NCBI RefSeq assembly: GCF_001579845.1 | Contig: NZ_CP007440.1 | Coordinates: forward strand, 5,230,029-5,294,028 | Source of the DNA: Rhodoplanes sp. Z2-YC6860 | Lineage (GTDB): Bacteria > Pseudomonadota > Alphaproteobacteria > Rhizobiales > Xanthobacteraceae | Direction of reading: 5' to 3' | Length of the DNA stretch: 64,000 bases | In this document: piece after piece, positions 1 to 64,000 of the stretch | Numbering within the stretch: the first letter of the stretch is position 1 | Layout: each line of letters starts with the position of its first letter | Notes under the pieces: model-generated | What the model saw: the letters and a program-made list of their open reading frames with translations, nothing else | Databases searched by the model: none | Told to the model about the DNA's origin: nothing | Translations under genes and position numbers: made by a program

Positions 1-567
1 CTCGTCGACGACGTAGCGGCATTTGGCCGGCCCGCCGGCAATGCCGACGGCCCGTGCGCCTTTGATCTTGGCGATCTGGCCGACCAGCGAGCCAACCGCG
101 CCGGACGCCGCCGACACCACCACGGTCTCGCCCGCTTTGGGCTGTCCGATTTCGGAGAGGCCCGTGTAGGCAGTCATCCCCGGCATGCCGAGCACGCCCA
201 GCGCTGTCGAGATCGGCGCAATCGACGGATCGATCTTGCGGGTCAGCTTGCCCTGGCTGATGGCGTGGGTCTGCCAGCCGCTGGGGCTCAGCACGATGTC
301 ACCCGGCGCATAGCCGTCGAGATTGGAAGCGATCACCTCGCTGACGGTGCGGCCTTCCATGACCTGGCCGATCTGGACCGGCGCCGCGTAGGACGGCGCG
401 TCGCTCATCCGTCCGCGCATGTAGGGATCGAGCGACAGCCACAGCGTCCGCAGCAACATCTCGCCGGGCGCTGGCACGGGCACCGGCATCGGCTCGACGC
501 GGAGGTCACTCTCTTTCGGCTCGCCCACCGGCCGTGACGCGAGAATGATGCGCACGCCCGTGGTCAT
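1..567 (-). CDS. NADP-dependent oxidoreductase, CurA/zinc-independent MDR type (3' truncated by window edge)
   Basis: The first 189 residues are present; the reading frame runs off the left edge. The N-terminus (MTTGVRIILASRPVGEP) and the segments SLDPYMRGRMSD, GMPGMTAYTGL and ETVVVSAASGAVGSLVGQIA are typical of the medium-chain reductase family of CurA, leukotriene B4 dehydrogenase-like and 2-alkenal reductases, which reduce C=C bonds of enals or enones with NADPH. The glycine-rich AASGAVGS stretch starts the nucleotide-binding fold. The start lies 5 bases after the guaB stop on the same strand, so it is probably co-transcribed with guaB. Substrate unknown. Confidence 0.85.
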   Translation of the reverse strand, partial: MTTGVRIILASRPVGEPKESDLRVEPMPVPVPAPGEMLLRTLWLSLDPYMRGRMSDAPSYAAPVQIGQVMEGRTVSEVIASNLDGYAPGDIVLSPSGWQTHAISQGKLTRKIDPSIAPISTALGVLGMPGMTAYTGLSEIGQPKAGETVVVSAASGAVGSLVGQIAKIKGARAVGIAGGPAKCRYVVDE

Positions 568-572
568 AGCCG

Positions 573-2087
<1,515 letters not shown>

Positions 2088-2292
2088 TCAAGTCCCGGAG
2101 ATGTAAGCGTCCGGAACGAATAAACGAGGCCCTTCGCGAGGACGGCACGCCCTCGCCCGAATCGGGCCCGCTTTTGGGTTGGCGATGGTGCTTAGCACCG
2201 GAACATCCGATTTCCTAGGGAATTCCTGAGAAATCCCGCGTCATCCACCGCTCGCCGCTCTATGATCAAAATCCGGGGCATCTGGAATAGGC

Positions 2293-3711
2293 ATGACACA
2301 AAAACGGCTTGTCCCCTTCATCGTGGCGGTGTCGCTGTTCATGGACAACATGGACTCGACCGTGATCGCGACCTCGCTGCCGGCGATCGCCCGCGATATC
2401 GGGACGAGCCCGCTGGCGCTGAAGCTTGCCGTCACCTCGTACCTTCTCTCGCTCGCCGTCTTCATCCCGATGAGCGGCTGGACCGCCGACCGGTTCGGCG
2501 CCCGCACCGTGTTCCGCGCCGCGATCGCGGTGTTCGTCCTGGGCTCGATCGGCTGCGCGCTGTCGAGCGCGCTGTGGCACTTCGTGCTGGCGCGCATCGT
2601 CCAGGGCATCGGTGGTGCGATGATGACGCCGGTCGGACGCCTCGTGCTGGTGCGCACCATCGACCGCAAGGAGCTGGTCAACGCCATGGCCTGGGTGTCG
2701 ATCCCGGCCATGATCGGTCCCCTGCTCGGCCCGCCGCTTGGCGGCTTCATCACGACCTATGCCAGCTGGCACTGGATCTTCCTGATCAACGTGCCGATGG
2801 GGCTTGTCGGCATCATCCTGGTGACGCGCTACATCGAGAACATCCGCGCCGAGGTGCCGGAGCGGTTCGACGCGGTCGGCATGGTGCTGTCGGGCGTTGC
2901 TGTGGCGGGGCTGACGTTCGGGCTGTCGATCGCGGGTCTCGATATCGTGCCCTGGCCCTGGGTGGCGGGGCTGATCGCGGCCGGCTTGATTTCGCTGTCG
3001 TTGTATCTGGCCTATGCGCGCCGGGCGCCGGCGCCGATCATCGATTTCGGTCTGCTGAAGCTACCGAGCTTCCGGGCGAGCCTCGTCGGCGGCTTCATGT
3101 TCCGCATCGGCGTTGGCGCCATGCCGTTTCTGTTGCCGCTGCTTCTGCAGGTCGGCTTCAAGCTGTCACCGTTCCAGTCGGGCCTGATCACCTTCACCTC
3201 GACAATGGGCGCGATCATCGTCAAAGGCGCGGCGCCCCGTATGCTGAAGGCCTTCGGCTTCCGCACGCTGCTCATCACCAACGCCATCCTCGGCGGGCTG
3301 TCGATCGCTGCCTGTGCCGGCTTCTCGGCCCAGACCTCGTTCATGGTGATGGTCGGCGTCCTGATGATCGGCGGCTTCTTCCGCTCGCTTCAGTTCACCG
3401 CCGTCAATGCTCTCGCCTATGCCGAGGTGCCGGCCGCGCGGATGAGTCGCGCCACCGCGCTCGCAGCCGTCGGCCAGCAGGTGTCGCTTGCGACCGGTGT
3501 CGCAGTCGGCGCGCTGACCGTGGAGCTCGCGGTGCGTTACCACGACCAGGCCGCGATTATGGCCTCCGACTTCCCGCCGGGTTTCATCCTGGTGGGGCTC
3601 ATCGCCACGAGCTCGGCGCTGATCTTCTGGCGGATGCCGGCTGACGCCGGCGCCGAAATGGCCGACCGCCTGCCCGCCGCCAGCCGGGCGTCCGACCCGA
3701 AGGGCGGATAA
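2293..3711 (+). CDS. MFS transporter, DHA2/EmrB-like drug:H+ antiporter
   Basis: 472 residues, very hydrophobic, consistent with the 12-14-helix DHA2 group that exports drugs or organic compounds across the inner membrane. The N-terminus carries the family pattern MDSTVIATSLPAIARDIG. The loop after helix 2 (SGWTADRFGARTVFR) is MFS motif A, and FVLARIVQGIGGAMMTPVGR is the motif B/C region. It is divergent from guaB and has no adaptor (EmrA) neighbour, so it probably works alone. A hairpin (CCGCCAGC/GCTGGCGG) follows the stop. Substrate unknown. Confidence 0.88.
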   Translation: MTQKRLVPFIVAVSLFMDNMDSTVIATSLPAIARDIGTSPLALKLAVTSYLLSLAVFIPMSGWTADRFGARTVFRAAIAVFVLGSIGCALSSALWHFVLARIVQGIGGAMMTPVGRLVLVRTIDRKELVNAMAWVSIPAMIGPLLGPPLGGFITTYASWHWIFLINVPMGLVGIILVTRYIENIRAEVPERFDAVGMVLSGVAVAGLTFGLSIAGLDIVPWPWVAGLIAAGLISLSLYLAYARRAPAPIIDFGLLKLPSFRASLVGGFMFRIGVGAMPFLLPLLLQVGFKLSPFQSGLITFTSTMGAIIVKGAAPRMLKAFGFRTLLITNAILGGLSIAACAGFSAQTSFMVMVGVLMIGGFFRSLQFTAVNALAYAEVPAARMSRATALAAVGQQVSLATGVAVGALTVELAVRYHDQAAIMASDFPPGFILVGLIATSSALIFWRMPADAGAEMADRLPAASRASDPKGG

Positions 3712-3742
3712 GGTTTGCGCTGCGGCCACGGCCTTGCCACAA

Positions 3743-3764
3743 CCGCCAGCAAGAAAGCTGGCGG
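3743..3764 (+). terminator. Hairpin after MFS gene, possible terminator
   Basis: A perfect 8-base stem CCGCCAGC / GCTGGCGG with loop AAGAAA lies 31 bases after the MFS stop and 32 bases before the TPR gene. No T tract follows, so it is a weak terminator candidate at best. Confidence 0.35.
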
Positions 3765-3796
3765 ATAGCCGCCGCGGCTCTTAAGATTCGGGGACG

Positions 3797-4993
3797 ATGC
3801 AAACGCGGCAAGGCTGTTCGGACAAATCGATGCCGAAGCCTCTCATCCATTCGTGTCTGGCCCTTTGGGCGCTGCTCGCGTTTGCCGCCGCGGCAAACGC
3901 CCAGCCGCAGGCGCCCGCGCTGATATCGACCGATGAGCAGGGCTGCGCGGGCGTCAACACTGCGCCGGCCGATGCGGTGCAGGCCTGCACCGCGCTGGTC
4001 GGCAGCGGCCGCTACGCCGGCAACAATCTCGCCATCGTCTATTTCAACCGCGGCATCGCCTATGGACGGCTCGGCGACTACGACCGCGCCATCGGCGAAT
4101 TCGATGCGGCGGTGCGCCTCAATCCGACCTACACGCGCGCCTACAGCAGCCGCGGCAGCGCGCTGCTGCTCACCGGAAACTTCGACCGCGCGATTGCGAG
4201 CTTCGATCAGGCCATCCGGCTCGACCCGAATTCCGCGACGAGCTTTGCCGGCCGCGGCAGCGCCTATCGGTCCAAAGGTGATGCCGACCGCGCCATCGCC
4301 GATTTCAGCCAGGCGCTGCGGCTCAATCCCGGCGACGCCGCTTCTTACACCGAGCGCGGCATCGCATCGGCCGACAAGGGCGATCACGACCGCGCCATCG
4401 CCGACTACGAGGCGGCGCTCAAGATCGACTCGAATTACAGCCTCGCCTATCTCAACCGCGGCATATCGTGGAACGCCAAGAAAGAGTCCGACAAGGCGCT
4501 CGCCGATTTCGACACCGCGATCCGCCTGACGCCTGAGAGCGGCGCGGCCTACGGCAGTCGTGGCGTCGCGCTCGAAGCCAAGGGCGAGACCGAGCGCGCC
4601 ATCGCCGATCTCGACAAAGCCATCGCGCTCGACCCGCGCAATGCCGGCTACCTTCAGAGCCGAGGCAATGCCTGGCGCAACCACGGCCGGCTCGACAAAG
4701 CGCTCGCCGACTACAACCAGGCGCTGACGCTCGCGCCGAAAAACTGGCTCACATATTACTACCGCGCCCAGGTGCAGTACGTGGCGGGGAACTTCCGCGA
4801 GGCTCTCGCCGACGCCACCAGGACCGCCGAACTCAACGCCAACTGGGCACCCGCCTTGAGCCTGCGTGGGCTCATCCAGGAAAAGCTTGGCGCAAAGGAC
4901 GCAGCCATCGCCGATTTACGGCGTGCGGCAGCCCTCGATCCGGCCCTGCCGCAGCCCGCCGACGCGCTCCGGCGCATGGGAATTTTGCGTTAA
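3797..4993 (+). CDS. Secreted tetratricopeptide-repeat protein (first of three)
   Basis: 398 residues with a signal-peptide-like segment (SCLALWALLAFAAAANAQ), then a short Cys-containing region (GCAGVN...VQACTALV), then about nine or ten 34-residue TPR units. Repeat consensus is clear: DYDRAIGEFDAAVRLNPTY, DADRAIADFSQALRLNPGD and so on. TPR arrays are protein-binding scaffolds and this one should be periplasmic. An in-frame ATG at 3830 would give a more usual signal peptide and may be the true start. It forms a same-strand trio with paralogues at 5068 and 6108. Partner unknown. Confidence 0.85.
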   Translation: MQTRQGCSDKSMPKPLIHSCLALWALLAFAAAANAQPQAPALISTDEQGCAGVNTAPADAVQACTALVGSGRYAGNNLAIVYFNRGIAYGRLGDYDRAIGEFDAAVRLNPTYTRAYSSRGSALLLTGNFDRAIASFDQAIRLDPNSATSFAGRGSAYRSKGDADRAIADFSQALRLNPGDAASYTERGIASADKGDHDRAIADYEAALKIDSNYSLAYLNRGISWNAKKESDKALADFDTAIRLTPESGAAYGSRGVALEAKGETERAIADLDKAIALDPRNAGYLQSRGNAWRNHGRLDKALADYNQALTLAPKNWLTYYYRAQVQYVAGNFREALADATRTAELNANWAPALSLRGLIQEKLGAKDAAIADLRRAAALDPALPQPADALRRMGILR

Positions 4994-5067
4994 CTCCAAT
5001 GGCTTAGACCGGCCTGAACCCCGCTGGGCGCATTTGCGACCAATTGGCATTGAGGGAGCTTAGGGCT

Positions 5068-6111
5068 GTGCGCAAGCTATTGCCGTTGATCGTGGCTTTG
5101 CTCGCCACCTGTAAAGCGTCCGCAAAACCCTGGGACAACCGCTGCGGCAATCCCGACGCAGGCCTGCCCAATTGGATCGCCGGCTGCTCGGCAATGATCG
5201 ACAGTGGCGACTACCGCGGGCGCGAACTGTCCACGGCCTATGCGCAGCGCGGTCACGCCCTCACGTTGACCCGCGATCTGCCGCGCGCGGCCGACGATCT
5301 CGACCGCGCAGTCGAGACCGATCCGAGCAACGTGACGGCCCTCGTCAACCGTGCGAACTTTTTCAACGTCGCGCACAAGCCCGAGCGGGCCCTCTCCGAC
5401 GCAAAGCGCGCACTGGAACTCGATTCAACCCTGCCGCTGGCCTATTTCGTGCGCGCGGCCGCGGCTGCGCAGCTGAACGACGTTGACGGAGCAATCGCCG
5501 ACTACAGCGCTGTGATCAAGATGCGGCCCAATTTCGCGCAAACTTATGGCCTGCGCGGCATGCTCTATCACAAGAAAGGCGACGAGGATCGCGCCATCGC
5601 CGATTACAATGACCGGCTCAGCCGTGAGTCCGACGTCGGCACACTGCTCAGCCGCGGCGACGCGCGCCGCAACAAGAAGGATTACGAAGGCGCTGGTGCC
5701 GATTATTCCGAAGCCATCCGTCTCGCGCCGAAGAATGCCGGCGGCTATAAAGGTCGCTGCTTCATCCGCCTGGTGTCCCAGGACTTCAAGGGCGCGATCG
5801 AGGACTGCGACACGGCGATCAACCTTGAGCCCAATGAGGCCGGTCTCTATATCAACCGCGGCAGCGCGCTATCGATGCTCGGCGAGCGGCAACGTGCGCT
5901 CTCCGATTATGACACTGCGATCGCGCTCGAGCCCAGGCATCCGATCAACCATGTCAGCCGCGCGATGGTGCTGAGCGAAATGGGCGATCGCGCCGGCGCG
6001 ATCGCAAGCCTGCGCAAGGCTCTGGCTCTGGTGCCCGGGTTCCCGCCGGCGCTGGAACAGCTGGAGAAGATCCAAAAAGAGAACATGGCCAAGAAGCAAA
6101 CCAGCCGATGA
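5068..6111 (+). CDS. Secreted tetratricopeptide-repeat protein (second of three)
   Basis: 347 residues. The frame is open upstream to 5044, but I chose the GTG at 5068. It has a GGGAG ribosome site 9-10 bases before it and gives a clean signal peptide, MRKLLPLIVALLATCKASAKP. The mature start carries the Cys-containing region also seen in its neighbours (RCGNPDAG...IAGCSAMIDSG), then about eight TPR units such as DVDGAIADYSAVIKMRPNF. Its stop overlaps the start of the third TPR gene (ATGA), so these two are translationally coupled. Role inferred only as a periplasmic scaffold. Confidence 0.85.
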   Translation: MRKLLPLIVALLATCKASAKPWDNRCGNPDAGLPNWIAGCSAMIDSGDYRGRELSTAYAQRGHALTLTRDLPRAADDLDRAVETDPSNVTALVNRANFFNVAHKPERALSDAKRALELDSTLPLAYFVRAAAAAQLNDVDGAIADYSAVIKMRPNFAQTYGLRGMLYHKKGDEDRAIADYNDRLSRESDVGTLLSRGDARRNKKDYEGAGADYSEAIRLAPKNAGGYKGRCFIRLVSQDFKGAIEDCDTAINLEPNEAGLYINRGSALSMLGERQRALSDYDTAIALEPRHPINHVSRAMVLSEMGDRAGAIASLRKALALVPGFPPALEQLEKIQKENMAKKQTSR

Positions 6112-7058
6112 AACCGTCCATGATCCGCACTTCGCTCATTGTCGCCGCGCTTCTCGCCGCCTCCCCGGTGGCCGCTCAGGAGGCCATGACGCCGGGCGCG
6201 CCGGCCGAGGCCTGCAAGGCGCCCAATGTCACGGTCAACGCACGGATCGCGGGCTGCAGCAAGATCATCGACGAGAAGAAGGAAACCGGCCGCGCGCTCG
6301 CGGTTGCCTACTGCAATCGCGGTTTCGCGCTGACCGAACAGCGCGAGTTCGATCGCGCGATGACGGATCTCAATGACGCGATCAAGATCGATCCGAGCTA
6401 CGCCTGCTCGTTCAGCAACCGTGGCCGCGTCTACGCGTTCAAGAACGATCTCGAAAAAGCCATCGCGGACTACGATCACGCCATCAAGCTCGATCCAAAA
6501 TTCGCCATCGCCTACAACAACCGCGGCGACGCGATGATGCGGCGCGGCGAACTCGACAAGGCGATCGCAGATTTCACCACCGCGATCAAACTCGATCCGG
6601 TAAGCGTGCACGCCTACGGCAATCGCGGCTGGGCCTATCAGCGCAAGCGCGACAACCAGAAGGCGCTCGCCGACTACACGAAAGCGATCGAGCTCGAGCC
6701 GAAAGATCTACTCGGCTACATCAACCGCGGCAACATCTATCGCGTCATGGGCAATCTCGACCGTGCCGCCGCCGACTATGGCGAGGCCATTCGCGTGGCG
6801 CCGACCGACGCACGCGGCTGGCGCAATCGCGGCATGATCAAGCTGATGAAATACGACAACGCCGGCGGCATCGCGGACTACGACAAGGCGCTCGAATACG
6901 ATCCGAAGGACGCCTATTCCTGGAACAACCGCGGCATCGCCAAGCGTGACACCGGCGACAAGGCCGGCGCCATCGCCGATCTCAAGAAGGCGCTGGAGAT
7001 CAATCCGGACATGCCGTCGACGCGGCAGTCGCTGGAAGAGCTTGGCGTGAAGCCTTAG
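6108..7058 (+). CDS. Secreted tetratricopeptide-repeat protein (third of three)
   Basis: 316 residues: signal peptide MIRTSLIVAALLAASPVAAQ, a two-Cys region (EACKAPNV...IAGCSKIID), then about seven TPR units with very regular spacing (DLEKAIADYDHAIKLDPKF, ELDKAIADFTTAIKLDPVS). The start overlaps the stop of the preceding TPR gene by 4 bases. The last 59 bases overlap the 3' end of the convergent DNA glycosylase gene, so both C-termini are encoded on opposite strands of the same DNA. The three TPR genes look like a tandem duplication that has since diverged. Confidence 0.87.
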   Translation: MKPSMIRTSLIVAALLAASPVAAQEAMTPGAPAEACKAPNVTVNARIAGCSKIIDEKKETGRALAVAYCNRGFALTEQREFDRAMTDLNDAIKIDPSYACSFSNRGRVYAFKNDLEKAIADYDHAIKLDPKFAIAYNNRGDAMMRRGELDKAIADFTTAIKLDPVSVHAYGNRGWAYQRKRDNQKALADYTKAIELEPKDLLGYINRGNIYRVMGNLDRAAADYGEAIRVAPTDARGWRNRGMIKLMKYDNAGGIADYDKALEYDPKDAYSWNNRGIAKRDTGDKAGAIADLKKALEINPDMPSTRQSLEELGVKP

Positions 7059-7632
7059 CGTTCACGTCCGCAGCGATCGGGCCTAAGGCCGCTTTCAGCT
7101 CCGAATAGGCCAGCACCAGCGCTTCGAAGCTGAAGTTGAGATTGCGCCCGCTCGGGTTGGGCAGCACCCAGGCCACCGCGCCGCCGAAGAGCTCAGGCTG
7201 CCGTCCCCAGCTCACCGCGTTGTTTCCCGTGATCGCCGCGAAGGCCGGCTTGCCGAGAAACGCGACCACGCGTGGATCGTAACGCCTGATCTTTCGTTTC
7301 AGCGCCGCGCCCGCCCGCTTCAATTCCAAACGGGACAAATCATTCGCTCCGGGCGTCGGCCGGGCCACGGCGACAGTCAGTCCGCAGCCATGGCGCAAGA
7401 TGCTGCGATCGTCTTCGGGATCGATCTCTTGCGGCGTGAAACCAGCGCGATGCAGCACGCGCCAGAAGCGATTGGTGCGGCTGACAAAGTGCCGGCCCGC
7501 GAGCGCCGCAGTCGCCCCAGGATTGATGCCGCAGAAGATCACCGGGAGGCCGGGCGCCAGGATGTCCGGCAGGCCGCGCAACCCGCCCATGTTGATTGGC
7601 TTGCGCACATCCGCTCCCCGATTTGGCATCAT
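7000..7632 (-). CDS. mug: G:T/U mismatch-specific DNA glycosylase (Mug/TDG-like)
   Basis: 210 residues. The family removes uracil or thymine (and etheno-cytosine) opposite guanine, starting base-excision repair. Both signature segments are visible: the active-site motif GINPG (about residues 36-40, within PVIFCGINPGATAALAGRHF) and the intercalation motif NPSG (in WVLPNPSGRNLNFSFEAL). The start is one of two consecutive ATGs at 7632 and 7629. The C-terminal 20 codons overlap the convergent TPR gene. The tail after LKAALGPIAADV has no evident family match and may simply be frame left open by the overlap. Confidence 0.88.
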   Translation of the reverse strand: MMPNRGADVRKPINMGGLRGLPDILAPGLPVIFCGINPGATAALAGRHFVSRTNRFWRVLHRAGFTPQEIDPEDDRSILRHGCGLTVAVARPTPGANDLSRLELKRAGAALKRKIRRYDPRVVAFLGKPAFAAITGNNAVSWGRQPELFGGAVAWVLPNPSGRNLNFSFEALVLAYSELKAALGPIAADVNAKASRQALPATAASTACPD

Positions 7633-7718
7633 AGTGAACCTGTTTTGGAGACGTCACGACCAACAGGCAAGTCCAGGACCGATCGCCGCCGATCAAATCT
7701 CCATGTCATCGGGACACC

Positions 7719-8189
7719 ATGAAGCATCTCACCTGTCTGGCCGCTGTTCTCATGGTGGCGACATCGACCGGCATGGCTCGCGCCGAGCAGCAGGAGACTC
7801 GCAACTGCGAATTCACGGTGAAAAAGCCGCGCGTGTCGGGCCAGGCCAGTATCACGCTTGTCGACGGCAAGACGACGAAGATTACGGTGGACGTCCTCTA
7901 TAGCGATGGGCGCGGCACTCCCGGCTACATCTGCACCATTGATTCATCGCGAGCCGACCAACAGGAGTCCAAATGGTCTGAGGACGGCGGCGCGACGGTC
8001 ATCGACAACGCGACGCCGTTCAACACCAGCGCGCCCGATCGCATCAAGGTGACGGTCGGCAAGCTCGTTTCAATCGACCTGGAAGAGGCGCAATCGCTCG
8101 GCCGCTGCGGCGTCGGCGCCGAACTGCCGAAGGCGATCGTCATTCCGGCCAAAGGCAAAGCCTGCCGCGTGTGGTTGAGAGAGCCCTGA
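7719..8189 (+). CDS. Hypothetical secreted protein with four cysteines
   Basis: 156 residues. A signal peptide is evident (MKHLTCLAAVLMVATSTGMARA). The mature part (about 133 residues) has four cysteines (NCEF, YICTID, LGRCGVG, KACRVW), enough for two disulfides in the periplasm, and otherwise alternates polar and hydrophobic residues as a beta-rich domain would. I recognise no family. It stands alone between the convergent rlmE (12 bases beyond its stop) and the divergent glycosylase gene. Confidence 0.7.
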   Translation: MKHLTCLAAVLMVATSTGMARAEQQETRNCEFTVKKPRVSGQASITLVDGKTTKITVDVLYSDGRGTPGYICTIDSSRADQQESKWSEDGGATVIDNATPFNTSAPDRIKVTVGKLVSIDLEEAQSLGRCGVGAELPKAIVIPAKGKACRVWLREP

Positions 8190-8200
8190 GCTGTCGCGCT

Positions 8201-8896
8201 TCAGGATGACGGGGCGAGAGCCCGTCCGCGGAAGCCGGTCGCCAGCACGTAGAGCTCGGCCGAATCCGAGCGGCTCGCCGCGGGCTTCACATGCTTCACA
8301 GTCGCGAAGTCGCGCTTGAGCTGCGTCAACAGCGCGCCTTCGGTGCCGCCCTGGATCACCTTGGCGAGAAACGAACCGCCGGGTTTGAGCACTTCGCTTG
8401 CGAATTCCGCCGCCGCCTCGACCAGCGCCATGATCTTCAGATGGTCGGTCTGGCGGTGTCCCGTGGCATTCGCTGCCATGTCGGACAGCACCACGTCCGC
8501 AGGTCCGCCGAGCATCTCTTTCAACATGTCGGGCGCTGACGGATCGAGAAAGTCGATCGTGGCGAATTCGACATCCGGAATCTCATCCATCTCCAGGATG
8601 TCGATGCCGACCACGCGGCCGGACGCGCCGACACGCTTTTTCGCCACCTGACTCCAGCCGCCGGGCGCTGCGCCCAGATCGGCGACACGACCGCCGGGCT
8701 TGAACAGCCGGTGCTTGTCGTCGATCTCGATCAGTTTGAACGCCGCGCGCGAGCGGTAGCCCTCACGCTTGGCGCGGGTCACATAAGGATCGTTGAGCTG
8801 GCGCTCCAGCCATTTGCGCGAGGACTGCGACTTGCGCTTGTCCTTGACGCGAACCTTGAGCTGTCTTTCACCGCGACCGGAACTCTTCGTCGTCAT
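8201..8896 (-). CDS. rlmE: 23S rRNA (uridine2552-2'-O)-methyltransferase
   Basis: 231 residues, FtsJ/RrmJ family. It methylates U2552 in the A-loop of 23S rRNA using S-adenosylmethionine, late in 50S assembly. Visible marks: [14 protein letters not shown] with the first catalytic Lys, the SAM motif [29 protein letters not shown] with the catalytic Asp, and [12 protein letters not shown] with the second catalytic Lys. The N-terminal 35 residues are basic and suited to rRNA binding. It lies 31 bases downstream of ppx/gppA on the same strand, an arrangement I recall from other alphaproteobacteria, so they are probably one operon. Confidence 0.95.
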
Positions 8897-8927
8897 GGCG
8901 CAGTCTCACCGAGGGCGCAATCGAAGG

Positions 8928-10076
8928 TCATTGCCACACTCCGTCCTCACGCATCATCTGCACCAGCATGCCTTCGCGCAGCCCGCGGTCGGCAACCCGC
9001 AGCCGCGGGCATGGGAACGCGCGGCGGATCGCTTCGAGGATCGCGCAGCCGGCCAGCACCAGATCGGCGCGCTCGGCGCCGATGCACGGATTCGCGACGC
9101 GGTGCTCGTAGCTCATGCCGAGAAGCCGCCCGATCACGCCAGTCACCTGCTCATCGCTCATCCAGCAGCCATCGACGCGCCTGCGTTCGTAGCGCTGCAG
9201 GTCGAGATAAACGCCGGCGATGGTGGTCACCGTGCCCGAGGTGCCAAGCATATGCACGCCATCTGTGCCTCCGTGGCGCTCGGCGAACTGGCTGACATGC
9301 ACGGCCACCTCCGTGACCATGCGCTCGAAGCTTTCCGGCGTCACGGTGACGCCACCGTGGCGCTCGGCGAGCGTGACGACGCCGATCGGCATCGAAGTCC
9401 AGCCCTGAATGGCCGGGTGCGGCGGGCCGTGCTGAGTCGGCTCGCACGGGCCGAGCCGCACCAATTCCGATGAACCGCCGCCAATGTCGAACAGGATCAC
9501 GCCCTGGGCCTCCGGATCGACCAGCGGCGTGCAGCCGGTGGCGGCAAGGCAGGCTTCCGTCTCGCGGTCGGCGATCTCGAGCTCGATGCCGACTTCGTTG
9601 CGGACGCGGGCCAGGAAGTCCAGGCCGTTGCCCGCGGCACGGCAGGCCTCCGTCGCAATCAGGCGACTGCGGGTGACGCCGCGGTTGCGCATCTTGGCGC
9701 TGCACACGCGCAGCGCCTCGACGGCGCGCACGATCGCGGCCTCGCTCAGACGGCCGGAACTGCTGACACCCTCGCCCAGCCGGATGATCCGGGAGAACGC
9801 GTCGATGACCCGAAAACCGTCGCGCGTCGCGCGCGCCACCAGAAGCCGGCAATTGTTGGTGCCGAGATCGAGCGCCGCATAGGTCGGGCCGGACAGGTCG
9901 GCCGCGCCGAACCCGCCTCCTCCAAACTGCTGTGTACCGGGTCCGTTCCGGAACTCGTCCGAACGCGGATGCCGGTAGGGCGAGCGCCGGCCCCGCCGGG
10001 GTCCGCCCTTGGATGAATCCTTGGGCTCCCGGTCAGGCGCGGGGCCGAGGCCGGTCGCCCGGGCCTCGTCGTCCAT
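8928..10076 (-). CDS. Ppx/GppA family phosphatase (exopolyphosphatase / pppGpp phosphohydrolase)
   Basis: 382 residues. The ASKHA-fold phosphatase domain starts at about residue 65: TYAALDLGTNNCRLLVA (phosphate loop 1), FSRIIRLGEGV, EACRAAGNG, and ILFDIGGGSSEL (phosphate loop 2). Members split inorganic polyphosphate or pppGpp and so affect the stringent response. The first about 60 residues are polar and low in complexity (RRGRRSPYRHPRSDEF) and look disordered; no alternative start is obvious. It heads a likely operon with rlmE and is divergent from the molybdenum-hydroxylase gene across about 237 bases. Ppx versus GppA activity cannot be told from sequence. Confidence 0.9.
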   Translation of the reverse strand: MDDEARATGLGPAPDREPKDSSKGGPRRGRRSPYRHPRSDEFRNGPGTQQFGGGGFGAADLSGPTYAALDLGTNNCRLLVARATRDGFRVIDAFSRIIRLGEGVSSSGRLSEAAIVRAVEALRVCSAKMRNRGVTRSRLIATEACRAAGNGLDFLARVRNEVGIELEIADRETEACLAATGCTPLVDPEAQGVILFDIGGGSSELVRLGPCEPTQHGPPHPAIQGWTSMPIGVVTLAERHGGVTVTPESFERMVTEVAVHVSQFAERHGGTDGVHMLGTSGTVTTIAGVYLDLQRYERRRVDGCWMSDEQVTGVIGRLLGMSYEHRVANPCIGAERADLVLAGCAILEAIRRAFPCPRLRVADRGLREGMLVQMMREDGVWQ

Positions 10077-10313
10077 CGAAAACCTTTCCCCACGCCGAAG
10101 CCACGTTGCGCTCGAGGCGCTTGGCTCGACGGCGCGGCGGTCAATCCAACTTCGAAAACGACTCTAAAGAGCGGCGCAGGCAGGCGCAACCGGAGGCGCA
10201 AAGCTGGCATTCATGAGAACATGACGGAAACACGCCCCTGTTCTTGTGGAAGCAACGATGGTTGGTTATCTCAACCCGACGCGATTTCCCCAAAATTCCA
10301 GGCGAATTGCCCC

Positions 10314-12677
10314 ATGAACATCCAGGATACTGCTGCCATCCGGTCTGCCTCCCTGATCGGTGAGCCGATCGTGCGCAAGGAGGACGGCACGCTCCTGCGC
10401 GGCCAGGGCCGCTACACCGACGACATCAGCCTGCCGAAGCAGGCCCATGCCTACATTTTGCGCAGCAACGTCGCGCACGGCCGGATCAAGTCGATCAACA
10501 CCGAAGCCGCCCGGAAGATGAAAGGCGTGCTCGCGATCTACACCGGCGAAGACCTGAAGTCCTACGGCACCATCCAGTCGGCGTTGCCGTTCAAGAGCCG
10601 CGACGGCTCCGACATGAAGAAGCCCGGCCGCGCCATGCTGCCGACCGACAAGGTGCGTTTCGTCGGCGATCCTATCGCCTGCGTGATTGCCGAGACGGTG
10701 CTGCAGGGCAAGGACGCGGCGGAAGCCATCGAGCTCGACATCGAGCCGCTGGCCGCGGTGATCGACTTCACCAAGGCCGACGCGAGCGGCACGCCGGCGA
10801 TCTTCGATGACGTCCCGGACAACGTGGCGCTCGACTATCACTATGGCGACGCCGAGAAGGTCAACGCCGCATTTGCCGGCGCCGCACACAAGGTGAAGCT
10901 CAAGATTCTCAACACGCGGCTGGTCGTCAATTCGATGGAGCCCCGCTCCGCGATCGGAGAATACGACAAGGCCAAGGACAGCTACACGCTGCATTCGGTC
11001 AGCCAGGGCGTGATGGGCATGAAGGCCGGCGTCGTGGCCGCGATGAAGACGACGCCGGACAAGGTTCACATTCTCACCGGCAACGTCGGCGGCTCGTTCG
11101 GGATGAAGGCGCCGGTCTATCCGGAATACGTCTGCATTCTGCACGCGGCGAAGATGCTCGGCCGTCCGGTCAAATGGACGGACGAACGCTCGGGCAGTTT
11201 CATGTCGGACAGCCACGGCCGCGATCACGAGCAGACAGCCGAGCTTGCGCTCGACGCCGAGGGACATTTCCTGGCGCTGCGCATCAACGGCTACGGCAAT
11301 CTCGGCGGCTTCCAGAGCCAGATGGGACCGCAAGCGCCCACGCTGAACACCGTGCGCAATGCGATCAGCCTCTATCAGACGCCGGTCATGGAGGTGAACA
11401 CCAAGTGCGTGTTCACCAACACGACGCAGCTCGCGCCCTATCGCGGCGCCGGCCGCCCCGAGGGCAACTACTACATGGAGCGGCTGATCGACTTCGCCGC
11501 AGCCGAGTGCGGCTTCGACCGCATCGAGCTGCGCCGCAAGAACCAGATCCGCAAAAGCCAGATTCCGTGGAAGTCGGCAGCCGGCACCACCTATGACAGC
11601 GGCGACTTCCCGGCGATCCTCAAGAAGGCGCTCGAAGCCTCCGACTGGAAGGGCTTCAGCAAGCGCAAACGCGAGAGCAAGAAGCGCGGCAAGCTGCGCG
11701 GCATCGGCATCGGCTGCTTCCTCGAAGTGACCGCGCCGGCCAACAAGGAGATGGGCGGCATTGCCTTCGACGCCGACGGCGGCGTGACCATCCGCACCGG
11801 CACCCTCGACTATGGCCAGGGCCACGCCACGCCGTTCGCGCAGGTGCTGAGCGACCAGCTTGGCGTGCCGTTCGACAAGGTCCGCATTCTGCAGGGCGAC
11901 AGCAACGAGTTGCTCGCAGGCGGCGGCACCGGCGGCTCGCGCTCGATGATGAATTCCGGCCAAGCCATCGTCGAAGCCTCGGCGAAGGTCGTGGAGCAAG
12001 GCAAGCATATCGCCTCGCACGCGCTCGAAGCTTCCGCAGGCGATATCGAGTTCAAGAACGGCAAGTTCGTGGTGGCCGGCACCGATCGCGAGATCGGCAT
12101 CATGGAGCTGGCGCAGAAGGTCCGGGCCGGCATGGCGTTGCCGCCGGACGAGCCGCAGTCGCTCGACGTCAAGCACGTCAGCGAAGGCTCACCGGCCGCC
12201 TACCCCAACGGCTGCCATGTCTGCGAGGTCGAAGTGGACCCGGACACCGGCGTCACCGAGGTCGTGAAGTACCTCGCGGTCAACGACTTCGGCACCATCA
12301 TCAATCCGCTGCTGGTCGACGGCCAGACGCATGGCGGCGTGGTGCAAGGCATCGGCCAGTGCCTGCTCGAGCAGGTGGTCTATGACGATCAGGGCCAGCT
12401 TCTGACCGGCTCGTTCATGGACTACGCGATGCCGCGCGCCCACAACACGCCGAGCTTCGACGTCCTCAGCCATCCGGTGCCGGCGACGACCAATCCGCTC
12501 GGCGCGAAGGGCTGCGGCGAGGCGGGCTGCGCAGGCTCCCTCACCTCGATCATGAATGCCGTGGTCGATGCGCTGTCGGAATACGGCATCAAGCACATCG
12601 ACATGCCGGCGAGCCCGAGCCGCGTGTGGCAGGCCATCCAGGACGCGAAGGCGAAGAAACCCGCGCCCGCCGCATGA
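10314..12677 (+). CDS. Molybdenum hydroxylase large subunit (xanthine dehydrogenase / CoxL-like form II), lone subunit
   Basis: 787 residues from the ATG at 10314. The frame opens at 10221, but the extra 31 residues look non-native and the conserved start SLIGEPIVRKEDGTLLRGQG follows 10314 closely. The family binds the molybdenum-cytosine-dinucleotide cofactor and hydroxylates aromatic heterocycles, purines or aldehydes. Visible: the active-site loop APYRGAGR (residues 374-381, form II rather than the AYXCSFR of CO dehydrogenase), the glycine-rich segment GNVGGSFGMK, and the catalytic Glu736 in KGCGEAGC. The expected FeS and FAD subunits are not adjacent. It leads a same-strand run with two MFS genes, a nitrilase and a nitroreductase. 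Confidence 0.9.
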   Translation: MNIQDTAAIRSASLIGEPIVRKEDGTLLRGQGRYTDDISLPKQAHAYILRSNVAHGRIKSINTEAARKMKGVLAIYTGEDLKSYGTIQSALPFKSRDGSDMKKPGRAMLPTDKVRFVGDPIACVIAETVLQGKDAAEAIELDIEPLAAVIDFTKADASGTPAIFDDVPDNVALDYHYGDAEKVNAAFAGAAHKVKLKILNTRLVVNSMEPRSAIGEYDKAKDSYTLHSVSQGVMGMKAGVVAAMKTTPDKVHILTGNVGGSFGMKAPVYPEYVCILHAAKMLGRPVKWTDERSGSFMSDSHGRDHEQTAELALDAEGHFLALRINGYGNLGGFQSQMGPQAPTLNTVRNAISLYQTPVMEVNTKCVFTNTTQLAPYRGAGRPEGNYYMERLIDFAAAECGFDRIELRRKNQIRKSQIPWKSAAGTTYDSGDFPAILKKALEASDWKGFSKRKRESKKRGKLRGIGIGCFLEVTAPANKEMGGIAFDADGGVTIRTGTLDYGQGHATPFAQVLSDQLGVPFDKVRILQGDSNELLAGGGTGGSRSMMNSGQAIVEASAKVVEQGKHIASHALEASAGDIEFKNGKFVVAGTDREIGIMELAQKVRAGMALPPDEPQSLDVKHVSEGSPAAYPNGCHVCEVEVDPDTGVTEVVKYLAVNDFGTIINPLLVDGQTHGGVVQGIGQCLLEQVVYDDQGQLLTGSFMDYAMPRAHNTPSFDVLSHPVPATTNPLGAKGCGEAGCAGSLTSIMNAVVDALSEYGIKHIDMPASPSRVWQAIQDAKAKKPAPAA

Positions 12678-12783
12678 CGGGGCTGCGGCCATCAGGCTCT
12701 CGTCCCTGCTATGAAGAAAGAAATTGGCGGACGCCCGGCGGAGACCGGGCAGCCGGCCGAGGAAACGCCGCCAGATTTCAGCG

Positions 12784-14007
12784 ATGACTGAAGCCACCGA
12801 CCTCACGTTCGCTGCACGCCGGGCCGACGACACCCGGCTGATCATGGGCGTCAGCACGGCGCACTTCGTCAGCCATTTCTACATGCTGGTGCTGCCGCCG
12901 CTGTTCGCCTTCGTGCGTTCGGATTACGGCCTGAATTACACGGAAGTCGGCTTGGCCCTCACGGTGTTCATGGCGGTGTCTGCGATCCTGCAAACGCCGG
13001 CGGGCTTCCTGGTCGACCGTTACAGCGCGCGTCTCATGCTTGCCGGCGGCTTGGCGCTTGGCGCGGCGTCGCTGATCGTCGCAGCCTTGGTGAACTCCTA
13101 TTGGGTGCTGGTCGGCGCTTTCGGCCTCCTCGGCCTCGCCAACACGGTCTATCACCCGGCTGACTATTCGCTACTCTCGCGCCACGTCGCGCCGGAGCGG
13201 ATGAGCCGGGCCTATTCGATCCACACCTTCTCCGGGCTCCTCGGCGGCGCGGTCGCGCCCGCCGCGATGCTTGCCCTGCACGGCTGGTTCGGCTGGCGCG
13301 GTGCTTTCATCGGCGCAGCGGTGCTCGGTTGCGTCGCAGCCGCGCTGTTCCTGGTCCTGAGCGACGGCGCGCCGGAGCGCACCACCAAGCCACAGGCCGG
13401 CAATGCCGTGCCGGACACGAGCTGGCGGCTTCTCCTCTCGGGGCCGATCCTGATCAACTTCGTGTTCTTCGCGCTGATGGCGTTCTGCAGCTTCGGCTTC
13501 ATGAACTTCTCGGTGGTCGCGCTCAGCGCGCTCTACGGCACCAGTTCCAACATCGCCAACATGGCGCTGACCGGCTACCTGTTCCTCTCCGCGCTCGGCG
13601 TGCTCGCCGGCGGCATGATCTCGGCGCGGTTCCCGCGCCATGGCGTCATCGCAGCGGTCGGCATGGCACTCACCGGGCTCTCGGCGCTGGCCATCGGCAT
13701 GGTCGACCTGAATGCACCCGCGCTGATCACGGTCGCCTCGGGTGGCGGCTTCTTCTTCGGCGCCATGCTCCCCGCGCGTGACATGATCTTGCGGGCCGCG
13801 ACCCCCGCAGGGGCGTTCGGCAAGGTGTTCGGCTTCGTCACCAACGGTTTCAACATCGGCGGCATCGTCACGCCGCTGGTCTACGGCGGCCTCCTCGATC
13901 ATGGTGCGCCGCGGCTGGTGTTCATCACCATCGCGATCGGCGCCGTGGCCGCGATCCTAATGATCTCGAGCGCCGCGCGGCCCAGCGCGGCACGCAAGGC
14001 TTTATGA
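12784..14007 (+). CDS. MFS transporter, fosmidomycin-resistance (Fsr)-like
   Basis: 407 residues from ATG 12784; the frame extends to a TTG at 12724 but that adds 20 very basic residues unlike an MFS start. About 12 membrane helices. The N-terminal pattern STAHFVSHFYMLVLPPLFAF followed by YTEVGLALTVF and GFLVDRYSARLMLAGG resembles the Fsr group of exporters. It overlaps the next MFS gene by 4 bases (ATGA) and follows the molybdenum-hydroxylase gene by about 106 bases, suggesting co-transcription. It could export or import a substrate of the enzymes in this run; direction is not deducible. Confidence 0.87.
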   Translation: MTEATDLTFAARRADDTRLIMGVSTAHFVSHFYMLVLPPLFAFVRSDYGLNYTEVGLALTVFMAVSAILQTPAGFLVDRYSARLMLAGGLALGAASLIVAALVNSYWVLVGAFGLLGLANTVYHPADYSLLSRHVAPERMSRAYSIHTFSGLLGGAVAPAAMLALHGWFGWRGAFIGAAVLGCVAAALFLVLSDGAPERTTKPQAGNAVPDTSWRLLLSGPILINFVFFALMAFCSFGFMNFSVVALSALYGTSSNIANMALTGYLFLSALGVLAGGMISARFPRHGVIAAVGMALTGLSALAIGMVDLNAPALITVASGGGFFFGAMLPARDMILRAATPAGAFGKVFGFVTNGFNIGGIVTPLVYGGLLDHGAPRLVFITIAIGAVAAILMISSAARPSAARKAL

Positions 14008-15209
14008 GCGCGGCCTCTGAAACGATCGGCGCGTCTCGGACAGCAATCGGTCCGATGAAGGCGCTGCTGCTCCTGTGGCTTGGCGGCGTGGCGCTGCGTC
14101 TCACGATCCTGGCCGTGCCGCCGGTCATCCCGCTGATCCACGACGATCTGCATCTGTCGGAAACGCAGGTCGGCATCCTGTCCGGCATCCCGATGGTGCT
14201 GTTCGCCGCAGCCGCCATTGCGGGCTCGCTGATGGTGGCGCGGCTCGGTGCCGTGCATGCGCTGCTCACCGGGCTTGCGCTCTGCGCCGTGGGCTCCGTG
14301 ATCCGTGGTGTCGGGCCGCACATCGCGATGCTTTACTTCGGCACCGTCGTAACGGCCTTCGGCGTTGCCGTGATGCAGCCATCGCTGCCGCCGCTCGTCC
14401 GCGCCTGGGTGCCGCAGCGCATGGGCTTTGCCACCGCCGTCTACACCAACGGACTCCTTGTCGGCGAAATCCTGCCGGCGGCGCTGACCATTCCCCTCGT
14501 GCTGCCGATGCTGCACCGAAGCTGGCAATGGAGCTTTGTGTTCTGGGCGGTGCCGGTCGCGCTGATCGCATTTGTGATCTTTGCGCTGGCGCCACGGCCG
14601 GAGACACCGACGAACGGCGCGACTCCACGAAACTGGATGCCGGATTTTCGGAACGGCCTGATCTGGCGCATCGGGCTCCTGCTCGGCAGCGTCAACGCCA
14701 CCTATTTCGCGCTCAACGGCTTCCTGCCGGATTATCTGACCCACACCGGCCAAGCTGATCTGATCCACGCCGCGCTGACCGCCAACAACGTGGGCCAGTT
14801 GCCAGCGTCGTTCATGCTTCTCATTTCGGCTGAGCGGCTCGTTCGCACCCCCTGGTCGTACATTATCTGCGCGCTAATCAATGCCGTAGGGCTCCTCATG
14901 ATCACGCTGATGAGCGGTGCATGGGTCATCGTCGGCGCAGGCCTCCTGGGCTGCTTTGCCGCAGCGGTGCTGGTGTTGATCCTGGCGCTGCCGCCGCTGA
15001 TCAGCCCGCCGGACGAAGTGCACCGCGTCTCGGCCGGGATGTTCACCATCAGCTATTCGGTCGCCGTCATCGTTCCGATCATCAGCGGCGCACTTTGGGA
15101 CTACACCGGCTGGCTGCTTGCACCGTTCATCCCCATGGGCGTCAGCATGGCCGTGGTGATCGGCCTTGCACCGACCATCGTGCTGCGCGACAAAAGTGCG
15201 GGAGCCTGA
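14004..15209 (+). CDS. MFS transporter, CynX/NimT-like
   Basis: 401 residues, about 12 helices. The pattern LRLTILAVPPVIPLIHDDLHLSE, then GILSGIPMVLFAAAAIAGSL, and VMQPSLPPLVRAW is characteristic of the cyanate/2-nitroimidazole transporter group (CynX/NimT) of MFS. The start overlaps the stop of the preceding MFS gene, and the nitrilase begins 15 bases after this stop. A CynX/NimT-type carrier next to a nitrilase and a nitroreductase suggests a nitrogen-containing small organic substrate. This is inference. Confidence 0.87.
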   Translation: MSAASETIGASRTAIGPMKALLLLWLGGVALRLTILAVPPVIPLIHDDLHLSETQVGILSGIPMVLFAAAAIAGSLMVARLGAVHALLTGLALCAVGSVIRGVGPHIAMLYFGTVVTAFGVAVMQPSLPPLVRAWVPQRMGFATAVYTNGLLVGEILPAALTIPLVLPMLHRSWQWSFVFWAVPVALIAFVIFALAPRPETPTNGATPRNWMPDFRNGLIWRIGLLLGSVNATYFALNGFLPDYLTHTGQADLIHAALTANNVGQLPASFMLLISAERLVRTPWSYIICALINAVGLLMITLMSGAWVIVGAGLLGCFAAAVLVLILALPPLISPPDEVHRVSAGMFTISYSVAVIVPIISGALWDYTGWLLAPFIPMGVSMAVVIGLAPTIVLRDKSAGA

Positions 15210-15224
15210 GGCGAGAACCTGGGA

Positions 15225-16271
15225 ATGGGCGACGAGTACGGCACGGTGAAGGTCGCGGCGGTTCAGGCCGCGTCGGTGTTCCTCGATCGCGAGGCATCTG
15301 TCGAGAAGGCCTGTCGGCTGATCCGCGAGGCGGGCCGGAATGGCGCACGGGTGATCGGCTTTCCCGAAGGCTTCATTCCGGCGCATCCGGTCTGGTACCA
15401 CCATCACGCCGCGACCGGCACGCTTGCCAACAAGCTCGCGGTCGAATTATTCAAGAACTCGGTCGAGATTCCAGGGCCACAGACCGACGCGCTCGGCCGC
15501 GCCGCGCGTGATGCCAATGCCTATGTGGTGATGGGCGTCTGCGAGAAGCTCCCCAACACCACGGGGACGATGTTCAACACGCAGATTTATTTCGGCCCCG
15601 ACGGAAGCATCATCCGCAAGCATCAGAAGATCATGCCGACCGTCGGCGAGCGCATCGTTCATATGGGCGGCTATGGCGACACCTTCGGCGCGTTCCAGTC
15701 GGAGTTCGGCCCGATGTCCGGGCTGATCTGCGGTGAGAATTCCAATCCGCTCGCGGTGTTCTCGCTGATCGCCGAAGGCACGCGCATCCATGTGATGAGC
15801 TGGCCCAATCACTTTCCGACCAGCGGCGATCCATTGCGCAACCGCGTGGCGATCGACTCGCAAGCCTTTGCGCAGATGAGCAAGGCCTTCGTGATCTCGG
15901 CCTGCGGCACCGTCGACGAGCGTATGATCGAGATGCTGAAGCCCGGCCCCGAGGCCGAAAAATTCCTGCGCAACCCGGACTGCTGCGGCGGCACCCTGAT
16001 CGTCGATCCGCTGTCGCGGGTGATCGCAGGCCCGATGGGCGCCGAGGAAGGCATTCTCTATGCCGAGTGCAATCTCGACCTCGGCATCCAGATGAAGCTC
16101 CGCCACGACTTCGCGGGCCACTACAACCGGCCCGACATTTTCCAGGTTCACGTCAATCGCGCCGCGCCGCAGCTCTACCGGGTTCACAACGACCCGGAGG
16201 CGCTCGAAGCACCGCGGAGCGACGAACTCCCCGCCCCGCCCCGGCAGCTCACCCCGCCGATTGACGAATGA
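15225..16271 (+). CDS. Nitrilase (carbon-nitrogen hydrolase)
   Basis: 348 residues, the usual nitrilase length. It hydrolyses R-CN to the carboxylic acid plus ammonia. The catalytic triad is visible: Glu48 in GFPEGFIPAHPVWY, Lys135 in RKHQKIMPT, and Cys169 in GLICGENSNPL. The HP-WY segment after the Glu and the CGEN form of the Cys motif place it with true nitrilases rather than amidases or ureidopropionases. Aliphatic versus aromatic preference cannot be read off. It sits between a CynX/NimT-like carrier and a nitroreductase in a same-strand run. Confidence 0.92.
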   Translation: MGDEYGTVKVAAVQAASVFLDREASVEKACRLIREAGRNGARVIGFPEGFIPAHPVWYHHHAATGTLANKLAVELFKNSVEIPGPQTDALGRAARDANAYVVMGVCEKLPNTTGTMFNTQIYFGPDGSIIRKHQKIMPTVGERIVHMGGYGDTFGAFQSEFGPMSGLICGENSNPLAVFSLIAEGTRIHVMSWPNHFPTSGDPLRNRVAIDSQAFAQMSKAFVISACGTVDERMIEMLKPGPEAEKFLRNPDCCGGTLIVDPLSRVIAGPMGAEEGILYAECNLDLGIQMKLRHDFAGHYNRPDIFQVHVNRAAPQLYRVHNDPEALEAPRSDELPAPPRQLTPPIDE

Positions 16272-16300
16272 ACCAAGCCACGCCCTCCAACCTCTCCCGG

Positions 16301-16319
16301 CCTCATCCTGAGGAGCATC
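16301..16319. repeat. Partial dispersed repeat (CTCATCCTGAGGAGC type)
   Basis: The sequence CCTCATCCTGAGGAGCATC forms a short hairpin (CCTCA/TGAGG) and resembles one arm of the larger palindromic element at 47715-47825. It fills most of the 61-base gap between the nitrilase and nitroreductase genes. Confidence 0.45.
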
Positions 16320-16332
16320 AGCGAGACCCATC

Positions 16333-17010
16333 ATGGACGTTTTTGAAGCCGTCGACTCGCGCATTGCCTGCCGTCACTTTTTCGACAAGCCGGTCGATCT
16401 GAAAATCGTCAAGGAACTGATCATGAAGGCGCAGCGCGCCGCCTCCGGCGGCAACCTGCAAAGCTGGAACGTCTATGCGCTGACCGGCAAGCCGCTCGCC
16501 GATTTCAAGGAAGTCGTGCGAAAGCGCATCGCCAACGAAGACCCGCGCCACACCAAGTCGGAGTATCCGATCTATCCCGAGCCGATGTTCGGTGCCTATA
16601 AGGAGCGCCGCGAGGAGCACGGCGTGCAGCTCTACGGCTCGCTCGGCATCGGCCGCGACGACGCCGCCGGCCGGCTCGGCCAGTACAAGAAGAACTTCGA
16701 GTTCTTCGGTGCGCCGGTGGCGCTGTTCATCACCATCGACCGCAAGCTCGGTCCAGGCCAATGGGCCGATCTCGGCGGCTACGTCAATTCGCTGGCGGTG
16801 CTCGCCCGCGCCTACGGCCTCGACACCTGCCCGCAGGAGGCCTGGGCCAGACTCTACGACACGGTCGGGAATTTCCTGAAGCTTCCGGCGAACGAAATGC
16901 TGTTCTGCGGAGTGGCCATCGGCTACGGCGACAGGAAGCACAAGGCCAACGACTTCCGCTCTCCGCGCGCTGAATTGCACGAGTTCTGCAAATTTTACGG
17001 CTTCGATTGA
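16333..17010 (+). CDS. Nitroreductase family protein (FMN-dependent)
   Basis: 225 residues. The start MDVFEAVDSRIACRHFFDKP matches the nitroreductase N-terminus (xxRRSxRxFxDKPV), followed by AQRAASGGNLQSWNVYALTG, the FMN-contacting ASGGNxQPW segment. The C-terminal half has WADLGGYVNSLAVLARAYGLDTCPQEAW and FCGVAIGYGD, both typical. Members reduce nitroaromatics, quinones or related acceptors with NAD(P)H. It ends the run that starts with the molybdenum hydroxylase; a small hairpin (GACCGC/GCGGTC, 17052-17067) follows. Upstream SD is weak. Confidence 0.9.
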   Translation: MDVFEAVDSRIACRHFFDKPVDLKIVKELIMKAQRAASGGNLQSWNVYALTGKPLADFKEVVRKRIANEDPRHTKSEYPIYPEPMFGAYKERREEHGVQLYGSLGIGRDDAAGRLGQYKKNFEFFGAPVALFITIDRKLGPGQWADLGGYVNSLAVLARAYGLDTCPQEAWARLYDTVGNFLKLPANEMLFCGVAIGYGDRKHKANDFRSPRAELHEFCKFYGFD

Positions 17011-17051
17011 TCACGGCGAAACTCATCGGGCCGGCAAAAGTTCCGCCCTCG

Positions 17052-17067
17052 GACCGCCTATGCGGTC
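17052..17067 (+). terminator. Candidate terminator after nitroreductase gene
   Basis: A 6-base stem GACCGC / GCGGTC with loop CTAT, followed by AATTTGATT. It lies 42 bases after the nitroreductase stop. The stem is short, so confidence is low. Confidence 0.35.
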
Positions 17068-17147
17068 AATTTGATTCGCAACGCAATCCACTTCATGCGC
17101 GTTGGTCCCCCACAAAATGACACGCGAAACAATCCGTGAGGTCGCCA

Positions 17148-17261
17148 ATGCCGTTGCTGTTCTGGATGCCGATGATCATGTTCAGTGGGCTGTGGAATAT
17201 TGCACAGGAGAATGTGCAAGAGATGCAGGAGATAATGCAGACGGGCCCCCAGCCCGAGTAA
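17148..17261 (+). CDS. Small ORF, 37-residue hydrophobic/amphipathic peptide
   Basis: ATG at 17148 to TAA at 17261. The product starts MPLLFWMPMIMFSGLWN, a hydrophobic stretch long enough to enter or cross a membrane, followed by a Gln/Glu-rich tail (IAQENVQEMQEIMQTG). It is unusually rich in Met, Gln and Trp for such a short peptide. A GAGG-like ribosome site precedes the ATG by about 8 bases, and a strong hairpin terminator begins 22 bases after the stop. I do not recognise a family. Coding is supported by SD, composition and terminator only, so it may be a chance ORF. Confidence 0.4.
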   Translation: MPLLFWMPMIMFSGLWNIAQENVQEMQEIMQTGPQPE

Positions 17262-17282
17262 CGCACAAGAGTTAAACGAAAA

Positions 17283-17305
17283 CCCCGGCCTCGCGGCCGG
17301 GGTTT
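17283..17305. terminator. Bidirectional terminator between two small genes
   Basis: A perfect 8-base GC stem CCCCGGCC / GGCCGGGG with loop TCGC. It is followed by TTT on the plus strand and flanked by AAAA on the other side, so it reads as a terminator in both directions. It separates the small plus-strand ORF (ends 17261) from the minus-strand Gly-rich gene (ends 17343). The same 20-base hairpin occurs at 19229-19248. Confidence 0.75.
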
Positions 17306-17342
17306 GGCTTTGATTGCTACGCTTGCAGCCGGTCTATTGTTG

Positions 17343-17621
17343 CTAGGCCGACTTATTCTTGATGGCACCCACGATCGCCGTCAGTACGGCACCCGCTACG
17401 CCGCCGCCGACGAGACCGCCGATATCGACGCCTCCGGCGGCCCCGGCGATCGCAGGAATAATCGCTTGCAGAATTTGGCCGCCGGCGCCACCGCCGATCG
17501 CACCAGCGATGGTGTTACCGAGCGTACCAAGATTTAGGTCTTTCAGCGCGGCCCCGGCCGCATTGCCGCCCACTGCGCCGGCGATGATCTGGACAATCAG
17601 ATTGATAAGCATGCCCGACAT
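17343..17621 (-). CDS. Small glycine-rich membrane protein (unknown function)
   Basis: 92 residues from the ATG at 17621. The frame is open further upstream, but this ATG has an excellent AGGAGG ribosome site 6 bases before it, and the upstream extension has no protein-like character. Product begins MSGMLINLIVQIIAGAVGGN and has repeated small-residue motifs (GAVGGNAAG, GAIGGGAGG, AGAAGG, GLVGGGVAG) within hydrophobic helices, like glycine-zipper membrane segments. It ends in a lysine-bearing tail (IKNKSA). No family recognised; it could be a membrane pore-like or stress protein. Confidence 0.65.
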   Translation of the reverse strand: MSGMLINLIVQIIAGAVGGNAAGAALKDLNLGTLGNTIAGAIGGGAGGQILQAIIPAIAGAAGGVDIGGLVGGGVAGAVLTAIVGAIKNKSA

Positions 17622-17825
17622 GTTCAGCCTCCTGATGAAAGAAGAAACTGCACCTCTCCAACGATCGTGATCGAGAATGCGAGCATTTCCAGCAACAGCG
17701 CTCGCATATGTCTCCATGTCATGCGCGTGCTCGCAGCTGCTCGCTGGCTGGCTGGAGGTGCGCACACGGTCTGAGTGTATTTCATCGGCGGTGCCAGGAA
17801 AACACCCGTACGATGCGCTCGGGCG

Positions 17826-19070
17826 CTATTCGCAGAACCTACACGGCGGAAAATCGCGGCTGTAGAGCGGCTGCTTCAAGAACGCCGCCTTGTCGTAGGT
17901 CCAGAACTGGCTGACGTTCGGATAGGTCTTGATGACCGTATTCCACAGCTCCTCCTTGTCGAAGCCGAACATCTTCTTCTTCTCGACCTTCTTGATATAG
18001 ATGTTGTTGATTGCGGTCTGCCGATCGTCGAGCGACACCGGTCCGCGCACCGCGTCGAGCTTGACGCTTGTCATTGTCTTGATGAATTCCAGCGGCCCTG
18101 GATATTTGCCGTTCGTCTTCTTCAGCACCTCGTCGATCCATTGCGCGGTGGTGTAGTTCGCCTCGGAGTAATAGGACGGCACCTTGCCGTACTTCGAGCG
18201 ATACTTCGTCACGAAGGCCGCGTTCTTCGGCGTGTCGAGCGCTGCGCTGTACATAAACGACGACACATCGCCGACCACGGTGTCGTCCATCGACGGAAGG
18301 ATGAACTCGTCATAGTTGGTGCCGCCGCCGATGATCGGTTTCTTGTAGCCGGCGGCGCGGAGCTGCTTGGGGAATTGCAGCGACATCGGCCCGACCATCA
18401 ATGCGAACACCGCATCGATGTCAGACTTGATCAACGGAAGATAAGGCCCGAAATCCTTGGTGCCGATCGGCGGCCAGATTTTCTGCACGATCTTGCCACC
18501 GCAATCCTCGAACGCCTTCTGGAATCCGCCCGAGGTCTCGTGACCGAACGCATAGTCCGCCGCGATGATCGCGATGCGCTTGTAACCCTGCTCGCAAGCC
18601 CACTGTCCGAGCGGGTGCGCCGGCTGCGAGGGCACGAAGGTCGGCCGCACCATGTAGGGATATTTCTCGAAGTCGCGCTGGCCGAGATCGTCGGCGGTCG
18701 CGATCGAGCCGAGATAGAGCATCTTCTCGCGCGTCGCGACCGGCGCCAGCGCGTAGCCTGTGGTTGCCAGCACGCCTCCGACCAGCATGTTGACCTTGTC
18801 GGACAGGATCAGCTTGTTGGCCTTGGTGACGCCGGTGTCCGGCTTGCCCTGGTCGTCCTCGACGATCAGCGTCACCTTGGCGCCGCCGAGCATGCCCTCG
18901 TGCTCGTCGAGATACATCTGCAGACCGTTCTGCATGTCGATGCCGAGCTGCGAATAGATGCCGGTCTTCGGCGCGATGAACCCGATGCGCAGTTCTTCGG
19001 CGGCCTGCGCTGGCGTGCAACAGGCCGCGCCCGCCAGCAACAGCAGCGCAGACGCTCTCGTGCGAGTCAT
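17826..19070 (-). CDS. Branched-chain amino acid-type ABC transporter substrate-binding protein (LivK-like)
   Basis: 414 residues. The ATG at 19070 is chosen because GGGAGGAG precedes it by about 5 bases; a TTG at 19085 only adds 5 residues. Signal peptide: MTRTRASALLLLAGAACCTPAQA. Mature protein EELRIGFIAPKTGIYSQLG is the start of the Peripla_BP_6 fold. It ends in FPPCRFCE, a C-terminal Cys pair shared with the paralogue at 20661-21920. No permease or ATPase is adjacent, so it must feed a transporter elsewhere (possibly the Liv system at 59361). Ligand probably an aromatic or carboxylated compound rather than an amino acid; inferred from context. Confidence 0.9.
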   Translation of the reverse strand: MTRTRASALLLLAGAACCTPAQAAEELRIGFIAPKTGIYSQLGIDMQNGLQMYLDEHEGMLGGAKVTLIVEDDQGKPDTGVTKANKLILSDKVNMLVGGVLATTGYALAPVATREKMLYLGSIATADDLGQRDFEKYPYMVRPTFVPSQPAHPLGQWACEQGYKRIAIIAADYAFGHETSGGFQKAFEDCGGKIVQKIWPPIGTKDFGPYLPLIKSDIDAVFALMVGPMSLQFPKQLRAAGYKKPIIGGGTNYDEFILPSMDDTVVGDVSSFMYSAALDTPKNAAFVTKYRSKYGKVPSYYSEANYTTAQWIDEVLKKTNGKYPGPLEFIKTMTSVKLDAVRGPVSLDDRQTAINNIYIKKVEKKKMFGFDKEELWNTVIKTYPNVSQFWTYDKAAFLKQPLYSRDFPPCRFCE

Positions 19071-19228
19071 GTGGTCTCCTCCCAACGGATTGCCGGCGAT
19101 CCTCTGGCGAGATTGTCCGGTGTCCGCGAGAGGCTAGCACCGCGGCATCGGTCAACAAAGGTGACCCATCGCCGATCACGCCGCGGGCGCCTGCCCATCT
19201 CCGGCCCGCCCACGCGTCCAAACAAAAA

Positions 19229-19248
19229 CCCCGGCCTCGCGGCCGGGG
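19229..19248 (-). terminator. Terminator for the monooxygenase-like gene
   Basis: Hairpin CCCCGGCC-TCGC-GGCCGGGG. Read on the minus strand it is followed by TTTTTGTTTG, a classic intrinsic terminator, placed 26 bases after the stop of the gene at 19275-19742. It is identical to the hairpin at 17283-17302. Confidence 0.8.
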
Positions 19249-19274
19249 CTTTGCGCTTGGGGCTGCATTCACGT

Positions 19275-19742
19275 CTACTCGGCAAAAGGCTCCGGACCTT
19301 GCGGCCGGAACGGCTTCATTTGCACACGCTCGCGCCGCGCCAGCTTGGGCAAAGCTTCGCCGACCACCAACTTTTTGAAATAGTCCGTTTGCTGGTGCGC
19401 GGCGAAGGCCGCATCGTCGACGAACAACTCGTAGAGGAAGAACACGCGACCGTCCGACGAGGAACGGTGTGGCCAGAACAGCAGTGTGCCGGGCTCGGAT
19501 TTCACCGCTTCGGCCATGCGGCGTAGGATGTCCGCGACCGCTTCCGCTTGTCCGTCCTTGGCCTCCCACGTTGCCGCAAGCGCGACATGTCCGCTGGTCG
19601 GCGCGAAACCTTTCGTGAGTTCAAGCATCGTTTGCTTCTCCATGTTGGATGACCGGCCACTATCGGCAGCGCGCATGGGGGCGGATGCCAGCAAGCACGC
19701 GCCCAATGCCAGACAGACGGGATAGGTGATGGCGAAATTCAT
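19275..19742 (-). CDS. Secreted antibiotic-biosynthesis-monooxygenase (ABM) domain protein
   Basis: 155 residues from ATG 19742 (AGGAG lies 7 bases upstream; the frame continues to 19811 without a better start). Signal peptide: MNFAITYPVCLALGACLLASAPMRA. Residues about 55-150 form an ABM ferredoxin-like fold: HVALAATWEAKDGQAEAVADIL, EPGTLLFWPHRSSSDGRVFFLYELFVDDAAFAAHQQTDYFKKL. The family includes cofactor-free quinol monooxygenases (YgiN) and heme-degrading enzymes; export is unusual. An inverted repeat at 19811-19830 also found before the adjacent ArsR-type gene suggests control by that regulator. Confidence 0.82.
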   Translation of the reverse strand: MNFAITYPVCLALGACLLASAPMRAADSGRSSNMEKQTMLELTKGFAPTSGHVALAATWEAKDGQAEAVADILRRMAEAVKSEPGTLLFWPHRSSSDGRVFFLYELFVDDAAFAAHQQTDYFKKLVVGEALPKLARRERVQMKPFRPQGPEPFAE

Positions 19743-19810
19743 CAGGATCTCCTTCTTTGGACTGGGTGATGGGAATGTGCTGGCAGGGCGAAGCCAATTC
19801 CACTCGAACA

Positions 19811-19830
19811 ACTTCGGCCGAATCCGAAGT
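19811..19830 (-). promoter_or_regulatory. Inverted repeat, probable operator of the adjacent ArsR-type regulator (copy 1)
   Basis: ACTTCGG-CCGAAT-CCGAAGT: 7-base perfect arms with a 6-base spacer, 69 bases upstream of the ABM gene start. The same arms and spacer length occur at 20597-20620 before the regulator gene. Confidence 0.6.
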
Positions 19831-19857
19831 ATCCGGCGGAAACCAAAATGCCAACGC

Positions 19858-20556
19858 TTAGCGGCTGGGCTGCAATTCGATACCGAACAAATCGGCCAAG
19901 CCGCGTGCCCCCTTCGGCAATATCTTCACCACGCGCGGCTCGCGAGCGTGCGAAATCCAACCGAGATCAAAGCATCGTGCAGCAACGGCTGCACCCAGAG
20001 CGCCCGCGAGGTGTGGACGTCGCTCGCTCCAATCGAGACAAGGCCGACAGAATGCGCGGCGGCCGTGCCCGATATGATGCACGTCAATGCCGAAACCGAG
20101 GAAGAACTCCTCCCCCGGAGGCGTGACCATCCCGCCATCCTCGGTCAATACAACGTAGTCGCGGGCGGTGAGAGCATCCGCCAAGGCAACCCCGAGACGA
20201 CCCGCGAGATGATCGTAACAGGTACGTGCCATCCGCAACTCGTCAGCGCCCCGCCACATTGGTTGATAACGCGGCGGTCCATCGACCGCGACCGCCATGA
20301 GGCCTTCGAGCATCCGCCCAACAAGAGGCGATGCAAGACGGTAATAAGAGTGCCTGCCTTGCTTGGCGAGCACCAAAAGCCGCGCGTCGATCATCTTGGC
20401 GAGATGACCGCTCGTCGTTTGTGGCGAAACGCCGGCTGCATATGCGAGCTCTCCAGCGGTCAGAGCGCGACCGTCGAGCAATGCCATCAGAACGTTGGCG
20501 CGAGCCGGGTTCCCAACAAGCGCCGCCACCTCTGAAATGGACGGAGTTCCAAACAT
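19858..20556 (-). CDS. ArsR-family winged-helix transcriptional regulator
   Basis: 232 residues from ATG 20556; a TTG at 20583 would add nine residues, and neither start has a good SD. The N-terminal 90 residues are an ArsR-type winged helix: SEVAALVGNPARANVLMALL, then LTAGELAYAAGVSPQTTSGHL (recognition helix) and KQGRHSYYRLASPLVGRML (wing). The C-terminal 140 residues contain RRAFCRPCLDWSERRPHLAG, a segment found in longer ArsR proteins that may sense a ligand or redox state through the CRPC cysteines. It lies 115 bases upstream of the ABM gene, and matching inverted repeats sit before both genes. Confidence 0.85.
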   Translation of the reverse strand: MFGTPSISEVAALVGNPARANVLMALLDGRALTAGELAYAAGVSPQTTSGHLAKMIDARLLVLAKQGRHSYYRLASPLVGRMLEGLMAVAVDGPPRYQPMWRGADELRMARTCYDHLAGRLGVALADALTARDYVVLTEDGGMVTPPGEEFFLGFGIDVHHIGHGRRAFCRPCLDWSERRPHLAGALGAAVAARCFDLGWISHAREPRVVKILPKGARGLADLFGIELQPSR

Positions 20557-20596
20557 GGACAAAACATAGGACGGATCGCTCAAATTTCAGCGGATA

Positions 20597-20620
20597 ACAC
20601 TTCGGATTCTGCCGAAGTGT
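20597..20620 (-). promoter_or_regulatory. Inverted repeat, probable autoregulatory operator (copy 2)
   Basis: ACACTTCGG-ATTCTG-CCGAAGTGT: perfect 9-base arms, 6-base spacer, ending about 40 bases upstream of the ArsR-type gene's ATG (14 bases from the alternative TTG). It contains the full core of the copy at 19811-19830 with the same spacing. Confidence 0.65.
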
Positions 20621-20660
20621 TTCCGTCGATTTGGTCCGTATCTTCTGTTGTCCAGATCTT

Positions 20661-21920
20661 CTAGTTGCAGAACCTGCACGACGGGAAGTCGCGGCTGTAG
20701 ACCGGCTGCTTCAGGAACGCGTCCTTGCCGTAGGTCCAGAACTGGCTCACCGCCGGATAGGTCTTGATCACCGTGTTCCAGAGCTCTTCCTTGTCGTAGC
20801 CGAACAGTTTCTTCTTCTCGACCTTTTTGATGTAGATGTTCTGCACCGGGTTGCGCATGTCGTCGAAGCTCACCGGCCCGCGCGGCGTATCGATCTTCAG
20901 CGCCGCGAGCTTGGCGACGAACTGCTCGGGACCCGGGAACTCGCCCTTGGTGCCCTTGAGCACCTCGTGGATCATCATCGCGGTCGAGTAATTGGTTTCC
21001 GAGAAATAGGACGGCACCTTGCCGTACTTGGTGCGGTATTTCTTCACGAAGGCCTCGTTCTTCGGCGTTTCGAGCGCGGCGCTGTATTGCAGCGCCGAGA
21101 CGTCGCCGATCACGCCGTCATCCATGAACGGCAGCGCGAATTCGTCGTAGCTCGTGCCGCCGCCGATGATCGGCTTCTTGTAGCCGGACTGCCGCAACTG
21201 CTTGGGGAATTGCAGCGCCATCGGCCCGACCATCAGCGAGAACACCGCGTCGGCGTCGGCCCTGATTCCGGGAATGTACGGCCCGAAATCCTTCGCGCCG
21301 AGCGGCGGCCAGATCTTCTGCACGATCTGCCCGCCGCAGTCCTCGAACGCCTTCTGGAAGCCACCCACCGACTCGTAGCCGAAGGCGTAGTCGGCGCCGA
21401 TCGCCACGATTTTCTTGTAGCCCTGATCGCAGGCCCATTGACCGAGCGGGTGATGCGGCTGCGAGCTGCTCCAGCCGGTGCGGATCAGATAGGGAAACTT
21501 GGACGCGTCGCGCTGCGTGAGATCGTCCGACGCCGGCACCGACGGGATGTACACGGTCTTGTCACTGGTTGAGATCGGCGCCAGCGCATAGCCGGTCGAA
21601 GCCAGCACGCCGCCGACCAGGAGCTGCACCTTGTCCTGCAGGATCAGCTTCTTGGCCTTGGTGACGCCGGTATCCGGCTTGGCAACGTCGTCCTCGACGA
21701 TCACCTTCACCTTGGCGCCTGCGAAGTCGGCTCCCGCCTCTTCGACATACATGTTGAAACCATCGACCATGTCTTTGCCCACCTGAGCAAAAGGCCCAGT
21801 CATCGGCGCGATCATGCCGATCCGCAGTTCGTCGGCGGCGTGCGACGGCGCGCTGGCGGCCACGGCCAGGGCCGCACCGGACAACAAGGCAAGCAGGATC
21901 GAAGAGCAGCGCAAGGCCAT
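20661..21920 (-). CDS. Branched-chain amino acid-type ABC transporter substrate-binding protein (LivK-like), paralogue
   Basis: 419 residues with signal peptide MALRCSSILLALLSGAALAVAASA and a good ribosome site (GGGAGG) before the ATG at 21920. The mature start ADELRIGMIAPMTGPFAQVGK is the Peripla_BP_6 fold. It matches the protein at 17826-19070 along its whole length (e.g. LGQWACDQGYK, FQKAFEDCGG, QIVQKIWPP, SRDFPSCRFC), so the two arose by duplication. It is divergent from the extradiol dioxygenase gene across 263 bases, so it may supply the ligand degraded by that cluster. Confidence 0.9.
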   Translation of the reverse strand: MALRCSSILLALLSGAALAVAASAPSHAADELRIGMIAPMTGPFAQVGKDMVDGFNMYVEEAGADFAGAKVKVIVEDDVAKPDTGVTKAKKLILQDKVQLLVGGVLASTGYALAPISTSDKTVYIPSVPASDDLTQRDASKFPYLIRTGWSSSQPHHPLGQWACDQGYKKIVAIGADYAFGYESVGGFQKAFEDCGGQIVQKIWPPLGAKDFGPYIPGIRADADAVFSLMVGPMALQFPKQLRQSGYKKPIIGGGTSYDEFALPFMDDGVIGDVSALQYSAALETPKNEAFVKKYRTKYGKVPSYFSETNYSTAMMIHEVLKGTKGEFPGPEQFVAKLAALKIDTPRGPVSFDDMRNPVQNIYIKKVEKKKLFGYDKEELWNTVIKTYPAVSQFWTYGKDAFLKQPVYSRDFPSCRFCN

Positions 21921-22183
21921 GGACGTCCTCCCGTTGGGAAATCCGCGGCCCTTCTGCTGTGACCGTGCGGATGTTCAATGCACGTGCAAGCGACCTGTAA
22001 CGGAACGCTAACACTGCGATGCAGCCGGGCGAAAGCCCAAGGGACCGGCCGCGGATGAGGCCGAAAGCCTGGGGGCCGCCTTGTGCACCCATGTGCTTTC
22101 GGCATGGCGCGGCGTTCCGCCGGAGCGGCGGCCCGTGGTATAAGGTTGGCAAATCACTAGGTAAATCCGCAGGAGAAGCGGCG

Positions 22184-23194
22184 ATGGGCTTGGAAACGCT
22201 GGGTTACATTGGTCTTCGCACCGCCAATCTCGAGGACTGGACGGCCTATGCCAGCCGGTTCCTCGGCATGCAGCTCGTCGACAAGAGCCGCGGGACGGCG
22301 ACCTTCCGGATGGACGACAAGAAGCAGCGGCTCGTGGTCCACGAGGACACAGCCGACGCGCCGGGCTTCTTCGGCTGGGAGGTGGCGGACGCCGCAGCGC
22401 TCGACGCCTACGCCGCCAATCTCGAGCGCCACAAGGTGTCGTTTGCCCGCGGCTCCCGCGCGCTCGCCGAGGAGCGCAAGGTGCGCGATCTCATCGTGTT
22501 GTCAGACCCGGCCGGCAACCGGCTGGAAATCTTCCACGGCGCCGAGACCACCACCGATCCGTTCAAGCCCGGCCGCGCCATCTCGGGCTTCCGCACCGGG
22601 CCGCTTGGCATGGGACACGCCGTGCTCCACTGCGAGAAGATCGGCGACATCCTGCCGTTCTACCAGGACATCCTGGGCTTCCAGCTCAGCGACTATTTCA
22701 CCAAGCCGTTCGCGGCCTACTTCTTCCACGTCAATCCGCGCCACCACAGCGTGGCCTTCATCGAGTCCGGCAAGGTCGGCATCCATCACCTGATGGTCGA
22801 AACCTGCTATCTCGACGACGTCGGCCAGGGCTACGACATCGCGCAGAAAACCCCGGAGATGATCGCAACCACCTTCGGCCGGCACTACAACGATCAGGTC
22901 CACTCGTTCTATTCGTGGTCGCCGTCGAAGTTCATGTTCGAATACGGCTGGGGCGGCCGCACCATCGACACCGAGAACTGGACGCCCGAGGTCATTACGC
23001 AGGGCCCGAGCCTCTGGGGTCACGAGCGCTACTGGCTGAACGAAGAGCAGCGCAATGAGGCGCGCGAGCTTCGCATCTCCAACGCCGAGAAGGGCTACCG
23101 GCTGCCGCTCAACGTGATGGAAGGCAACTACAAGCTCGCCCGCGATGTCTGCCCGTGGTGGGATGCCACCGCGCCAGCGCGCAAGACGGGTTGA
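22184..23194 (+). CDS. Extradiol ring-cleavage dioxygenase, VOC family (BphC/catechol 2,3-dioxygenase type)
   Basis: 336 residues from ATG 22184, which has AGGAGA 8 bases upstream; the longer frame from 22019 is not protein-like. Two vicinal-oxygen-chelate modules: residues about 1-125 (LGYIGLRTANLEDWTAYASRFLGM) and 140-290 (GMGHAVLHCEKIGDILPFYQ). The Fe(II) ligands of the BphC type appear as His145, His201 and Glu253 (FMFEYGWGG), with His240 (QVHSFYSWSPS) as the usual acid-base residue. It would open a 1,2-dihydroxylated ring next to one hydroxyl. It heads the cluster with a Rieske dioxygenase and reductase. Confidence 0.92.
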   Translation: MGLETLGYIGLRTANLEDWTAYASRFLGMQLVDKSRGTATFRMDDKKQRLVVHEDTADAPGFFGWEVADAAALDAYAANLERHKVSFARGSRALAEERKVRDLIVLSDPAGNRLEIFHGAETTTDPFKPGRAISGFRTGPLGMGHAVLHCEKIGDILPFYQDILGFQLSDYFTKPFAAYFFHVNPRHHSVAFIESGKVGIHHLMVETCYLDDVGQGYDIAQKTPEMIATTFGRHYNDQVHSFYSWSPSKFMFEYGWGGRTIDTENWTPEVITQGPSLWGHERYWLNEEQRNEARELRISNAEKGYRLPLNVMEGNYKLARDVCPWWDATAPARKTG

Positions 23195-23205
23195 TTTGCG
23201 CCACC

Positions 23206-23339
23206 GTCATTCCGGGGCGCGCCCGCCAGCGCGTTTACGCGCGTCTTCGACGCGCTTTGGGCGCGAACCCGGAATCCAGCGGCGCGTTCTGAATTCGCAT
23301 CTGGATTCCGGATCGCCGCTTCGCGGCGTCCGGAATGAC
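23206..23339. repeat. Dispersed palindromic repeat (GTCATTCCGG family), copy 1
   Basis: Terminal inverted repeats GTCATTCCGG / CCGGAATGAC bound a 134-base element with an inner pair CCGGAATCCAG / CTGGATTCCGG. A second copy at 62760-62862 has the same ends and inner pair with the asymmetric parts in the opposite order. It occupies nearly all of the 159-base gap between the extradiol and Rieske genes. Confidence 0.85.
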
Positions 23340-23353
23340 AACGGAGAGATCGA

Positions 23354-24616
23354 GTGAACGTCAACGTCCCGCCCGGCTCGATCTCGAATTCGCCGCAGCC
23401 CACCGAATGGCCGGAGGGCACCCTCACCCGCGTGCCGTTCTGGATCTATCACTCGCCGGACATCTACGCGCTCGAGCAACAGCGCGTCTATGAAGGTCCG
23501 GTGTGGAATTTCCTCTGCCTCGAAGCCGAGGTGAGCAAGCCCGGCGACTATCGCACCACGTTCCTCGGCAGCATGCCGGTCGTGGTCGCGCGGGATTCCG
23601 ACGACGAAATCTACGCCTTCGAAAACCGCTGCGCGCATCGCGGCGCGCTGATCGTGCTCGACGGCGGCGGCCACGCCCGCGACTTCACCTGCGTTTATCA
23701 CGCCTGGAACTACGACCTGAAGGGCAACCTCAAAGCGGTGGCGTTCGAGGATGGCGTCAACGGCAAGGGCGGCATGCCCAAGACCTTTTGCCGCTCGGAC
23801 CATGGCCCCCGGAAGCTTCGCATCGCGCTGTTCGCAGGCCTCGTGTTCGGCAGCCTTTCGGAAGACGTGCCGCCGATCGAGGAGTATCTCGGCGAGGAGG
23901 TCGCGACCCGCATCAAGCGCGTGCTGCACAAGCCGGCCGTCGTCACCGGCCGCTTCACCCAGATGCTGCCGAACAACTGGAAGCTCTATTACGAGAACGT
24001 CAAGGACACCTATCACGCCTCGCTGCTGCATACCTTCTTCACGACCTTCGGCATCAACCGGCTGTCGCAGAAGGGCGGCATGGTGGTGAGCCCAAGCGGC
24101 GGCAACCACGCGAGTTTCTCGTTCGTCGACAAGAGCACCCAGGGCAACGACTACGCCGCGATGGGGCTTCGCTCCGAGAACGAGGACTTCAAGCTGAAGG
24201 ACCCGACGCTGCTCGACAATGCCGACGAGTTCAACGACGGCTGCCACATGCAGATCCTCACGGTGTTCCCGAATTTCGTGCTGCAGCAGATCCAGAACTC
24301 GCTCGCTGTGCGGCAGGTGCTGCCAAAAGGGCTTGGCGAGACCGCGTTGAACTGGACCACCTTCGGCTTCGCTGACGACACGCCGGAGATGAAGACGCGG
24401 CGGCTCCGCCAGAACAATCTGGCTGGTCCCGCGGGCTATGTGTCGATGGAAGACGGCGCGGTCGGCGGTTTCGTGCAGCGCGGCGTGGCTGCCGCCGACG
24501 GCGAGCGCGCCGTGCTGGAAATGGGCGGCTCGGGCACGACCAACGAGGGCACGCGCGCCACGGAAGCGGCGGTGCGTGGCTTCTGGAAGTGCTACCGCGC
24601 TCACATGGGCGTTTGA
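23354..24616 (+). CDS. Rieske non-heme iron ring-hydroxylating dioxygenase, alpha subunit
   Basis: 420 residues from a GTG start at 23354 with GGAGAG upstream. The Rieske centre is visible as Cys93-His95 (NRCAHRGA) and Cys113-His116 (CVYHAW). The catalytic iron site is in [15 protein letters not shown] with His221 and His226, and Asp218 as the electron bridge. These enzymes add O2 across an aromatic ring, taking electrons from the reductase encoded downstream. The overall pattern is closest in my view to the salicylate 5-hydroxylase/anthranilate dioxygenase group. The exact substrate is inference. Confidence 0.93.
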
Positions 24617-24629
24617 GGTCGAGCATCCG

Positions 24630-25100
24630 ATGGCCGGTATCACCACCGAGCGCATCCTTGCGCTGCACGCTGCCTACACCCGCTGCATCGACCGGAACGA
24701 ACTGGAGTCCTGGCCGGATTTCTTTCTCGACCCGTGCCTCTATGTCGTGACCAGCGCCGAGAACCACAGGGCTGGTTTCGAGGGCGGCATGATCTATGCC
24801 GACACCCGTGGCATGCTGACCGACCGTGTCATGTCGCTGCGCGATGCCAATGTCTACGAGAAGCAGAGCTATCGGCACATCGTCGGCATGCCCTACGTGA
24901 TCAAAAACGGCGGCGACGAGGCCGAGACCGAAACGCCGTTCATGGTGATGCGCATCATGCACGACGGCAAGACTGACGTGTTCGCGACCGGCATTTATCT
25001 CGATGTGGTTCACGCCGCGGGCGGCGATCTGAAATTCAAGAAGCGCGTCGTGGTGTGCGATTCCTCGCGCATCGATACGCTGCTGGCGCTGCCGCTGTAG
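24630..25100 (+). CDS. Rieske ring-hydroxylating dioxygenase, beta (small) subunit
   Basis: 156 residues from ATG 24630, 13 bases after the alpha-subunit stop. The SnoaL-like cone fold of small subunits is recognisable from LHAAYTRCIDRNELESWPDFFLDPC, YVVTSAENHRAGF, MIYADTRGMLTDRVMSLRDANVY and FVTG-like FATGIYLDVV near the end. It has a structural role in the alpha3beta3 hexamer. The reductase gene starts 4 bases after its stop, so alpha, beta and reductase form one operon. Confidence 0.9.
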   Translation: MAGITTERILALHAAYTRCIDRNELESWPDFFLDPCLYVVTSAENHRAGFEGGMIYADTRGMLTDRVMSLRDANVYEKQSYRHIVGMPYVIKNGGDEAETETPFMVMRIMHDGKTDVFATGIYLDVVHAAGGDLKFKKRVVVCDSSRIDTLLALPL

Positions 25101-25104
25101 CGCC

Positions 25105-26115
25105 ATGGCATTCAACATCACAGTCGAGAACTCCGAGTATCGGTTCCCCTGCGAACCGAACGAGTCGGTGCTGGATGCAGCCCAACGCGCCGGCCTGGAA
25201 ATCCCGTTCTCCTGCCGCAAGGGCGTGTGCGGCACCTGCAAGGGCCGCATTGTCTCGGGCGACAGCCGCGCCTTCTCAGGCGACGCGCTGAGCCCCGCCG
25301 AGCGCGCCGAGGGCCAGGCGCTGTTCTGCAACACCCGGCCGCGCTCGGACCTGGTCATCGCGCCGCGCAGCATCGGCAAGGCCGATCCGTTTGCGCGCAA
25401 GACCACCGTGGCGCGCGTGTTCCGCCTGCAGCGCCTCGCCGATGACGTGATGCTGGTGCACCTGCGCTTCCCCGCGGGCATCCGGGTGAAGTTCAAGGCC
25501 GGACAGCATCTCAATCTCCTGCTCGACAACGGCGAGCGGCGCGACTTCTCCATGGCCAATGCGCCGCGCGAGAGCGACGGCGCGCAGCTTCACATCCGCC
25601 ACGTGCCGGGCGGCGCGTTCACCACATACGTGTTCGAAAAGCTCCGCCGCGGCGACCTGCTGAAGGTCGAAGTCCCGTTCGGCGATTTCGTCTTGCGCGA
25701 CAGCAACAAGCCGATCCTGTTCGTCGCGGGCTCGACGGGCTTTGCGCCGGTCAAATCGATTATCGAAGACATGATGATCAAGGGTGTCGCGCGCGACATG
25801 ACGCTCTATTGGGGTGCCCGGCATCGCGCTGGCCTCTACTCGGATCTGCCGGAGCAATGGGCCAGGACCAATCCGCGGTTCCATTACGTGCCGGTGCTTT
25901 CCGACGTGCGCGCCTACGGCATGCGCTACAATCTCGTTCACAAGGCCGTGCTCGAAGACCATCCGTCATTGAGCGGCTTCCAGGCCTATGTCTGCGGCGT
26001 GCCGGTGATGACCCAGGCCGCGAAATCCGAGTTCATCGCCGCGGGCTTGCCGGAAGGTGAATTTTTCGCTGACGCCTTCGTCACGCGCGCCGAAGTGGCC
26101 TCGGCCGGGCCATAA
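25105..26115 (+). CDS. Ring-hydroxylating dioxygenase reductase (2Fe-2S ferredoxin-FAD-NAD)
   Basis: 336 residues. An N-terminal plant-type ferredoxin domain carries CRKGVCGTC (Cys37, Cys42, Cys45) and Cys75 (ALFCNT). It is followed by a ferredoxin-reductase FAD domain (RRDFSMANAP, about 145-154) and a NAD domain (LFVAGSTGFAPVKSIIE, about 205-221). It passes electrons from NAD(P)H to the Rieske centre of the upstream oxygenase, so no separate ferredoxin is needed (class IB-like). It is last of the operon; the next gene starts 90 bases on. Confidence 0.93.
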   Translation: MAFNITVENSEYRFPCEPNESVLDAAQRAGLEIPFSCRKGVCGTCKGRIVSGDSRAFSGDALSPAERAEGQALFCNTRPRSDLVIAPRSIGKADPFARKTTVARVFRLQRLADDVMLVHLRFPAGIRVKFKAGQHLNLLLDNGERRDFSMANAPRESDGAQLHIRHVPGGAFTTYVFEKLRRGDLLKVEVPFGDFVLRDSNKPILFVAGSTGFAPVKSIIEDMMIKGVARDMTLYWGARHRAGLYSDLPEQWARTNPRFHYVPVLSDVRAYGMRYNLVHKAVLEDHPSLSGFQAYVCGVPVMTQAAKSEFIAAGLPEGEFFADAFVTRAEVASAGP

Positions 26116-26205
26116 AGTCCAATTCTCCGAAAATTCGCAGCGTTTTGATTCACGGGCCTGAAACCTCTCTCAACTAGGTTCGCCCGTCGAACGAACGGAA
26201 CGGCC

Positions 26206-26976
26206 ATGCACGAACCCCTGCCCGCAGCGGCGCTCGATATCCGCGCGCTCTGCAAACGGTTTGATCGGCCGGCGGTCGACAATCTCGATCTCAAGGTTCG
26301 TCGCGGCGAGTTCTACGGGCTGCTCGGTCCGAACGGCGCCGGCAAGACCACGACCCTGCGCATGGTCGCCGGGCTGCTGCGCCCGGACGCCGGCTCGATC
26401 TCGATCTTCGGCATCGATGCGCTCGCCGATCCGGTCGAGGCCAAGCGCATCACCGCGTGGGTATCGGACGAGCCGATGATCTACGACAAGCTCACGCCGT
26501 ACGAATATCTCGAATTCGTCGCGGGGCTGTGGAGCATCGAGCCTGTCGAAGCAGAACGCCGCGCCAACGAGTTGATCGGCTGGCTGGGCTTGGGTCCGCA
26601 CGCGCACGAACGCTGCGAGGGCTTTTCCAAGGGCATGCGGCAGAAGGTAGCGCTCGCGGGCGCCCTGGTGCACGACCCGATGCTGATCATCCTCGACGAG
26701 CCTTTGACCGGACTCGATGCCGGCTCGGCGCGGCAGGTGAAGACCGTGCTGCGCGAGCGGGTCGCGGCCGGCGGCACCGTGATCATGACCACGCATATTC
26801 TTGAAGTGGCCGAGCGCATGGCCGACCGCATCGGCGTTATCGCGGGCGGCAAGCTGATCGCCGAAGGCACGCTCGACGAACTGCGCGCCAAGGCCGGCAA
26901 GGGCGACAGCAGTCTCGAAGACACGTTCCTGACGCTGGTCGCTGAACAGACCCAAGCTGCTGGTCAGGTGGCGTGA
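26206..26976 (+). CDS. ABC transporter ATP-binding protein (ABC-2 type exporter)
   Basis: 256 residues. Walker A GPNGAGKTT (in LLGPNGAGKTTTLRMVAGLL), the Q-loop region (TAWVSDEPMIYDKLTPYEYL), the signature FSKGMRQKVALAGAL (SxG variant), Walker B LIILDEPLTGLDAG and the switch His (TTHILEVAERMADRIG) are all visible. The family powers export of small molecules or assembly of membrane components. The permease gene starts with GTG overlapping this stop (GTGA). Substrate unknown. Confidence 0.93.
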   Translation: MHEPLPAAALDIRALCKRFDRPAVDNLDLKVRRGEFYGLLGPNGAGKTTTLRMVAGLLRPDAGSISIFGIDALADPVEAKRITAWVSDEPMIYDKLTPYEYLEFVAGLWSIEPVEAERRANELIGWLGLGPHAHERCEGFSKGMRQKVALAGALVHDPMLIILDEPLTGLDAGSARQVKTVLRERVAAGGTVIMTTHILEVAERMADRIGVIAGGKLIAEGTLDELRAKAGKGDSSLEDTFLTLVAEQTQAAGQVA

Positions 26977-28499
26977 CCAGCGCATCGCTACCTTTCTTGG
27001 CGCATCACGAGTTCCGCCTCGCCTGGCGAGACTGGTGGTCGATGCTGACCGCCGGCAAGCGCAAGCGCGCGCGGATTGTCATCCTGATGCTGCTGGCCTT
27101 CGCCGTCGGCATGCATTTCGTCGCGCTGTCGGTCGTCGGCCAATTCGCCGAGATCGAGCCGGATGCCGACCGCGGCACGCTCGTTGTGATCAGCGGCTGC
27201 GCCGTGCTCGCCTGGTCGCTGATGATGTCGCAGGCGATGGAACAGGTGACGCGTGCCTTCTATGCGCGCTCCGATCTCGACCTGATCCTGTCGTCACCGA
27301 CCGCCGCGCGGCGCGTGTTCGCAGTGCGGATCGGCGCCATGGCGATTTCGACCATCATGATGGCGGTGCTGCTTGCTGCTCCGTTCATCAACATTCTGAT
27401 CTGGCGCGGCGGCGCGCGGTGGTGGGCGGCCTACGGCGTGGTCGCCGCGATCGGAGCGACGGCTGCGGCGCTGTCGGTTGCGCTTACTGTGCTCCTGTTC
27501 CGCACCATTGGACCGAAACGGACACGGCTTGCCGCGCAGATCGTCGCCGCCATCGTCGGAGCGACCTTCGTTATCGGGCTGCAGATCGCGGCGATTCTGT
27601 CCTACGGCACGCTTTCCTATTTCACATTCCTGAAGTCCGAGCAGATCGTCGTTTACGTGCCAGCTGTGGAAAGCCTGGTATGGTGGCCGGCCCGTGCCAT
27701 CCTCGGTGATGTGACCGCGCTCGTGGCCACCCTGGGTTTTGGCGCACTGCTGCTTGGCGCGGCCATCGTCGTGTTCTCACGGCGCTTCGGCGAGCACGCG
27801 ATCGCGGCGGCCGGCGTCTCCGACACCGGCGTGATCCAGCGCCGCCGCCTGGGCTTCCGTGTCATCTCGCCAAAGGGCGCGCTGCGCCGGAAGGAATGGA
27901 CGCTGCTGCGCCGCGATCCCTGGCTCGCTTCGCAAACGCTGATGCAGCTTCTCTATCTCCTGCCGCCCGGGCTGATGCTGTGGCGTGCGTTCGGCGCGAA
28001 TTCGAGCGACCTGGTGCTGCTCGTCCCCGTGCTGGTGATGGCGGCGGGCCAACTCGCAGGCGGTCTCGCGTGGCTCGCGATCTCCGGCGAGGACGCGCCC
28101 GATCTCGTCGCCACCGCCCCCGTCCCGCCAAGCTTCGTGATCCGCGCCAAGACCGAGGCCGTGATCCTGAGCGTTCTGATGGTGTTTGGGCCGTTCGCGG
28201 CCGTGATGGCTCTCGCCTCGCCGCATGATGCGGCAATGGCCATCACAGGCATCGTGATCTCGGCCATTTCGGCCACGCTCATCCAGCTCTGGTTCCGCAC
28301 GCAGGCGCGGCGCAAGCATTTCCGCCGCCGCCAGACCTCGTCGCGCGTCGCAACCTTCGCCGAAGCGTTCTCCTCGATCTCCTGGGCCGCGACCGCAGGC
28401 CTCGCCGCCGCCGGCCATTGGCACCACGTCGCAATCACGGCGCCGATCGCTGTGGGCATCTTGTTCGGTGCGCGGGCCCTGAGCCCCAAACCCGCATAG
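26973..28499 (+). CDS. ABC-2 type exporter permease
   Basis: 508 residues, about 10-12 hydrophobic segments, starting at a GTG that overlaps the ATPase stop. It begins with a cytoplasmic stretch (LAHHEFRLAWRDWWSMLTAGKRKRAR), followed by paired helices. Length and the ATPase neighbour fit the large ABC-2 permeases. The second half opens with RRLGFRVISPKGALRRKEWTLLRRDPWL, a long cytoplasmic loop. It would form the channel driven by the preceding ATPase. No substrate clue. Confidence 0.82.
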   Translation: MTSASLPFLAHHEFRLAWRDWWSMLTAGKRKRARIVILMLLAFAVGMHFVALSVVGQFAEIEPDADRGTLVVISGCAVLAWSLMMSQAMEQVTRAFYARSDLDLILSSPTAARRVFAVRIGAMAISTIMMAVLLAAPFINILIWRGGARWWAAYGVVAAIGATAAALSVALTVLLFRTIGPKRTRLAAQIVAAIVGATFVIGLQIAAILSYGTLSYFTFLKSEQIVVYVPAVESLVWWPARAILGDVTALVATLGFGALLLGAAIVVFSRRFGEHAIAAAGVSDTGVIQRRRLGFRVISPKGALRRKEWTLLRRDPWLASQTLMQLLYLLPPGLMLWRAFGANSSDLVLLVPVLVMAAGQLAGGLAWLAISGEDAPDLVATAPVPPSFVIRAKTEAVILSVLMVFGPFAAVMALASPHDAAMAITGIVISAISATLIQLWFRTQARRKHFRRRQTSSRVATFAEAFSSISWAATAGLAAAGHWHHVAITAPIAVGILFGARALSPKPA

Positions 28500-28558
28500 A
28501 TCGTTGACTTGAAGCGCGGAGAATGGTCGGTTCCCGGCTCCGAAAGCGGGAGCAGACC

Positions 28559-29644
28559 ATGTCCAATCGCACGCATCTTGTCGTCATGCCTGGAGACGGC
28601 ATCGGCCCGGAGATCACGGCAGCAACGCTGCATGTGGTGCGCGAGGTCGACAAGCTCCTGTCGCTCGGGTTGACGTTCGAAGAGGTGCCGATCGGCTTCG
28701 AGGCGCTGAAGAAGCACGGCACCACCATGCCGGATTCCTCGTTCGAGGCCGGCAAACGCGCCGACGGCGTGATCCTCGGCCCCGTCTCGCACAACGACTA
28801 TCCGCCGGTCGCCAAAGGCGGGCTCAATCCGTCAGGCGAGATGCGCAAGCGCCTCGACCTTTACGCCAACATCCGGCCGGCGAAGTCCCGCCCAGGCCTG
28901 CCGCCGCGCTGCGGCAAGCCGGTCGATCTGGTGGTGGTGCGCGAGAACACTGAAGGCTTCTACGCCGACCGCAACATGTTCGCCGGGAACGGCGAGTTCA
29001 TGCCGACGGAGGACGTGGCGCTCGCGGTGCGCAAGATCACCCGCAAGGGCTCGACCCGGATCGCCGAAACAGCCTTCAAGCTCGCGATGACGCGGCCGCG
29101 CCGCAAAGTCACCGTGGTCCACAAGGCCAACGTGCTGCGGCTGTCCGACGGCTTGTTCCTGGAATGCACGCGAGCGGTCGCGGCGAAATATCCGCAGGTC
29201 GAGTGCGAGGAGCAGATCATGGACGCGATGGCGGCGCTGCTCGTGCGCGACGCCACGCGTTTCGACGTGATCGTCACCACCAATGCGTTCGGCGATATCC
29301 TGTCGGACGAGGCCTCGGAGATATCCGGAAGTCTCGGCCTTGCTGCCTCGGTGAACGCCGGCGACGAGCACGCGCTCGCGCAGGCGCAGCACGGCTCGGC
29401 GCCTGACATCGCCGGCCAGGATCGCGCCAATCCGTGCTCACTGATCGGCTCGGTCGCGATGCTGCTGGCGTGGCTTGGCGAGCGGCGCGGCGATGCCACG
29501 CTCGCCAAGGCTGCAGACATGATCGAGCGCGCGCTCGACGCCGCGGTGGCCAAGCCCGAATGGCGCACGCCGGACCTGGGCGGACCGCTTGGAACCAAGG
29601 CGTTCAGTGAGCGCGTCGCGGGCCTGCTCGGCGGCTTGAAATAA
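28559..29644 (+). CDS. Isocitrate/isopropylmalate dehydrogenase family protein
   Basis: 361 residues from ATG 28559 with GGGAG upstream. A beta-decarboxylating dehydrogenase: N-terminal MPGDGIGPEITAATL, VVRENTEGFYADRN (substrate Arg/Tyr loop), VTVVHKANVLRLSDGLF (catalytic Lys), IMDAMAALLVRDATRFDVIVTTNAFGDILSDEAS (metal-binding Asp residues), and HGSAPDIAGQDRANP (NAD loop). It oxidises and decarboxylates a 2-hydroxy acid such as isopropylmalate, tartrate or a homologue. The LeuB operon is not here, so a catabolic 3-alkylmalate or tartrate-like role is more likely than leucine synthesis. Confidence 0.88.
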   Translation: MSNRTHLVVMPGDGIGPEITAATLHVVREVDKLLSLGLTFEEVPIGFEALKKHGTTMPDSSFEAGKRADGVILGPVSHNDYPPVAKGGLNPSGEMRKRLDLYANIRPAKSRPGLPPRCGKPVDLVVVRENTEGFYADRNMFAGNGEFMPTEDVALAVRKITRKGSTRIAETAFKLAMTRPRRKVTVVHKANVLRLSDGLFLECTRAVAAKYPQVECEEQIMDAMAALLVRDATRFDVIVTTNAFGDILSDEASEISGSLGLAASVNAGDEHALAQAQHGSAPDIAGQDRANPCSLIGSVAMLLAWLGERRGDATLAKAADMIERALDAAVAKPEWRTPDLGGPLGTKAFSERVAGLLGGLK

Positions 29645-29685
29645 CCGGCTGGTTGCCGACGGCTATCTGACCGACGAGTGCGGCC

Positions 29686-30666
29686 TTACTGCTTCTCCTT
29701 GACGCCGAGATCGCGCGCGTTCTGCGCAAGTTTGGAGCGCTGATCCTCGATCGCCTTGGCGAACTCCTCCGGCGTGCCGGGATTGGGGAGCTGCGCCGTC
29801 GCCATCAGGCGGTCCTTGATGATCGGATCGGCGTCCATCACGTCTTTGACGTCGGCCGCGATCTTCTCGCGCAGCGCCTGCGGCGTGCTCGGCGTGCCGA
29901 ACAGACCGACGAGGCCGTCAATCGTCATGTTCGGAAAGCCTGCCTCTGCCACCGTCGGAATGTCGGGATAGACCGGCGCGCGCACCGAATTGACCACGGC
30001 GAGAAGCTTGATCTTGCCGGCCTGAAGCTGCGGCTGCGCAATCGCCACCGCGGACTCGTAGACCTGCACGCGGTTCTCGGCGAGATCGTTCGAGGCGTCG
30101 ACCGGATTGCGGTACGGCACCTTCTTCATGTCCAGGTTCTGGGATTTGGCCCAACCCGCGAAGTTGAAATCGAGCGCGCCGGTGATGCCCGCCCAGTTCA
30201 GCTCGCCCGGCTTGGTTTTCGCCAGCGCCACAAGCTCCTTCATCGAGTTGACCGGCAGAGCCTTCGGCACGGTGATGCCGATCACGGTGTTCGAGACGCG
30301 CGCGATCGGCGTGAGGTCCGACGGCTTGTACGGCAGATTGTCGTGCACCCAGGGATGGGCGATGAACGCCGAGGTCGGCGACATCAGCAGCACATGGTCG
30401 TCCTTGGCGCCGAGAAACGCGCTGATTGCGACGATGCCGTCGCCGCCGGGCTTGTTCTCGATGACCACCGGCTGGCCCCACTTCCGGCTCAGCCGGTCGG
30501 CCAGAAGCCGCCCGCCGATATCGGTGCCGGAGCCTGCGCCGAGCGTCAGAAAGAAACGGACCGAGCGCTGTGGCCATGCTGGAGCCTGCGCCGATGAAGG
30601 CGTCGCCCAAGCGGCCAGCATTGCACCACCCAACAACGCGCAAACAGAACGTCGAACCACCGGCAT
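29686..30666 (-). CDS. Tripartite tricarboxylate transporter substrate-binding protein (TctC/Bug family)
   Basis: 326 residues from ATG 30666 with GGGAGG upstream; the longer frame to 30900 is non-coding in character. Signal peptide: MPVVRRSVCALLGGAMLAAWATPSSAQ. The Bug fold is clear: WPQRSVRFFLTLGAGSGTDI, KWGQPVVIENKPGGDGIVA, and GFPNMTIDGLVGLFGTPSTP. These bind carboxylated ligands, often for TctAB or as orphan sensors. No TctA or TctB is in the window. It is convergent with the preceding dehydrogenase and divergent from the cupin gene. Confidence 0.9.
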   Translation of the reverse strand: MPVVRRSVCALLGGAMLAAWATPSSAQAPAWPQRSVRFFLTLGAGSGTDIGGRLLADRLSRKWGQPVVIENKPGGDGIVAISAFLGAKDDHVLLMSPTSAFIAHPWVHDNLPYKPSDLTPIARVSNTVIGITVPKALPVNSMKELVALAKTKPGELNWAGITGALDFNFAGWAKSQNLDMKKVPYRNPVDASNDLAENRVQVYESAVAIAQPQLQAGKIKLLAVVNSVRAPVYPDIPTVAEAGFPNMTIDGLVGLFGTPSTPQALREKIAADVKDVMDADPIIKDRLMATAQLPNPGTPEEFAKAIEDQRSKLAQNARDLGVKEKQ

Positions 30667-30847
30667 GGTTTTTCTCTTCCTCCCTGACGCGCGTGGAGCA
30701 TATGCGTTCGGAATCGTGACGGGAATACCAACGGCTTGGCAAACTGTCGCAGCGGTATCGCGGAGCGGAACCCGCATCGCGGGACAAGTTGACAAGGCAC
30801 ATCGAACTCCCAAAGGATGCCGCCACCAATCAATGTTGGGGAGTTCT

Positions 30848-31408
30848 ATGGAAAAGAAACCTGTGCGGCGCGTGGTCACCGGCCATGATGCCGATGGCAA
30901 GGCGGTGATCCTGATCGACGCGCCGACGCCTTATGTGAACCAGCGCGGCGAAGGCAACGTGGTCCAGCTCGTATGGATGACCAACGAGTCGCCCGTGGAC
31001 CTGTCGCACACGCGCGACCAGGCCGCCCAGAAGACCGGCGTGCCGCCGCCCAAGAATGGCGCGATTTGCCGCGTGGTCGATTTCGCGCCCTACGACGGCA
31101 AGGTGCCGCAGGGCATCGACCATCATGAGATCCTCCGGCAGATGGGCATCGATCCCGCGACGCAGGGCTATCACCGCCACATCTTCACCCACCGCACGCG
31201 CTCGATCGACTACGCCATCGTGCTCGACGGCGAGATCGACATGCTGCTCGACGACCAGCAGGTGCACCTGAAGGCCGGCGACATCCTGGTCCAGCAGGGC
31301 ACCAACCACGCCTGGGTGAACAACTCGGGCAAGCCGTGCCGCATCTGCTTCGTGCTGATCGACTCGGAAGACCCGCCGGCGTGGAAGAAGGACTGGAAGC
31401 CGAAGTAA
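30848..31408 (+). CDS. Cupin-domain protein
   Basis: 186 residues from ATG 30848, which has GGGGAG 7 bases upstream; the longer open frame from 30107 is antisense shadow. A single cupin barrel at about residues 95-175: HRHIFTHRTRSIDYAIVLDGEIDMLLDD (motif 1; metal-binding His), then GDILVQQGTNHAWVNNSGKPC (motif 2, His). Small single-cupin proteins of this type often cluster with aromatic-degradation genes and may be dioxygenases or binding proteins. A TTGACA-like hexamer at 30789 is a possible -35 element. Function unknown. Confidence 0.82.
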   Translation: MEKKPVRRVVTGHDADGKAVILIDAPTPYVNQRGEGNVVQLVWMTNESPVDLSHTRDQAAQKTGVPPPKNGAICRVVDFAPYDGKVPQGIDHHEILRQMGIDPATQGYHRHIFTHRTRSIDYAIVLDGEIDMLLDDQQVHLKAGDILVQQGTNHAWVNNSGKPCRICFVLIDSEDPPAWKKDWKPK

Positions 31409-31432
31409 GCGGCTTCGGTACTGTTTTGCACG

Positions 31433-31464
31433 ATGGCCGGGCTCATGCCCGGCCATTTCGTTTT
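31433..31464. terminator. Bidirectional terminator between cupin gene and NitT/TauT permease gene
   Basis: Perfect 10-base stem ATGGCCGGGC / GCCCGGCCAT with loop TCAT (31433-31456), followed by TTCGTTTT on the plus strand. It lies between two convergent genes. Confidence 0.75.
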
Positions 31465-31472
31465 CGGCGTGA

Positions 31473-32243
31473 CTATCGCTCCGCCTTCCAGGGAATGACC
31501 TTGCGCTCGATCTCCTGGAGGATGACGGTCGCAATCAGGCCGAGCACGCCGACTGTGACGATGCCGCAAAACATCACATCGACCTGAAGCAGCTCCCACG
31601 AGTTCCAGATCATGTAGCCGATGCCGGCCTTGGTCGCGACGAACTCGGCCGCGACCAGAACGATGAACGACACCGCGAGCGCAATGCGCAGCCCCGCAAA
31701 GATCATCGGCAACGCGCCGAAGAACACGATCCGACGGAACACCATCGACTGGCTGGCGCCGTAGTTCTTCGCCACGTCCCAATAGATCTTCTCGATGTTG
31801 GCCGCGCCGACATAGGTGTTCACCACCACCGGGAAGAACACCGCCGTCACCACCAACGCGATCTTCGAGGCATCGCCGAAGCCGAAGGCGAGCAGCAAAA
31901 GGGGCATCAGCGCGATCTTCGGGATCGGGAACAGGCTCGCGATCAGCGGATCGAAGAAGATGCGCACCGGGCGGAACATCGCCATCAGCAGCCCGATGAC
32001 GATGCCGGGAATGCTGCCGATGAAGAAGCCGGCGAACACGCGATAGAGCGTGACCACGGTGTGGCCCTCGAGTTCGCCGCTGCGGATCAGCTCCCAGAAG
32101 CGCCAGGCGATGTCGGTCGGCGCCGGCACGAACCGGCGGTCGCCGATGCCCGCCATCAGCAGCAACTGCCAGATCGCAAGCAGTCCAATCGGCGAGATCA
32201 GATAGAGCAGCCGCTCCTGGGTCTTTCCCGAAAGCCCGCTCAT
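31473..32243 (-). CDS. NitT/TauT-type ABC transporter permease (SsuC/TauC-like)
   Basis: 256 residues, about six membrane segments. The binding-protein-dependent transport signature is at about residues 150-190: EKIYWDVAKNYGASQSMVFRRIVFFGALP, the EAA loop contacting the ATPase. It starts 4 bases inside the ATPase gene's end, so the operon order is UbiD, binding protein, ATPase, permease. This type takes up sulfonates, nitrate, pyrimidines or aromatic acids; here an aromatic acid is likely from the UbiD neighbour. Confidence 0.92.
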   Translation of the reverse strand: MSGLSGKTQERLLYLISPIGLLAIWQLLLMAGIGDRRFVPAPTDIAWRFWELIRSGELEGHTVVTLYRVFAGFFIGSIPGIVIGLLMAMFRPVRIFFDPLIASLFPIPKIALMPLLLLAFGFGDASKIALVVTAVFFPVVVNTYVGAANIEKIYWDVAKNYGASQSMVFRRIVFFGALPMIFAGLRIALAVSFIVLVAAEFVATKAGIGYMIWNSWELLQVDVMFCGIVTVGVLGLIATVILQEIERKVIPWKAER

Positions 32244-33037
32244 TTTTCCATCTCCGCGCGCGCCCGGTTCACCTCTTCCTCCAGCACCCGCCAGATGTCG
32301 AGCTTGAGCTTGCCGAACTCGGCCGATGCCGCGAGCTGGAGCACATCGCGCGGATGCGGGAACGGCACATCGATGATCTGTTTGATGCGGCCGGGCTGCG
32401 CCGTCATGATCACGGTGCGGTCGCCCATCAGCAACGCCTCCTCGATCGAGTGCGTCACATAGATCACGGTCTTGCCGGTCTGCTCCCAGAGCCGCACCAG
32501 CTCGCCCTGCAGGATGACGCGGTTCTGCGCATCGAGCGCCGCGAACGGCTCGTCCATCAGCAGCATGCCCGGATCGGTGACGAAGGCGCGCGCGATCGCG
32601 CTCCGCTGCCGCATGCCGCCGGACAGCTGATGCGGATAATGCTTGCGGAATTTTGAGAGGCCGACGAGCTTCAGCGCCTGCTCGACGCGCGGCGTGGCCT
32701 CGCTGCGCGACACGCCGCGAGTGTCGAGACCGAAGCGCACGTTGGTCTCGACGTCCATCCAGGGGAACAGACCGCTCTCCTGGAACACCATGGCGTTCTC
32801 GACCGCCCAGCCTTTCGAATCCACCTTGATGGTGCCCGACGACTGCTTGTCGAGGCCGGCGAGGATGCGCAGCAGCGTCGACTTCCCGCAGCCGCTCGGC
32901 CCCACGATGCAGAGGAATTCGCCCGGCGCGACCTTGAGGTCGACGTGATCGATCGCGACCACGGTGCCCTGCCCGCTGACATACTCGCGGCGCAGGCCCA
33001 CAATATCGACCGACGCCCCACGCCGCTGCACCGGCAT
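32240..33037 (-). CDS. NitT/TauT-type ABC transporter ATP-binding protein (SsuB/TauB-like)
   Basis: 265 residues from ATG 33037 (a TTG codon just before it is an unlikely start). Walker A GPSGCGKST, Q-loop FQESGLFPWMDVETNV, signature LSGGMRQRSAIARAF, Walker B LLMDEPFAALD and the switch His (YVTHSIEEAL) are present. It powers the permease whose gene overlaps its stop by 4 bases; the binding protein gene lies just upstream. Confidence 0.94.
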   Translation of the reverse strand: MPVQRRGASVDIVGLRREYVSGQGTVVAIDHVDLKVAPGEFLCIVGPSGCGKSTLLRILAGLDKQSSGTIKVDSKGWAVENAMVFQESGLFPWMDVETNVRFGLDTRGVSRSEATPRVEQALKLVGLSKFRKHYPHQLSGGMRQRSAIARAFVTDPGMLLMDEPFAALDAQNRVILQGELVRLWEQTGKTVIYVTHSIEEALLMGDRTVIMTAQPGRIKQIIDVPFPHPRDVLQLAASAEFGKLKLDIWRVLEEEVNRARAEMEK

Positions 33038-33071
33038 CAACTCACCTCTCCTGCCAGTGCTCTCGCAACGC

Positions 33072-34106
33072 TCACCGGCAGCCCGGCAGCTTGCTGTCCT
33101 TGTTCTGAATCTGGAACGGCCCGGCCGCGGCCACCGCCTTTTCGATGAAGCTCGAGTTGATCACGCGGTCGGCCGGAAATTCCACCGCCGACATCTTGTT
33201 CTTCACATACCACTTGTTGATGTCGAGCATGCTCGCGACATTGACCTGGCCATTCGGGCTGCGCGCCGGCCATGGATACTTTTCGAGAAGCTCGCGTCGC
33301 GGCTCGGTCTTGCTGTTGACCAGCTCGTCGAGCACCTCCTGACGGTTCGGTCCGCCGTGATAGGCCTGACAATATTCGCGCACGCCCTTCAGCCACGCCG
33401 TCATGTAGGCCTGCACCAAATCCGGATTGGCCTTCACCCAATCGGAGTTCGCCATGATCACGGCGATGGTCATCGGCTGGGGCTGCACCAGTTCGTCGAC
33501 GCTCGCGAACGGCACGGCGAGGCCCTGCTCTTCGAGTTGCCAGACGAACGGCGGAATGAGAATGCCGGCGTCGATCGCGCCGTTCTTGAACGCGATGCCC
33601 ATCTGCGTGAATGGCAGGATCTTCAAGTCGACATCGTTGATGGTCAGACCCTCGCGCTCCAGCATCTTGCCCACCTCGTAGGTCGACACCGAGCCCTGGC
33701 CGTTGCTCGCCACCACCTTTCCCTTGAGGTCCTTGAGGCTCTTCACCTTGTCCTTCAGCTCGGGCCGCAGCATCAGGTTGTGGCCGATCGGCGTCGAGAC
33801 CCGGTCGGACAGCATGGTGATCGGAAGGTTCTTCTCCAGCGCGTTGAAGATGCCGGCCGAGATGCCGCCGGCGACGATCTGGTAGCGGTTCTGCGCCAGC
33901 AGCGCGATGACGTTCGCGGTGGTGTCGATGTCGTCCCACTCGAGCTTGATGCCGGCCTCTTTGAAATAGCCGTGCTTGAGCGCCATCAGCTCAGCGGCGT
34001 TGGAGGTCGAGCGCGCGATGCCGACCTTGATGACCTTCTCCTGCGCGTTGGCGGCGTTCGCGCCGATACCGAGCGCAGCCACCAAAATCCAAGGCATCCA
34101 CCGCAT
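33072..34106 (-). CDS. NitT/TauT-type ABC transporter substrate-binding protein (NMT1/SsuA-like)
   Basis: 344 residues. ATG 34106 is preferred over GTG 34112 because the GGGGGAGG site is better spaced to it. Signal peptide: MRWMPWILVAALGIGANAANAQ. The body KVIKVGIARSTSNAAELMALKHGYFKEAG is the NMT1/SsuA fold start; GKVVASNGQGSVSTYEVGKML is the ligand loop region. Located between the UbiD gene and the cognate ATPase/permease, it probably captures the carboxylated or aromatic compound that the UbiD enzyme handles. Confidence 0.9.
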   Translation of the reverse strand: MRWMPWILVAALGIGANAANAQEKVIKVGIARSTSNAAELMALKHGYFKEAGIKLEWDDIDTTANVIALLAQNRYQIVAGGISAGIFNALEKNLPITMLSDRVSTPIGHNLMLRPELKDKVKSLKDLKGKVVASNGQGSVSTYEVGKMLEREGLTINDVDLKILPFTQMGIAFKNGAIDAGILIPPFVWQLEEQGLAVPFASVDELVQPQPMTIAVIMANSDWVKANPDLVQAYMTAWLKGVREYCQAYHGGPNRQEVLDELVNSKTEPRRELLEKYPWPARSPNGQVNVASMLDINKWYVKNKMSAVEFPADRVINSSFIEKAVAAAGPFQIQNKDSKLPGCR

Positions 34107-34130
34107 GATCACGTCCTCCCCCGAGCACCA

Positions 34131-35690
34131 CTATTTCTTGATGAAGTAGCGCCCCTCGCCGTCACGGTCGAGAGCAAGCTTGTCGCGGAGGCCACCCAGC
34201 GTGCGGACCACCTCCCGCCCATCGCGGCTGCCCACTGCGGTCATCAGTTCCTCGAAGTACTTCGGGCCATCGGCCAGCGCCGCCTCGACCGAGGCGAAAC
34301 GCTTGCCTTCGAACTTGGGCGGCGCTGGAACCTGGACCTCAAGCCGGTTCTGGGTGCCGAACGGCCAGGTCAGGTCGTAGCCGGCCTTCGCCCCGACGCG
34401 GACGCCCGGCGGCAGCGACGGGTCGAGCGGCAGGGTGCGCATGCCGTGCATCACGATCAGATCGCGGTCGGGCTGGAAGCGCGTTGCCATCGCCCAGTCC
34501 ATCTGCTCGTCGGAGAAGATGTCGACGTCCGGATCGACCACGAAGACGTTCTTGCAGTTGGCAAGCGCGCCCATGCAGGCGCCGATGGCGTTGCGCGCCT
34601 CGCCTGGCACGCGCTGGCGGATCGCGACGCGAACGTTGAAGGCGCCGCCGCTCGACGTGGTGGCGTAAACCGCGACCGGCTCGCGCACCGCCGCTTGCAA
34701 CGCGGTCCAGATCGCGACCTCGGTGCGCAGCGCCGAAAGCTGCGCGGTGTCGGTGCGGCCGAGCGTCTTGCCGCCGATGGTCGAGGTCTGGAACAGCGCA
34801 TCCTTGCGATGCGTGATCGCGGTGACGTGAAACACCGGATTGCGCTTCACCGCACCGTAATAGCCGAGGAATTCGCCATACGGCCCCTCGGCCTCCACAT
34901 GACCGCGTTCGTCGAGGTAACCCTCGATGACGTATTCGGCGTCGGCCGGCACACGGATGTCGTTGGTGACGCTTTTCACCACCGCGAGCGGCGCGTCGCG
35001 CAGCATCGCCACAATGCCGATCTCGTCGACCGGCAGCCGCATGGTGCCGGCCACATGATCGATCGGATGCGCGCCGACCACGAAGCTCACCGGCGTACGC
35101 TTGCCCGCCGCGGCGTTGGCCTCGTAGATCGCCTTGAGGTCGCTCGGCGAGACAAGGTCGACACCGGTCTCGTGGCGCGAACGCAGCATCAGGCGGCGCA
35201 GCCCGACATTGGTGAAACCGGTCTTCGGATCGAGGACGTAGTCGATGGATGCCGAGATGTATGGCCCGCCATCGGCGCCGTGCTGCAGATGCACGGGAAG
35301 CTTTGTCACGTCCGCGTCGTCGCCGGTCAGCACCACCTGCTGGCACGGCGCCTCGGCGCGCGTGACTTCGAAAATCTCCGGCTTGTTGCCCAGCCGCCGC
35401 TGGATCTCGGCCAGGAGCCCCGCAGGCTTGACGCCGAACGCCGACGCAAGCCGCGCGCGGTCGCCCGAGACGTTGCCCACCAGTTCGGCCTTTTCCGGTC
35501 CCGCTGCGCGGAACAGCACCGCCTTCTGGTTGCCCTCCATCACCTCGGCAAGGCTCGCGAGATCGTGCGGCTCGCTGCGCGTATCGAGTTGATCCGCGCC
35601 CAGCCCTTCGATGAAACGCCGCAGCCGGAATCGGTCGAAATCCGCCACTCGCGAATTCAAATGCGTCCCGGGCTTGTCGATCACGTTCAT
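34131..35690 (-). CDS. UbiD-family prenylated-FMN decarboxylase (first of two)
   Basis: 519 residues. UbiD enzymes use prenylated FMN (made by UbiX, not in this window) to decarboxylate or carboxylate aromatic or unsaturated acids. Key residues known from Fdc1/UbiD are all visible: Asn161 and Arg166 in TNVGLRRLML, and the Glu pair Glu268 and Glu273 in EGPYGE. The fold start RFRLRRFIEGLGADQL and the C-terminal half PFGTQNRLEVQVP match the family. It is the first gene of an operon with a NitT/TauT transporter and divergent from a molybdenum hydroxylase gene. Confidence 0.93.
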   Translation of the reverse strand: MNVIDKPGTHLNSRVADFDRFRLRRFIEGLGADQLDTRSEPHDLASLAEVMEGNQKAVLFRAAGPEKAELVGNVSGDRARLASAFGVKPAGLLAEIQRRLGNKPEIFEVTRAEAPCQQVVLTGDDADVTKLPVHLQHGADGGPYISASIDYVLDPKTGFTNVGLRRLMLRSRHETGVDLVSPSDLKAIYEANAAAGKRTPVSFVVGAHPIDHVAGTMRLPVDEIGIVAMLRDAPLAVVKSVTNDIRVPADAEYVIEGYLDERGHVEAEGPYGEFLGYYGAVKRNPVFHVTAITHRKDALFQTSTIGGKTLGRTDTAQLSALRTEVAIWTALQAAVREPVAVYATTSSGGAFNVRVAIRQRVPGEARNAIGACMGALANCKNVFVVDPDVDIFSDEQMDWAMATRFQPDRDLIVMHGMRTLPLDPSLPPGVRVGAKAGYDLTWPFGTQNRLEVQVPAPPKFEGKRFASVEAALADGPKYFEELMTAVGSRDGREVVRTLGGLRDKLALDRDGEGRYFIKK

Positions 35691-35714
35691 CGGCGCTCTC
35701 CCGCGGTCTTACTT

Positions 35715-35760
35715 ACAGAGATATCTGTCTACCGCGCCCAAAGTGGTTACGCTGGTAACG
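35715..35760. promoter_or_regulatory. Candidate regulatory dyads in the divergent UbiD / molybdenum hydroxylase promoter region
   Basis: The 129-base intergenic region holds two short dyads: ACAGA-GATA-TCTGT (35715-35728) and GTTAC-GCTG-GTAAC (35746-35759). Each has 5-base perfect arms. They could be sites for a regulator shared by both divergent units, but short dyads also occur by chance, and no regulator gene is adjacent. Confidence 0.3.
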
Positions 35761-35819
35761 ACCGTCCGTGTTCGATAGTCTGCCGCCCGCAAAACCACAA
35801 GAACCAAAACGCCCAATCC

Positions 35820-38189
35820 ATGGAACGAAAGCCTCGGGCCGAAGGTGGCCCCTATATCGGCCGGCCGATGCCGCGCTTCGAAGACCTGCGTCTGGTGCGC
35901 GGCGCGGGCAAATATTCCGATGACATTTCGATGACCGGTCAGGCCTATGCGGCCTTCGTGCGCACGCCCCACGCGCATGCGGTTGTGAAGCGGGTCGATG
36001 TTGCCGCGGCGCAAAAGATGCCGGGCGTGATCGCGGTGCTGACCGGCGCGGACTATATCGCCGATGGGCTCAAGGGCGCCTTGCAGCGCGCCAATCCGGC
36101 CGGCGCGATCGACATCAAGGTGCGCGCCTTTGACCCGGCGAAGCGGCCGGTGCTGGAGGAAGAACAGTATCCGCTGGTCGCCGATCGCGTGCGCTATCCG
36201 GGCGAAGCGGTCGCGATGGTGATCGCCGAGACACGGCTTGCGGCGCGCGATGCGGCCGAAGCCGTCCAGGTGGAATACGAAGTCCTGCCGGCCGCAACCG
36301 ATGTGCGCAAGGCGCAACGCTCGGAACCGATCTGGCCGGACGCCTGCCCCGACAATGTGGCACTCGACGAGACGTTCGGCGACGTCGATGCGGTGCGCGC
36401 CGCGTTCGACGCAGCCGACCTCGTGGTCGAGCAGACCTTCGTCAACCAGCGCATCGCCAACTGCCAGATGGAGCCGCGCTCCGGCGTCGGCTCGTACGAT
36501 GCAGTGACCGATTCCTACACGCTGATCTCCGGCAACCAGGGCGTCCATGCGCCGCGCATGGTGCTCGCCGAAAGCTGGGGCCTGCCGCTCGACAAAATTC
36601 GTTTCATCTGTCCGGATGTCGGCGGCGGCTTCGGACTGCGCAACAATCTCTACCCTGAGCAGACCTCGATCCTGTGGGCCGCGAAGCGCGTCGGCCGGCC
36701 GGTGAAATGGACCAACGACCGCTCGGAATCGTTCCTCACCGATTATGCGGGCCGCGATCTGGTGACGACCGCGAGCCTCGCCTTCACCAAGGACGGCCGC
36801 ATCACCGCCTACCGGGTCGATCACATCGGCACCTGCGGCGGGCAGACCGTGACCTACGTGCCGCTATCGAACGCCTACCGCGTTGCGACCACGGTCTACG
36901 ACATCCCGCTGATGCACATGCGCTGCCGCTCGATGATGACCAACACGGTGCCGACCGCGCCGTTTCGCGGCGCCGGCAGGCCCGAGGCGACCTTGGTGCT
37001 GGAACGGCTGATCGACATGGCGGCCGAGCGGCTCGGCATGGACCGGCTTCGCATCCGGCAGGTGAATGTCATCCCGAAAAAGAAGCTGCCGTATCGCACC
37101 GCGAGCGGCTTGCTCTACGACAGCGGCGACTTCGCCAACAACATGAAGCGGATGATCGAGGTCTCCGACTGGAAGGGCTTTACCGCGCGCAAGCGGGAGT
37201 CGAAGAAGCGCGGCAAGCTCCGCGGCATCGGCATCTCGAACTACCTCGAGACCCCGGTCGGCATTCCGCACGAACGCGTCGAGGTCACGGTGCTGCCCAC
37301 CGGCAAGGTCCAGCTCGCGGTCGGCACGCAATCGACCGGCCAGGGCCACGAGACGAGCTTCGCGCAGGTGATGGCCGATCTGCTCGGTGTGCGTCCCGAG
37401 GACATTCTTTTCGTCTGCGGCGATACTTCGAAGATTCCCTCGGGCAGCGGCACGCATTCGGATCGCTCGATGCGGCTCGGCGGCACGCTGATGTTCCAGG
37501 CAAGCGAGGACGTGGTGGCGCAGGCCAAGGCCGCGTCGGCAGCAATTCTCGGCGTGCCGGAGAGCGACGTGTCCTTCAGTGACGGTCTGTTTGCCGCCCC
37601 GAACAGCAACCGGCGCCTGACGATCTTCGACGTCGCGCAGGCCGTGAGCGAGAACTCGAGCCTCAACGGCGGCAAGCCGCTGGAGTCGAAGAAAACCTTC
37701 ACCGGCCGCATCCCGGCCTACCCGACCGGCTGCGCGATCTGCGAGGTCGAGATCGACCCGGATACGGGAGCAGTGAACATCCCGCGCTACGGCTCGATCG
37801 ACGACGCGGGCCAGGCGATCAATCCGCTCATCCTGCACGGTCAGGTGCATGGCGGCATCGTGCAGGGCGTCGGCCAGGCGCTGGTCGAGAATGTGCAATA
37901 TGACGAGCAGGGCCAGGTGCTAACCGGAAGCTTCATGGACTACGGCGTCCCACGCGCGCACATGGTTCCCTCCTTCGACATCGCGTTGACCGAGGACCCG
38001 ACCAAGGGCAATCCGCTGCGCGTCAAAGGCGGCGGCGAAGCCGGCATCACGCCGGCGCTCGCGGTGGTGATGAACGCGATCATGGATGCGCTGAAGGAAC
38101 TCGGCGTCGAGCACATCGACATGCCGGCGACGCCCGCGCGCATCTGGGGCGCAATCCAAGAAGGCAGAGCTGCACGAAGGCCTGCTTGA
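35820..38189 (+). CDS. Molybdenum hydroxylase large subunit (xanthine dehydrogenase / CoxL-like form II), second lone subunit
   Basis: 789 residues from ATG 35820; the frame is open back to 32964 but only this part is protein-like. It starts GGPYIGRPMPRFEDLRLVRGAGKYSDDI, the alpha/beta hammerhead domain. The active-site loop is APFRGAGR (380-387, form II), the glycine-rich loop is CPDVGGGFGLRN, and catalytic Glu740 is in KGGGEAGITPAL. It parallels the protein at 10314 end to end (shared PRFxxGTGxxx-like and GSFMDYGVPRA segments). FeS and FAD partner genes are absent. Divergent from UbiD and 70 bases before a Rieske oxygenase gene. Confidence 0.9.
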   Translation: MERKPRAEGGPYIGRPMPRFEDLRLVRGAGKYSDDISMTGQAYAAFVRTPHAHAVVKRVDVAAAQKMPGVIAVLTGADYIADGLKGALQRANPAGAIDIKVRAFDPAKRPVLEEEQYPLVADRVRYPGEAVAMVIAETRLAARDAAEAVQVEYEVLPAATDVRKAQRSEPIWPDACPDNVALDETFGDVDAVRAAFDAADLVVEQTFVNQRIANCQMEPRSGVGSYDAVTDSYTLISGNQGVHAPRMVLAESWGLPLDKIRFICPDVGGGFGLRNNLYPEQTSILWAAKRVGRPVKWTNDRSESFLTDYAGRDLVTTASLAFTKDGRITAYRVDHIGTCGGQTVTYVPLSNAYRVATTVYDIPLMHMRCRSMMTNTVPTAPFRGAGRPEATLVLERLIDMAAERLGMDRLRIRQVNVIPKKKLPYRTASGLLYDSGDFANNMKRMIEVSDWKGFTARKRESKKRGKLRGIGISNYLETPVGIPHERVEVTVLPTGKVQLAVGTQSTGQGHETSFAQVMADLLGVRPEDILFVCGDTSKIPSGSGTHSDRSMRLGGTLMFQASEDVVAQAKAASAAILGVPESDVSFSDGLFAAPNSNRRLTIFDVAQAVSENSSLNGGKPLESKKTFTGRIPAYPTGCAICEVEIDPDTGAVNIPRYGSIDDAGQAINPLILHGQVHGGIVQGVGQALVENVQYDEQGQVLTGSFMDYGVPRAHMVPSFDIALTEDPTKGNPLRVKGGGEAGITPALAVVMNAIMDALKELGVEHIDMPATPARIWGAIQEGRAARRPA

Positions 38190-38259
38190 CCCAGGCCGAA
38201 GCTCGGTTCGATAATTCCTCCGCCAATCGCTGCTTGCACGCAAAGGCGGAGGACGCGCG

Positions 38260-39360
38260 ATGAACATCCAGCTCGGTCACGAGGCGCTGGTCCATAGCAA
38301 GAAGCAGCTCGCCAGCGGCACCTATCTGCACAACGCCTGGTACGTCGCCGCCTGGTCGCAGGACATCGCGCCTGGAAAATTGCTCGGCATCACCATCCTC
38401 AAGGAGCCGGTGGTCATCTATCGCATGGCGGATGGAAAGCTTGCCGCGCTCGAAGATCGTTGCGCGCATCGCTTCGCCCCGCTCAGCATGGGAGCGATTG
38501 TCGGCGGCGACAAAATCCAGTGCCCCTACCATGGGCTCGAATACGATACGTCGGGAATGTGCACGCTCAATCCGCACGGCAACAAGCACATTCCGCCGCG
38601 TGCGCGTGTGCGCAGCTATCCGGTGACGGAGAAGCACAAGGCGATCTGGATCTGGATGGGCGACAAGCCCGCCGACCATTCCAAAATCCCCGACTTCGGC
38701 GTGATGGACAACCAGCCGGAGCTTCACACCACCAAGCTCGACAAGATCATGGTGAAAGCCAACTACGAGCTGGTGATCGACAACCTCCTCGACCTCTCGC
38801 ACACCTCGTATCTGCATGCCGGCATCCTCGGCAATCAGGACACCGTCGAATCCGAGATCAATGTCGACCAGGACGGCGAGGACATCGTCGTCTCGCGCTA
38901 CGCCCGTGCCGGCGAGCCACCGGGTATGAACAAGCTGATGTGGCCGGACGTACCCTCGAAGGTGGACAAGTTCACCCGCATCCGCTGGATGGCGCCTTCG
39001 ACCCTGCGTCTGGTCACCGGCGTCTGCCGCCCCGGCGAGACGCCGGAACAGGGTTCCGGCTATCACGCCATCCACCTGCTCACGCCGGAGAACGACGGGA
39101 GCACCCACTACTGGTTCACGGCGGTGCGGTTCGGGGTGTTCTCCAAGGGCGACGAACTCAACCGGCAGATCCAGGAGAAGGTCGCGGCGACGCGCCGTTT
39201 CGCCTTCGAGGAGCAGGACGCCCCGGTGATCGAGGCCCAGCAGCGCATCATCGATAATTCGCAGACGGCGGTGGACCCGCTGATCCTGGCTATCGACGTG
39301 GGCCCGGTGCGCTACAAGCAGGTGCTGAAACGGCTAATTGCAGCGGAACAAGCGCCTTAA
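38260..39360 (+). CDS. Rieske [2Fe-2S] oxygenase, VanA-like (aromatic O-demethylase/monooxygenase type)
   Basis: 366 residues; GGCGGAGGA precedes the ATG at 38260. Rieske ligands Cys68-His70 (RCAHRFAP) and Cys88-His91 (CPYHGLEYD). The mononuclear iron site has His181 and His186 in NLLDLSHTSYLHAG. The start LHNAWYVAAWSQDIAPGKLLGI is the usual start of the vanillate O-demethylase/phthalate oxygenase-type single-component alpha subunits. The needed reductase is not next to it; the reductase at 25105 or another elsewhere could serve. Same strand as and 70 bases after the molybdenum hydroxylase gene. Confidence 0.92.
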   Translation: MNIQLGHEALVHSKKQLASGTYLHNAWYVAAWSQDIAPGKLLGITILKEPVVIYRMADGKLAALEDRCAHRFAPLSMGAIVGGDKIQCPYHGLEYDTSGMCTLNPHGNKHIPPRARVRSYPVTEKHKAIWIWMGDKPADHSKIPDFGVMDNQPELHTTKLDKIMVKANYELVIDNLLDLSHTSYLHAGILGNQDTVESEINVDQDGEDIVVSRYARAGEPPGMNKLMWPDVPSKVDKFTRIRWMAPSTLRLVTGVCRPGETPEQGSGYHAIHLLTPENDGSTHYWFTAVRFGVFSKGDELNRQIQEKVAATRRFAFEEQDAPVIEAQQRIIDNSQTAVDPLILAIDVGPVRYKQVLKRLIAAEQAP

Positions 39361-39454
39361 AACGAACCAAAAGCCGTCAAAAAACGTTGAAAAGCCAGCG
39401 GCCGCACTGGAATGCCGCCGAATAAACCATTAGTTTCCCGGTTTCTTCAACGCC

Positions 39455-40777
39455 ATGCAGGATCGAAACGTGGACGCCCCAACGGCCGGACACCCCAAAG
39501 CCCTTTCCCTCGGCGCGCTCGTGACCGAAGGAAAGACCAAGAAAATATTCCGCATCAACGGCTCGGACCTCGTCGCGGTTGTCGCCAAAGACGACATCAC
39601 CGCGGGCGACGGCGCCAAGCACGACGTCATTCCCGACAAGGGACGGCTCGCCACGGCGACGACCTGCAACGTGTTCCGCCTGCTCAAAGCCTGCGGCATT
39701 GCGGTGGCGTTCGAGGAGCAGAACAGCGCGACCTCGTTCATCGCCCCGCCCTGCACCATGCTGCCCTACGAGGTGGTGGTGCGCCGCGAGGCCCACGGCT
39801 CGGCGCTCAAGCGCAGCCCGCATTTCAGCAAGGGACAGCTGTTCCCGAAGCTGCTCGTCGAGTTCTACCTCAAAACCAAGGACAAGGACTGGAAGGGCAA
39901 GAAGCTGGTCGCCGACGACCCGTTCATGGAGTACGAGGACGGCGCCGCGCAGATCAAGCTGTTCAATCCGGCGAAGCCCATTCTCGGCTCCGAGCCGTTC
40001 CTGGTGCTCGACACCGCGGACGTGTTCAGCCAGCCGAACGAATACAAGTTCTTCCCGCAGATGCGGGCCATCGCGCGCCAGGCCTTCCTGGTGCTGGAGC
40101 GCGCCTGGGCGCTCGAAGGCGGCCGCCTCGTCGACTACAAGGTCGAGTTCGGCTTCGACGCCAAGGGCAATCTCCTGCTCGCCGACGTGATCGACAACGA
40201 TTCGTGGCGGGTGATCGAGAACGGCGCCTACATCGACAAGCAGGTCTATCGTGACGGCGGCGCGCTCGACACGGTCGCGGCCAAGTACAAGCAGGTCGCC
40301 GACACCACCGGCCACTTCCGCGTACCGGCCCAGCGCATCATCCTGTGGCGCGGCTCCGAGACCGACAAGACGGAGGCCTTTGCCGACGCGCTCGGCCCGC
40401 TGAAGGACATGATGACCATCGTGACCTGCTCCATCCACAAGGAGCCGATCGCGGGCTCGAACATTCTCAACCGCCTGATCCAGGAGGTCCCCGACACCGT
40501 GGTGATCGCCAACATCGGGCGGTCGAACGGCGCGGGCCCCGTGCTGTCGGCGATGTCGACCGTGCCGGTGATCACGGTGCCGGCCAGCGCCAAGGACTTC
40601 CCCGAGGACGTCTGGTCGTCGCTCCGCGCGCCGAGCAAGGTCCCGGTGATGACCGTGATGGAGCCGGCCAACGCGGTGCTCGCGACTTTACAGATTCTCT
40701 CTGCCCGCAACCCGCGGATTTATGCGCACCTGCGCACCGAGATCGAGAGCCGCACGGTCAACGTCCTGACCCTCTGA
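39455..40777 (+). CDS. Bifunctional SAICAR synthetase / class II AIR carboxylase (PurC-PurE fusion, animal PAICS-like)
   Basis: 440 residues. Residues about 20-285 are SAICAR synthetase (PurC): LVTEGKTKKIFRI, ATTCNVFRLLKACGIAVAF, VVRREAHGSALKR, and LLADVIDNDSWRV. Residues about 293-440 are an AIR carboxylase (PurE): ILWRGSETD, SIHKEP, IGRSNGAGPVLSA, and DVWSSLRAPSKVPVMTVMEP. The GRSNGxGP, SSLR and PANA segments match animal PAICS and class II PurE from Treponema, not class I PurE. Class II enzymes carboxylate AIR with CO2 directly, without PurK. GTG 39470 has a better-placed SD (AGGA) than ATG 39455. A terminator follows at 40801. Confidence 0.88.
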   Translation: MQDRNVDAPTAGHPKALSLGALVTEGKTKKIFRINGSDLVAVVAKDDITAGDGAKHDVIPDKGRLATATTCNVFRLLKACGIAVAFEEQNSATSFIAPPCTMLPYEVVVRREAHGSALKRSPHFSKGQLFPKLLVEFYLKTKDKDWKGKKLVADDPFMEYEDGAAQIKLFNPAKPILGSEPFLVLDTADVFSQPNEYKFFPQMRAIARQAFLVLERAWALEGGRLVDYKVEFGFDAKGNLLLADVIDNDSWRVIENGAYIDKQVYRDGGALDTVAAKYKQVADTTGHFRVPAQRIILWRGSETDKTEAFADALGPLKDMMTIVTCSIHKEPIAGSNILNRLIQEVPDTVVIANIGRSNGAGPVLSAMSTVPVITVPASAKDFPEDVWSSLRAPSKVPVMTVMEPANAVLATLQILSARNPRIYAHLRTEIESRTVNVLTL

Positions 40778-40800
40778 TCCGGCAGCGGGTTCCGTCTGCC

Positions 40801-40838
40801 CAAATCCCCGCCCCTTCATGGCGGGGATTTGCATTTTT
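40801..40838 (+). terminator. Terminator of the PurC-PurE fusion gene
   Basis: A perfect 12-base stem CAAATCCCCGCC / GGCGGGGATTTG with a 7-base loop (40801-40831), followed by CATTTTT, starting 23 bases after the stop. Confidence 0.85.
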
Positions 40839-40933
40839 ATGGCAGCATCGTGGAACTATGGAACCGGGTGCGGCGTTACAGGTCCGGAATTCTCACACTG
40901 CAATAGCCCGCTGACATGGTCAGGGAGGACCGA

Positions 40934-41176
40934 ATGTCTTTCCGGAATGCGCTCCTCGCTTGCGTCTGTCTTGCCGCCTTCGTGCCGGCCGTTTCGGCCT
41001 CGGCCGAGGAAGGCCTCAAGGTGAAGGCGTCCGACAAGGCCGCCTGCATGCCCGATGCGATCAGGCTCTGCCGCGACGCGATCCCCAACGTCCGCAACGT
41101 GCTGACCTGCTTCAGCCAGAAGCGCGAAAAGATCAGCGCCCGCTGCAACACGGTGCTCGCAAGCTACGGGCTCTAA
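40934..41176 (+). CDS. Small secreted cysteine-rich protein
   Basis: 80 residues from ATG 40934 with GGGAGG upstream; the frame opens 18 bases earlier without a better start. Signal peptide: MSFRNALLACVCLAAFVPAVSASA. The mature 55 residues carry four cysteines in a pattern CMPDAIRLC...VLTCFSQKREKISARC, which resembles the cysteine-rich (Golgi FGFR-binding/GLG1-like) repeat of many small rhizobial secreted proteins. Function unknown. The four cysteines would form two disulfides in the periplasm. Confidence 0.75.
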   Translation: MSFRNALLACVCLAAFVPAVSASAEEGLKVKASDKAACMPDAIRLCRDAIPNVRNVLTCFSQKREKISARCNTVLASYGL

Positions 41177-41218
41177 GCCAACTCAGCCAAAGGACGGTGT
41201 CTGTTGAGCACCAGAGTC

Positions 41219-41836
41219 TCAGGTGGGACGCTTGCGCACTGCCACCTGATGGCTCTTGTCGATGACTTCGGCCTCGGGATGCCACGCAAGGAAGATGTCC
41301 ACCGCAGGAGCGACGCGTTCCGCGTCGGGGTTGTTCGGCATCCAGGTGTAGTCATCCATCAACATCACGCCGCCATCGCGGAGCAGGCGCCAGGCACCAA
41401 GACAATCGATCATGACGTCATCGCGACGATGACTGCCGTCGACATAAATGAAATCGAAGACCGCCTTTTCCTCGCGCAGAATGCCAAGTGACTTGATCGA
41501 GGTGCCGGCGAGCTTTCGAACGCGCGCGCCGTAGCCGGCAAGGTTGCGGTCGAAGCGCTCGGTCCAGTCCCCGCTGAAGAGATCGACGCAGGTGATATGC
41601 GCTCCGGCGAAGAACTCGAGCCAGAATACGGCAGACCGCCCCTCGTGAGAACCGATCTCGAGCACCCGGCTGGTCGTATCGCGGATGTCCTCAAACAGCA
41701 TCCTCCAGGAAATCGTGCGGGCACCCACCCAGTCGTGCCGAAAGTCCTTGCCCGCAAAGACGTCAGCGTCTCTGGCCTGCGCCAGCGCGACAACCCTCGC
41801 ACGAAGCTGCATCATTCGGTCAAAAGAATCGGCCAT
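41219..41836 (-). CDS. Class I SAM-dependent methyltransferase
   Basis: 205 residues. Methyltransferase domain (Methyltransf_24-like) with SAM motif I VLEIGSHEGRSAVFWLEFF, the acidic end of beta-2 ITCVDLFSGDW, FDFIYVDGSHRRDDVMID (motif III) and LLRDGGVMLMDDY. The pattern VDGSHxxxxVxxDxxxxxxxLxxGGxxxxDDY is typical of cephalosporin hydroxylase/O-methyltransferase-like members. Target unknown. It is preceded by a P460-like gene (divergence of function is likely; same strand, 61 bases). Confidence 0.85.
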   Translation of the reverse strand: MADSFDRMMQLRARVVALAQARDADVFAGKDFRHDWVGARTISWRMLFEDIRDTTSRVLEIGSHEGRSAVFWLEFFAGAHITCVDLFSGDWTERFDRNLAGYGARVRKLAGTSIKSLGILREEKAVFDFIYVDGSHRRDDVMIDCLGAWRLLRDGGVMLMDDYTWMPNNPDAERVAPAVDIFLAWHPEAEVIDKSHQVAVRKRPT

Positions 41837-41897
41837 AGGAAACTCGGATTTTATCGACGTCTACGCAGCACCGCAGACGATCGAGTGAGCGATCCAT

Positions 41898-42449
41898 TCA
41901 CCTCCTCGGATAGGCCGTGAAAATGTAGTCCTTGGTTGCCACCTTCGAATGGCATTCGAAGCCGCACTTGTGGCCCTCGACGCTGGGCTTGAGCGTATCG
42001 GTGGCGGCGTCGTTCTCGAACTGGGCGTAGGCCCATCCCTTCGTATCCGGGAAGCGTTTGGTGTTCTTCTCGATGAACGAGAGCGATTTCAGCGTGTCCG
42101 GCACGTTCACGAAATAAGGGGATTCCTCGCTCTTCTTGAACATCCATTCGATCTTGGCGATCTTGGCGCCGTCAGGGAAACCCTTGCCGTTGCCGGGAAC
42201 GCCGCTCCGGTAGGCCTTGATCATCGCGGGATTGGCGAGAATGGCCTTGAGACCATGCTCGGTCTGGCTGACCGCGACGGTTTCCCAGTGTTCGTAGCCC
42301 TTGAACTCGGAGAACGAGAGCCCGTTCGGCACTTTCAAACCGCTTCTGTTTTGCGCGGCAAGAGCCAGTCCGCCCGCAACAACCAGCGGCACCAAGCTCA
42401 TGGCCACCGCCCAGGTGAATTTCGTTTTCAATCCATTGATACTCGACAT
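41898..42449 (-). CDS. Cytochrome P460-family protein with CX3CH heme motif
   Basis: 183 residues with a membrane/signal segment (FTWAVAMSLVPLVVAGGLALA). The body GLSFSEFKGYEHWETVAVSQTEH and FPDTKGWAYAQFE are typical of P460 family proteins. The C-terminus has KCGFECHSKVATKDYIFTAY, the heme-attachment region; here three residues separate the cysteines (C-G-F-E-C-H) instead of the two of the standard CXXCH. P460 proteins act on hydroxylamine or small N compounds, or have peroxidase-like roles; which applies is unknown. Just upstream is the remnant of an outer-membrane barrel gene. Confidence 0.78.
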   Translation of the reverse strand: MSSINGLKTKFTWAVAMSLVPLVVAGGLALAAQNRSGLKVPNGLSFSEFKGYEHWETVAVSQTEHGLKAILANPAMIKAYRSGVPGNGKGFPDGAKIAKIEWMFKKSEESPYFVNVPDTLKSLSFIEKNTKRFPDTKGWAYAQFENDAATDTLKPSVEGHKCGFECHSKVATKDYIFTAYPRR

Positions 42450-42619
42450 GATCCAGACTCCATGTCAGAGGCCGAGCGCCTTACCGGCCTCGTTTCAATA
42501 ATTTTGCACCGGCAAGCTAATCAGCAAATCGGAGCAAGCGAAATAGGTGGACAGTCCATTTCGCTCGCGATTTGGGCTCTCCTGGATTTCTCCAGGATTC
42601 ACGCGATCCGGCGCAACCA

Positions 42620-42953
42620 TCAGAACGAGACGCGCACGCCGCCCTTGCCGCTGATCACAGTCCGACAGCCAGAGACATTCGCCCGAAGCGAAAACCGCGA
42701 CATTGGCGTTGCGAAACTCCATGCCGAGTCTGCCGAAGCCGCCGAAGGTGTCGTCTTTTCCGGGCACCGCGAACGGGATCATTTGACCGAGCAGCGCCGC
42801 GTTGACGGTATTGCTGCCGACGCGTTGCATGCCGAGCGCACCCGCGGCCGGCGGAAGGACCGCTTCCGGGAATTCCGGCAACGCGCTGCGCGCTTCGTCA
42901 GGAAACGAGCGATCCGGCTCGCGGAATACGATCACGCGGACCGAACGCGACAA
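42620..42953 (-). pseudogene. Decayed outer-membrane autotransporter-like beta-barrel C-terminus
   Basis: The minus-strand frame reads VGSNTVNAALLG, TVP-like FAVPGKDDTFGGFGRLGMEF and RNANVAVFASGE, the pattern of the last strands of an autotransporter barrel. It then loses the frame near 42650. A +1 shift restores VISGKGGVRVSF followed at once by a stop at 42620-42622, a typical barrel ending with terminal Phe. Thus the family's C-terminus is present but in two frames, with no passenger domain upstream. This fills most of the 562-base gap between the P460-like and SRPBCC genes; the remainder shows nothing recognisable. Confidence 0.5.
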
Positions 42954-43011
42954 CGTCGGCTGTTATTGCGGTGACGACAGCGCGCAAAAATGCACGAGCA
43001 CGGCCAGGGAC

Positions 43012-43503
43012 TTACGACCTCCCCGCACGCGCGCCCACGGCAAGAAGCTCGTCCAGCTGCGCGAACGTCTCGCCCGTCCCGCTCGTGCTGCCGGAGGCGA
43101 TGGCTTCGTCGAGTGCTTCCTTCGAGGCATAAAGGTCGTGCATGACCACCAGCGTCTTGCCGCCTCTTTCCTCGAACGTCACCGTGGTGATGGCGCCGCC
43201 CTCACCGTTCTCCTCGTTCGTCCACGACAGGCGGGAGTGCGGCGTGAATTCGAGGTAATGGCCGAAGAACGCCATGGGCTCCTTCGTGACCGGGTGGCTG
43301 AACACGAAACGGACCTCGCCACCCTTGCGAGGATCGATCTCGCAGGAAATGAACGACACACCGAACGACTTCGGCGCCCACCACCGCATCAGCAGCTCAG
43401 GCGTGGTCCACGCCTCGAACACGATGCGCGCCGGGCCGTTGAAGGTTCGCGTGACGACCAGCTCTCGATCGGACTTCCGCTCCACTGTCGTTTCGTCCGT
43501 CAT
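43012..43503 (-). CDS. SRPBCC/AHSA1-domain protein
   Basis: 163 residues. The fold start LVVTRTFNGPARIVFEAWTTPELLMRWWAPKSFG and SFISCEIDPRKGGEVRFVF are the AHSA1/START-like signature; FGHYLEFTPHSRLSWTNEE, TTVTFEERGGKTLVVMHDLYAS and GTGETFAQLDELL complete it. The fold binds hydrophobic ligands. It lies 9 bases after an ArsR regulator gene on the same strand, the very common ArsR-SRPBCC pair, so the regulator probably controls it and may sense the same ligand class. Confidence 0.9.
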   Translation of the reverse strand: MTDETTVERKSDRELVVTRTFNGPARIVFEAWTTPELLMRWWAPKSFGVSFISCEIDPRKGGEVRFVFSHPVTKEPMAFFGHYLEFTPHSRLSWTNEENGEGGAITTVTFEERGGKTLVVMHDLYASKEALDEAIASGSTSGTGETFAQLDELLAVGARAGRS

Positions 43504-43512
43504 GCGTTACGC

Positions 43513-43878
43513 TCACTTTCTTTCCTTGCGCGCATCGGCTTGCTCTTTGCGATTCAGCTCCTCGACAACCTGATCCAGCGCATCGAAGCGTTCGGCCCAA
43601 AGCTGGCGGTACCGCTCGATCCATGCCGCCTCTTCCTCCAGCCGGCGCCGGCCGAGCTTGCAGGTCCGCACGCGCCCGACCTTCTTCGTGGTGACGAATC
43701 CGGCCTGCTCCAGGACGCTGACGTGCTTTTTCATGCCCGTCAGCGTCATGTGGAACTTGTCGGCAAGGTCCGTGATCGAAGCGTCCGCACGCCCGAGCTG
43801 CTCCAGAACGCCGCGCCGGGTGGCATCCGAAAGCGCGGCGAACGAGGCATCCAAGTGGGCTCGACTATACTGAACCAT
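43513..43878 (-). CDS. ArsR-family transcriptional regulator (paired with SRPBCC gene)
   Basis: 121 residues from ATG 43878. A winged helix with LDASFAALSDATRRGVLEQLGR, SITDLADKFHMTLTGMKKHVSVLEQAGFV (recognition helix) and TKKVGRVRTCKLGRRRLEEEAAW (wing). The cysteine set of metal-sensing ArsR proteins is absent. A 9-6-9 inverted repeat spans its start codon, so binding there would block its own transcription or translation. The frame remains open to 44019 but nothing upstream is protein-like. Confidence 0.92.
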   Translation of the reverse strand: MVQYSRAHLDASFAALSDATRRGVLEQLGRADASITDLADKFHMTLTGMKKHVSVLEQAGFVTTKKVGRVRTCKLGRRRLEEEAAWIERYRQLWAERFDALDQVVEELNRKEQADARKERK

Positions 43879-43890
43879 ATAGTTCAGTAT
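43867..43890 (-). promoter_or_regulatory. Inverted repeat over the ArsR start codon, probable autoregulatory operator
   Basis: ATACTGAAC-CATATA-GTTCAGTAT: perfect 9-base arms, 6-base spacer. The ATG of the ArsR gene (43876-43878) lies at the arm-spacer edge, so the promoter must be at or just upstream of the site and the mRNA leader must be very short. Confidence 0.6.
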
Positions 43891-44100
43891 GAAACACGGA
43901 TTGGCGGCGTGCAAGTGGAGGCCACGCGGCTGAGCCGGCTTGGCGTGATGGCCCGGGATAACTCCCGCGAATTTAAATTTGGCTGTCGCGCAAAATCTCG
44001 GAAACTGCGGAAATTTCAACGCACTGAAATCACGGCGTCATTTACGCCGGCGCCGCCAGCGGAAATTTCCGCGCTCAGTTGCGATGACTTCGACTGACGC

Positions 44101-45411
44101 TCAGAGCGCCGCGAGCCGTTCGATCTCCGCGACCACCGCGGCTGGATCGTTGATCCCGCGCAGTGCCAGCTCGAACACTGGCTCGGCGGGCTCCTCCTTC
44201 AGCGCGGGCTTCATCACCGCCAGGAACTTCGCCTTCAGCGCATCCTCGTCCCAGCGCCGCGCCGGATCGCCCGGCACATGGATGACGCCACGATCGTGGC
44301 GCTTGGCGCGCGTCGTCACTGTGACGTGCGCGGGCCAGGCCTGCGGATAGCCCGCGGTCAGCAGGCTGTCCTCGGCGCGCACCTTGATGCGCTCCATGAA
44401 GAACAAGAGGTCCGGCGGGGTCGGCCCGTTCGGCGCTGACAGACCGTACGCCGCGTCCGGCGAGATCGCCGCGACCGCGAGCTGGTACTGCACGCTGGTG
44501 AGGAACGAGAAGCGATCGCCCATGGAGACGCCATGGTCGATCATCTTCAGATGCGGCGGCAGCACCGCGACGCCGATCCGCACGATGGAGTCGACCGTCA
44601 CGCCCTCGGCCATCAGCTCCTTGAGCGCCTGCGTCGCCGCCATAGTCTGGCGCGCCGCGCACCACGGCTTGAACGAGGTGTCGCTGAGCGCGGGCTTGTC
44701 CCAGCCGTTGGCGATGAGGTCCGCGTTCGGCGCGACGTTGTAGATGTTCTTCAGGAAATCGCCGTCGGCGATCTTCAGATCCGAGGTGAAGCCCGCCCCT
44801 GCGGCGAGCGCGGCCTGCAGCCCGCGCGACGCCGCGTATCCGGCCGCAAGCCAGCGCGCCGTCGTGGTGGCGGCGTGGTGGCCGGTGCCGGGCGACGCCG
44901 CGATCAGAGCCAGCGACAGCGCGTTCGCGGTCTGCTCGGTCGAGAGCCGCATCAGCCGCGCCGCGGTGGCGGCGACGCCGAACGGCGCCGCGAAGTACGT
45001 CGGCCAGATGCCGCGATAGAGCACCGACGGCCCGTCGATCGCGGCGCCGAGCCGGATCATCGCCTCGTAGCCCGCGATGATCGCCGCGGCGAGTTCGTTC
45101 TCTTCGAGATCGGGCAAGGCCGCCGCAATGGTGAGCGCCGCCGGCACCACGATCGCGCCCGGCGTGACCATCGAGCCGAGATGGATGTCGTCTATCTCGC
45201 TCAACCGTACCAACGCGCAGTTGATCGCGACGTGATCCGGCAACGAAGCGCCCGGCTGGCGGAAGCCGCGCAGCAGCTTGCCTTCTTTCGTTGCGCTCGC
45301 TGCGATCCAGGCGCCAACGGCGTCGGCCGCATGCAGCCGCGCGTCCGCGCAAGCGGGCTCGTTGGGAATATGGTTGGCGACAAAGGCGCCGAGCTTTTCA
45401 AGGGCCGTCAT
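44101..45411 (-). CDS. MmgE/PrpD family protein
   Basis: 436 residues. The family includes 2-methylcitrate dehydratase (PrpD), aconitate decarboxylase and many uncharacterised members. Visible: LHAADAVGAWIAASATKEGKL, LDDIHLGSMVTPG-like EIDDIHLGSMVTPGAIVVPAAL, AASPGTGHHAATTTARWLAAG, SDLKIADGDFLKNIY and FKPWCAARQTMAATQAL (the KPWxxxxxxH/T region). No prp genes are nearby and a substrate cannot be assigned. It is downstream of the ArsR pair on the same strand but separated by 222 bases; the protease gene lies beyond a palindromic repeat. Confidence 0.85.
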   Translation of the reverse strand: MTALEKLGAFVANHIPNEPACADARLHAADAVGAWIAASATKEGKLLRGFRQPGASLPDHVAINCALVRLSEIDDIHLGSMVTPGAIVVPAALTIAAALPDLEENELAAAIIAGYEAMIRLGAAIDGPSVLYRGIWPTYFAAPFGVAATAARLMRLSTEQTANALSLALIAASPGTGHHAATTTARWLAAGYAASRGLQAALAAGAGFTSDLKIADGDFLKNIYNVAPNADLIANGWDKPALSDTSFKPWCAARQTMAATQALKELMAEGVTVDSIVRIGVAVLPPHLKMIDHGVSMGDRFSFLTSVQYQLAVAAISPDAAYGLSAPNGPTPPDLLFFMERIKVRAEDSLLTAGYPQAWPAHVTVTTRAKRHDRGVIHVPGDPARRWDEDALKAKFLAVMKPALKEEPAEPVFELALRGINDPAAVVAEIERLAAL

Positions 45412-45558
45412 TCGGCTCCAAAGGTTGCCGCAGGCAATGCGATTCGCATTCAGGGGTGCAATGTGGGCTTCAATCCGGCGAACGGATCAAGCCGCGGGAC
45501 GATATCCACAATCCAAAGCTGGCTCAATGGCGGCTGGGTGGCTCGGCCGGACCATCGC

Positions 45559-45598
45559 CGTCATCCCGAGGCGCACCGCGCCGGGCCTCGGGATGACG
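45559..45598. repeat. Palindromic repeat CGTCATCCCGAGG / CCTCGGGATGACG
   Basis: Perfect 13-base arms around a 14-base loop. It lies 8 bases beyond the stop of the minus-strand protease gene and could end its transcript, although no T tract follows. It resembles the dispersed elements at 47715 and 62760 in its GTCA...TGAC ends. Confidence 0.7.
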
Positions 45599-45606
45599 GA
45601 GAAAGA

Positions 45607-46569
45607 TCAAGGCAGAGGAAAACCCGGCTCAGTCCCGAGCCAGTAGGCATTCACCGCCGGCGGAGCGCTCGTCCGCTGCATGTCCGGTTGCGGGATCGAC
45701 GCGACGATGTCGCCGTCTTCGATGCCGACCCTGTCGTGAATCGCCGCCATGGTCAGGCGGTCGTCGTTCGCCTTGATGCAGACCGGACCGATGAAGCTCG
45801 TTGCGACCACCGGCTCAGGCCTGCGCGCATCGTCGTTGTCGCTCGCCGTCCGGATCGATTCCGCTGGGACCGCCACCATGTTGGCGACGCCGTCAGCGTG
45901 AAAAACCGCAATCTGGATCGCCGCGATCTGCAGGTTGCCGTCGCCCTCGCCCACCAGGATCGGCGCGCCCGAGGTGCCGCGGACGCCGCGGCAGGTGTGC
46001 AGCATGAGCTGACCGCCGGCGATCTTGCCGCGCAGCTCGCAATCGCGATCGGCGGTAAGCGCGAAGGCACGATCCTGCGGGTAGCCCGCCAGCACCGCCT
46101 TGGTGCCGGCCGGCGCCGCATGACGCCGCAGCCGCAGCGGCTCGATGCTGTCGGGCAGACTTTCGGTGACGGTCAGCACTGCCCAGTCCGCGCCGGTGGT
46201 TTGGTCGTAGCGCTCCGGATCGAAGCCCGGCCCGACCTCATAGCGCGCGATGCGCACATGCGCCGCATAGCGGCCGGTGCGATAGCCCGCGAGGAAATGC
46301 AGCTGCGCCGCCGGGATGAAGCGCCGGGTGCGGAAGTTGTACAGGCAGTGCGCCGCGGTGAGCACCTCGTCGCGCGAGATCAGCACGCCGCTGCATGACG
46401 CGCCGGTCTCGTTGAACAGCTTGCCGATCGCCGTCCACGGATAGCGCGCGGTGTCGACATCTTCCCGGTGGATGGTCGCTGGAACAACCGGACCGCCAAA
46501 AGCCTCTGTGGCGGCCACGGCGCAGAACGCCGCAAGCACCAGCAGGGCGCGTGAGCTCGCGCCGAACAT
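45607..46569 (-). CDS. Secreted trypsin-like serine protease
   Basis: 320 residues from ATG 46569 (GGGGAG upstream). Signal peptide: MFGASSRALLVLAAFCAVAATEAFGG. Chymotrypsin-fold triad: His in EVLTAAHCLYN, Asp in TGADWAVLTVTE, Ser in RGTSGAPILVGEGD (GxSGxP). The opening DTARYPWTAIGKLFNETGASCSGVLI is the usual S1 start. It would act in the periplasm or outside the cell. The C-terminal part after the catalytic domain (PVCIKANDDRLTMAAIHDRVG) has no evident domain. Substrate unknown. Confidence 0.9.
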   Translation of the reverse strand: MFGASSRALLVLAAFCAVAATEAFGGPVVPATIHREDVDTARYPWTAIGKLFNETGASCSGVLISRDEVLTAAHCLYNFRTRRFIPAAQLHFLAGYRTGRYAAHVRIARYEVGPGFDPERYDQTTGADWAVLTVTESLPDSIEPLRLRRHAAPAGTKAVLAGYPQDRAFALTADRDCELRGKIAGGQLMLHTCRGVRGTSGAPILVGEGDGNLQIAAIQIAVFHADGVANMVAVPAESIRTASDNDDARRPEPVVATSFIGPVCIKANDDRLTMAAIHDRVGIEDGDIVASIPQPDMQRTSAPPAVNAYWLGTEPGFPLP

Positions 46570-46724
46570 TGCCGTCTCCCCGTGCGCCTTGTTGGCGCTT
46601 CTTGGCAACGAACATGACGCATCCGGCTTGAGTTTCCGTTGACGAACAGGCTTGCGAAGATGTTGATAAACAGCGTTGCGCGGCCGTTAACGCGCGGCGG
46701 GCGCGGCTTAACCAAGAGGACACC

Positions 46725-47633
46725 ATGAGCACGGAGACCATCGGGGTGATCGGCGCGGGGCTGATGGGCCACGGCATCGCCTATCTGCTGGCGGCCGCGG
46801 GCCACACCGTGCGGATTTACGACCCTTCGGCGGAATGGCGAAACACGCTGCCGGAGCGGCTGGAAAGCGCCCGCGCGCTGCTCGGCGGCGACCCCGCCCT
46901 GCTCGGCCGCATCTCGGCGCACGACCAGATGCCGCCCGCAATGACCGGCACCACGTTCGTATTCGAGGCCGCGCCGGAAAAGCTGCCACTCAAGCAGCAG
47001 CTCTTCGCCGAACTGGAAAGCCTGACTGCGCCCGAGACGATCCTGGCCAGCAACAGCTCGGCGATTCCCTCGACGCGCATCGGCGAGAAGCTGAAACACC
47101 GCGGCCGGGTGGTCGGCACGCACTTCTGGAACCCGCCGCATCTCGTGCCGCTGGTGGAGGTGACGCAGAACGAATTCACCAGTGACGCGACCGTGCAGAA
47201 GACCATCGCGCTGCTGCGCGACGCCGGGCGCAAACCCGTGCATGTCCGGAAGGACATTCCGGGCTTCGTCGGCAACCGCCTGCAGCACGCCTTGAAGCGC
47301 GAGGCGATCGCGCTGGTCGCCGCCGGCGTCTGCGATGCCGACACCATCGACGAGGTGGTGAAGAGCGGCTTCGGCGCCCGCATGGCCGTGTTGGGTCCGA
47401 TGGAGCAGACCGATCTGGTCGGTGTCGATCTCACGCTCGACATCCAGAACACGGTGATGGCTGATCTCGACCGTTCGACCGAGCCGACGCAGCTCATCAA
47501 GGACAAGGTCGCGCAAGGCAAGCTCGGCATGCGCACCGGCGAGGGCTTCCGCAAATGGACGCCGGAAAGCGCCAACGCCGTGCGCGAACGGCTGCGGCAG
47601 TTTCTGGCGGAGCAGGCGAAGGCGAAGAAGTGA
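46725..47633 (+). CDS. 3-hydroxyacyl-CoA dehydrogenase family protein
   Basis: 302 residues. An NAD-binding Rossmann start IGVIGAGLMGHGIAYLLAAAGH, then ASNSSAIPSTRIGEKL, and RVVGTHFWNPPHLVPLVEV with the catalytic His, typical of the hydroxyacyl-CoA dehydrogenase/L-gulonate dehydrogenase/carnitine dehydrogenase group. The HFWNPPH form (instead of HFFNPVP) points to the non-acyl-CoA or short-chain branch, so the substrate may be a 3-hydroxy acid. GAGG precedes the ATG. Alone on its strand; a 336-base gap with a repeat follows. Confidence 0.88.
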   Translation: MSTETIGVIGAGLMGHGIAYLLAAAGHTVRIYDPSAEWRNTLPERLESARALLGGDPALLGRISAHDQMPPAMTGTTFVFEAAPEKLPLKQQLFAELESLTAPETILASNSSAIPSTRIGEKLKHRGRVVGTHFWNPPHLVPLVEVTQNEFTSDATVQKTIALLRDAGRKPVHVRKDIPGFVGNRLQHALKREAIALVAAGVCDADTIDEVVKSGFGARMAVLGPMEQTDLVGVDLTLDIQNTVMADLDRSTEPTQLIKDKVAQGKLGMRTGEGFRKWTPESANAVRERLRQFLAEQAKAKK

Positions 47634-47969
47634 ACTGGCGCGGTCCTCGGTGAGCATGCAAAGGCGTGAGCCAGTGCGTCGCTGTGGTCAAAGCGACACG
47701 GGCAGACCATCACCGTCACCCTGAGGTGCGAGCGAGCGAAGCGAGTGAGCCTCGAAGGGCGACGGCTCGGGATTTCGGGGCCGCATCCTTCGAGGCTCGG
47801 CTTGCGCCGAGCACCTCAGGATGACGGATCGAGAGCAAGCCCGTTTCAACATTCAAACAATGCCGATCTAACGCATCTGCATCGAGCCCTTGCAAATTTC
47901 GTCGGGCACGCCACAACCACCGGTGTCATACTCATTCGGGGGGAATGACAACAATGGCTGGGGCTCCGC
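47634..47969. other. Intergenic gap with a palindromic repeat, no gene seen
   Basis: This 336-base stretch between the hydroxyacyl-CoA dehydrogenase and EamA genes holds only the palindromic element at 47715-47825. Open frames across it are short and not protein-like. Confidence 0.6.
47715..47825. repeat. Dispersed palindromic repeat (GTCACCCTGAGGTGC type)
   Basis: A 111-base element with ends GTCACCCTGAGGTGC and GCACCTCAGGATGAC and an inner pair CCTCGAAGG / CCTTCGAGG. It would fold into a long hairpin. Ends resemble other GTCA...TGAC elements in the window. Confidence 0.8.
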
Positions 47970-48968
47970 GTGCTGGGTGTTCTGTTTTCCGTTCTGTCGG
48001 CGGCCACGTTCGCGTTGAACAACGCCGCGGTGCGCCGCGGCGTCGTCACCGGGACGCCGGGCCAGGCCATGGCGATCACCGTACCGCTCGGCGTCGTCTG
48101 CTTCCTGCCGGTCGCGTTCCTGCTGGGCGAATTGAGCCGCGTCGGCCAGTTCTCGCCGGCCGCGATGGGCTGGATGGCCAGCCTGGGCGTGCTGCACTTC
48201 CTGATCGGGCGCTTCTGCAACTTCAAAGCCAATCAGGTCGCGGGCGTGAACCTCACCGCGCCCGTGGTGCAGCTTCAGGTCGTCGTCACCATGGTGATGG
48301 CCGTGGTGGTGCTGCACGAGCCGTGCACGGCGCTGCAGATCATCGGCGGCATCATCATGCTCGGCGGCTCGCTGATCACCCAGCGCCAACCGCCCAAAGC
48401 CAAAGCGGCGCCAGCCGATAAAGCGCCCGCCGACAAGCCTGCGCTGCCGCCGTTCATCCCGCGCTATCTCGCGGGCTATGTATTCGCCTCGCTCGCGGCG
48501 CTTGCCTATGGCAACACGCCGGTGATGGCGCGCTTCGCGCTGGAGCACACCGGGCCCGCGACTGGCATCCTCGGTGGGCTGATCTCGTACACCGCCGCCA
48601 CCGCGATCGGATCGCTCGCGCTGCTGTCGTCGAAATTCCGGCAGAACCTACGCGCGCTCAACCGCGGCAACGTCCAATGGTTCGTCTATTCTGGCGTGTT
48701 CGTTGCGGCCGCGCAGGGGTTCTTCTTCTGCGCAGTGTCAGTGGCACCGGTGCTGCTGGTGATGCCGCTGCTCCAGCTCTCGCTGATCTTCCGGCTCCTG
48801 TTCTCGACCTGGCTCAGCCCCGATCACGAGGTGTTCGGCTGGCTGGTGATGTTTGGCGCCGCCATCTCGGTCGCAGGCGCGCTGCTGGTGTCGGCCGACA
48901 GCGCGATGATCGTGCATGCTCTCGCGCCGCCGGAGAGCGTCGCGCGATTCCTGCTGTGGAGCGTCTGA
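47970..48968 (+). CDS. EamA/DMT-family transporter
   Basis: 332 residues, about ten membrane helices in two EamA-like halves: LFSVLSAATFALNNAAVRRGV (first half) and RYLAGYVFASLAALAYGNTPVMARFALEH (second half), linked by a low-complexity Ala/Lys segment (PPKAKAAPADKAPADKPALPP). It starts at a GTG; upstream stops leave no ATG option. DMT proteins export amino acids or metabolites. Its stop overlaps the ATG of the FAD oxidoreductase gene (TGATG), so the two are translationally coupled. Confidence 0.83.
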   Translation: MLGVLFSVLSAATFALNNAAVRRGVVTGTPGQAMAITVPLGVVCFLPVAFLLGELSRVGQFSPAAMGWMASLGVLHFLIGRFCNFKANQVAGVNLTAPVVQLQVVVTMVMAVVVLHEPCTALQIIGGIIMLGGSLITQRQPPKAKAAPADKAPADKPALPPFIPRYLAGYVFASLAALAYGNTPVMARFALEHTGPATGILGGLISYTAATAIGSLALLSSKFRQNLRALNRGNVQWFVYSGVFVAAAQGFFFCAVSVAPVLLVMPLLQLSLIFRLLFSTWLSPDHEVFGWLVMFGAAISVAGALLVSADSAMIVHALAPPESVARFLLWSV

Positions 48969-50659
48969 TGGCAGCAGAAGCCGGGCACATCCCCGATGTG
49001 ATCGTGTTCGGCGCGGGCGCGGGCGGCATGACGGCGGCGCTGGTTTGCGCCATCGAAGGTCTCAGCGTGCTGCTGTGCGAGAGGTCGGCGCAGGTTGGCG
49101 GCACCACCGCGACCTCCGCTGGCACGATCTGGGTGCCGGGCACGAAGCACGCGAAGGACGCGGGCTCACCAGACACCATCGACGATGTGCGGCGCTATCT
49201 CGATGCGCTCATCGGCCCCGCGACCGACAACCGCCGCGATGCTTATCTCGAAACCGGCAGGGAGATGCTCGAATATCTCGGGCGAAAGAGCGAGGTGAAG
49301 TTCTCGCTTTACGCCCGGCATCCCGACTATCAGGTGAACCGTCCCGGCGCGACGCTCGCCGGCCGGGCGCTGGCGCCGCTGCCGTTTGACGGCCGCCTGC
49401 TGGGCGACGATTTCAAATTGCTGCGGCCGCCGATCGGGGAGTTCATGGCACTCGGCGGCATGATGATCGGCCGCGACGACATCGAGCCGCTGTCGCGACC
49501 GTTCGGTTCGCTGGCCTCGTTTCGCAAGGCGCTGTCGCTGGTGTGGCGGCAAGCCTGCGACCGGCTGAAATATCCGCGCGGCACGCGGCTTCTGATGGGA
49601 AATGCGCTTGCCGGCCGGCTGCTCGCGAGCCTCAAGGCGCAGCACGTGTCGATCTGCGTGGACACGGCGCTCCAAGGCCTGGTCATCGAGGACGGCCGCG
49701 TCACCGGCGCGGACATCTACGCAGACGGACGGCCGCAACGCCTTACCGCACGCCGCGGCATCATCATCGCGACCGGCGGCTTCGGCGGCAGCGTCGAGCG
49801 GATGAACGACTACGTCAGACCGCCGCTGGCCGATGCCGTGGCTTTCAAGGGCGCCGACGGCGACGGTATCCGTATCGCACGCGCGGCAGGAGCCGCGATC
49901 GAGGACGATCATGCGTCGCCGGTGTTCTGGTCGCCGGTGTCGCGAACGCCTTGGCTCGAAGGCGGACGCGGCGTCTATCCGCATCTGTCGCTCGACCGCT
50001 CCAAGCCCGGTCTGATCGCCGTCAACGCTGCGGGGCGCCGCTTTGTCGATGAGGCGCTGTCGTATCACGATTTCGTCGTCGGCATGCATCGTTCGCATGA
50101 AACGGTGCCGAGCATCCCGACCTGGCTGATCTGCGACAGTGCGTTTCTCTATAAGTACGGACTTGGACGAATCCCGCCCGGACGGCGACGTTTCGGCTGG
50201 GCGATAAAAAACAATTATCTCGTTGAGGCCTCATCGCTGGAGGCGCTGGCCAAAGCCATCGGTGTCGACGCCGCGGGTTTGAGCGACTCCGTTGCGCGCA
50301 ACAACCGCTACGCCACGACCGGCGAAGATCCAGATTTCGGCAAGGGCTCGACCGAGTTCGACCGCAACAACGGCGATCCCAGGCACACTCCCAATCCGTG
50401 TCTCGGACCGATCGCCACAGCGCCCTACTACGCCATGGCGGTCTATCCGTCGACGCTCGGCTCAAGCGTCGGCCTGAAATGCGACGCCAACGGCCGCGTG
50501 CTCGATGCGAACGGCGCACCGATCGCAGGCCTGTTCGCCTGCGGCAACGACATGGCCTCGGTCATGCGCGGCACCTATCCGGGGCCAGGCATCACCATCG
50601 GCCCCGCCATGGTGTTCGCTTATCGTGCCGCCATGGCGATCGCCGGCAAGATCGGCTAG
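48968..50659 (+). CDS. FAD-dependent oxidoreductase, ketosteroid dehydrogenase-like (fumarate reductase flavoprotein family)
   Basis: 563 residues from ATG 48968, overlapping the EamA gene's stop. The Rossmann FAD site is VIVFGAGAGGMTAALVCAIEG, followed by CERSAQVGGTTATSAGTIWVPG. Late segments TARRGIIIATGGFGG, LGSSVGLKCDANGRVLDANG and IAGLFACGNDMASVMRG are typical of 3-ketosteroid-1-dehydrogenase and flavocytochrome-like proteins. These enzymes abstract hydrogens next to a carbonyl or reduce C=C bonds. The actual substrate is unknown; no other steroid genes are seen. Confidence 0.87.
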   Translation: MAAEAGHIPDVIVFGAGAGGMTAALVCAIEGLSVLLCERSAQVGGTTATSAGTIWVPGTKHAKDAGSPDTIDDVRRYLDALIGPATDNRRDAYLETGREMLEYLGRKSEVKFSLYARHPDYQVNRPGATLAGRALAPLPFDGRLLGDDFKLLRPPIGEFMALGGMMIGRDDIEPLSRPFGSLASFRKALSLVWRQACDRLKYPRGTRLLMGNALAGRLLASLKAQHVSICVDTALQGLVIEDGRVTGADIYADGRPQRLTARRGIIIATGGFGGSVERMNDYVRPPLADAVAFKGADGDGIRIARAAGAAIEDDHASPVFWSPVSRTPWLEGGRGVYPHLSLDRSKPGLIAVNAAGRRFVDEALSYHDFVVGMHRSHETVPSIPTWLICDSAFLYKYGLGRIPPGRRRFGWAIKNNYLVEASSLEALAKAIGVDAAGLSDSVARNNRYATTGEDPDFGKGSTEFDRNNGDPRHTPNPCLGPIATAPYYAMAVYPSTLGSSVGLKCDANGRVLDANGAPIAGLFACGNDMASVMRGTYPGPGITIGPAMVFAYRAAMAIAGKIG

Positions 50660-50690
50660 CGTCAACTGAGAACTGGTCAGGGAGGGTGAG

Positions 50691-51695
50691 ATGCGGAAAA
50701 CCGCGGTCGTACTCGCGATGGCTTTGTTCGGAGCAGCGCCATTGGCGTCGCAGGCAGTTCTTGCGCAGGTTGCGGGCCAGGGCGCAGCACCACCGTCAGG
50801 CGTCCGCCTCATCACGCTCGGCACCACCGCAGGGCCGTTGCCGCGCAAGGATCGCGCGCAATTTTCCAATGCGCTGATCGTCAACGAAACGCCCTATCTC
50901 ATCGATGCAGGCGATGGCGTGGCGCGCCGACTGGTGCAAGCCGGCATCGACTTCACCAAGATCGGTCGGGTGTTCATCACGCACAATCACGGCGATCACA
51001 CGATGGGCATCCCGAACCTGATTTCGGTCGAGTGGCAATATCACCGGCGCGACCCCATCGTATTTTACGGTCCGGCCGGCACCGAAGAGACCGTCAAGGC
51101 GGCCGTCGCGTTCAACAAAGTGGACGAGACAATCCGCCTGTCGGAAACGCAAGTGATGCCGATCGAGAAGATCGTCGAGGCGCACAATGTCGGGATCGGA
51201 CAGGTCTACAAGGACAATAACGTCACGGTAACGGCGGTCGAGAACACCCATTTTCAGTTCAAGGAAGGCAGCCCCGCCTACGGCACGTTCAAGTCATACG
51301 CCTATCGGTTCCAGGCCGGCGACAGGTCGGTCGTGTTCACCGGAGACACCGGCCCGAGCCCGGCTGTCACCAACCTCGCCAAGGGCGCGGACATCCTGGT
51401 GTCGGAGGCGTTGTCGCTCGATGAGATCAAAGCGCGTCTGGAGAAAGCCGGCCAATGGCAGAAGATGAACGAGGATGAGCGCAAGGGCTGGTACATGCAC
51501 ATGAACGAAGAGCACATGACGCCCGATGACGTCGGCAAAATGGCCGCGGCCGCGGGCGTCAAGACGCTGGTGATGAGCCACCTGTCGTCTTCGGGCAAAG
51601 ACAACGACGACTACACGCGCTTTGTCACCGCGGCGGGCAAGTTCTATTCCGGACGGATCATGGTTGCCAAAGACCTGATGGACGTGTCGCCATGA
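50691..51695 (+). CDS. Secreted MBL-fold metallo-hydrolase
   Basis: 334 residues with signal peptide MRKTAVVLAMALFGAAPLASQAVLAQ. The metal-binding motif HNHGDH is at 98-103 (VFITHNHGDHTMGIP), followed by SYAYRFQAGDRSVVFTGDTGPSP (Asp ligand). The layout resembles secreted RNase Z/arylsulfatase-like hydrolases. It starts 31 bases after the FAD oxidoreductase and has GGGAGG before its ATG, so it may be in the same transcript. The C-terminus MSHLSSSGKDNDDYTRF supplies the last His. Substrate unknown. Confidence 0.87.
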   Translation: MRKTAVVLAMALFGAAPLASQAVLAQVAGQGAAPPSGVRLITLGTTAGPLPRKDRAQFSNALIVNETPYLIDAGDGVARRLVQAGIDFTKIGRVFITHNHGDHTMGIPNLISVEWQYHRRDPIVFYGPAGTEETVKAAVAFNKVDETIRLSETQVMPIEKIVEAHNVGIGQVYKDNNVTVTAVENTHFQFKEGSPAYGTFKSYAYRFQAGDRSVVFTGDTGPSPAVTNLAKGADILVSEALSLDEIKARLEKAGQWQKMNEDERKGWYMHMNEEHMTPDDVGKMAAAAGVKTLVMSHLSSSGKDNDDYTRFVTAAGKFYSGRIMVAKDLMDVSP

Positions 51696-51712
51696 ACCTG
51701 TTCTGCGCCTAG

Positions 51713-53248
51713 CTACCGCCCCTTCAGCACATATCGCCCGGTTTCGTTGCGCGTCAGCTTGTCCGCCGCGTAAAGCGTATCGAGCTCGCGCACGATCTCG
51801 CGGCCGTCGCGGCTGCCGGCCGCCGACATCAGTTCGAGGAAGCTTGCAGGCCCTGCCGTAAGCGTATCCACCACCGACTTTTTGCCTTCGCCATTGCTCT
51901 TCGAGACCGGCGGCATCGGAATGCCCCACTCCAACGACTGCCGCTTGCCGAACGGGATCGTGCAATCGAAGCCGATCTTCGCTCCCGTACGCTGGCCGCC
52001 GAGCGACGGATCGAGCGGCACAACGCGGAAGCCCGAGCCCTGAATCGTGTCGCGATCGCCCTGATAGCGGGTCCCCAGCGCCCAGTCGCACTGCTCGTCG
52101 GAGAACACGTCGATGTCATCGTCGAACACGAACACCTGCTTGGCCTCGGCCATGCTTCCGAACACCGCGGCGATGGCGTTTCGCGCTTCGCCCGGCACGC
52201 GCTGACGGATCGAGACGCGCACGTTGTACATGCCGCCGCTCGACGGCGTCGCAAAGCACGCCACCGGCTCGCGCACCGCGGTGACGAGGCCGGCCCAGGC
52301 AGCGGACTCGGTCTTCACCGTGGTGAGCTGCGCCGTGTCGGTGCGGCCGAGATGCTTGCCGCCGATGGTGACGGTCTGGAACAGCGCATCCTTGCGATGC
52401 GTGATCGCGGTGACGTGAAACACCGGATTTTTCTTCACCACACCGTAGTAGCCGATGTATTCGCCGAACGGACCCTCCGGCTCGACATGGCCTTTGTTGT
52501 CGAGATAGCCTTCCAGCACATATTCGGCATCGGCCGGCACGTAGAGGTCGTTGGTGATGCATTTGACGACCGGCACCGGCGCGCCGCGCAGCGCACCCAG
52601 CACTTCGAACTCATCCATCGGCGGGTTCATGCAGACCGCCGCCATAAAATCGCACGGCGTGGAACCGACCACATAGGCCACCGGCGTCTTCTCGCCCTTC
52701 GCCACGCCTTCGAGGTAGATCGCGCGCGCGTCGCTCGGCGCGATCATGTCGATGCCCGCGGTGCGCGGCCCGCGCAGCATGATACGGCGGCAGCCGATAT
52801 TCGTATGCCCGGTATCGCGGAACTGCATGACGTCGAGACCGGCCGATATGTACGGCGCCCCGTCCTCGCCATGCTGCAGGTGCACCGGCAGCGCGCAGAG
52901 ATCGGCCTCCTCGCCCTTCTTAACCACCTGCTGCACCGGCGCGTCGGCAGCCGTCACCTTGATCGGCTTGTGCGGGCTCGCGAGCCGCCTGGTGATTTCG
53001 CCCAGAAGCCCAGCTTCGTCGGTATCCAGTGCCAGCGCGAGGCGCTTGCGCGAACCCATCACGTTGCCGATGATTTCCGCCTTCTCCGGCCCGACCGACT
53101 TGAACCAGGTCGCCTTCGGATTGCCTTCGAGCACCGCTGCGACGTCGATCAGATCGATCGGCTTGTCATGAATCTCGCATTCGCCCATTTGCACCATCCG
53201 CTCGATAAAGCGGCGGAGGCGGAAACGTTCGGTGTCGGCTGCGGTCAT
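51713..53248 (-). CDS. UbiD-family prenylated-FMN decarboxylase (second of two)
   Basis: 511 residues from ATG 53248; the frame is open to 53548 but the extra 100 residues overlap the divergent hydrolase gene and are not conserved in character. Active-site residues: Asn150 and Arg155 in TNIGCRRIML, and Glu258/Glu263 in EGPFGE. It aligns with the UbiD at 34131 through most of its length (GLLGEITRRL, PVHLQHGEDGAPYISAGLD). Divergent from an alpha/beta hydrolase gene across 88 bases. It lacks a transporter neighbour, unlike its paralogue. Confidence 0.92.
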   Translation of the reverse strand: MTAADTERFRLRRFIERMVQMGECEIHDKPIDLIDVAAVLEGNPKATWFKSVGPEKAEIIGNVMGSRKRLALALDTDEAGLLGEITRRLASPHKPIKVTAADAPVQQVVKKGEEADLCALPVHLQHGEDGAPYISAGLDVMQFRDTGHTNIGCRRIMLRGPRTAGIDMIAPSDARAIYLEGVAKGEKTPVAYVVGSTPCDFMAAVCMNPPMDEFEVLGALRGAPVPVVKCITNDLYVPADAEYVLEGYLDNKGHVEPEGPFGEYIGYYGVVKKNPVFHVTAITHRKDALFQTVTIGGKHLGRTDTAQLTTVKTESAAWAGLVTAVREPVACFATPSSGGMYNVRVSIRQRVPGEARNAIAAVFGSMAEAKQVFVFDDDIDVFSDEQCDWALGTRYQGDRDTIQGSGFRVVPLDPSLGGQRTGAKIGFDCTIPFGKRQSLEWGIPMPPVSKSNGEGKKSVVDTLTAGPASFLELMSAAGSRDGREIVRELDTLYAADKLTRNETGRYVLKGR

Positions 53249-53336
53249 AGGTGCCACTCTGAATTGGATGTCGCGCTGGATTGCAAGGCGCATTCGGGCC
53301 TGTAGATTGCGTCGCTCAAAGTACGGAGAACATGCC

Positions 53337-54116
53337 ATGCCGGGCACGGAAACAAAACACAAAGTCCGCGACGTCAGTGTGCGGATGATGCGGGGCGGAT
53401 CGGGCCCTCCGCTCCTGTTCCTGCACGGTGCCAACGGCCTGCCGGTCTGGCTGCCGGTGTTCGACCTGCTGTCCAAGCATTTCGAAGTGTTCGTCCCTGA
53501 GCATCCGGGCTTCGGCACCTCGGATAATCCCCCGTGGATGCGCAACATCGGCGATCTGGCGATGTACTACCTCGATTTCATCGAGGGTCTGGGCGAGCAC
53601 TCCGTCCATCTGGTCGGCCAGTCGCTCGGCGGCTGGACCGCGGCCGAGGTCGCGGTGCGCAACTGCACGCGGCTGAAGTCGCTGACGCTGCTCGATCCCG
53701 CCGGCATCCGCGTCAAGGGCCAGCCGAGCGGCGACAACTTCATCTGGAGTCCGGAGGAAGCGGTTCGCAATCTCTATTTCAACCAGGCGATCCCCGATCA
53801 GATTCTCGGGACGCAGCTCACCGACGAGCAGGCCGACATCGCGCTGACCAACCGCTTCGCCACCGCGAAGTTCGGCTGGGAGCCGCGCTGGTACAACCCG
53901 TCGCTGGAGCGCTGGCTGCATCGCATCAGCGTGCCGACGCTGATCATGTGGGGCAAGGAGGACAAGCTGTTCCCGGCCGCCTACGCGAAGCACTGGGGCG
54001 ACAAGATTCCCGGCAGCCGGGTCGAGATCGTTCCCGAATGCGGTCATGTGCCGGCGGTCGAAAAGCCGGAGATCACCGCCAAGGAAATCGTCCGCCTCTA
54101 TCAGGGGACACGCTGA
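53337..54116 (+). CDS. Alpha/beta hydrolase
   Basis: 259 residues from ATG 53337 with GGAGA upstream; the frame to 53232 lacks a good start. Oxyanion HG in LLFLHGANGLPVW, nucleophile Ser96 in VGQSLGGW, acid in IMWGKEDKLFP, and catalytic His in CGHVPAVEKP. The layout is like meta-cleavage product hydrolases (MhpC-type) or epoxide/ester hydrolases. Its stop overlaps the ATG of the LLM oxidoreductase gene (TGATG). The divergent UbiD suggests a shared pathway. Confidence 0.88.
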   Translation: MPGTETKHKVRDVSVRMMRGGSGPPLLFLHGANGLPVWLPVFDLLSKHFEVFVPEHPGFGTSDNPPWMRNIGDLAMYYLDFIEGLGEHSVHLVGQSLGGWTAAEVAVRNCTRLKSLTLLDPAGIRVKGQPSGDNFIWSPEEAVRNLYFNQAIPDQILGTQLTDEQADIALTNRFATAKFGWEPRWYNPSLERWLHRISVPTLIMWGKEDKLFPAAYAKHWGDKIPGSRVEIVPECGHVPAVEKPEITAKEIVRLYQGTR

Positions 54117-55258
54117 TGCAGTTCACATTCTTTCACCTGATGCCCTATCGCCCGCTCGACATGGCCGAGCGCCACAAGCACCGCGCCGGCTGGGTGGTGC
54201 TGCCGAACACACTGTACGATCCGAAGAAGGGCGCGAACGAGTACGACTCCTATATCAACCAGCTCGTCTATGCCGAGAAGCTCGGATTCGACGTGATCGC
54301 GGTCAACGAGCACCATCAGACCGCCTACGGCATCATGCCGGCGCCGAACCTGATTGCGGCGAACCTGATCGCGCGCACCAGCAGGGCCAAGATCGCAATC
54401 ATCGGCCGTGCGCTGCCGCTGGTGAACAACCCGGTCAACATCGCCGAAGAGTTCGCGATGCTCGACAATCTGTCGAAGGGCCGCATCATTACAGGCTTCG
54501 TGCGCGGCATCGGCAACGAGTATCACTCGACCGGCATCAATCCGTATTGGTCCCATGAGCGCTATCAGGAGGCGCACGATCTGATCGTGCAGGCCTGGAC
54601 TAAGCCCGGGCCGACCTCCTACGAGGGCGAGCACTTCAACGTGCGCTACGTCAACATCTGGCCCCGTCCCTACCAGGCGCCGCATCCGGAAATCTGGATC
54701 CCGTCGATGGGCTCGTCCGAGACCGTGAAGTGGGCCGCGGCACCGGAGCGCAAGTATCCGTTCCTGGTGACGTTCTCGAGCCGTGAGCTCGTGTCACGGT
54801 ATCTCAACGTCTATCGCGAGCAGGCGAGGCAATATGGCTACGAGGCACTGCCGCGCCAACTTGGCTGGGCGTCGCCGGTGTACGTCGCGGACACTGACGA
54901 GCGTGCACGCAAGGAAGCGAAGGAAGGCATCGAGACGCTGTTCAACGACTTCCTCGCGGTGCCGTTCCAGATGCTCCTGCCGCCGGGCTACATGTCGCTG
55001 CCGTCGATGAAGAACACCATGCGGATGCGCAAGGCGCTTGGCGCGCAGAAGCGGCTGACGCTGGAGGAGCTTGCCGACTCTGGCGTCGTGGTGGTGGGAA
55101 GCCCGCAGACGGTGCGCGACCAGCTCTCGAAGCTGCGCGACGAGACCGGAGCCGGCAAGCTGATCACCATGCTGCAGTTCGGCACGCTGTCGGACGAACT
55201 GACCAAACGCAACATGGAGATGTTCGCGTCCGAGGTGATGCCACATTTGAAGGATTAG
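54116..55258 (+). CDS. LLM-class flavin-dependent monooxygenase (luciferase-like)
   Basis: 380 residues from ATG 54116, overlapping the hydrolase stop. A bacterial-luciferase TIM barrel: LVYAEKLGFDVIAVNEHHQ, PAPNLIAANLIARTSRAKIAIIGRALPLVN, EEFAMLDNLSKGRIITGFVRG and HPEIWIPSMGSSET. Members use reduced flavin (FMNH2) supplied by a reductase to oxygenate alkanes, alkanesulfonates, nitriloacetate or ketones. With the hydrolase and UbiD it may oxidise then cleave a ring or side chain. No flavin reductase is adjacent. Confidence 0.9.
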   Translation: MQFTFFHLMPYRPLDMAERHKHRAGWVVLPNTLYDPKKGANEYDSYINQLVYAEKLGFDVIAVNEHHQTAYGIMPAPNLIAANLIARTSRAKIAIIGRALPLVNNPVNIAEEFAMLDNLSKGRIITGFVRGIGNEYHSTGINPYWSHERYQEAHDLIVQAWTKPGPTSYEGEHFNVRYVNIWPRPYQAPHPEIWIPSMGSSETVKWAAAPERKYPFLVTFSSRELVSRYLNVYREQARQYGYEALPRQLGWASPVYVADTDERARKEAKEGIETLFNDFLAVPFQMLLPPGYMSLPSMKNTMRMRKALGAQKRLTLEELADSGVVVVGSPQTVRDQLSKLRDETGAGKLITMLQFGTLSDELTKRNMEMFASEVMPHLKD

Positions 55259-55307
55259 GTGTTCGCCTCGCAATCACCACGCGCTGCCGCGACACCGGCA
55301 GTGCGCT

Positions 55308-55414
55308 CCCTCTCCGGTGGGGAGAGGGTTGGGGTGAGGGCGTACGGACTATCGTTAGACCGTACCCCCTCACCCGACGCGCTTCGCGCGTCGACCTCTC
55401 CCCATGGGAGAGTT
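55308..55414. repeat. Palindromic repeat with CCCTCTCC/GGGAGAGGG arms
   Basis: Three nested or adjacent dyads: CCCTCTCC-GGTG-GGGAGAGGG, GGGGTGAGGG...CCCCCTCACCC around a CGTACGG core, and CTCTCCC-CAT-GGGAGAG. Such elements are common between genes of this kind of genome. It lies between the LLM gene and the small hydrophilic protein gene. Confidence 0.75.
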
Positions 55415-55520
55415 GAAGACAGTGGCTGTTGCGCCGACGGTGGACAGACCAAGCAATCCCGGAACAACGCCCTGCTCTCGCCGGTTCACGTCAGAGACGG
55501 AAACCGCGAGGGTGAACGTC

Positions 55521-55862
55521 ATGACGAAACCAACCGAACAAGACCGCGCGAAAGTCCAAGGCCAAGGCCTGCGCGGCAAGGACAAGCAGCAGTCCGGCAT
55601 GCGCGCCATCGATCCCTCGTTTGGCGATCCGACGCGCGGCGATCCACCGGAAATCCAGCAGTCGCCGCATCAGACGGCGCAACACGCTGCCGAAGCTCGC
55701 GGCAATCCCGCCATGGTGCAGACCGACGACCGTTTTCCGGAAGGCCTGGCGCGTCCGCCCAAGGGACCTTACGACAAGGACCGCGGCCGGGATGAAGTCG
55801 CCGGCCACGTGCCGCAGGTGTCCAAGCAAGTGTCTGAACAAGTCTCCAAAGGCAAAAGCTGA
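55521..55862 (+). CDS. Small hydrophilic, probably disordered protein
   Basis: 113 residues, ATG 55521 with GAGGG upstream. Rich in Gln, Lys, Asp, Pro, Gly; no hydrophobic core (segments KVQGQGLRGKDKQQSGM, FGDPTRGDPPEIQQSPHQ, KGPYDKDRGRDEVAGH). No signal peptide or cysteine. Likely intrinsically disordered; stress or desiccation proteins of such composition exist, but no family is recognised. It ends exactly where the convergent cupin gene ends (stops abut at 55862/55863). Confidence 0.6.
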   Translation: MTKPTEQDRAKVQGQGLRGKDKQQSGMRAIDPSFGDPTRGDPPEIQQSPHQTAQHAAEARGNPAMVQTDDRFPEGLARPPKGPYDKDRGRDEVAGHVPQVSKQVSEQVSKGKS

Positions 55863-56495
55863 TCAGCTCGATCCCCGGCGCGAGCGCCGTTGCGTCTTCA
55901 GCCAGACCTTGAGCAGCGGACCATCGCCGCCATAAACCGGGTCTTTGCGCGGCAACGCCACCTTCGGAATCATATCCACCGCGCGGTCGTGCTCCTTAGC
56001 CGACCCCTCGTATTCCTCGTACTTGCCGTCCGGCGGATAGGCGCCCACCACGACAAGATCCCTGGTCGCGGACAGCGCCTCATGGCCGGTCCCTGCCGGA
56101 AGGATCGCAACGTCGCCCGCCTTCAAGCGAACCACCCTCCCCTTGGCGCCGCCAAAGCGTACGCGCGCCTCCCCGCAAGCGATGCCCAGCACCTCGTGGG
56201 TGCGCGGATGATAGTGGACATAGTCGTAGATGCCGTCGCGCCACGAGCCGCCCCAGCCGTTCGCCTCGAACAACTCCTCGAACACCGCCGCCGAATCGGC
56301 TGCATCCGCGAGGTCGACCGCGCCGCGATAGCGCACCAGGGGCAGCGTCGGATTGTTGGGCACCGCACCGTCATCCTGAAAACGGCTGAGCCAGGCCTTC
56401 CGCGGCCTGGTGCGCGACGCAACATCGCGGCGGGACGGCCGCGCCACGCCGGTCAGGCGTTCGAAGGTCCGCATCAGCGCCTCTCTTGCGTACAT
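55863..56495 (-). CDS. Cupin-domain protein
   Basis: 210 residues from ATG 56495 with GGAGAGG upstream. The cupin barrel spans about residues 85-165: YDYVHYHPRTHEVLGIACGEARVRFGG (motif 1, His) and KAGDVAILPAGTGHEALS (motif 2, His), then LVVVGAYPPDGKYEEYEGS. The N-terminal 60 residues are Arg-rich. Relationship to the cupin at 30848 is not close. No neighbour clue. Confidence 0.78.
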   Translation of the reverse strand: MYAREALMRTFERLTGVARPSRRDVASRTRPRKAWLSRFQDDGAVPNNPTLPLVRYRGAVDLADAADSAAVFEELFEANGWGGSWRDGIYDYVHYHPRTHEVLGIACGEARVRFGGAKGRVVRLKAGDVAILPAGTGHEALSATRDLVVVGAYPPDGKYEEYEGSAKEHDRAVDMIPKVALPRKDPVYGGDGPLLKVWLKTQRRSRRGSS

Positions 56496-56713
56496 CGTCC
56501 GCCTCTCCGGTGTCCGGCTCATTCGCCACGCGAGCCCAACCCATACTGCGCGGCACTTGTTCCGGGATTCGCTTGCCCACCGTCGCGGTCGAGCGGAGCA
56601 GTCTGCCCCGCCCCCATCCCAAAGGTTTAGACGGCCTCAAATTGACCTTGGGAATTGCAGCCTTTACCGTCGCCACAAAGGCCAAAAGGCTCGATTTTCA
56701 GGGAGGTTTCTCG

Positions 56714-57895
56714 ATGCGCAAGTCGCTCACTGCCTTGCTCGGCGCCACCGCGCTCTTTGCCACCACGGCGCTCGCCAACGCCCAGCAGACCGTCAAGATC
56801 GGCCTGATCATGCCGTTCTCCGGCCAGTTCGCCGACACCGCCTCGCAGATGGACAACGCCATCAAGCTCTACATGAAGGAGCATGGCGACACGGTCGCGG
56901 GCAAGAAGATCGAGATCATCCGCAAGGACACCGGTGGCATCGCGCCCGATGTCGCCAAGCGCCTGGCACAGGAGTTGGTCACCCGCGACAAGGTCGACAT
57001 CATCGGCGGGCTTATTCTGACGCCTAACGCGCTCGCGGTGGGCGATGTCTCGGCCAGCGCCAAGGTGTTCACCGTCATCATGAACGCGGCGACGTCGATC
57101 ATCACGACGAAATCGCCCTATATGGCGCGCACCTCCGTCACCACCCCGATGCTGAACCAGACGCTTGGCACCTGGGCGGTGAAGACCGGATCGAAGCGCA
57201 TCTACAGCATGGTGTCCGACTTCGGCCCCGGCCACGATGGCGAGGCGGCGTTCCAGCTTGGCGTCAAGGAGGCCGGCGGCGAGATCGTCGGGTCGGTGCG
57301 CTTCCCGGTCGCGAACCCGGACTTCTCGGCGTTCGTGCAGCGCGCCAAGGACACCAATCCCGACACCATCTACATCTGGATCCCGGGCGGCACGCAGCCG
57401 GCGGCGGTCGGCAAGGCACTCTCCGAGCGCGGCATCGACCCGCAGAAGGTCCGGGTGATCGGCCAGGACGTGCTCGCCGACGACAGCGCGCTGAAGAGCA
57501 TGGGCGATGTCGCGGTCGGCATCATCACGGCGGCGCACTACGACCACAACCATCAGTCGGCGATGAACAAGGCCTTCGTGAAGGGCTTCAACGAGATCTC
57601 CGGCGGTCGCAACCCCGACATCTTCGCGATCGGCGGCTACGATGGCATGCACCTGATCTACGAAACGCTGAAGAAGACCGGTGGCAAAGCCGATGGCGAT
57701 TCGTTGATCGCCGCGGCGAAAGGCATGAAGTGGGAAAGCCCGCGCGGCCCGGTCCAGATCGATCCGGAGACGCGCGACATCATCCTCACGGTCTATATCG
57801 ACAAGGTGACCAAGACGCCGGACGGACTTCGCAACGTGGAGATCGACAAGGTCGAGAACGTCAAAGACCCGGTGAAGGCGCGGATGGCCAAGTAG
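56714..57895 (+). CDS. Liv-type ABC transporter substrate-binding protein (first of tandem pair)
   Basis: 393 residues from ATG 56714 with GGGAGG 7 bases upstream. Signal peptide: MRKSLTALLGATALFATTALANAQ. Peripla_BP_6 fold: TVKIGLIMPFSGQFADTASQ, MDNAIKLYMKEHGDTVAGKK, IWIPGGTQPAAVGKALSERG, and ESPRGPVQIDPETRDIILTVY. Along its length it matches the protein at 58106, so a tandem duplication. It lies upstream of the LivHMGF genes at 59361-62748, to which it probably delivers ligand. Ligand type unknown. Confidence 0.93.
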   Translation: MRKSLTALLGATALFATTALANAQQTVKIGLIMPFSGQFADTASQMDNAIKLYMKEHGDTVAGKKIEIIRKDTGGIAPDVAKRLAQELVTRDKVDIIGGLILTPNALAVGDVSASAKVFTVIMNAATSIITTKSPYMARTSVTTPMLNQTLGTWAVKTGSKRIYSMVSDFGPGHDGEAAFQLGVKEAGGEIVGSVRFPVANPDFSAFVQRAKDTNPDTIYIWIPGGTQPAAVGKALSERGIDPQKVRVIGQDVLADDSALKSMGDVAVGIITAAHYDHNHQSAMNKAFVKGFNEISGGRNPDIFAIGGYDGMHLIYETLKKTGGKADGDSLIAAAKGMKWESPRGPVQIDPETRDIILTVYIDKVTKTPDGLRNVEIDKVENVKDPVKARMAK

Positions 57896-57949
57896 CGGCC
57901 AGGCGGCTGCTGTCAAAGTAGCCGCTGCCTTTGAAATGCGCAGGCTATG

Positions 57950-57989
57950 CGGGATCGGTTTGGGGCAGCGCCCAGCCGATCCCGTTTTT
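57950..57989 (+). terminator. Terminator or attenuator between the tandem binding-protein genes
   Basis: CGGGATCGG (57950-57958) pairs with CCGATCCCG (57976-57984) and is followed by TTTTT. It lies between the two paralogous binding-protein genes, so their levels may differ. Confidence 0.75.
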
Positions 57990-58105
57990 GCAACAGGGAA
58001 ACGTGCGGGTGCGCGGTTTTGGCTGCGTACCAGCCATTGCGGATCGCGGCGCGGCGGGCCAAAGTGCCGCCAAACAACACAAATGCTGAATTCCGGAGGG
58101 ACCTC

Positions 58106-59293
58106 ATGCGACAAGCAAAAACCGGGCTCACTCTGACCGCCGCGCTGCTGCTCGCGGCAGCCACGCCCATCGCCGCCCAGGCCGAGGACACTGTCAAGAT
58201 CGCAGTCATCATGTCCTATTCGGGACAGTTTGCCGACAGCGGCGCGCAGATCGAAAACGGCATCAAGCTCTATATGAAGGATCACGGCGACACGGTCGCC
58301 GGCAAGAAGATCGAGATCATCCGCAAAGATAACGGCGGCATCGCACCGGACGTGGCCAAGCGCCTTACCCAGGAAGCGATCGTGCGCGACAAGGCCGACA
58401 TCATCGCAGGCTTCGATCTCACGCCGAACGCGCTGGCCGCCGCCGATGTGTCGGCCCAGGCCAAGAAGTTCATGGTCAACATGAACGCCGCGACCTCGAT
58501 CATCACGACGAAATCGCCCTACATGGTGCGCACGTCGTTCACAGTGCCGGCCGTCAACGAGGCGCTCGGCCGCTGGGCCGCCAAGAATGGCATCAAGAAG
58601 GCCTATACGCTCGTCTCAGATTTCAGCCCCGGCCATGACGGCGAAGCCGCTTTCCAGAAAGGCTTCAAGGACGGCGGCGGCGAGATCATCGGCTCGGCGC
58701 GCTATCCGGTGGCAAATCAGGACTTCACTGCATTCCTGCAGCGCGCCAAGGACCTCGCGCCCGATGCGATCTACATCTGGGTGCCCGGCGGCACGCAGCC
58801 GGCCGCGATCGGCAAGAGCATCGCCGAGCGCGGCATCGACAAGACCAAGACCAAGATCCTCGGTCAGGGCGAACTCACCTTCGACGAGTCGCTGAAGGGC
58901 ATGGGCGACGATGGGCTCGGCATCATCACGGCGTTCCATTATGACGCCAACCACCAGTCGGCGATGAACAAGAAGTTCGTGGCCGAGTACAACGCCGACT
59001 ACAAGCGCAACCCCGACATGTTCTCGGTCGGCGGCTATGACGGCATGCACGTTATTTACGAGGCGCTGAAGAAGACCGGCGGCAACACCGACGGTGAGAA
59101 GCTGATCGCCGCCGCCAAGGGCCTGAGCTGGGAAAGCCCGCGCGGGCCGATGTCGATCGATCCGGAGACCCGCGACGTCATCGAGACGGTCTATATTCGC
59201 CGCGTCGAAAAGGTCGGCGGCAAGCTCGTCAATGTCGACATCGACAAGATCGAGAACGTCAAGGACCCGATCAAGGCGGCGATGGGCAAGTAA
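58106..59293 (+). CDS. Liv-type ABC transporter substrate-binding protein (second of tandem pair)
   Basis: 395 residues from ATG 58106 with GGAGGG upstream. Signal peptide: MRQAKTGLTLTAALLLAAATPIAAQA. The body matches the first copy nearly throughout (GIKLYMKDHGDTVAGKKIE, IWVPGGTQPAAIGKSIAERG, SWESPRGPMSIDPETRDVIE), with divergence in the ligand-side segments (AGFDLTPNALAAADVSAQ). It precedes LivH by 67 bases, so it is probably the binding protein closest in use to this transporter. Confidence 0.93.
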   Translation: MRQAKTGLTLTAALLLAAATPIAAQAEDTVKIAVIMSYSGQFADSGAQIENGIKLYMKDHGDTVAGKKIEIIRKDNGGIAPDVAKRLTQEAIVRDKADIIAGFDLTPNALAAADVSAQAKKFMVNMNAATSIITTKSPYMVRTSFTVPAVNEALGRWAAKNGIKKAYTLVSDFSPGHDGEAAFQKGFKDGGGEIIGSARYPVANQDFTAFLQRAKDLAPDAIYIWVPGGTQPAAIGKSIAERGIDKTKTKILGQGELTFDESLKGMGDDGLGIITAFHYDANHQSAMNKKFVAEYNADYKRNPDMFSVGGYDGMHVIYEALKKTGGNTDGEKLIAAAKGLSWESPRGPMSIDPETRDVIETVYIRRVEKVGGKLVNVDIDKIENVKDPIKAAMGK

Positions 59294-59360
59294 GACGAGC
59301 AAGCAAGGCAATCGGTAAGGACGATCACAGCATGCCGGGCGGCCGAGGGGGGCGACCGCG

Positions 59361-60221
59361 ATGATTTCCGTTGTTGGCGTCCTGTTCGACGGGTTCGCCT
59401 ATGGCATGCTGTTGTTCCTGCTGTCGGTCGGGCTGTCGGTCACGCTCGGGATGATGAATTTCGTCAACCTCGCGCACTGCACCTTCGGCATGATCGGCGG
59501 CTACGTCACCGTGACCCTGATGAACCGGCTGGGCTGGCCGTTCCTCGCCACTCTCCCCGTGGCGTTCATCGTCGCGGGCGCCATCAGCGTGGTGTTCGAG
59601 CGCACGATGTTCCGCAGGCTGTACCGGTCGAGCGATCTCGACCAATGCCTGCTGACCATCGGCATCGTGTTCGTGTCGATCGCAGTGACGACCTACATCT
59701 ACACCACCAACCAGCAGCCGGTGTCGCTGCCGGGCTATCTGCGCGGCTCGATCCATGTCGGCGGGCTGACGTTCGGAGCCTATCGCATCTTCCTGATCCT
59801 GTTTGCGCTGGTGGTCACGGTGTTGCTGGTGATCACGCTGGAGTACACCCGGCTCGGCGCTCAGATCCGCGCCGCGGTCGACAACCAGCGCATGGCGCGC
59901 GGGCTCGGCATCAATGTCGACAAGGCGTTCGCCATCACCTTCGCGCTCGGCAGCGGCCTGGCCGGCCTCGGCGGCGCACTCGCCATCGACATCGTCGGCC
60001 TCGATCCGTCGTTTGCGCTGGCTTACCTCGTCTACGTGCTGATCGTTGTCGCGGTCGGAGGCTTAGGCTCCATTGGCGGCACCTTTGCGGCCGCCATGCT
60101 CCTTGGCATCAGCGACATGGCCGGGAAGTACTATTTCCCCGCCATCGGCTCATTCCTCATCTATCTGGTGATGCTGACGCTGCTGATGTGGCGCCCCTCC
60201 GGCATATTCGGGCGGCGCTGA
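59361..60221 (+). CDS. livH: Liv-type ABC transporter permease (LivH)
   Basis: 286 residues, about eight membrane segments: LFDGFAYGMLLFLLSVGLSVTLGMMNFVNLAHCTF (the start with the NLAH motif), and GLGSIGGTFAAAMLLGISDM (C-terminal EAA-like region). GAGGGGGGC precedes the ATG. It forms the membrane channel with LivM, whose gene begins 1 base after this stop. Symbol by family; the real substrate may be an aromatic carboxylate, as for many alphaproteobacterial Liv systems. Confidence 0.92.
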   Translation: MISVVGVLFDGFAYGMLLFLLSVGLSVTLGMMNFVNLAHCTFGMIGGYVTVTLMNRLGWPFLATLPVAFIVAGAISVVFERTMFRRLYRSSDLDQCLLTIGIVFVSIAVTTYIYTTNQQPVSLPGYLRGSIHVGGLTFGAYRIFLILFALVVTVLLVITLEYTRLGAQIRAAVDNQRMARGLGINVDKAFAITFALGSGLAGLGGALAIDIVGLDPSFALAYLVYVLIVVAVGGLGSIGGTFAAAMLLGISDMAGKYYFPAIGSFLIYLVMLTLLMWRPSGIFGRR

Positions 60222-60222
60222 C

Positions 60223-61275
60223 ATGGCGATGCCCTCCGCCGCCATCGGCTCTCCGATTGAACAGCTGGAAGCCCAGACCCGTTGGCGCCTCGCTGAGGTG
60301 CTGTTCTGGCTCGCGACCCTGCTGCCGTTTGTACTGACGCCGGACTATCTGGTGCTGGCGAGCCAGGTCGCGATCTCGGCGCTGTTTGCGCTCTCCCTCG
60401 ACCTGATCCTGGGCTATGCCGGCATCGTCTCGCTCGGCCATGCGGCGTTCTTCGGCGTCGGCGCCTACACGGCGGGCCTCGTCTCGAAGTGGGGCTGGGG
60501 CGAGCCGATCACCGGCCTTCTGATGGCAGGCTTCGTTGCTGGCCTCATGGGCTTTCTGATGAGCTTCGTCATCGCGCGCTTCCGCCATCTCGCGCTGATC
60601 ATGATCACGCTCGGCTTCGGACTGCTGCTGGTCGAACTCGCCAACAGCGCAAGCTGGCTCACCGGCGGCGCCGACGGCCTGCAGGGCGTTCATATGTGGC
60701 CGTTGCTCGGGGTGTTCACCTTCGACCTCTATGGATACACCGCCTACACTTACGCGCTGATCGTGCTGTTCCTGTTCTTCCTGATGAGCCGGCGGCTGAT
60801 CAACTCGCCGTTCGGGCTCGCGCTGCGCGGCATCCGCGAGAACGCGCTGCGCATGCGCGCGATCGGCGCCGAGAGCAAGCCGCACATCCGCAAGGTCTAC
60901 ACCATCGCCGGCGTCATGGCCGGTATCGCCGGCGCGATCCTGACCCAGACCACCGAGACGGTGTCGCTCGAAGTGCTGGGTTTCCCGCGCTCCGCCGACA
61001 TCCTGGTGATGCTCATTCTTGGCGGCACCGGACGTCTTTACGGAGGCCTGATCGGCGCCACGATCTACATGGTGGCCCGCGACCAGTTCTCGGGCGTCAA
61101 CCCGCAGTACTGGTACTTCCCGATCGGCATTCTCCTGATCGCGGTCGTGCTGTTCCTGCCGAACGGCATCCTCGGCGGTCTCGCGCAGCTCATCGACACC
61201 GCCCGCGGCCGGCGCTGGTTCGGCTGGCTGATCGCACCGCTTTCATCGCTGTGGTCCGGAGGGCGCCGGACATGA
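60223..61275 (+). CDS. livM: Liv-type ABC transporter permease (LivM)
   Basis: 350 residues, ten or so helices: ISALFALSLDLILGYAGIVSLGHAAFFGVGAY is the LivM signature, and LGGTGRLYGGLIGATIYM the C-terminal EAA-type region. Its stop overlaps the LivG start by 4 bases (ATGA). Longer than LivH, as expected. Confidence 0.93.
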   Translation: MAMPSAAIGSPIEQLEAQTRWRLAEVLFWLATLLPFVLTPDYLVLASQVAISALFALSLDLILGYAGIVSLGHAAFFGVGAYTAGLVSKWGWGEPITGLLMAGFVAGLMGFLMSFVIARFRHLALIMITLGFGLLLVELANSASWLTGGADGLQGVHMWPLLGVFTFDLYGYTAYTYALIVLFLFFLMSRRLINSPFGLALRGIRENALRMRAIGAESKPHIRKVYTIAGVMAGIAGAILTQTTETVSLEVLGFPRSADILVMLILGGTGRLYGGLIGATIYMVARDQFSGVNPQYWYFPIGILLIAVVLFLPNGILGGLAQLIDTARGRRWFGWLIAPLSSLWSGGRRT

Positions 61276-62024
61276 GCGGCCCAGCGCTCGCGACCAGCGG
61301 CCTCAACAAGCGCTTCGGCTCTCTGGTGGTCGCCAACAATATCGGCATCGCACTGCCGGCAGGCGTGCGCTACGCGCTGATCGGCCCGAACGGCGCCGGC
61401 AAGACCACGCTGATCAACCTGATGACCGGCATGCTGCGGCCGGACGGCGGTCAGATCCTGCTCGACGGCGAGGACATCACCGCGCTCGGCCCCGAGCAGC
61501 GGGTGCGGCGCGGCCTTGTCCGCACCTTCCAGATCAACAGCTTGTTTCCGCATCTCACCCCGCTGGAAGCCGTGACGCTGACGATCTGCGAGCGAGATAA
61601 AATCGCCCGCACCTGGTGGCGGCGCACCGCCGACTACCGCGCCGCGGTGGACGAGGCTCACGCCATCCTGGAATCTCTGATGCTCGGGCCGGTCTGCACG
61701 CGGGAGACGCGGCACCTCGCCTATGGCCAGCAGCGGCTGCTCGAGATCGCCCTGGCGCTCGCGACCAAGCCCAAGGTGCTGCTGCTCGACGAGCCCGCCG
61801 CCGGCGTGCCGCGCGACGAAAGCGCCGAACTGTTCACCGCGATCAACAACCTGTCCAAAGACATCACCGTACTGTTCATCGAGCACGACATGGAGCTGGT
61901 GTTCCGGCTTGCGAGCCGCATCATCGTGATGGTCAGCGGCGGCATTCTGCTCGAAGGCACGCCGACCGAAATCGCCGCCGACCCGCGCGTGCGCGAGGTC
62001 TATCTCGGAGGCGCGCATGGCTGA
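61272..62024 (+). CDS. livG: Liv-type ABC transporter ATP-binding protein (LivG)
   Basis: 250 residues. Walker A GPNGAGKTT, Q-loop region GLVRTFQINSLFPHLTPLEAV, signature HLAYGQQRLLEIALAL (YGQQR, usual for LivG), Walker B LLLDEPAAGVPRDES and switch His FIEHDMELVFRL. It starts inside the LivM stop and overlaps LivF by 8 bases. Confidence 0.94.
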   Translation: MSGPALATSGLNKRFGSLVVANNIGIALPAGVRYALIGPNGAGKTTLINLMTGMLRPDGGQILLDGEDITALGPEQRVRRGLVRTFQINSLFPHLTPLEAVTLTICERDKIARTWWRRTADYRAAVDEAHAILESLMLGPVCTRETRHLAYGQQRLLEIALALATKPKVLLLDEPAAGVPRDESAELFTAINNLSKDITVLFIEHDMELVFRLASRIIVMVSGGILLEGTPTEIAADPRVREVYLGGAHG

Positions 62025-62748
62025 TTCGGCTGACGCCCTCCTCTCCTTCAAGAACGTCCGCGCCGGCTATGGCGAAGCCGTCGTGCTCGACGATATCTCA
62101 TTCGATGTGGCGGAGCGCGGCAGTCTCGCGGTGCTGGGGCGCAACGGCGTCGGCAAGAGCACCTTGTTGCTGACGCTGATGGGCTTCACCCAGCTCCGGC
62201 GCGGCACGATCGTCTGGCGCGGTCAGGACATCAGCCGCATGCCGCCGCACCGCCGCGCCCAGGCCGGCATCGGCTGGGTGGCACAGGAGCGCGAGATTTT
62301 CGCCAATCTCACGGTCGAGGAGAACCTCACGGTCGCGGCCCGGCCCGGCCGCTGGGACCTCGATGCGGCCTATCAATTCTTTCCGCGCCTGAAAGAGCGC
62401 CGGCTGTCCAAGGGCAATCAGCTCTCCGGCGGCGAGCAGCAGATGCTGGCCACGGCGCGGGCGTTGATGACCAATCCGTCGCTGCTGTTGCTCGACGAGC
62501 CGCTGGAAGGATTGGCGCCGATCATCGTCGAAGAGCTGGTGCGCGGCTTGCGGCGGATGATCGTCGAGGAAGGCACCGCGGTGATTCTCGTGGAACAGCA
62601 CGTCGAGGTGGCGCTGTCGCTCACCGAGCACGCAATTCTGCTCGAGCGCGGCACGGTCGTGCACCGTGCCCGCTCGCAGGACCTGCTGAACGATCACGCC
62701 ACGCTCGACCGCTACATCGGCCTGCGCGTGGCGGAGGCGAAGGGTTAG
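62017..62748 (+). CDS. livF: Liv-type ABC transporter ATP-binding protein (LivF)
   Basis: 243 residues. Walker A GRNGVGKST, Q-loop WVAQEREIFANLTVEENL, signature LSGGEQQMLATARAL, Walker B LLLDEPLEGLAP and switch His VEQHVEVALSL. It pairs with LivG as the ATPase heterodimer. Last gene of the liv operon; the GTCATTCCGG repeat at 62760 lies 12 bases beyond its stop and could act as a processing or end hairpin. Confidence 0.94.
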   Translation: MADSADALLSFKNVRAGYGEAVVLDDISFDVAERGSLAVLGRNGVGKSTLLLTLMGFTQLRRGTIVWRGQDISRMPPHRRAQAGIGWVAQEREIFANLTVEENLTVAARPGRWDLDAAYQFFPRLKERRLSKGNQLSGGEQQMLATARALMTNPSLLLLDEPLEGLAPIIVEELVRGLRRMIVEEGTAVILVEQHVEVALSLTEHAILLERGTVVHRARSQDLLNDHATLDRYIGLRVAEAKG

Positions 62749-62759
62749 ACTTCGCCGCC

Positions 62760-62862
62760 GTCATTCCGGACGTCGCGAAGCGGCGATCCGGAATCCAGCA
62801 ACAGCGGCAGTCTTTCCGGTACTGGATTCCGGGTTCGCGCCTTCGGCGCGCCCCGGAATGAC
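62760..62862. repeat. Dispersed palindromic repeat (GTCATTCCGG family), copy 2
   Basis: 103 bases with ends GTCATTCCGG / CCGGAATGAC and inner pair CCGGAATCCAG / CTGGATTCCGG, the same ends as 23206-23339. The inner asymmetric parts (GTCGCGAAGCGGCGAT on the left here) appear in reverse order, so it is in the opposite orientation. Confidence 0.85.
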
Positions 62863-62873
62863 AGCGGAGAGAC

Positions 62874-63755
62874 TCACGCCGTCAGCCGCACCACGGCCTT
62901 CTCATAGCTCTGCGAGCCGAGATCGTTGTTCTCGATGATGCCGTGCTCCTGGATCCAGGAGCGCGAGTCCTCGAAGATCTCGCGCGAATACGGCTCGAAC
63001 ACGATGCGCTCGCCCGGCCCCCAGCGCCGCGTATCCATCTTGGCGTGGAAGCGCTTGGGGAATTCCTTGGCGTAGTGCTTGGTGTAGAGCTCCGGCCGCA
63101 GATCGATGTCGGCTTGCGCCCGCTTCAAGGCATGGAAGAACTTCTTCACATCATCCATATCCGGGTCGCCGGTGAGCATGGTCGCCATCATGAAGGTGCA
63201 GTCGAGCACCTTTTTGAAGCCCAGTTGCTCGGCGAAATAATACGGTCCGGAGAACAGCGTGCAGGCCGGCACTTCGCCGTTCAGCAGCTTCTCCATGCGG
63301 CCGAACACCAGGCCGTCCTTGAACGACAGGTTGATCTTGTCTTGCGGGATGAACTGCTCGAGCGCCTGGATCGTGGCGTAGTGACTGCCGGACTGATAGC
63401 CCACCGAAATCGGAACGCCGGCGAGATCCTCCGGCACCTTCACCTTGGAGTCGGGCGGCACGAAGATGCCGCAGGTCGACACCTGATAGACGTCGCCGTA
63501 AAGCTTGCCGTGGCCCTTGGTCGCGGCGACGTTCACGGTCCAGTGGCAGGCGCAGGAGATGTCCGACTTGCGGCCCTGTTCGAAGGTCTGCATCGCGCCG
63601 ACCTTGTCGCCAAGCTGCTGTGAAGCGCCATCGCTCGACTGCACGAGTTCGCGGAACTCGTAGTCGAGACCCTCGTCGATGAAGTAGCCCTTCTCCTGCG
63701 CCACCCACTCGTGCAGGCGGAAATGCGGCTCGATGATGAATTTGTCCTTGGCCAT
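62874..63755 (-). CDS. NMT1/ABC-type substrate-binding-like protein without signal peptide
   Basis: 293 residues from ATG 63755 with GGAGG 6 bases upstream. The protein starts MAKDKFIIEPHFRLHEWVAQEKGYFIDEG with no signal peptide, so it should stay in the cytoplasm. The fold is of periplasmic-binding type (NMT1/SsuA-like): EDLAGVPISVGYQSGSHYATIQALEQF and FGRMEKLLNGEVPACTLFSGP. A CACH motif occurs at DISCACHWTVN. Role unknown; a ligand sensor or a substrate-carrying enzyme are both possible. It lies 53 bases from the tail of a GntR regulator, same strand. Confidence 0.75.
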   Translation of the reverse strand: MAKDKFIIEPHFRLHEWVAQEKGYFIDEGLDYEFRELVQSSDGASQQLGDKVGAMQTFEQGRKSDISCACHWTVNVAATKGHGKLYGDVYQVSTCGIFVPPDSKVKVPEDLAGVPISVGYQSGSHYATIQALEQFIPQDKINLSFKDGLVFGRMEKLLNGEVPACTLFSGPYYFAEQLGFKKVLDCTFMMATMLTGDPDMDDVKKFFHALKRAQADIDLRPELYTKHYAKEFPKRFHAKMDTRRWGPGERIVFEPYSREIFEDSRSWIQEHGIIENNDLGSQSYEKAVVRLTA

Positions 63756-63808
63756 GATGTCCTCCTTGTCCTTTCTGTTTGAACGTCCCTTGCGGTGTCT
63801 TCCCGGCG

Positions 63809-64000
63809 TCAACAGCAATCGACGCCGGTATGCTTTGAACTCATGTGCTTGCCCTTCGCGTCCTCGGTGACGCGGCGGGCGCGGATCATCTTGACGTGGT
63901 CGTCCATCAGCTTGCGGGCGCCCGCGCCGTCGCGCATCTCGATCAGCGCCAGCAGCTCCCTGTGCACGTCGACAATGTGGTGCGCGACCTTCGGCGTCAG
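63809..64000 (-). CDS. GntR/FadR-type transcriptional regulator, C-terminal FCD domain (5' truncated by window edge)
   Basis: Only the last 63 residues are present: HRELLALIEMRDGAGARKLMDDHVKMIRARR matches the final helices of the FCD ligand-binding domain, where members read HxxLLxAIxxGDAxxAxxLMxxHL. The helix-turn-helix part lies beyond the right edge. Tail ends KHTGVDCC. It is upstream of the NMT1-like gene on the same strand and probably regulates it. Confidence 0.7.
   Translation of the reverse strand: MTPKVAHHIVDVHRELLALIEMRDGAGARKLMDDHVKMIRARRVTEDAKGKHMSSKHTGVDCC

Follow-up and report, generated by a model that had tools for sequence, protein, structure and literature searches.

An apparently sole AIR carboxylase of PAICS type, fused to SAICAR synthetase in a bacterium

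PurK and class I PurE form the usual bacterial route from AIR to CAIR. In a 64,000-nucleotide stretch of the Rhodoplanes sp. Z2-YC6860 genome (hereafter the window), we found a single gene for a SAICAR synthetase (PurC) joined to a class II-type AIR carboxylase (PurE). Sequence comparisons suggest that its product is a real PAICS-type enzyme and, apparently, the sole AIR carboxylase of this bacterium. We consider it very probable that the fusion is a bifunctional, PAICS-like, CO2-using enzyme that displaced PurE and PurK and provides the only AIR-to-CAIR route found in the genome. A bacterial clade seems to use a PAICS-type enzyme in place of PurK and class I PurE, a natural experiment on PurK becoming dispensable that also bears on the origin of animal PAICS.

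The fusion gene and its two halves

The gene occupies positions 39455–40777 (forward strand, 440 aa, stop codon included) as one uninterrupted open reading frame with an ATG start, and was identified by its domains and by its PDB sequence and fold matches. Pfam hmmscan found SAICAR_synt (147.5 bits; cut-off 20) in two stretches, of which residues 23–144 scored better, and AIRC (60.5 bits; cut-off 30) at residues 301–430. Both domains therefore lie above cut-off in one frame, as the sequence-only reading of this DNA had proposed, and the AIRC match speaks against a C-terminal half of some other, non-AIR-carboxylase kind. The PurC half spans 39521–40312 (forward strand, approximately residues 23–286), as judged by SAICAR_synt and aligned site residues. 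The class II-type PurE half spans 40337–40765 (forward strand, approximately residues 295–437), as judged by Pfam AIRC, a TIGR01162 match below cut-off, S326, H328, K329, and GRSNG at residues 355–359. The NCBIfam model TIGR01162 (purE, N5-CAIR mutase) gave the fusion 59.9 bits over residues 295–437, below its cut-off of 149.6, and TIGR00081 (purC) gave 98.9 bits, below its cut-off of 189.9, though Pfam SAICAR_synt was well above its own. Because the NCBI purE and purC models both score the fusion below cut-off, metabolic models that seek purE and purK alone would call such genomes purine auxotrophs.

That a sequencing error joined two genes is unlikely because the fusions of eight relatives are 71–91% identical to this one and 64 full-length fusions from a genome-contig scan align with it (judged from 8 of those 64 loci, the two sets partly share genomes). 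The GC content of the gene (0.63–0.65) fell inside the range of its flanks (0.59–0.67), and a foreign composition was rejected. A terminator-like hairpin with a T run (40801–40831, forward strand; 12 pairs, 8 of them G-C) begins 24 bases past the stop codon; it is weak evidence because the region holds two terminator-like sites against a mean of 1.8 in shuffles. No promoter-like site was found in the searched region around the fusion, and no tandem repeats at 38000–42500.

The best two PDB sequence matches were both PAICS, from Bombyx mori (4ja0, 7.4e-56) and human (2h31, 4e-50). An AlphaFold2 monomer model built from 40 aligned relatives reached a mean pLDDT of 90 and a pTM of 0.90, and the six top Foldseek matches to the PDB with this model were all PAICS chains (TM 0.61–0.72), with an identity of only ~30% across the model. 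Aligning the fusion with human PAICS, with the human site list as given in an excerpt of PMC9376930, mapped the PurC site to G26, K27, T28, K29, A50, G51, E106, V108, K229, E231, D244, D249, S250, K262 and R266, and the PurE site to G300, S301, D304, S326, H328, K329, G355, R356, S357, N358 and G359. Alignment and conservation indicated that the active-site residues of PAICS are kept in both halves; non-catalytic site positions differed at human Ala302 and Ala329, which are I327 and I354 in the fusion. We assessed conservation across 65 full-length fusions (the window's and 64 of the best 80 of 98 loci found in a genome-contig scan; the 16 loci dropped had partial, broken or PurC-only frames). 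K27, K29, E106, K229, E231, D244, S250, R252, K262 and R266 were invariant; H328, K329, S326 and D304 were each conserved in 64 of 65; and R356 was present in 47, with Met there in 16. By the sequence and fold tests made, the fusion would work like PAICS. The PurE half would convert AIR and CO2 directly to CAIR with neither ATP nor PurK, His328 acting as the putative general base; CAIR may pass between the two sites, and the PurC half would then convert CAIR, aspartate and ATP to SAICAR.

The class of the PurE half was read from its residues. GRSNGAGP (355–362) and DVWSSLR (385–391), the motifs singled out in the sequence-only reading, are both present. Where two class I PurE proteins from the same family read S-A-H-R, G-G-A-A-H and S-I-V-Q, the fusion reads S-I-H-K (Lys replacing Arg), G-R-S-N-G and S-S-L-R, respectively; both class I proteins also carry an insert of four residues ahead of the N-A pair, which the fusion lacks. 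B. mori PAICS, and T. denticola PurE where visible, resemble the fusion at the class II positions, with SSLS in B. mori. The fusion half therefore has the class II pattern of HK, GRSN, SSLR and no four-residue insert. In a 41-row AIRC tree whose root was imposed on class I, the fusion halves grouped with PAICS and T. denticola PurE, apart from the three class I rows. The class II-type AIR carboxylase assignment, and with it the PAICS-like layout that had been proposed, is supported by sequence, profile matches, residues and fold alike.

A different possibility is that the PurE half is a class I-like N5-CAIR mutase, with N5-CAIR formed non-enzymatically or by an unrecognised PurK substitute. 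An excerpt of PMC3261824 offers precedents: PurK is absent from many archaea that have a class I-like PurE, and over-expression of E. coli PurE compensates for a purK deletion. One carrier genome (G082) also encodes a PurK-like protein of full length that scores 153.8 bits, below the PurK cut-off of 318.4. The residue pattern and the tree, however, both side with class II, and we regard a mutase as improbable. The low Pfam AIRC score (60 bits) and a long AIRC branch from PAICS (2.33 changes per column) do count against the CO2-using PAICS-like enzyme that we favor.

Purine genes in the genome and in its relatives

The window's genome is assembled as one contig (8,193,889 bases) with a completeness rating of 100%. 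A PF00731 search returned one AIRC domain, the fusion itself, and TIGR01162 at E up to 10 returned the fusion and four weak places of 9–14 bits; with these two models, no class I PurE over cut-off was found in the 8.19-Mb genome. PurK over its cut-off was likewise absent from this genome, the single match being a 43-bit place in a 688-aa frame that, judged by its length, is perhaps a biotin-carboxylase-type protein. All 14 control genomes gave matches, which were over cut-off in 14 (PF00731), 13 (TIGR01162) and 11 (PurK). A separate purC (~296 aa) sits in a region holding purQ and purL, and purH is also present; the purine pathway therefore looks live, and the fusion would fill its AIR-to-CAIR gap. 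The sequence-only reading had offered a second, transferred copy or the sole route. Its suggested search for separate purC, purE and purK, which returned purC and no class I PurE or PurK over cut-off, bears out both by half: the fusion is the sole AIRC-family protein found in the genome, yet it is a second PurC.

We also observed that two open reading frames separate purC from purQ and interrupt the purine cluster (L055, G000:C1:5503000-5517000, positions 4907–6641). From reading alone, we take them to be a maleate-isomerase-type protein and a Tct-type binding protein.

Among 61 genomes, the window's own included, the fusion was found in 11, the copy of G009 being incomplete because its contig ends there. 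Class I PurE and PurK over cut-off were both missing in eight of the 11; G007 had the fusion with both, and G009 and G029 had it together with class I PurE, PurK reaching cut-off in neither. PurK over cut-off was present in 46 of the 50 fusion-free genomes (Fisher p 1.1e-7, kinship ignored).

The position of the missing pair could be followed through rpsU. Of six loci examined in fusion-free members of the family, four (L148, L151, L152 and L153) have rpsU next to purK-purE; for the other two, L149 and L150, the comparison did not show it as a neighbor. In G036 (L152), the genes run TPR gene, rpsU, purK, purE, small ORF. The window's genome (G000, L157) preserves this sequence for the TPR gene, rpsU and the small ORF; rpsU and the small ORF are ~480 bp apart, and neither purE nor purK was matched above chance at this site. 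G029, which belongs to another genus and also carries the fusion, has an intact class I purE at the corresponding site, where purK is cut to its last ~66 residues, the stump lying between rpsU and purE (L056, G029:C272, positions 2362–2559). G029 is an apparent halfway genome, with fusion, purE and purK stump. We suggest an order of events in which the fusion was gained, purK then decayed and purE was lost, with the separate purC retained; the class I pair would have gone from its family site beside rpsU, replaced by the fusion.

Other relatives fit less simply. The purE/purK pair of G007 lies on a 10-kb contig with no rpsU neighbor, and the purE of G009 adjoins the same small ORF as the purE of G036 does, and purK is not next to it; these class I genes may be bin contamination or real. 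Same-genus G005 (79% complete) gave no AIRC match, which counts against the displacement that we propose.

Two further genomes, G026 (100% complete) and G047 (98%), gave no AIRC-family match and no PurK over cut-off. In G021, a 381-aa frame carries tandem AIRC domains (L057, G021:C51:174000-186000; 183.5 and 62.7 bits), and an ordinary class I purE lies elsewhere in that genome. The tandem frame resembles the purE-purE' genes of Methanobacteria (PMC3261824).

Distribution and gene neighborhood across bacteria

The genome-contig scan gave 98 confirmed stretches, and our analysis used the best 80. Carriers among these 80 were, as labelled in their records, Xanthobacteraceae, other Hyphomicrobiales, Faunimonas, Verrucomicrobia and many Patescibacteria, together with one Rhabdochlamydia MAG, Armatimonadetes and one Micrarchaeota MAG; some of the 80 loci matched the PurC half only. 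We searched the genomes behind 50 of these loci, 49 of which have an AIRC-bearing fusion, counting as class I PurE any AIRC match of at least 150 bits outside the fusion (our own threshold). Of the 49, 44 gave no class I PurE and no PurK reaching cut-off, and PurK over cut-off was missing in the window's genome and in 45 of the 49 further carriers. PurC outside the fusion was not found in 33 of 50, and the PurC half of the fusion is therefore the only candidate there; none of separate PurC, class I PurE and PurK was found in 31 of 50. Single absences are weak because many carrier genomes are MAGs with no completeness given. Twelve carrier genomes had an extra AIRC match of 34–88 bits, mostly in frames of 229–359 aa, which we presume to be LarB-like and did not count as class I.

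Class I PurE coexists with the fusion in some carriers, which counts against the proposed displacement. Full-length fusions occur alongside class I PurE and PurK at L077, L080, L083 and L110, and alongside class I PurE alone at L085; in the genome of L118, which has class I PurE and PurK, the AIRC half has been lost and the open frame is 312 aa. Two of the five fusions beside class I PurE were changed at the nine site positions checked: L110 has Gln in place of the catalytic His, and L080 has D304E plus S301T and S357A. This trend fits a relaxed constraint, in small numbers. Site changes also occurred in 5 of 44 fusions without class I PurE (L089, L109, L116, L117 and L120), another count against the proposal.

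An even draw of 145 genomes from the Patescibacteria phylum (that of G096/L092) yielded AIRC matches (E <= 0.001) in 22. Only two of these, G096 (the draw's center) and G172, had a window-type frame, with a low-scoring AIRC and 440–460 aa; the other matches were mostly in shorter frames at 108–215 bits. The window-type fusion looks rare and patchy in Patescibacteria.

Three observations concern individual or mobile carriers. In Micrarchaeota (L129, 5971–7240), PurC and a class II-type PurE are two ORFs in one frame with a single stop codon between them, the pair being either unfused or split there. On a contig titled Kaiserbacteria (L079, MFLU01000010.1), the fusion shares 68% identity with that of the window and sits next to alphaproteobacterial fusions in the trees of both halves, distant from most Patescibacteria rows; its placement reflects a recent transfer or a mis-binned contig. 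Carriage by viruses was rejected, as the viral matches were limited to parts of the PurC half: a viral-contig scan gave eight loci, seven of them (26–30% identity) within residues 22–286 only and L147 (43%) covering only residues 23–81. Carriage by plasmids was rejected as well, with none of 17 plasmid records covering 80% of the query and the ten matches listed falling within residues 17–295.

In the window, a Rieske/VanA-type oxygenase and a molybdopterin dehydrogenase lie upstream of the fusion, and the oxygenase adjoins it in four of nine relatives' loci examined (L043, L044, L045 and L047). The earlier description of a gene outside a pur operon and with catabolic neighbors holds for this window; some other lineages have purine genes nearby. 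Probed against the best 80 of 98 loci, the PurL and PurQ of the window's genome were found near the fusion in two (both at L126, PurL at L097). Pfam annotation, which covered chosen neighbors only, placed an AIRS_C (PurM-like) protein, a 1306-aa PurL-type protein and a formyltransferase beside the fusion of Faunimonas pinastri (L097, 5968–13126), Lyase_1 (PurB-type) and PurH beside that of Vogelbacteria (L092), and Lyase_1 beside that of Nomurabacteria (L130). The Faunimonas fusion and its purine neighbors are perhaps a transferable purine module; its genome also has a separate purC.

These neighborhoods bear on a further alternative, in which a paralogous fusion protein serves some other function, for instance alongside the catabolic genes, and purines come from salvage or an unrecognised CAIR route. 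The catabolic neighbors and the retained separate purC point that way, and the lack of purine genes around the fusion in the window counts against our proposal. On this reading, however, one step would be missing from a purine pathway for which purC, purQ, purL and purH were found. The fusion is moreover kept in relatives without catabolic neighbors, elsewhere it lies near purine genes and is the sole PurC found in some lineages, and the site residues of both halves are conserved. We judge this reading slightly less probable even than the mutase, and retain the PAICS-like enzyme as by far the better account.

Origin of the fusion and comparison with known systems

In a 79-row tree of PurC halves, one clade of 67 (SH-aLRT 99) left B. 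mori PAICS outside; it comprised 64 full window-type fusions and the PurC-only L118, L123 and L128. Patescibacteria lie at its base and also among other rows, and Verrucomicrobiota and Pseudomonadota show three label changes each, of which the starred branches force only one. In the AIRC tree, 34 fusion halves fell together (99). B. mori PAICS, a partial sequence and the one animal row in both trees, paired with the Armatimonadetes fusion L126 (SH-aLRT 91 for PurC, 80 for AIRC), and in neither tree did the window fusion group with animal PAICS. The window-type fusion is, by these sequences, a bacterial clade apart from moth PAICS.

Recent acquisition of an animal PAICS gene by bacteria would explain the shared domain order and the animal PAICS as best PDB matches. 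It is nevertheless unlikely because the clades of both halves exclude the moth protein, albeit a single partial animal row; identity to PAICS is only ~30%, and GC resembles the surroundings. We give this origin next to no credence.

L126 (MAG contig VGFD01000039.1, 5989–7263) is a PurC-PurE fusion near purQ and purL. It matched B. mori PAICS 4ja0 at 384 bits over the whole length, against 193 for the window fusion. With L126 near and the window fusion far from animal PAICS, bacterial PurC-PurE(II) fusions thus come in at least two kinds, and the animal gene may have a bacterial relative in L126. A broader scenario would have a deep bacterial PAICS lineage, rooted in Patescibacteria, that reached Verrucomicrobia and Alphaproteobacteria and displaced PurE/PurK in both, with the animal fusion derived from an L126-like bacterial one. 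We hold it only tentatively, and think it rather doubtful, because the window type is rare and patchy in Patescibacteria; if true, the 'animal' PAICS solution would be bacterial in origin.

We found no description of a bacterial PurC-PurE fusion in the open-licence literature searched. An excerpt of PMC4177761 calls AIR carboxylase almost exclusively eukaryotic, and one of PMC3261824 describes fused PurCE as common in eukaryotes and class II PurE without PurK in Archaeoglobus. Class I PurE with PurK carries out the same AIR-to-CAIR step as proposed for the fusion, but with two genes, ATP and bicarbonate (PMC3261824). Stand-alone class II PurE of T. denticola (3rg8/3rgg) shares GRSN, D-[IV]-[WY]-SSLR and EP-NA with the fusion, and 3rgg is a fold match; it is, however, unfused to PurC and gave only 27 bits to the AIRC half (phmmer). 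L126 is also a PurC-PurE(II) fusion in a bacterium, yet far closer to animal PAICS than the window's is. PAICS is an octamer with the PurE half at its core, and the fusion is known here as a monomer model. Overall, the fusion has the PurC-PurE(II) order, site residues and overall fold of animal PAICS (human 2h31/6yb8, B. mori 4ja0), but is bacterial, ~30% identical and in a separate clade, with a PurC half that we estimate from the alignment to be ~20 residues longer between residues 144 and 200.
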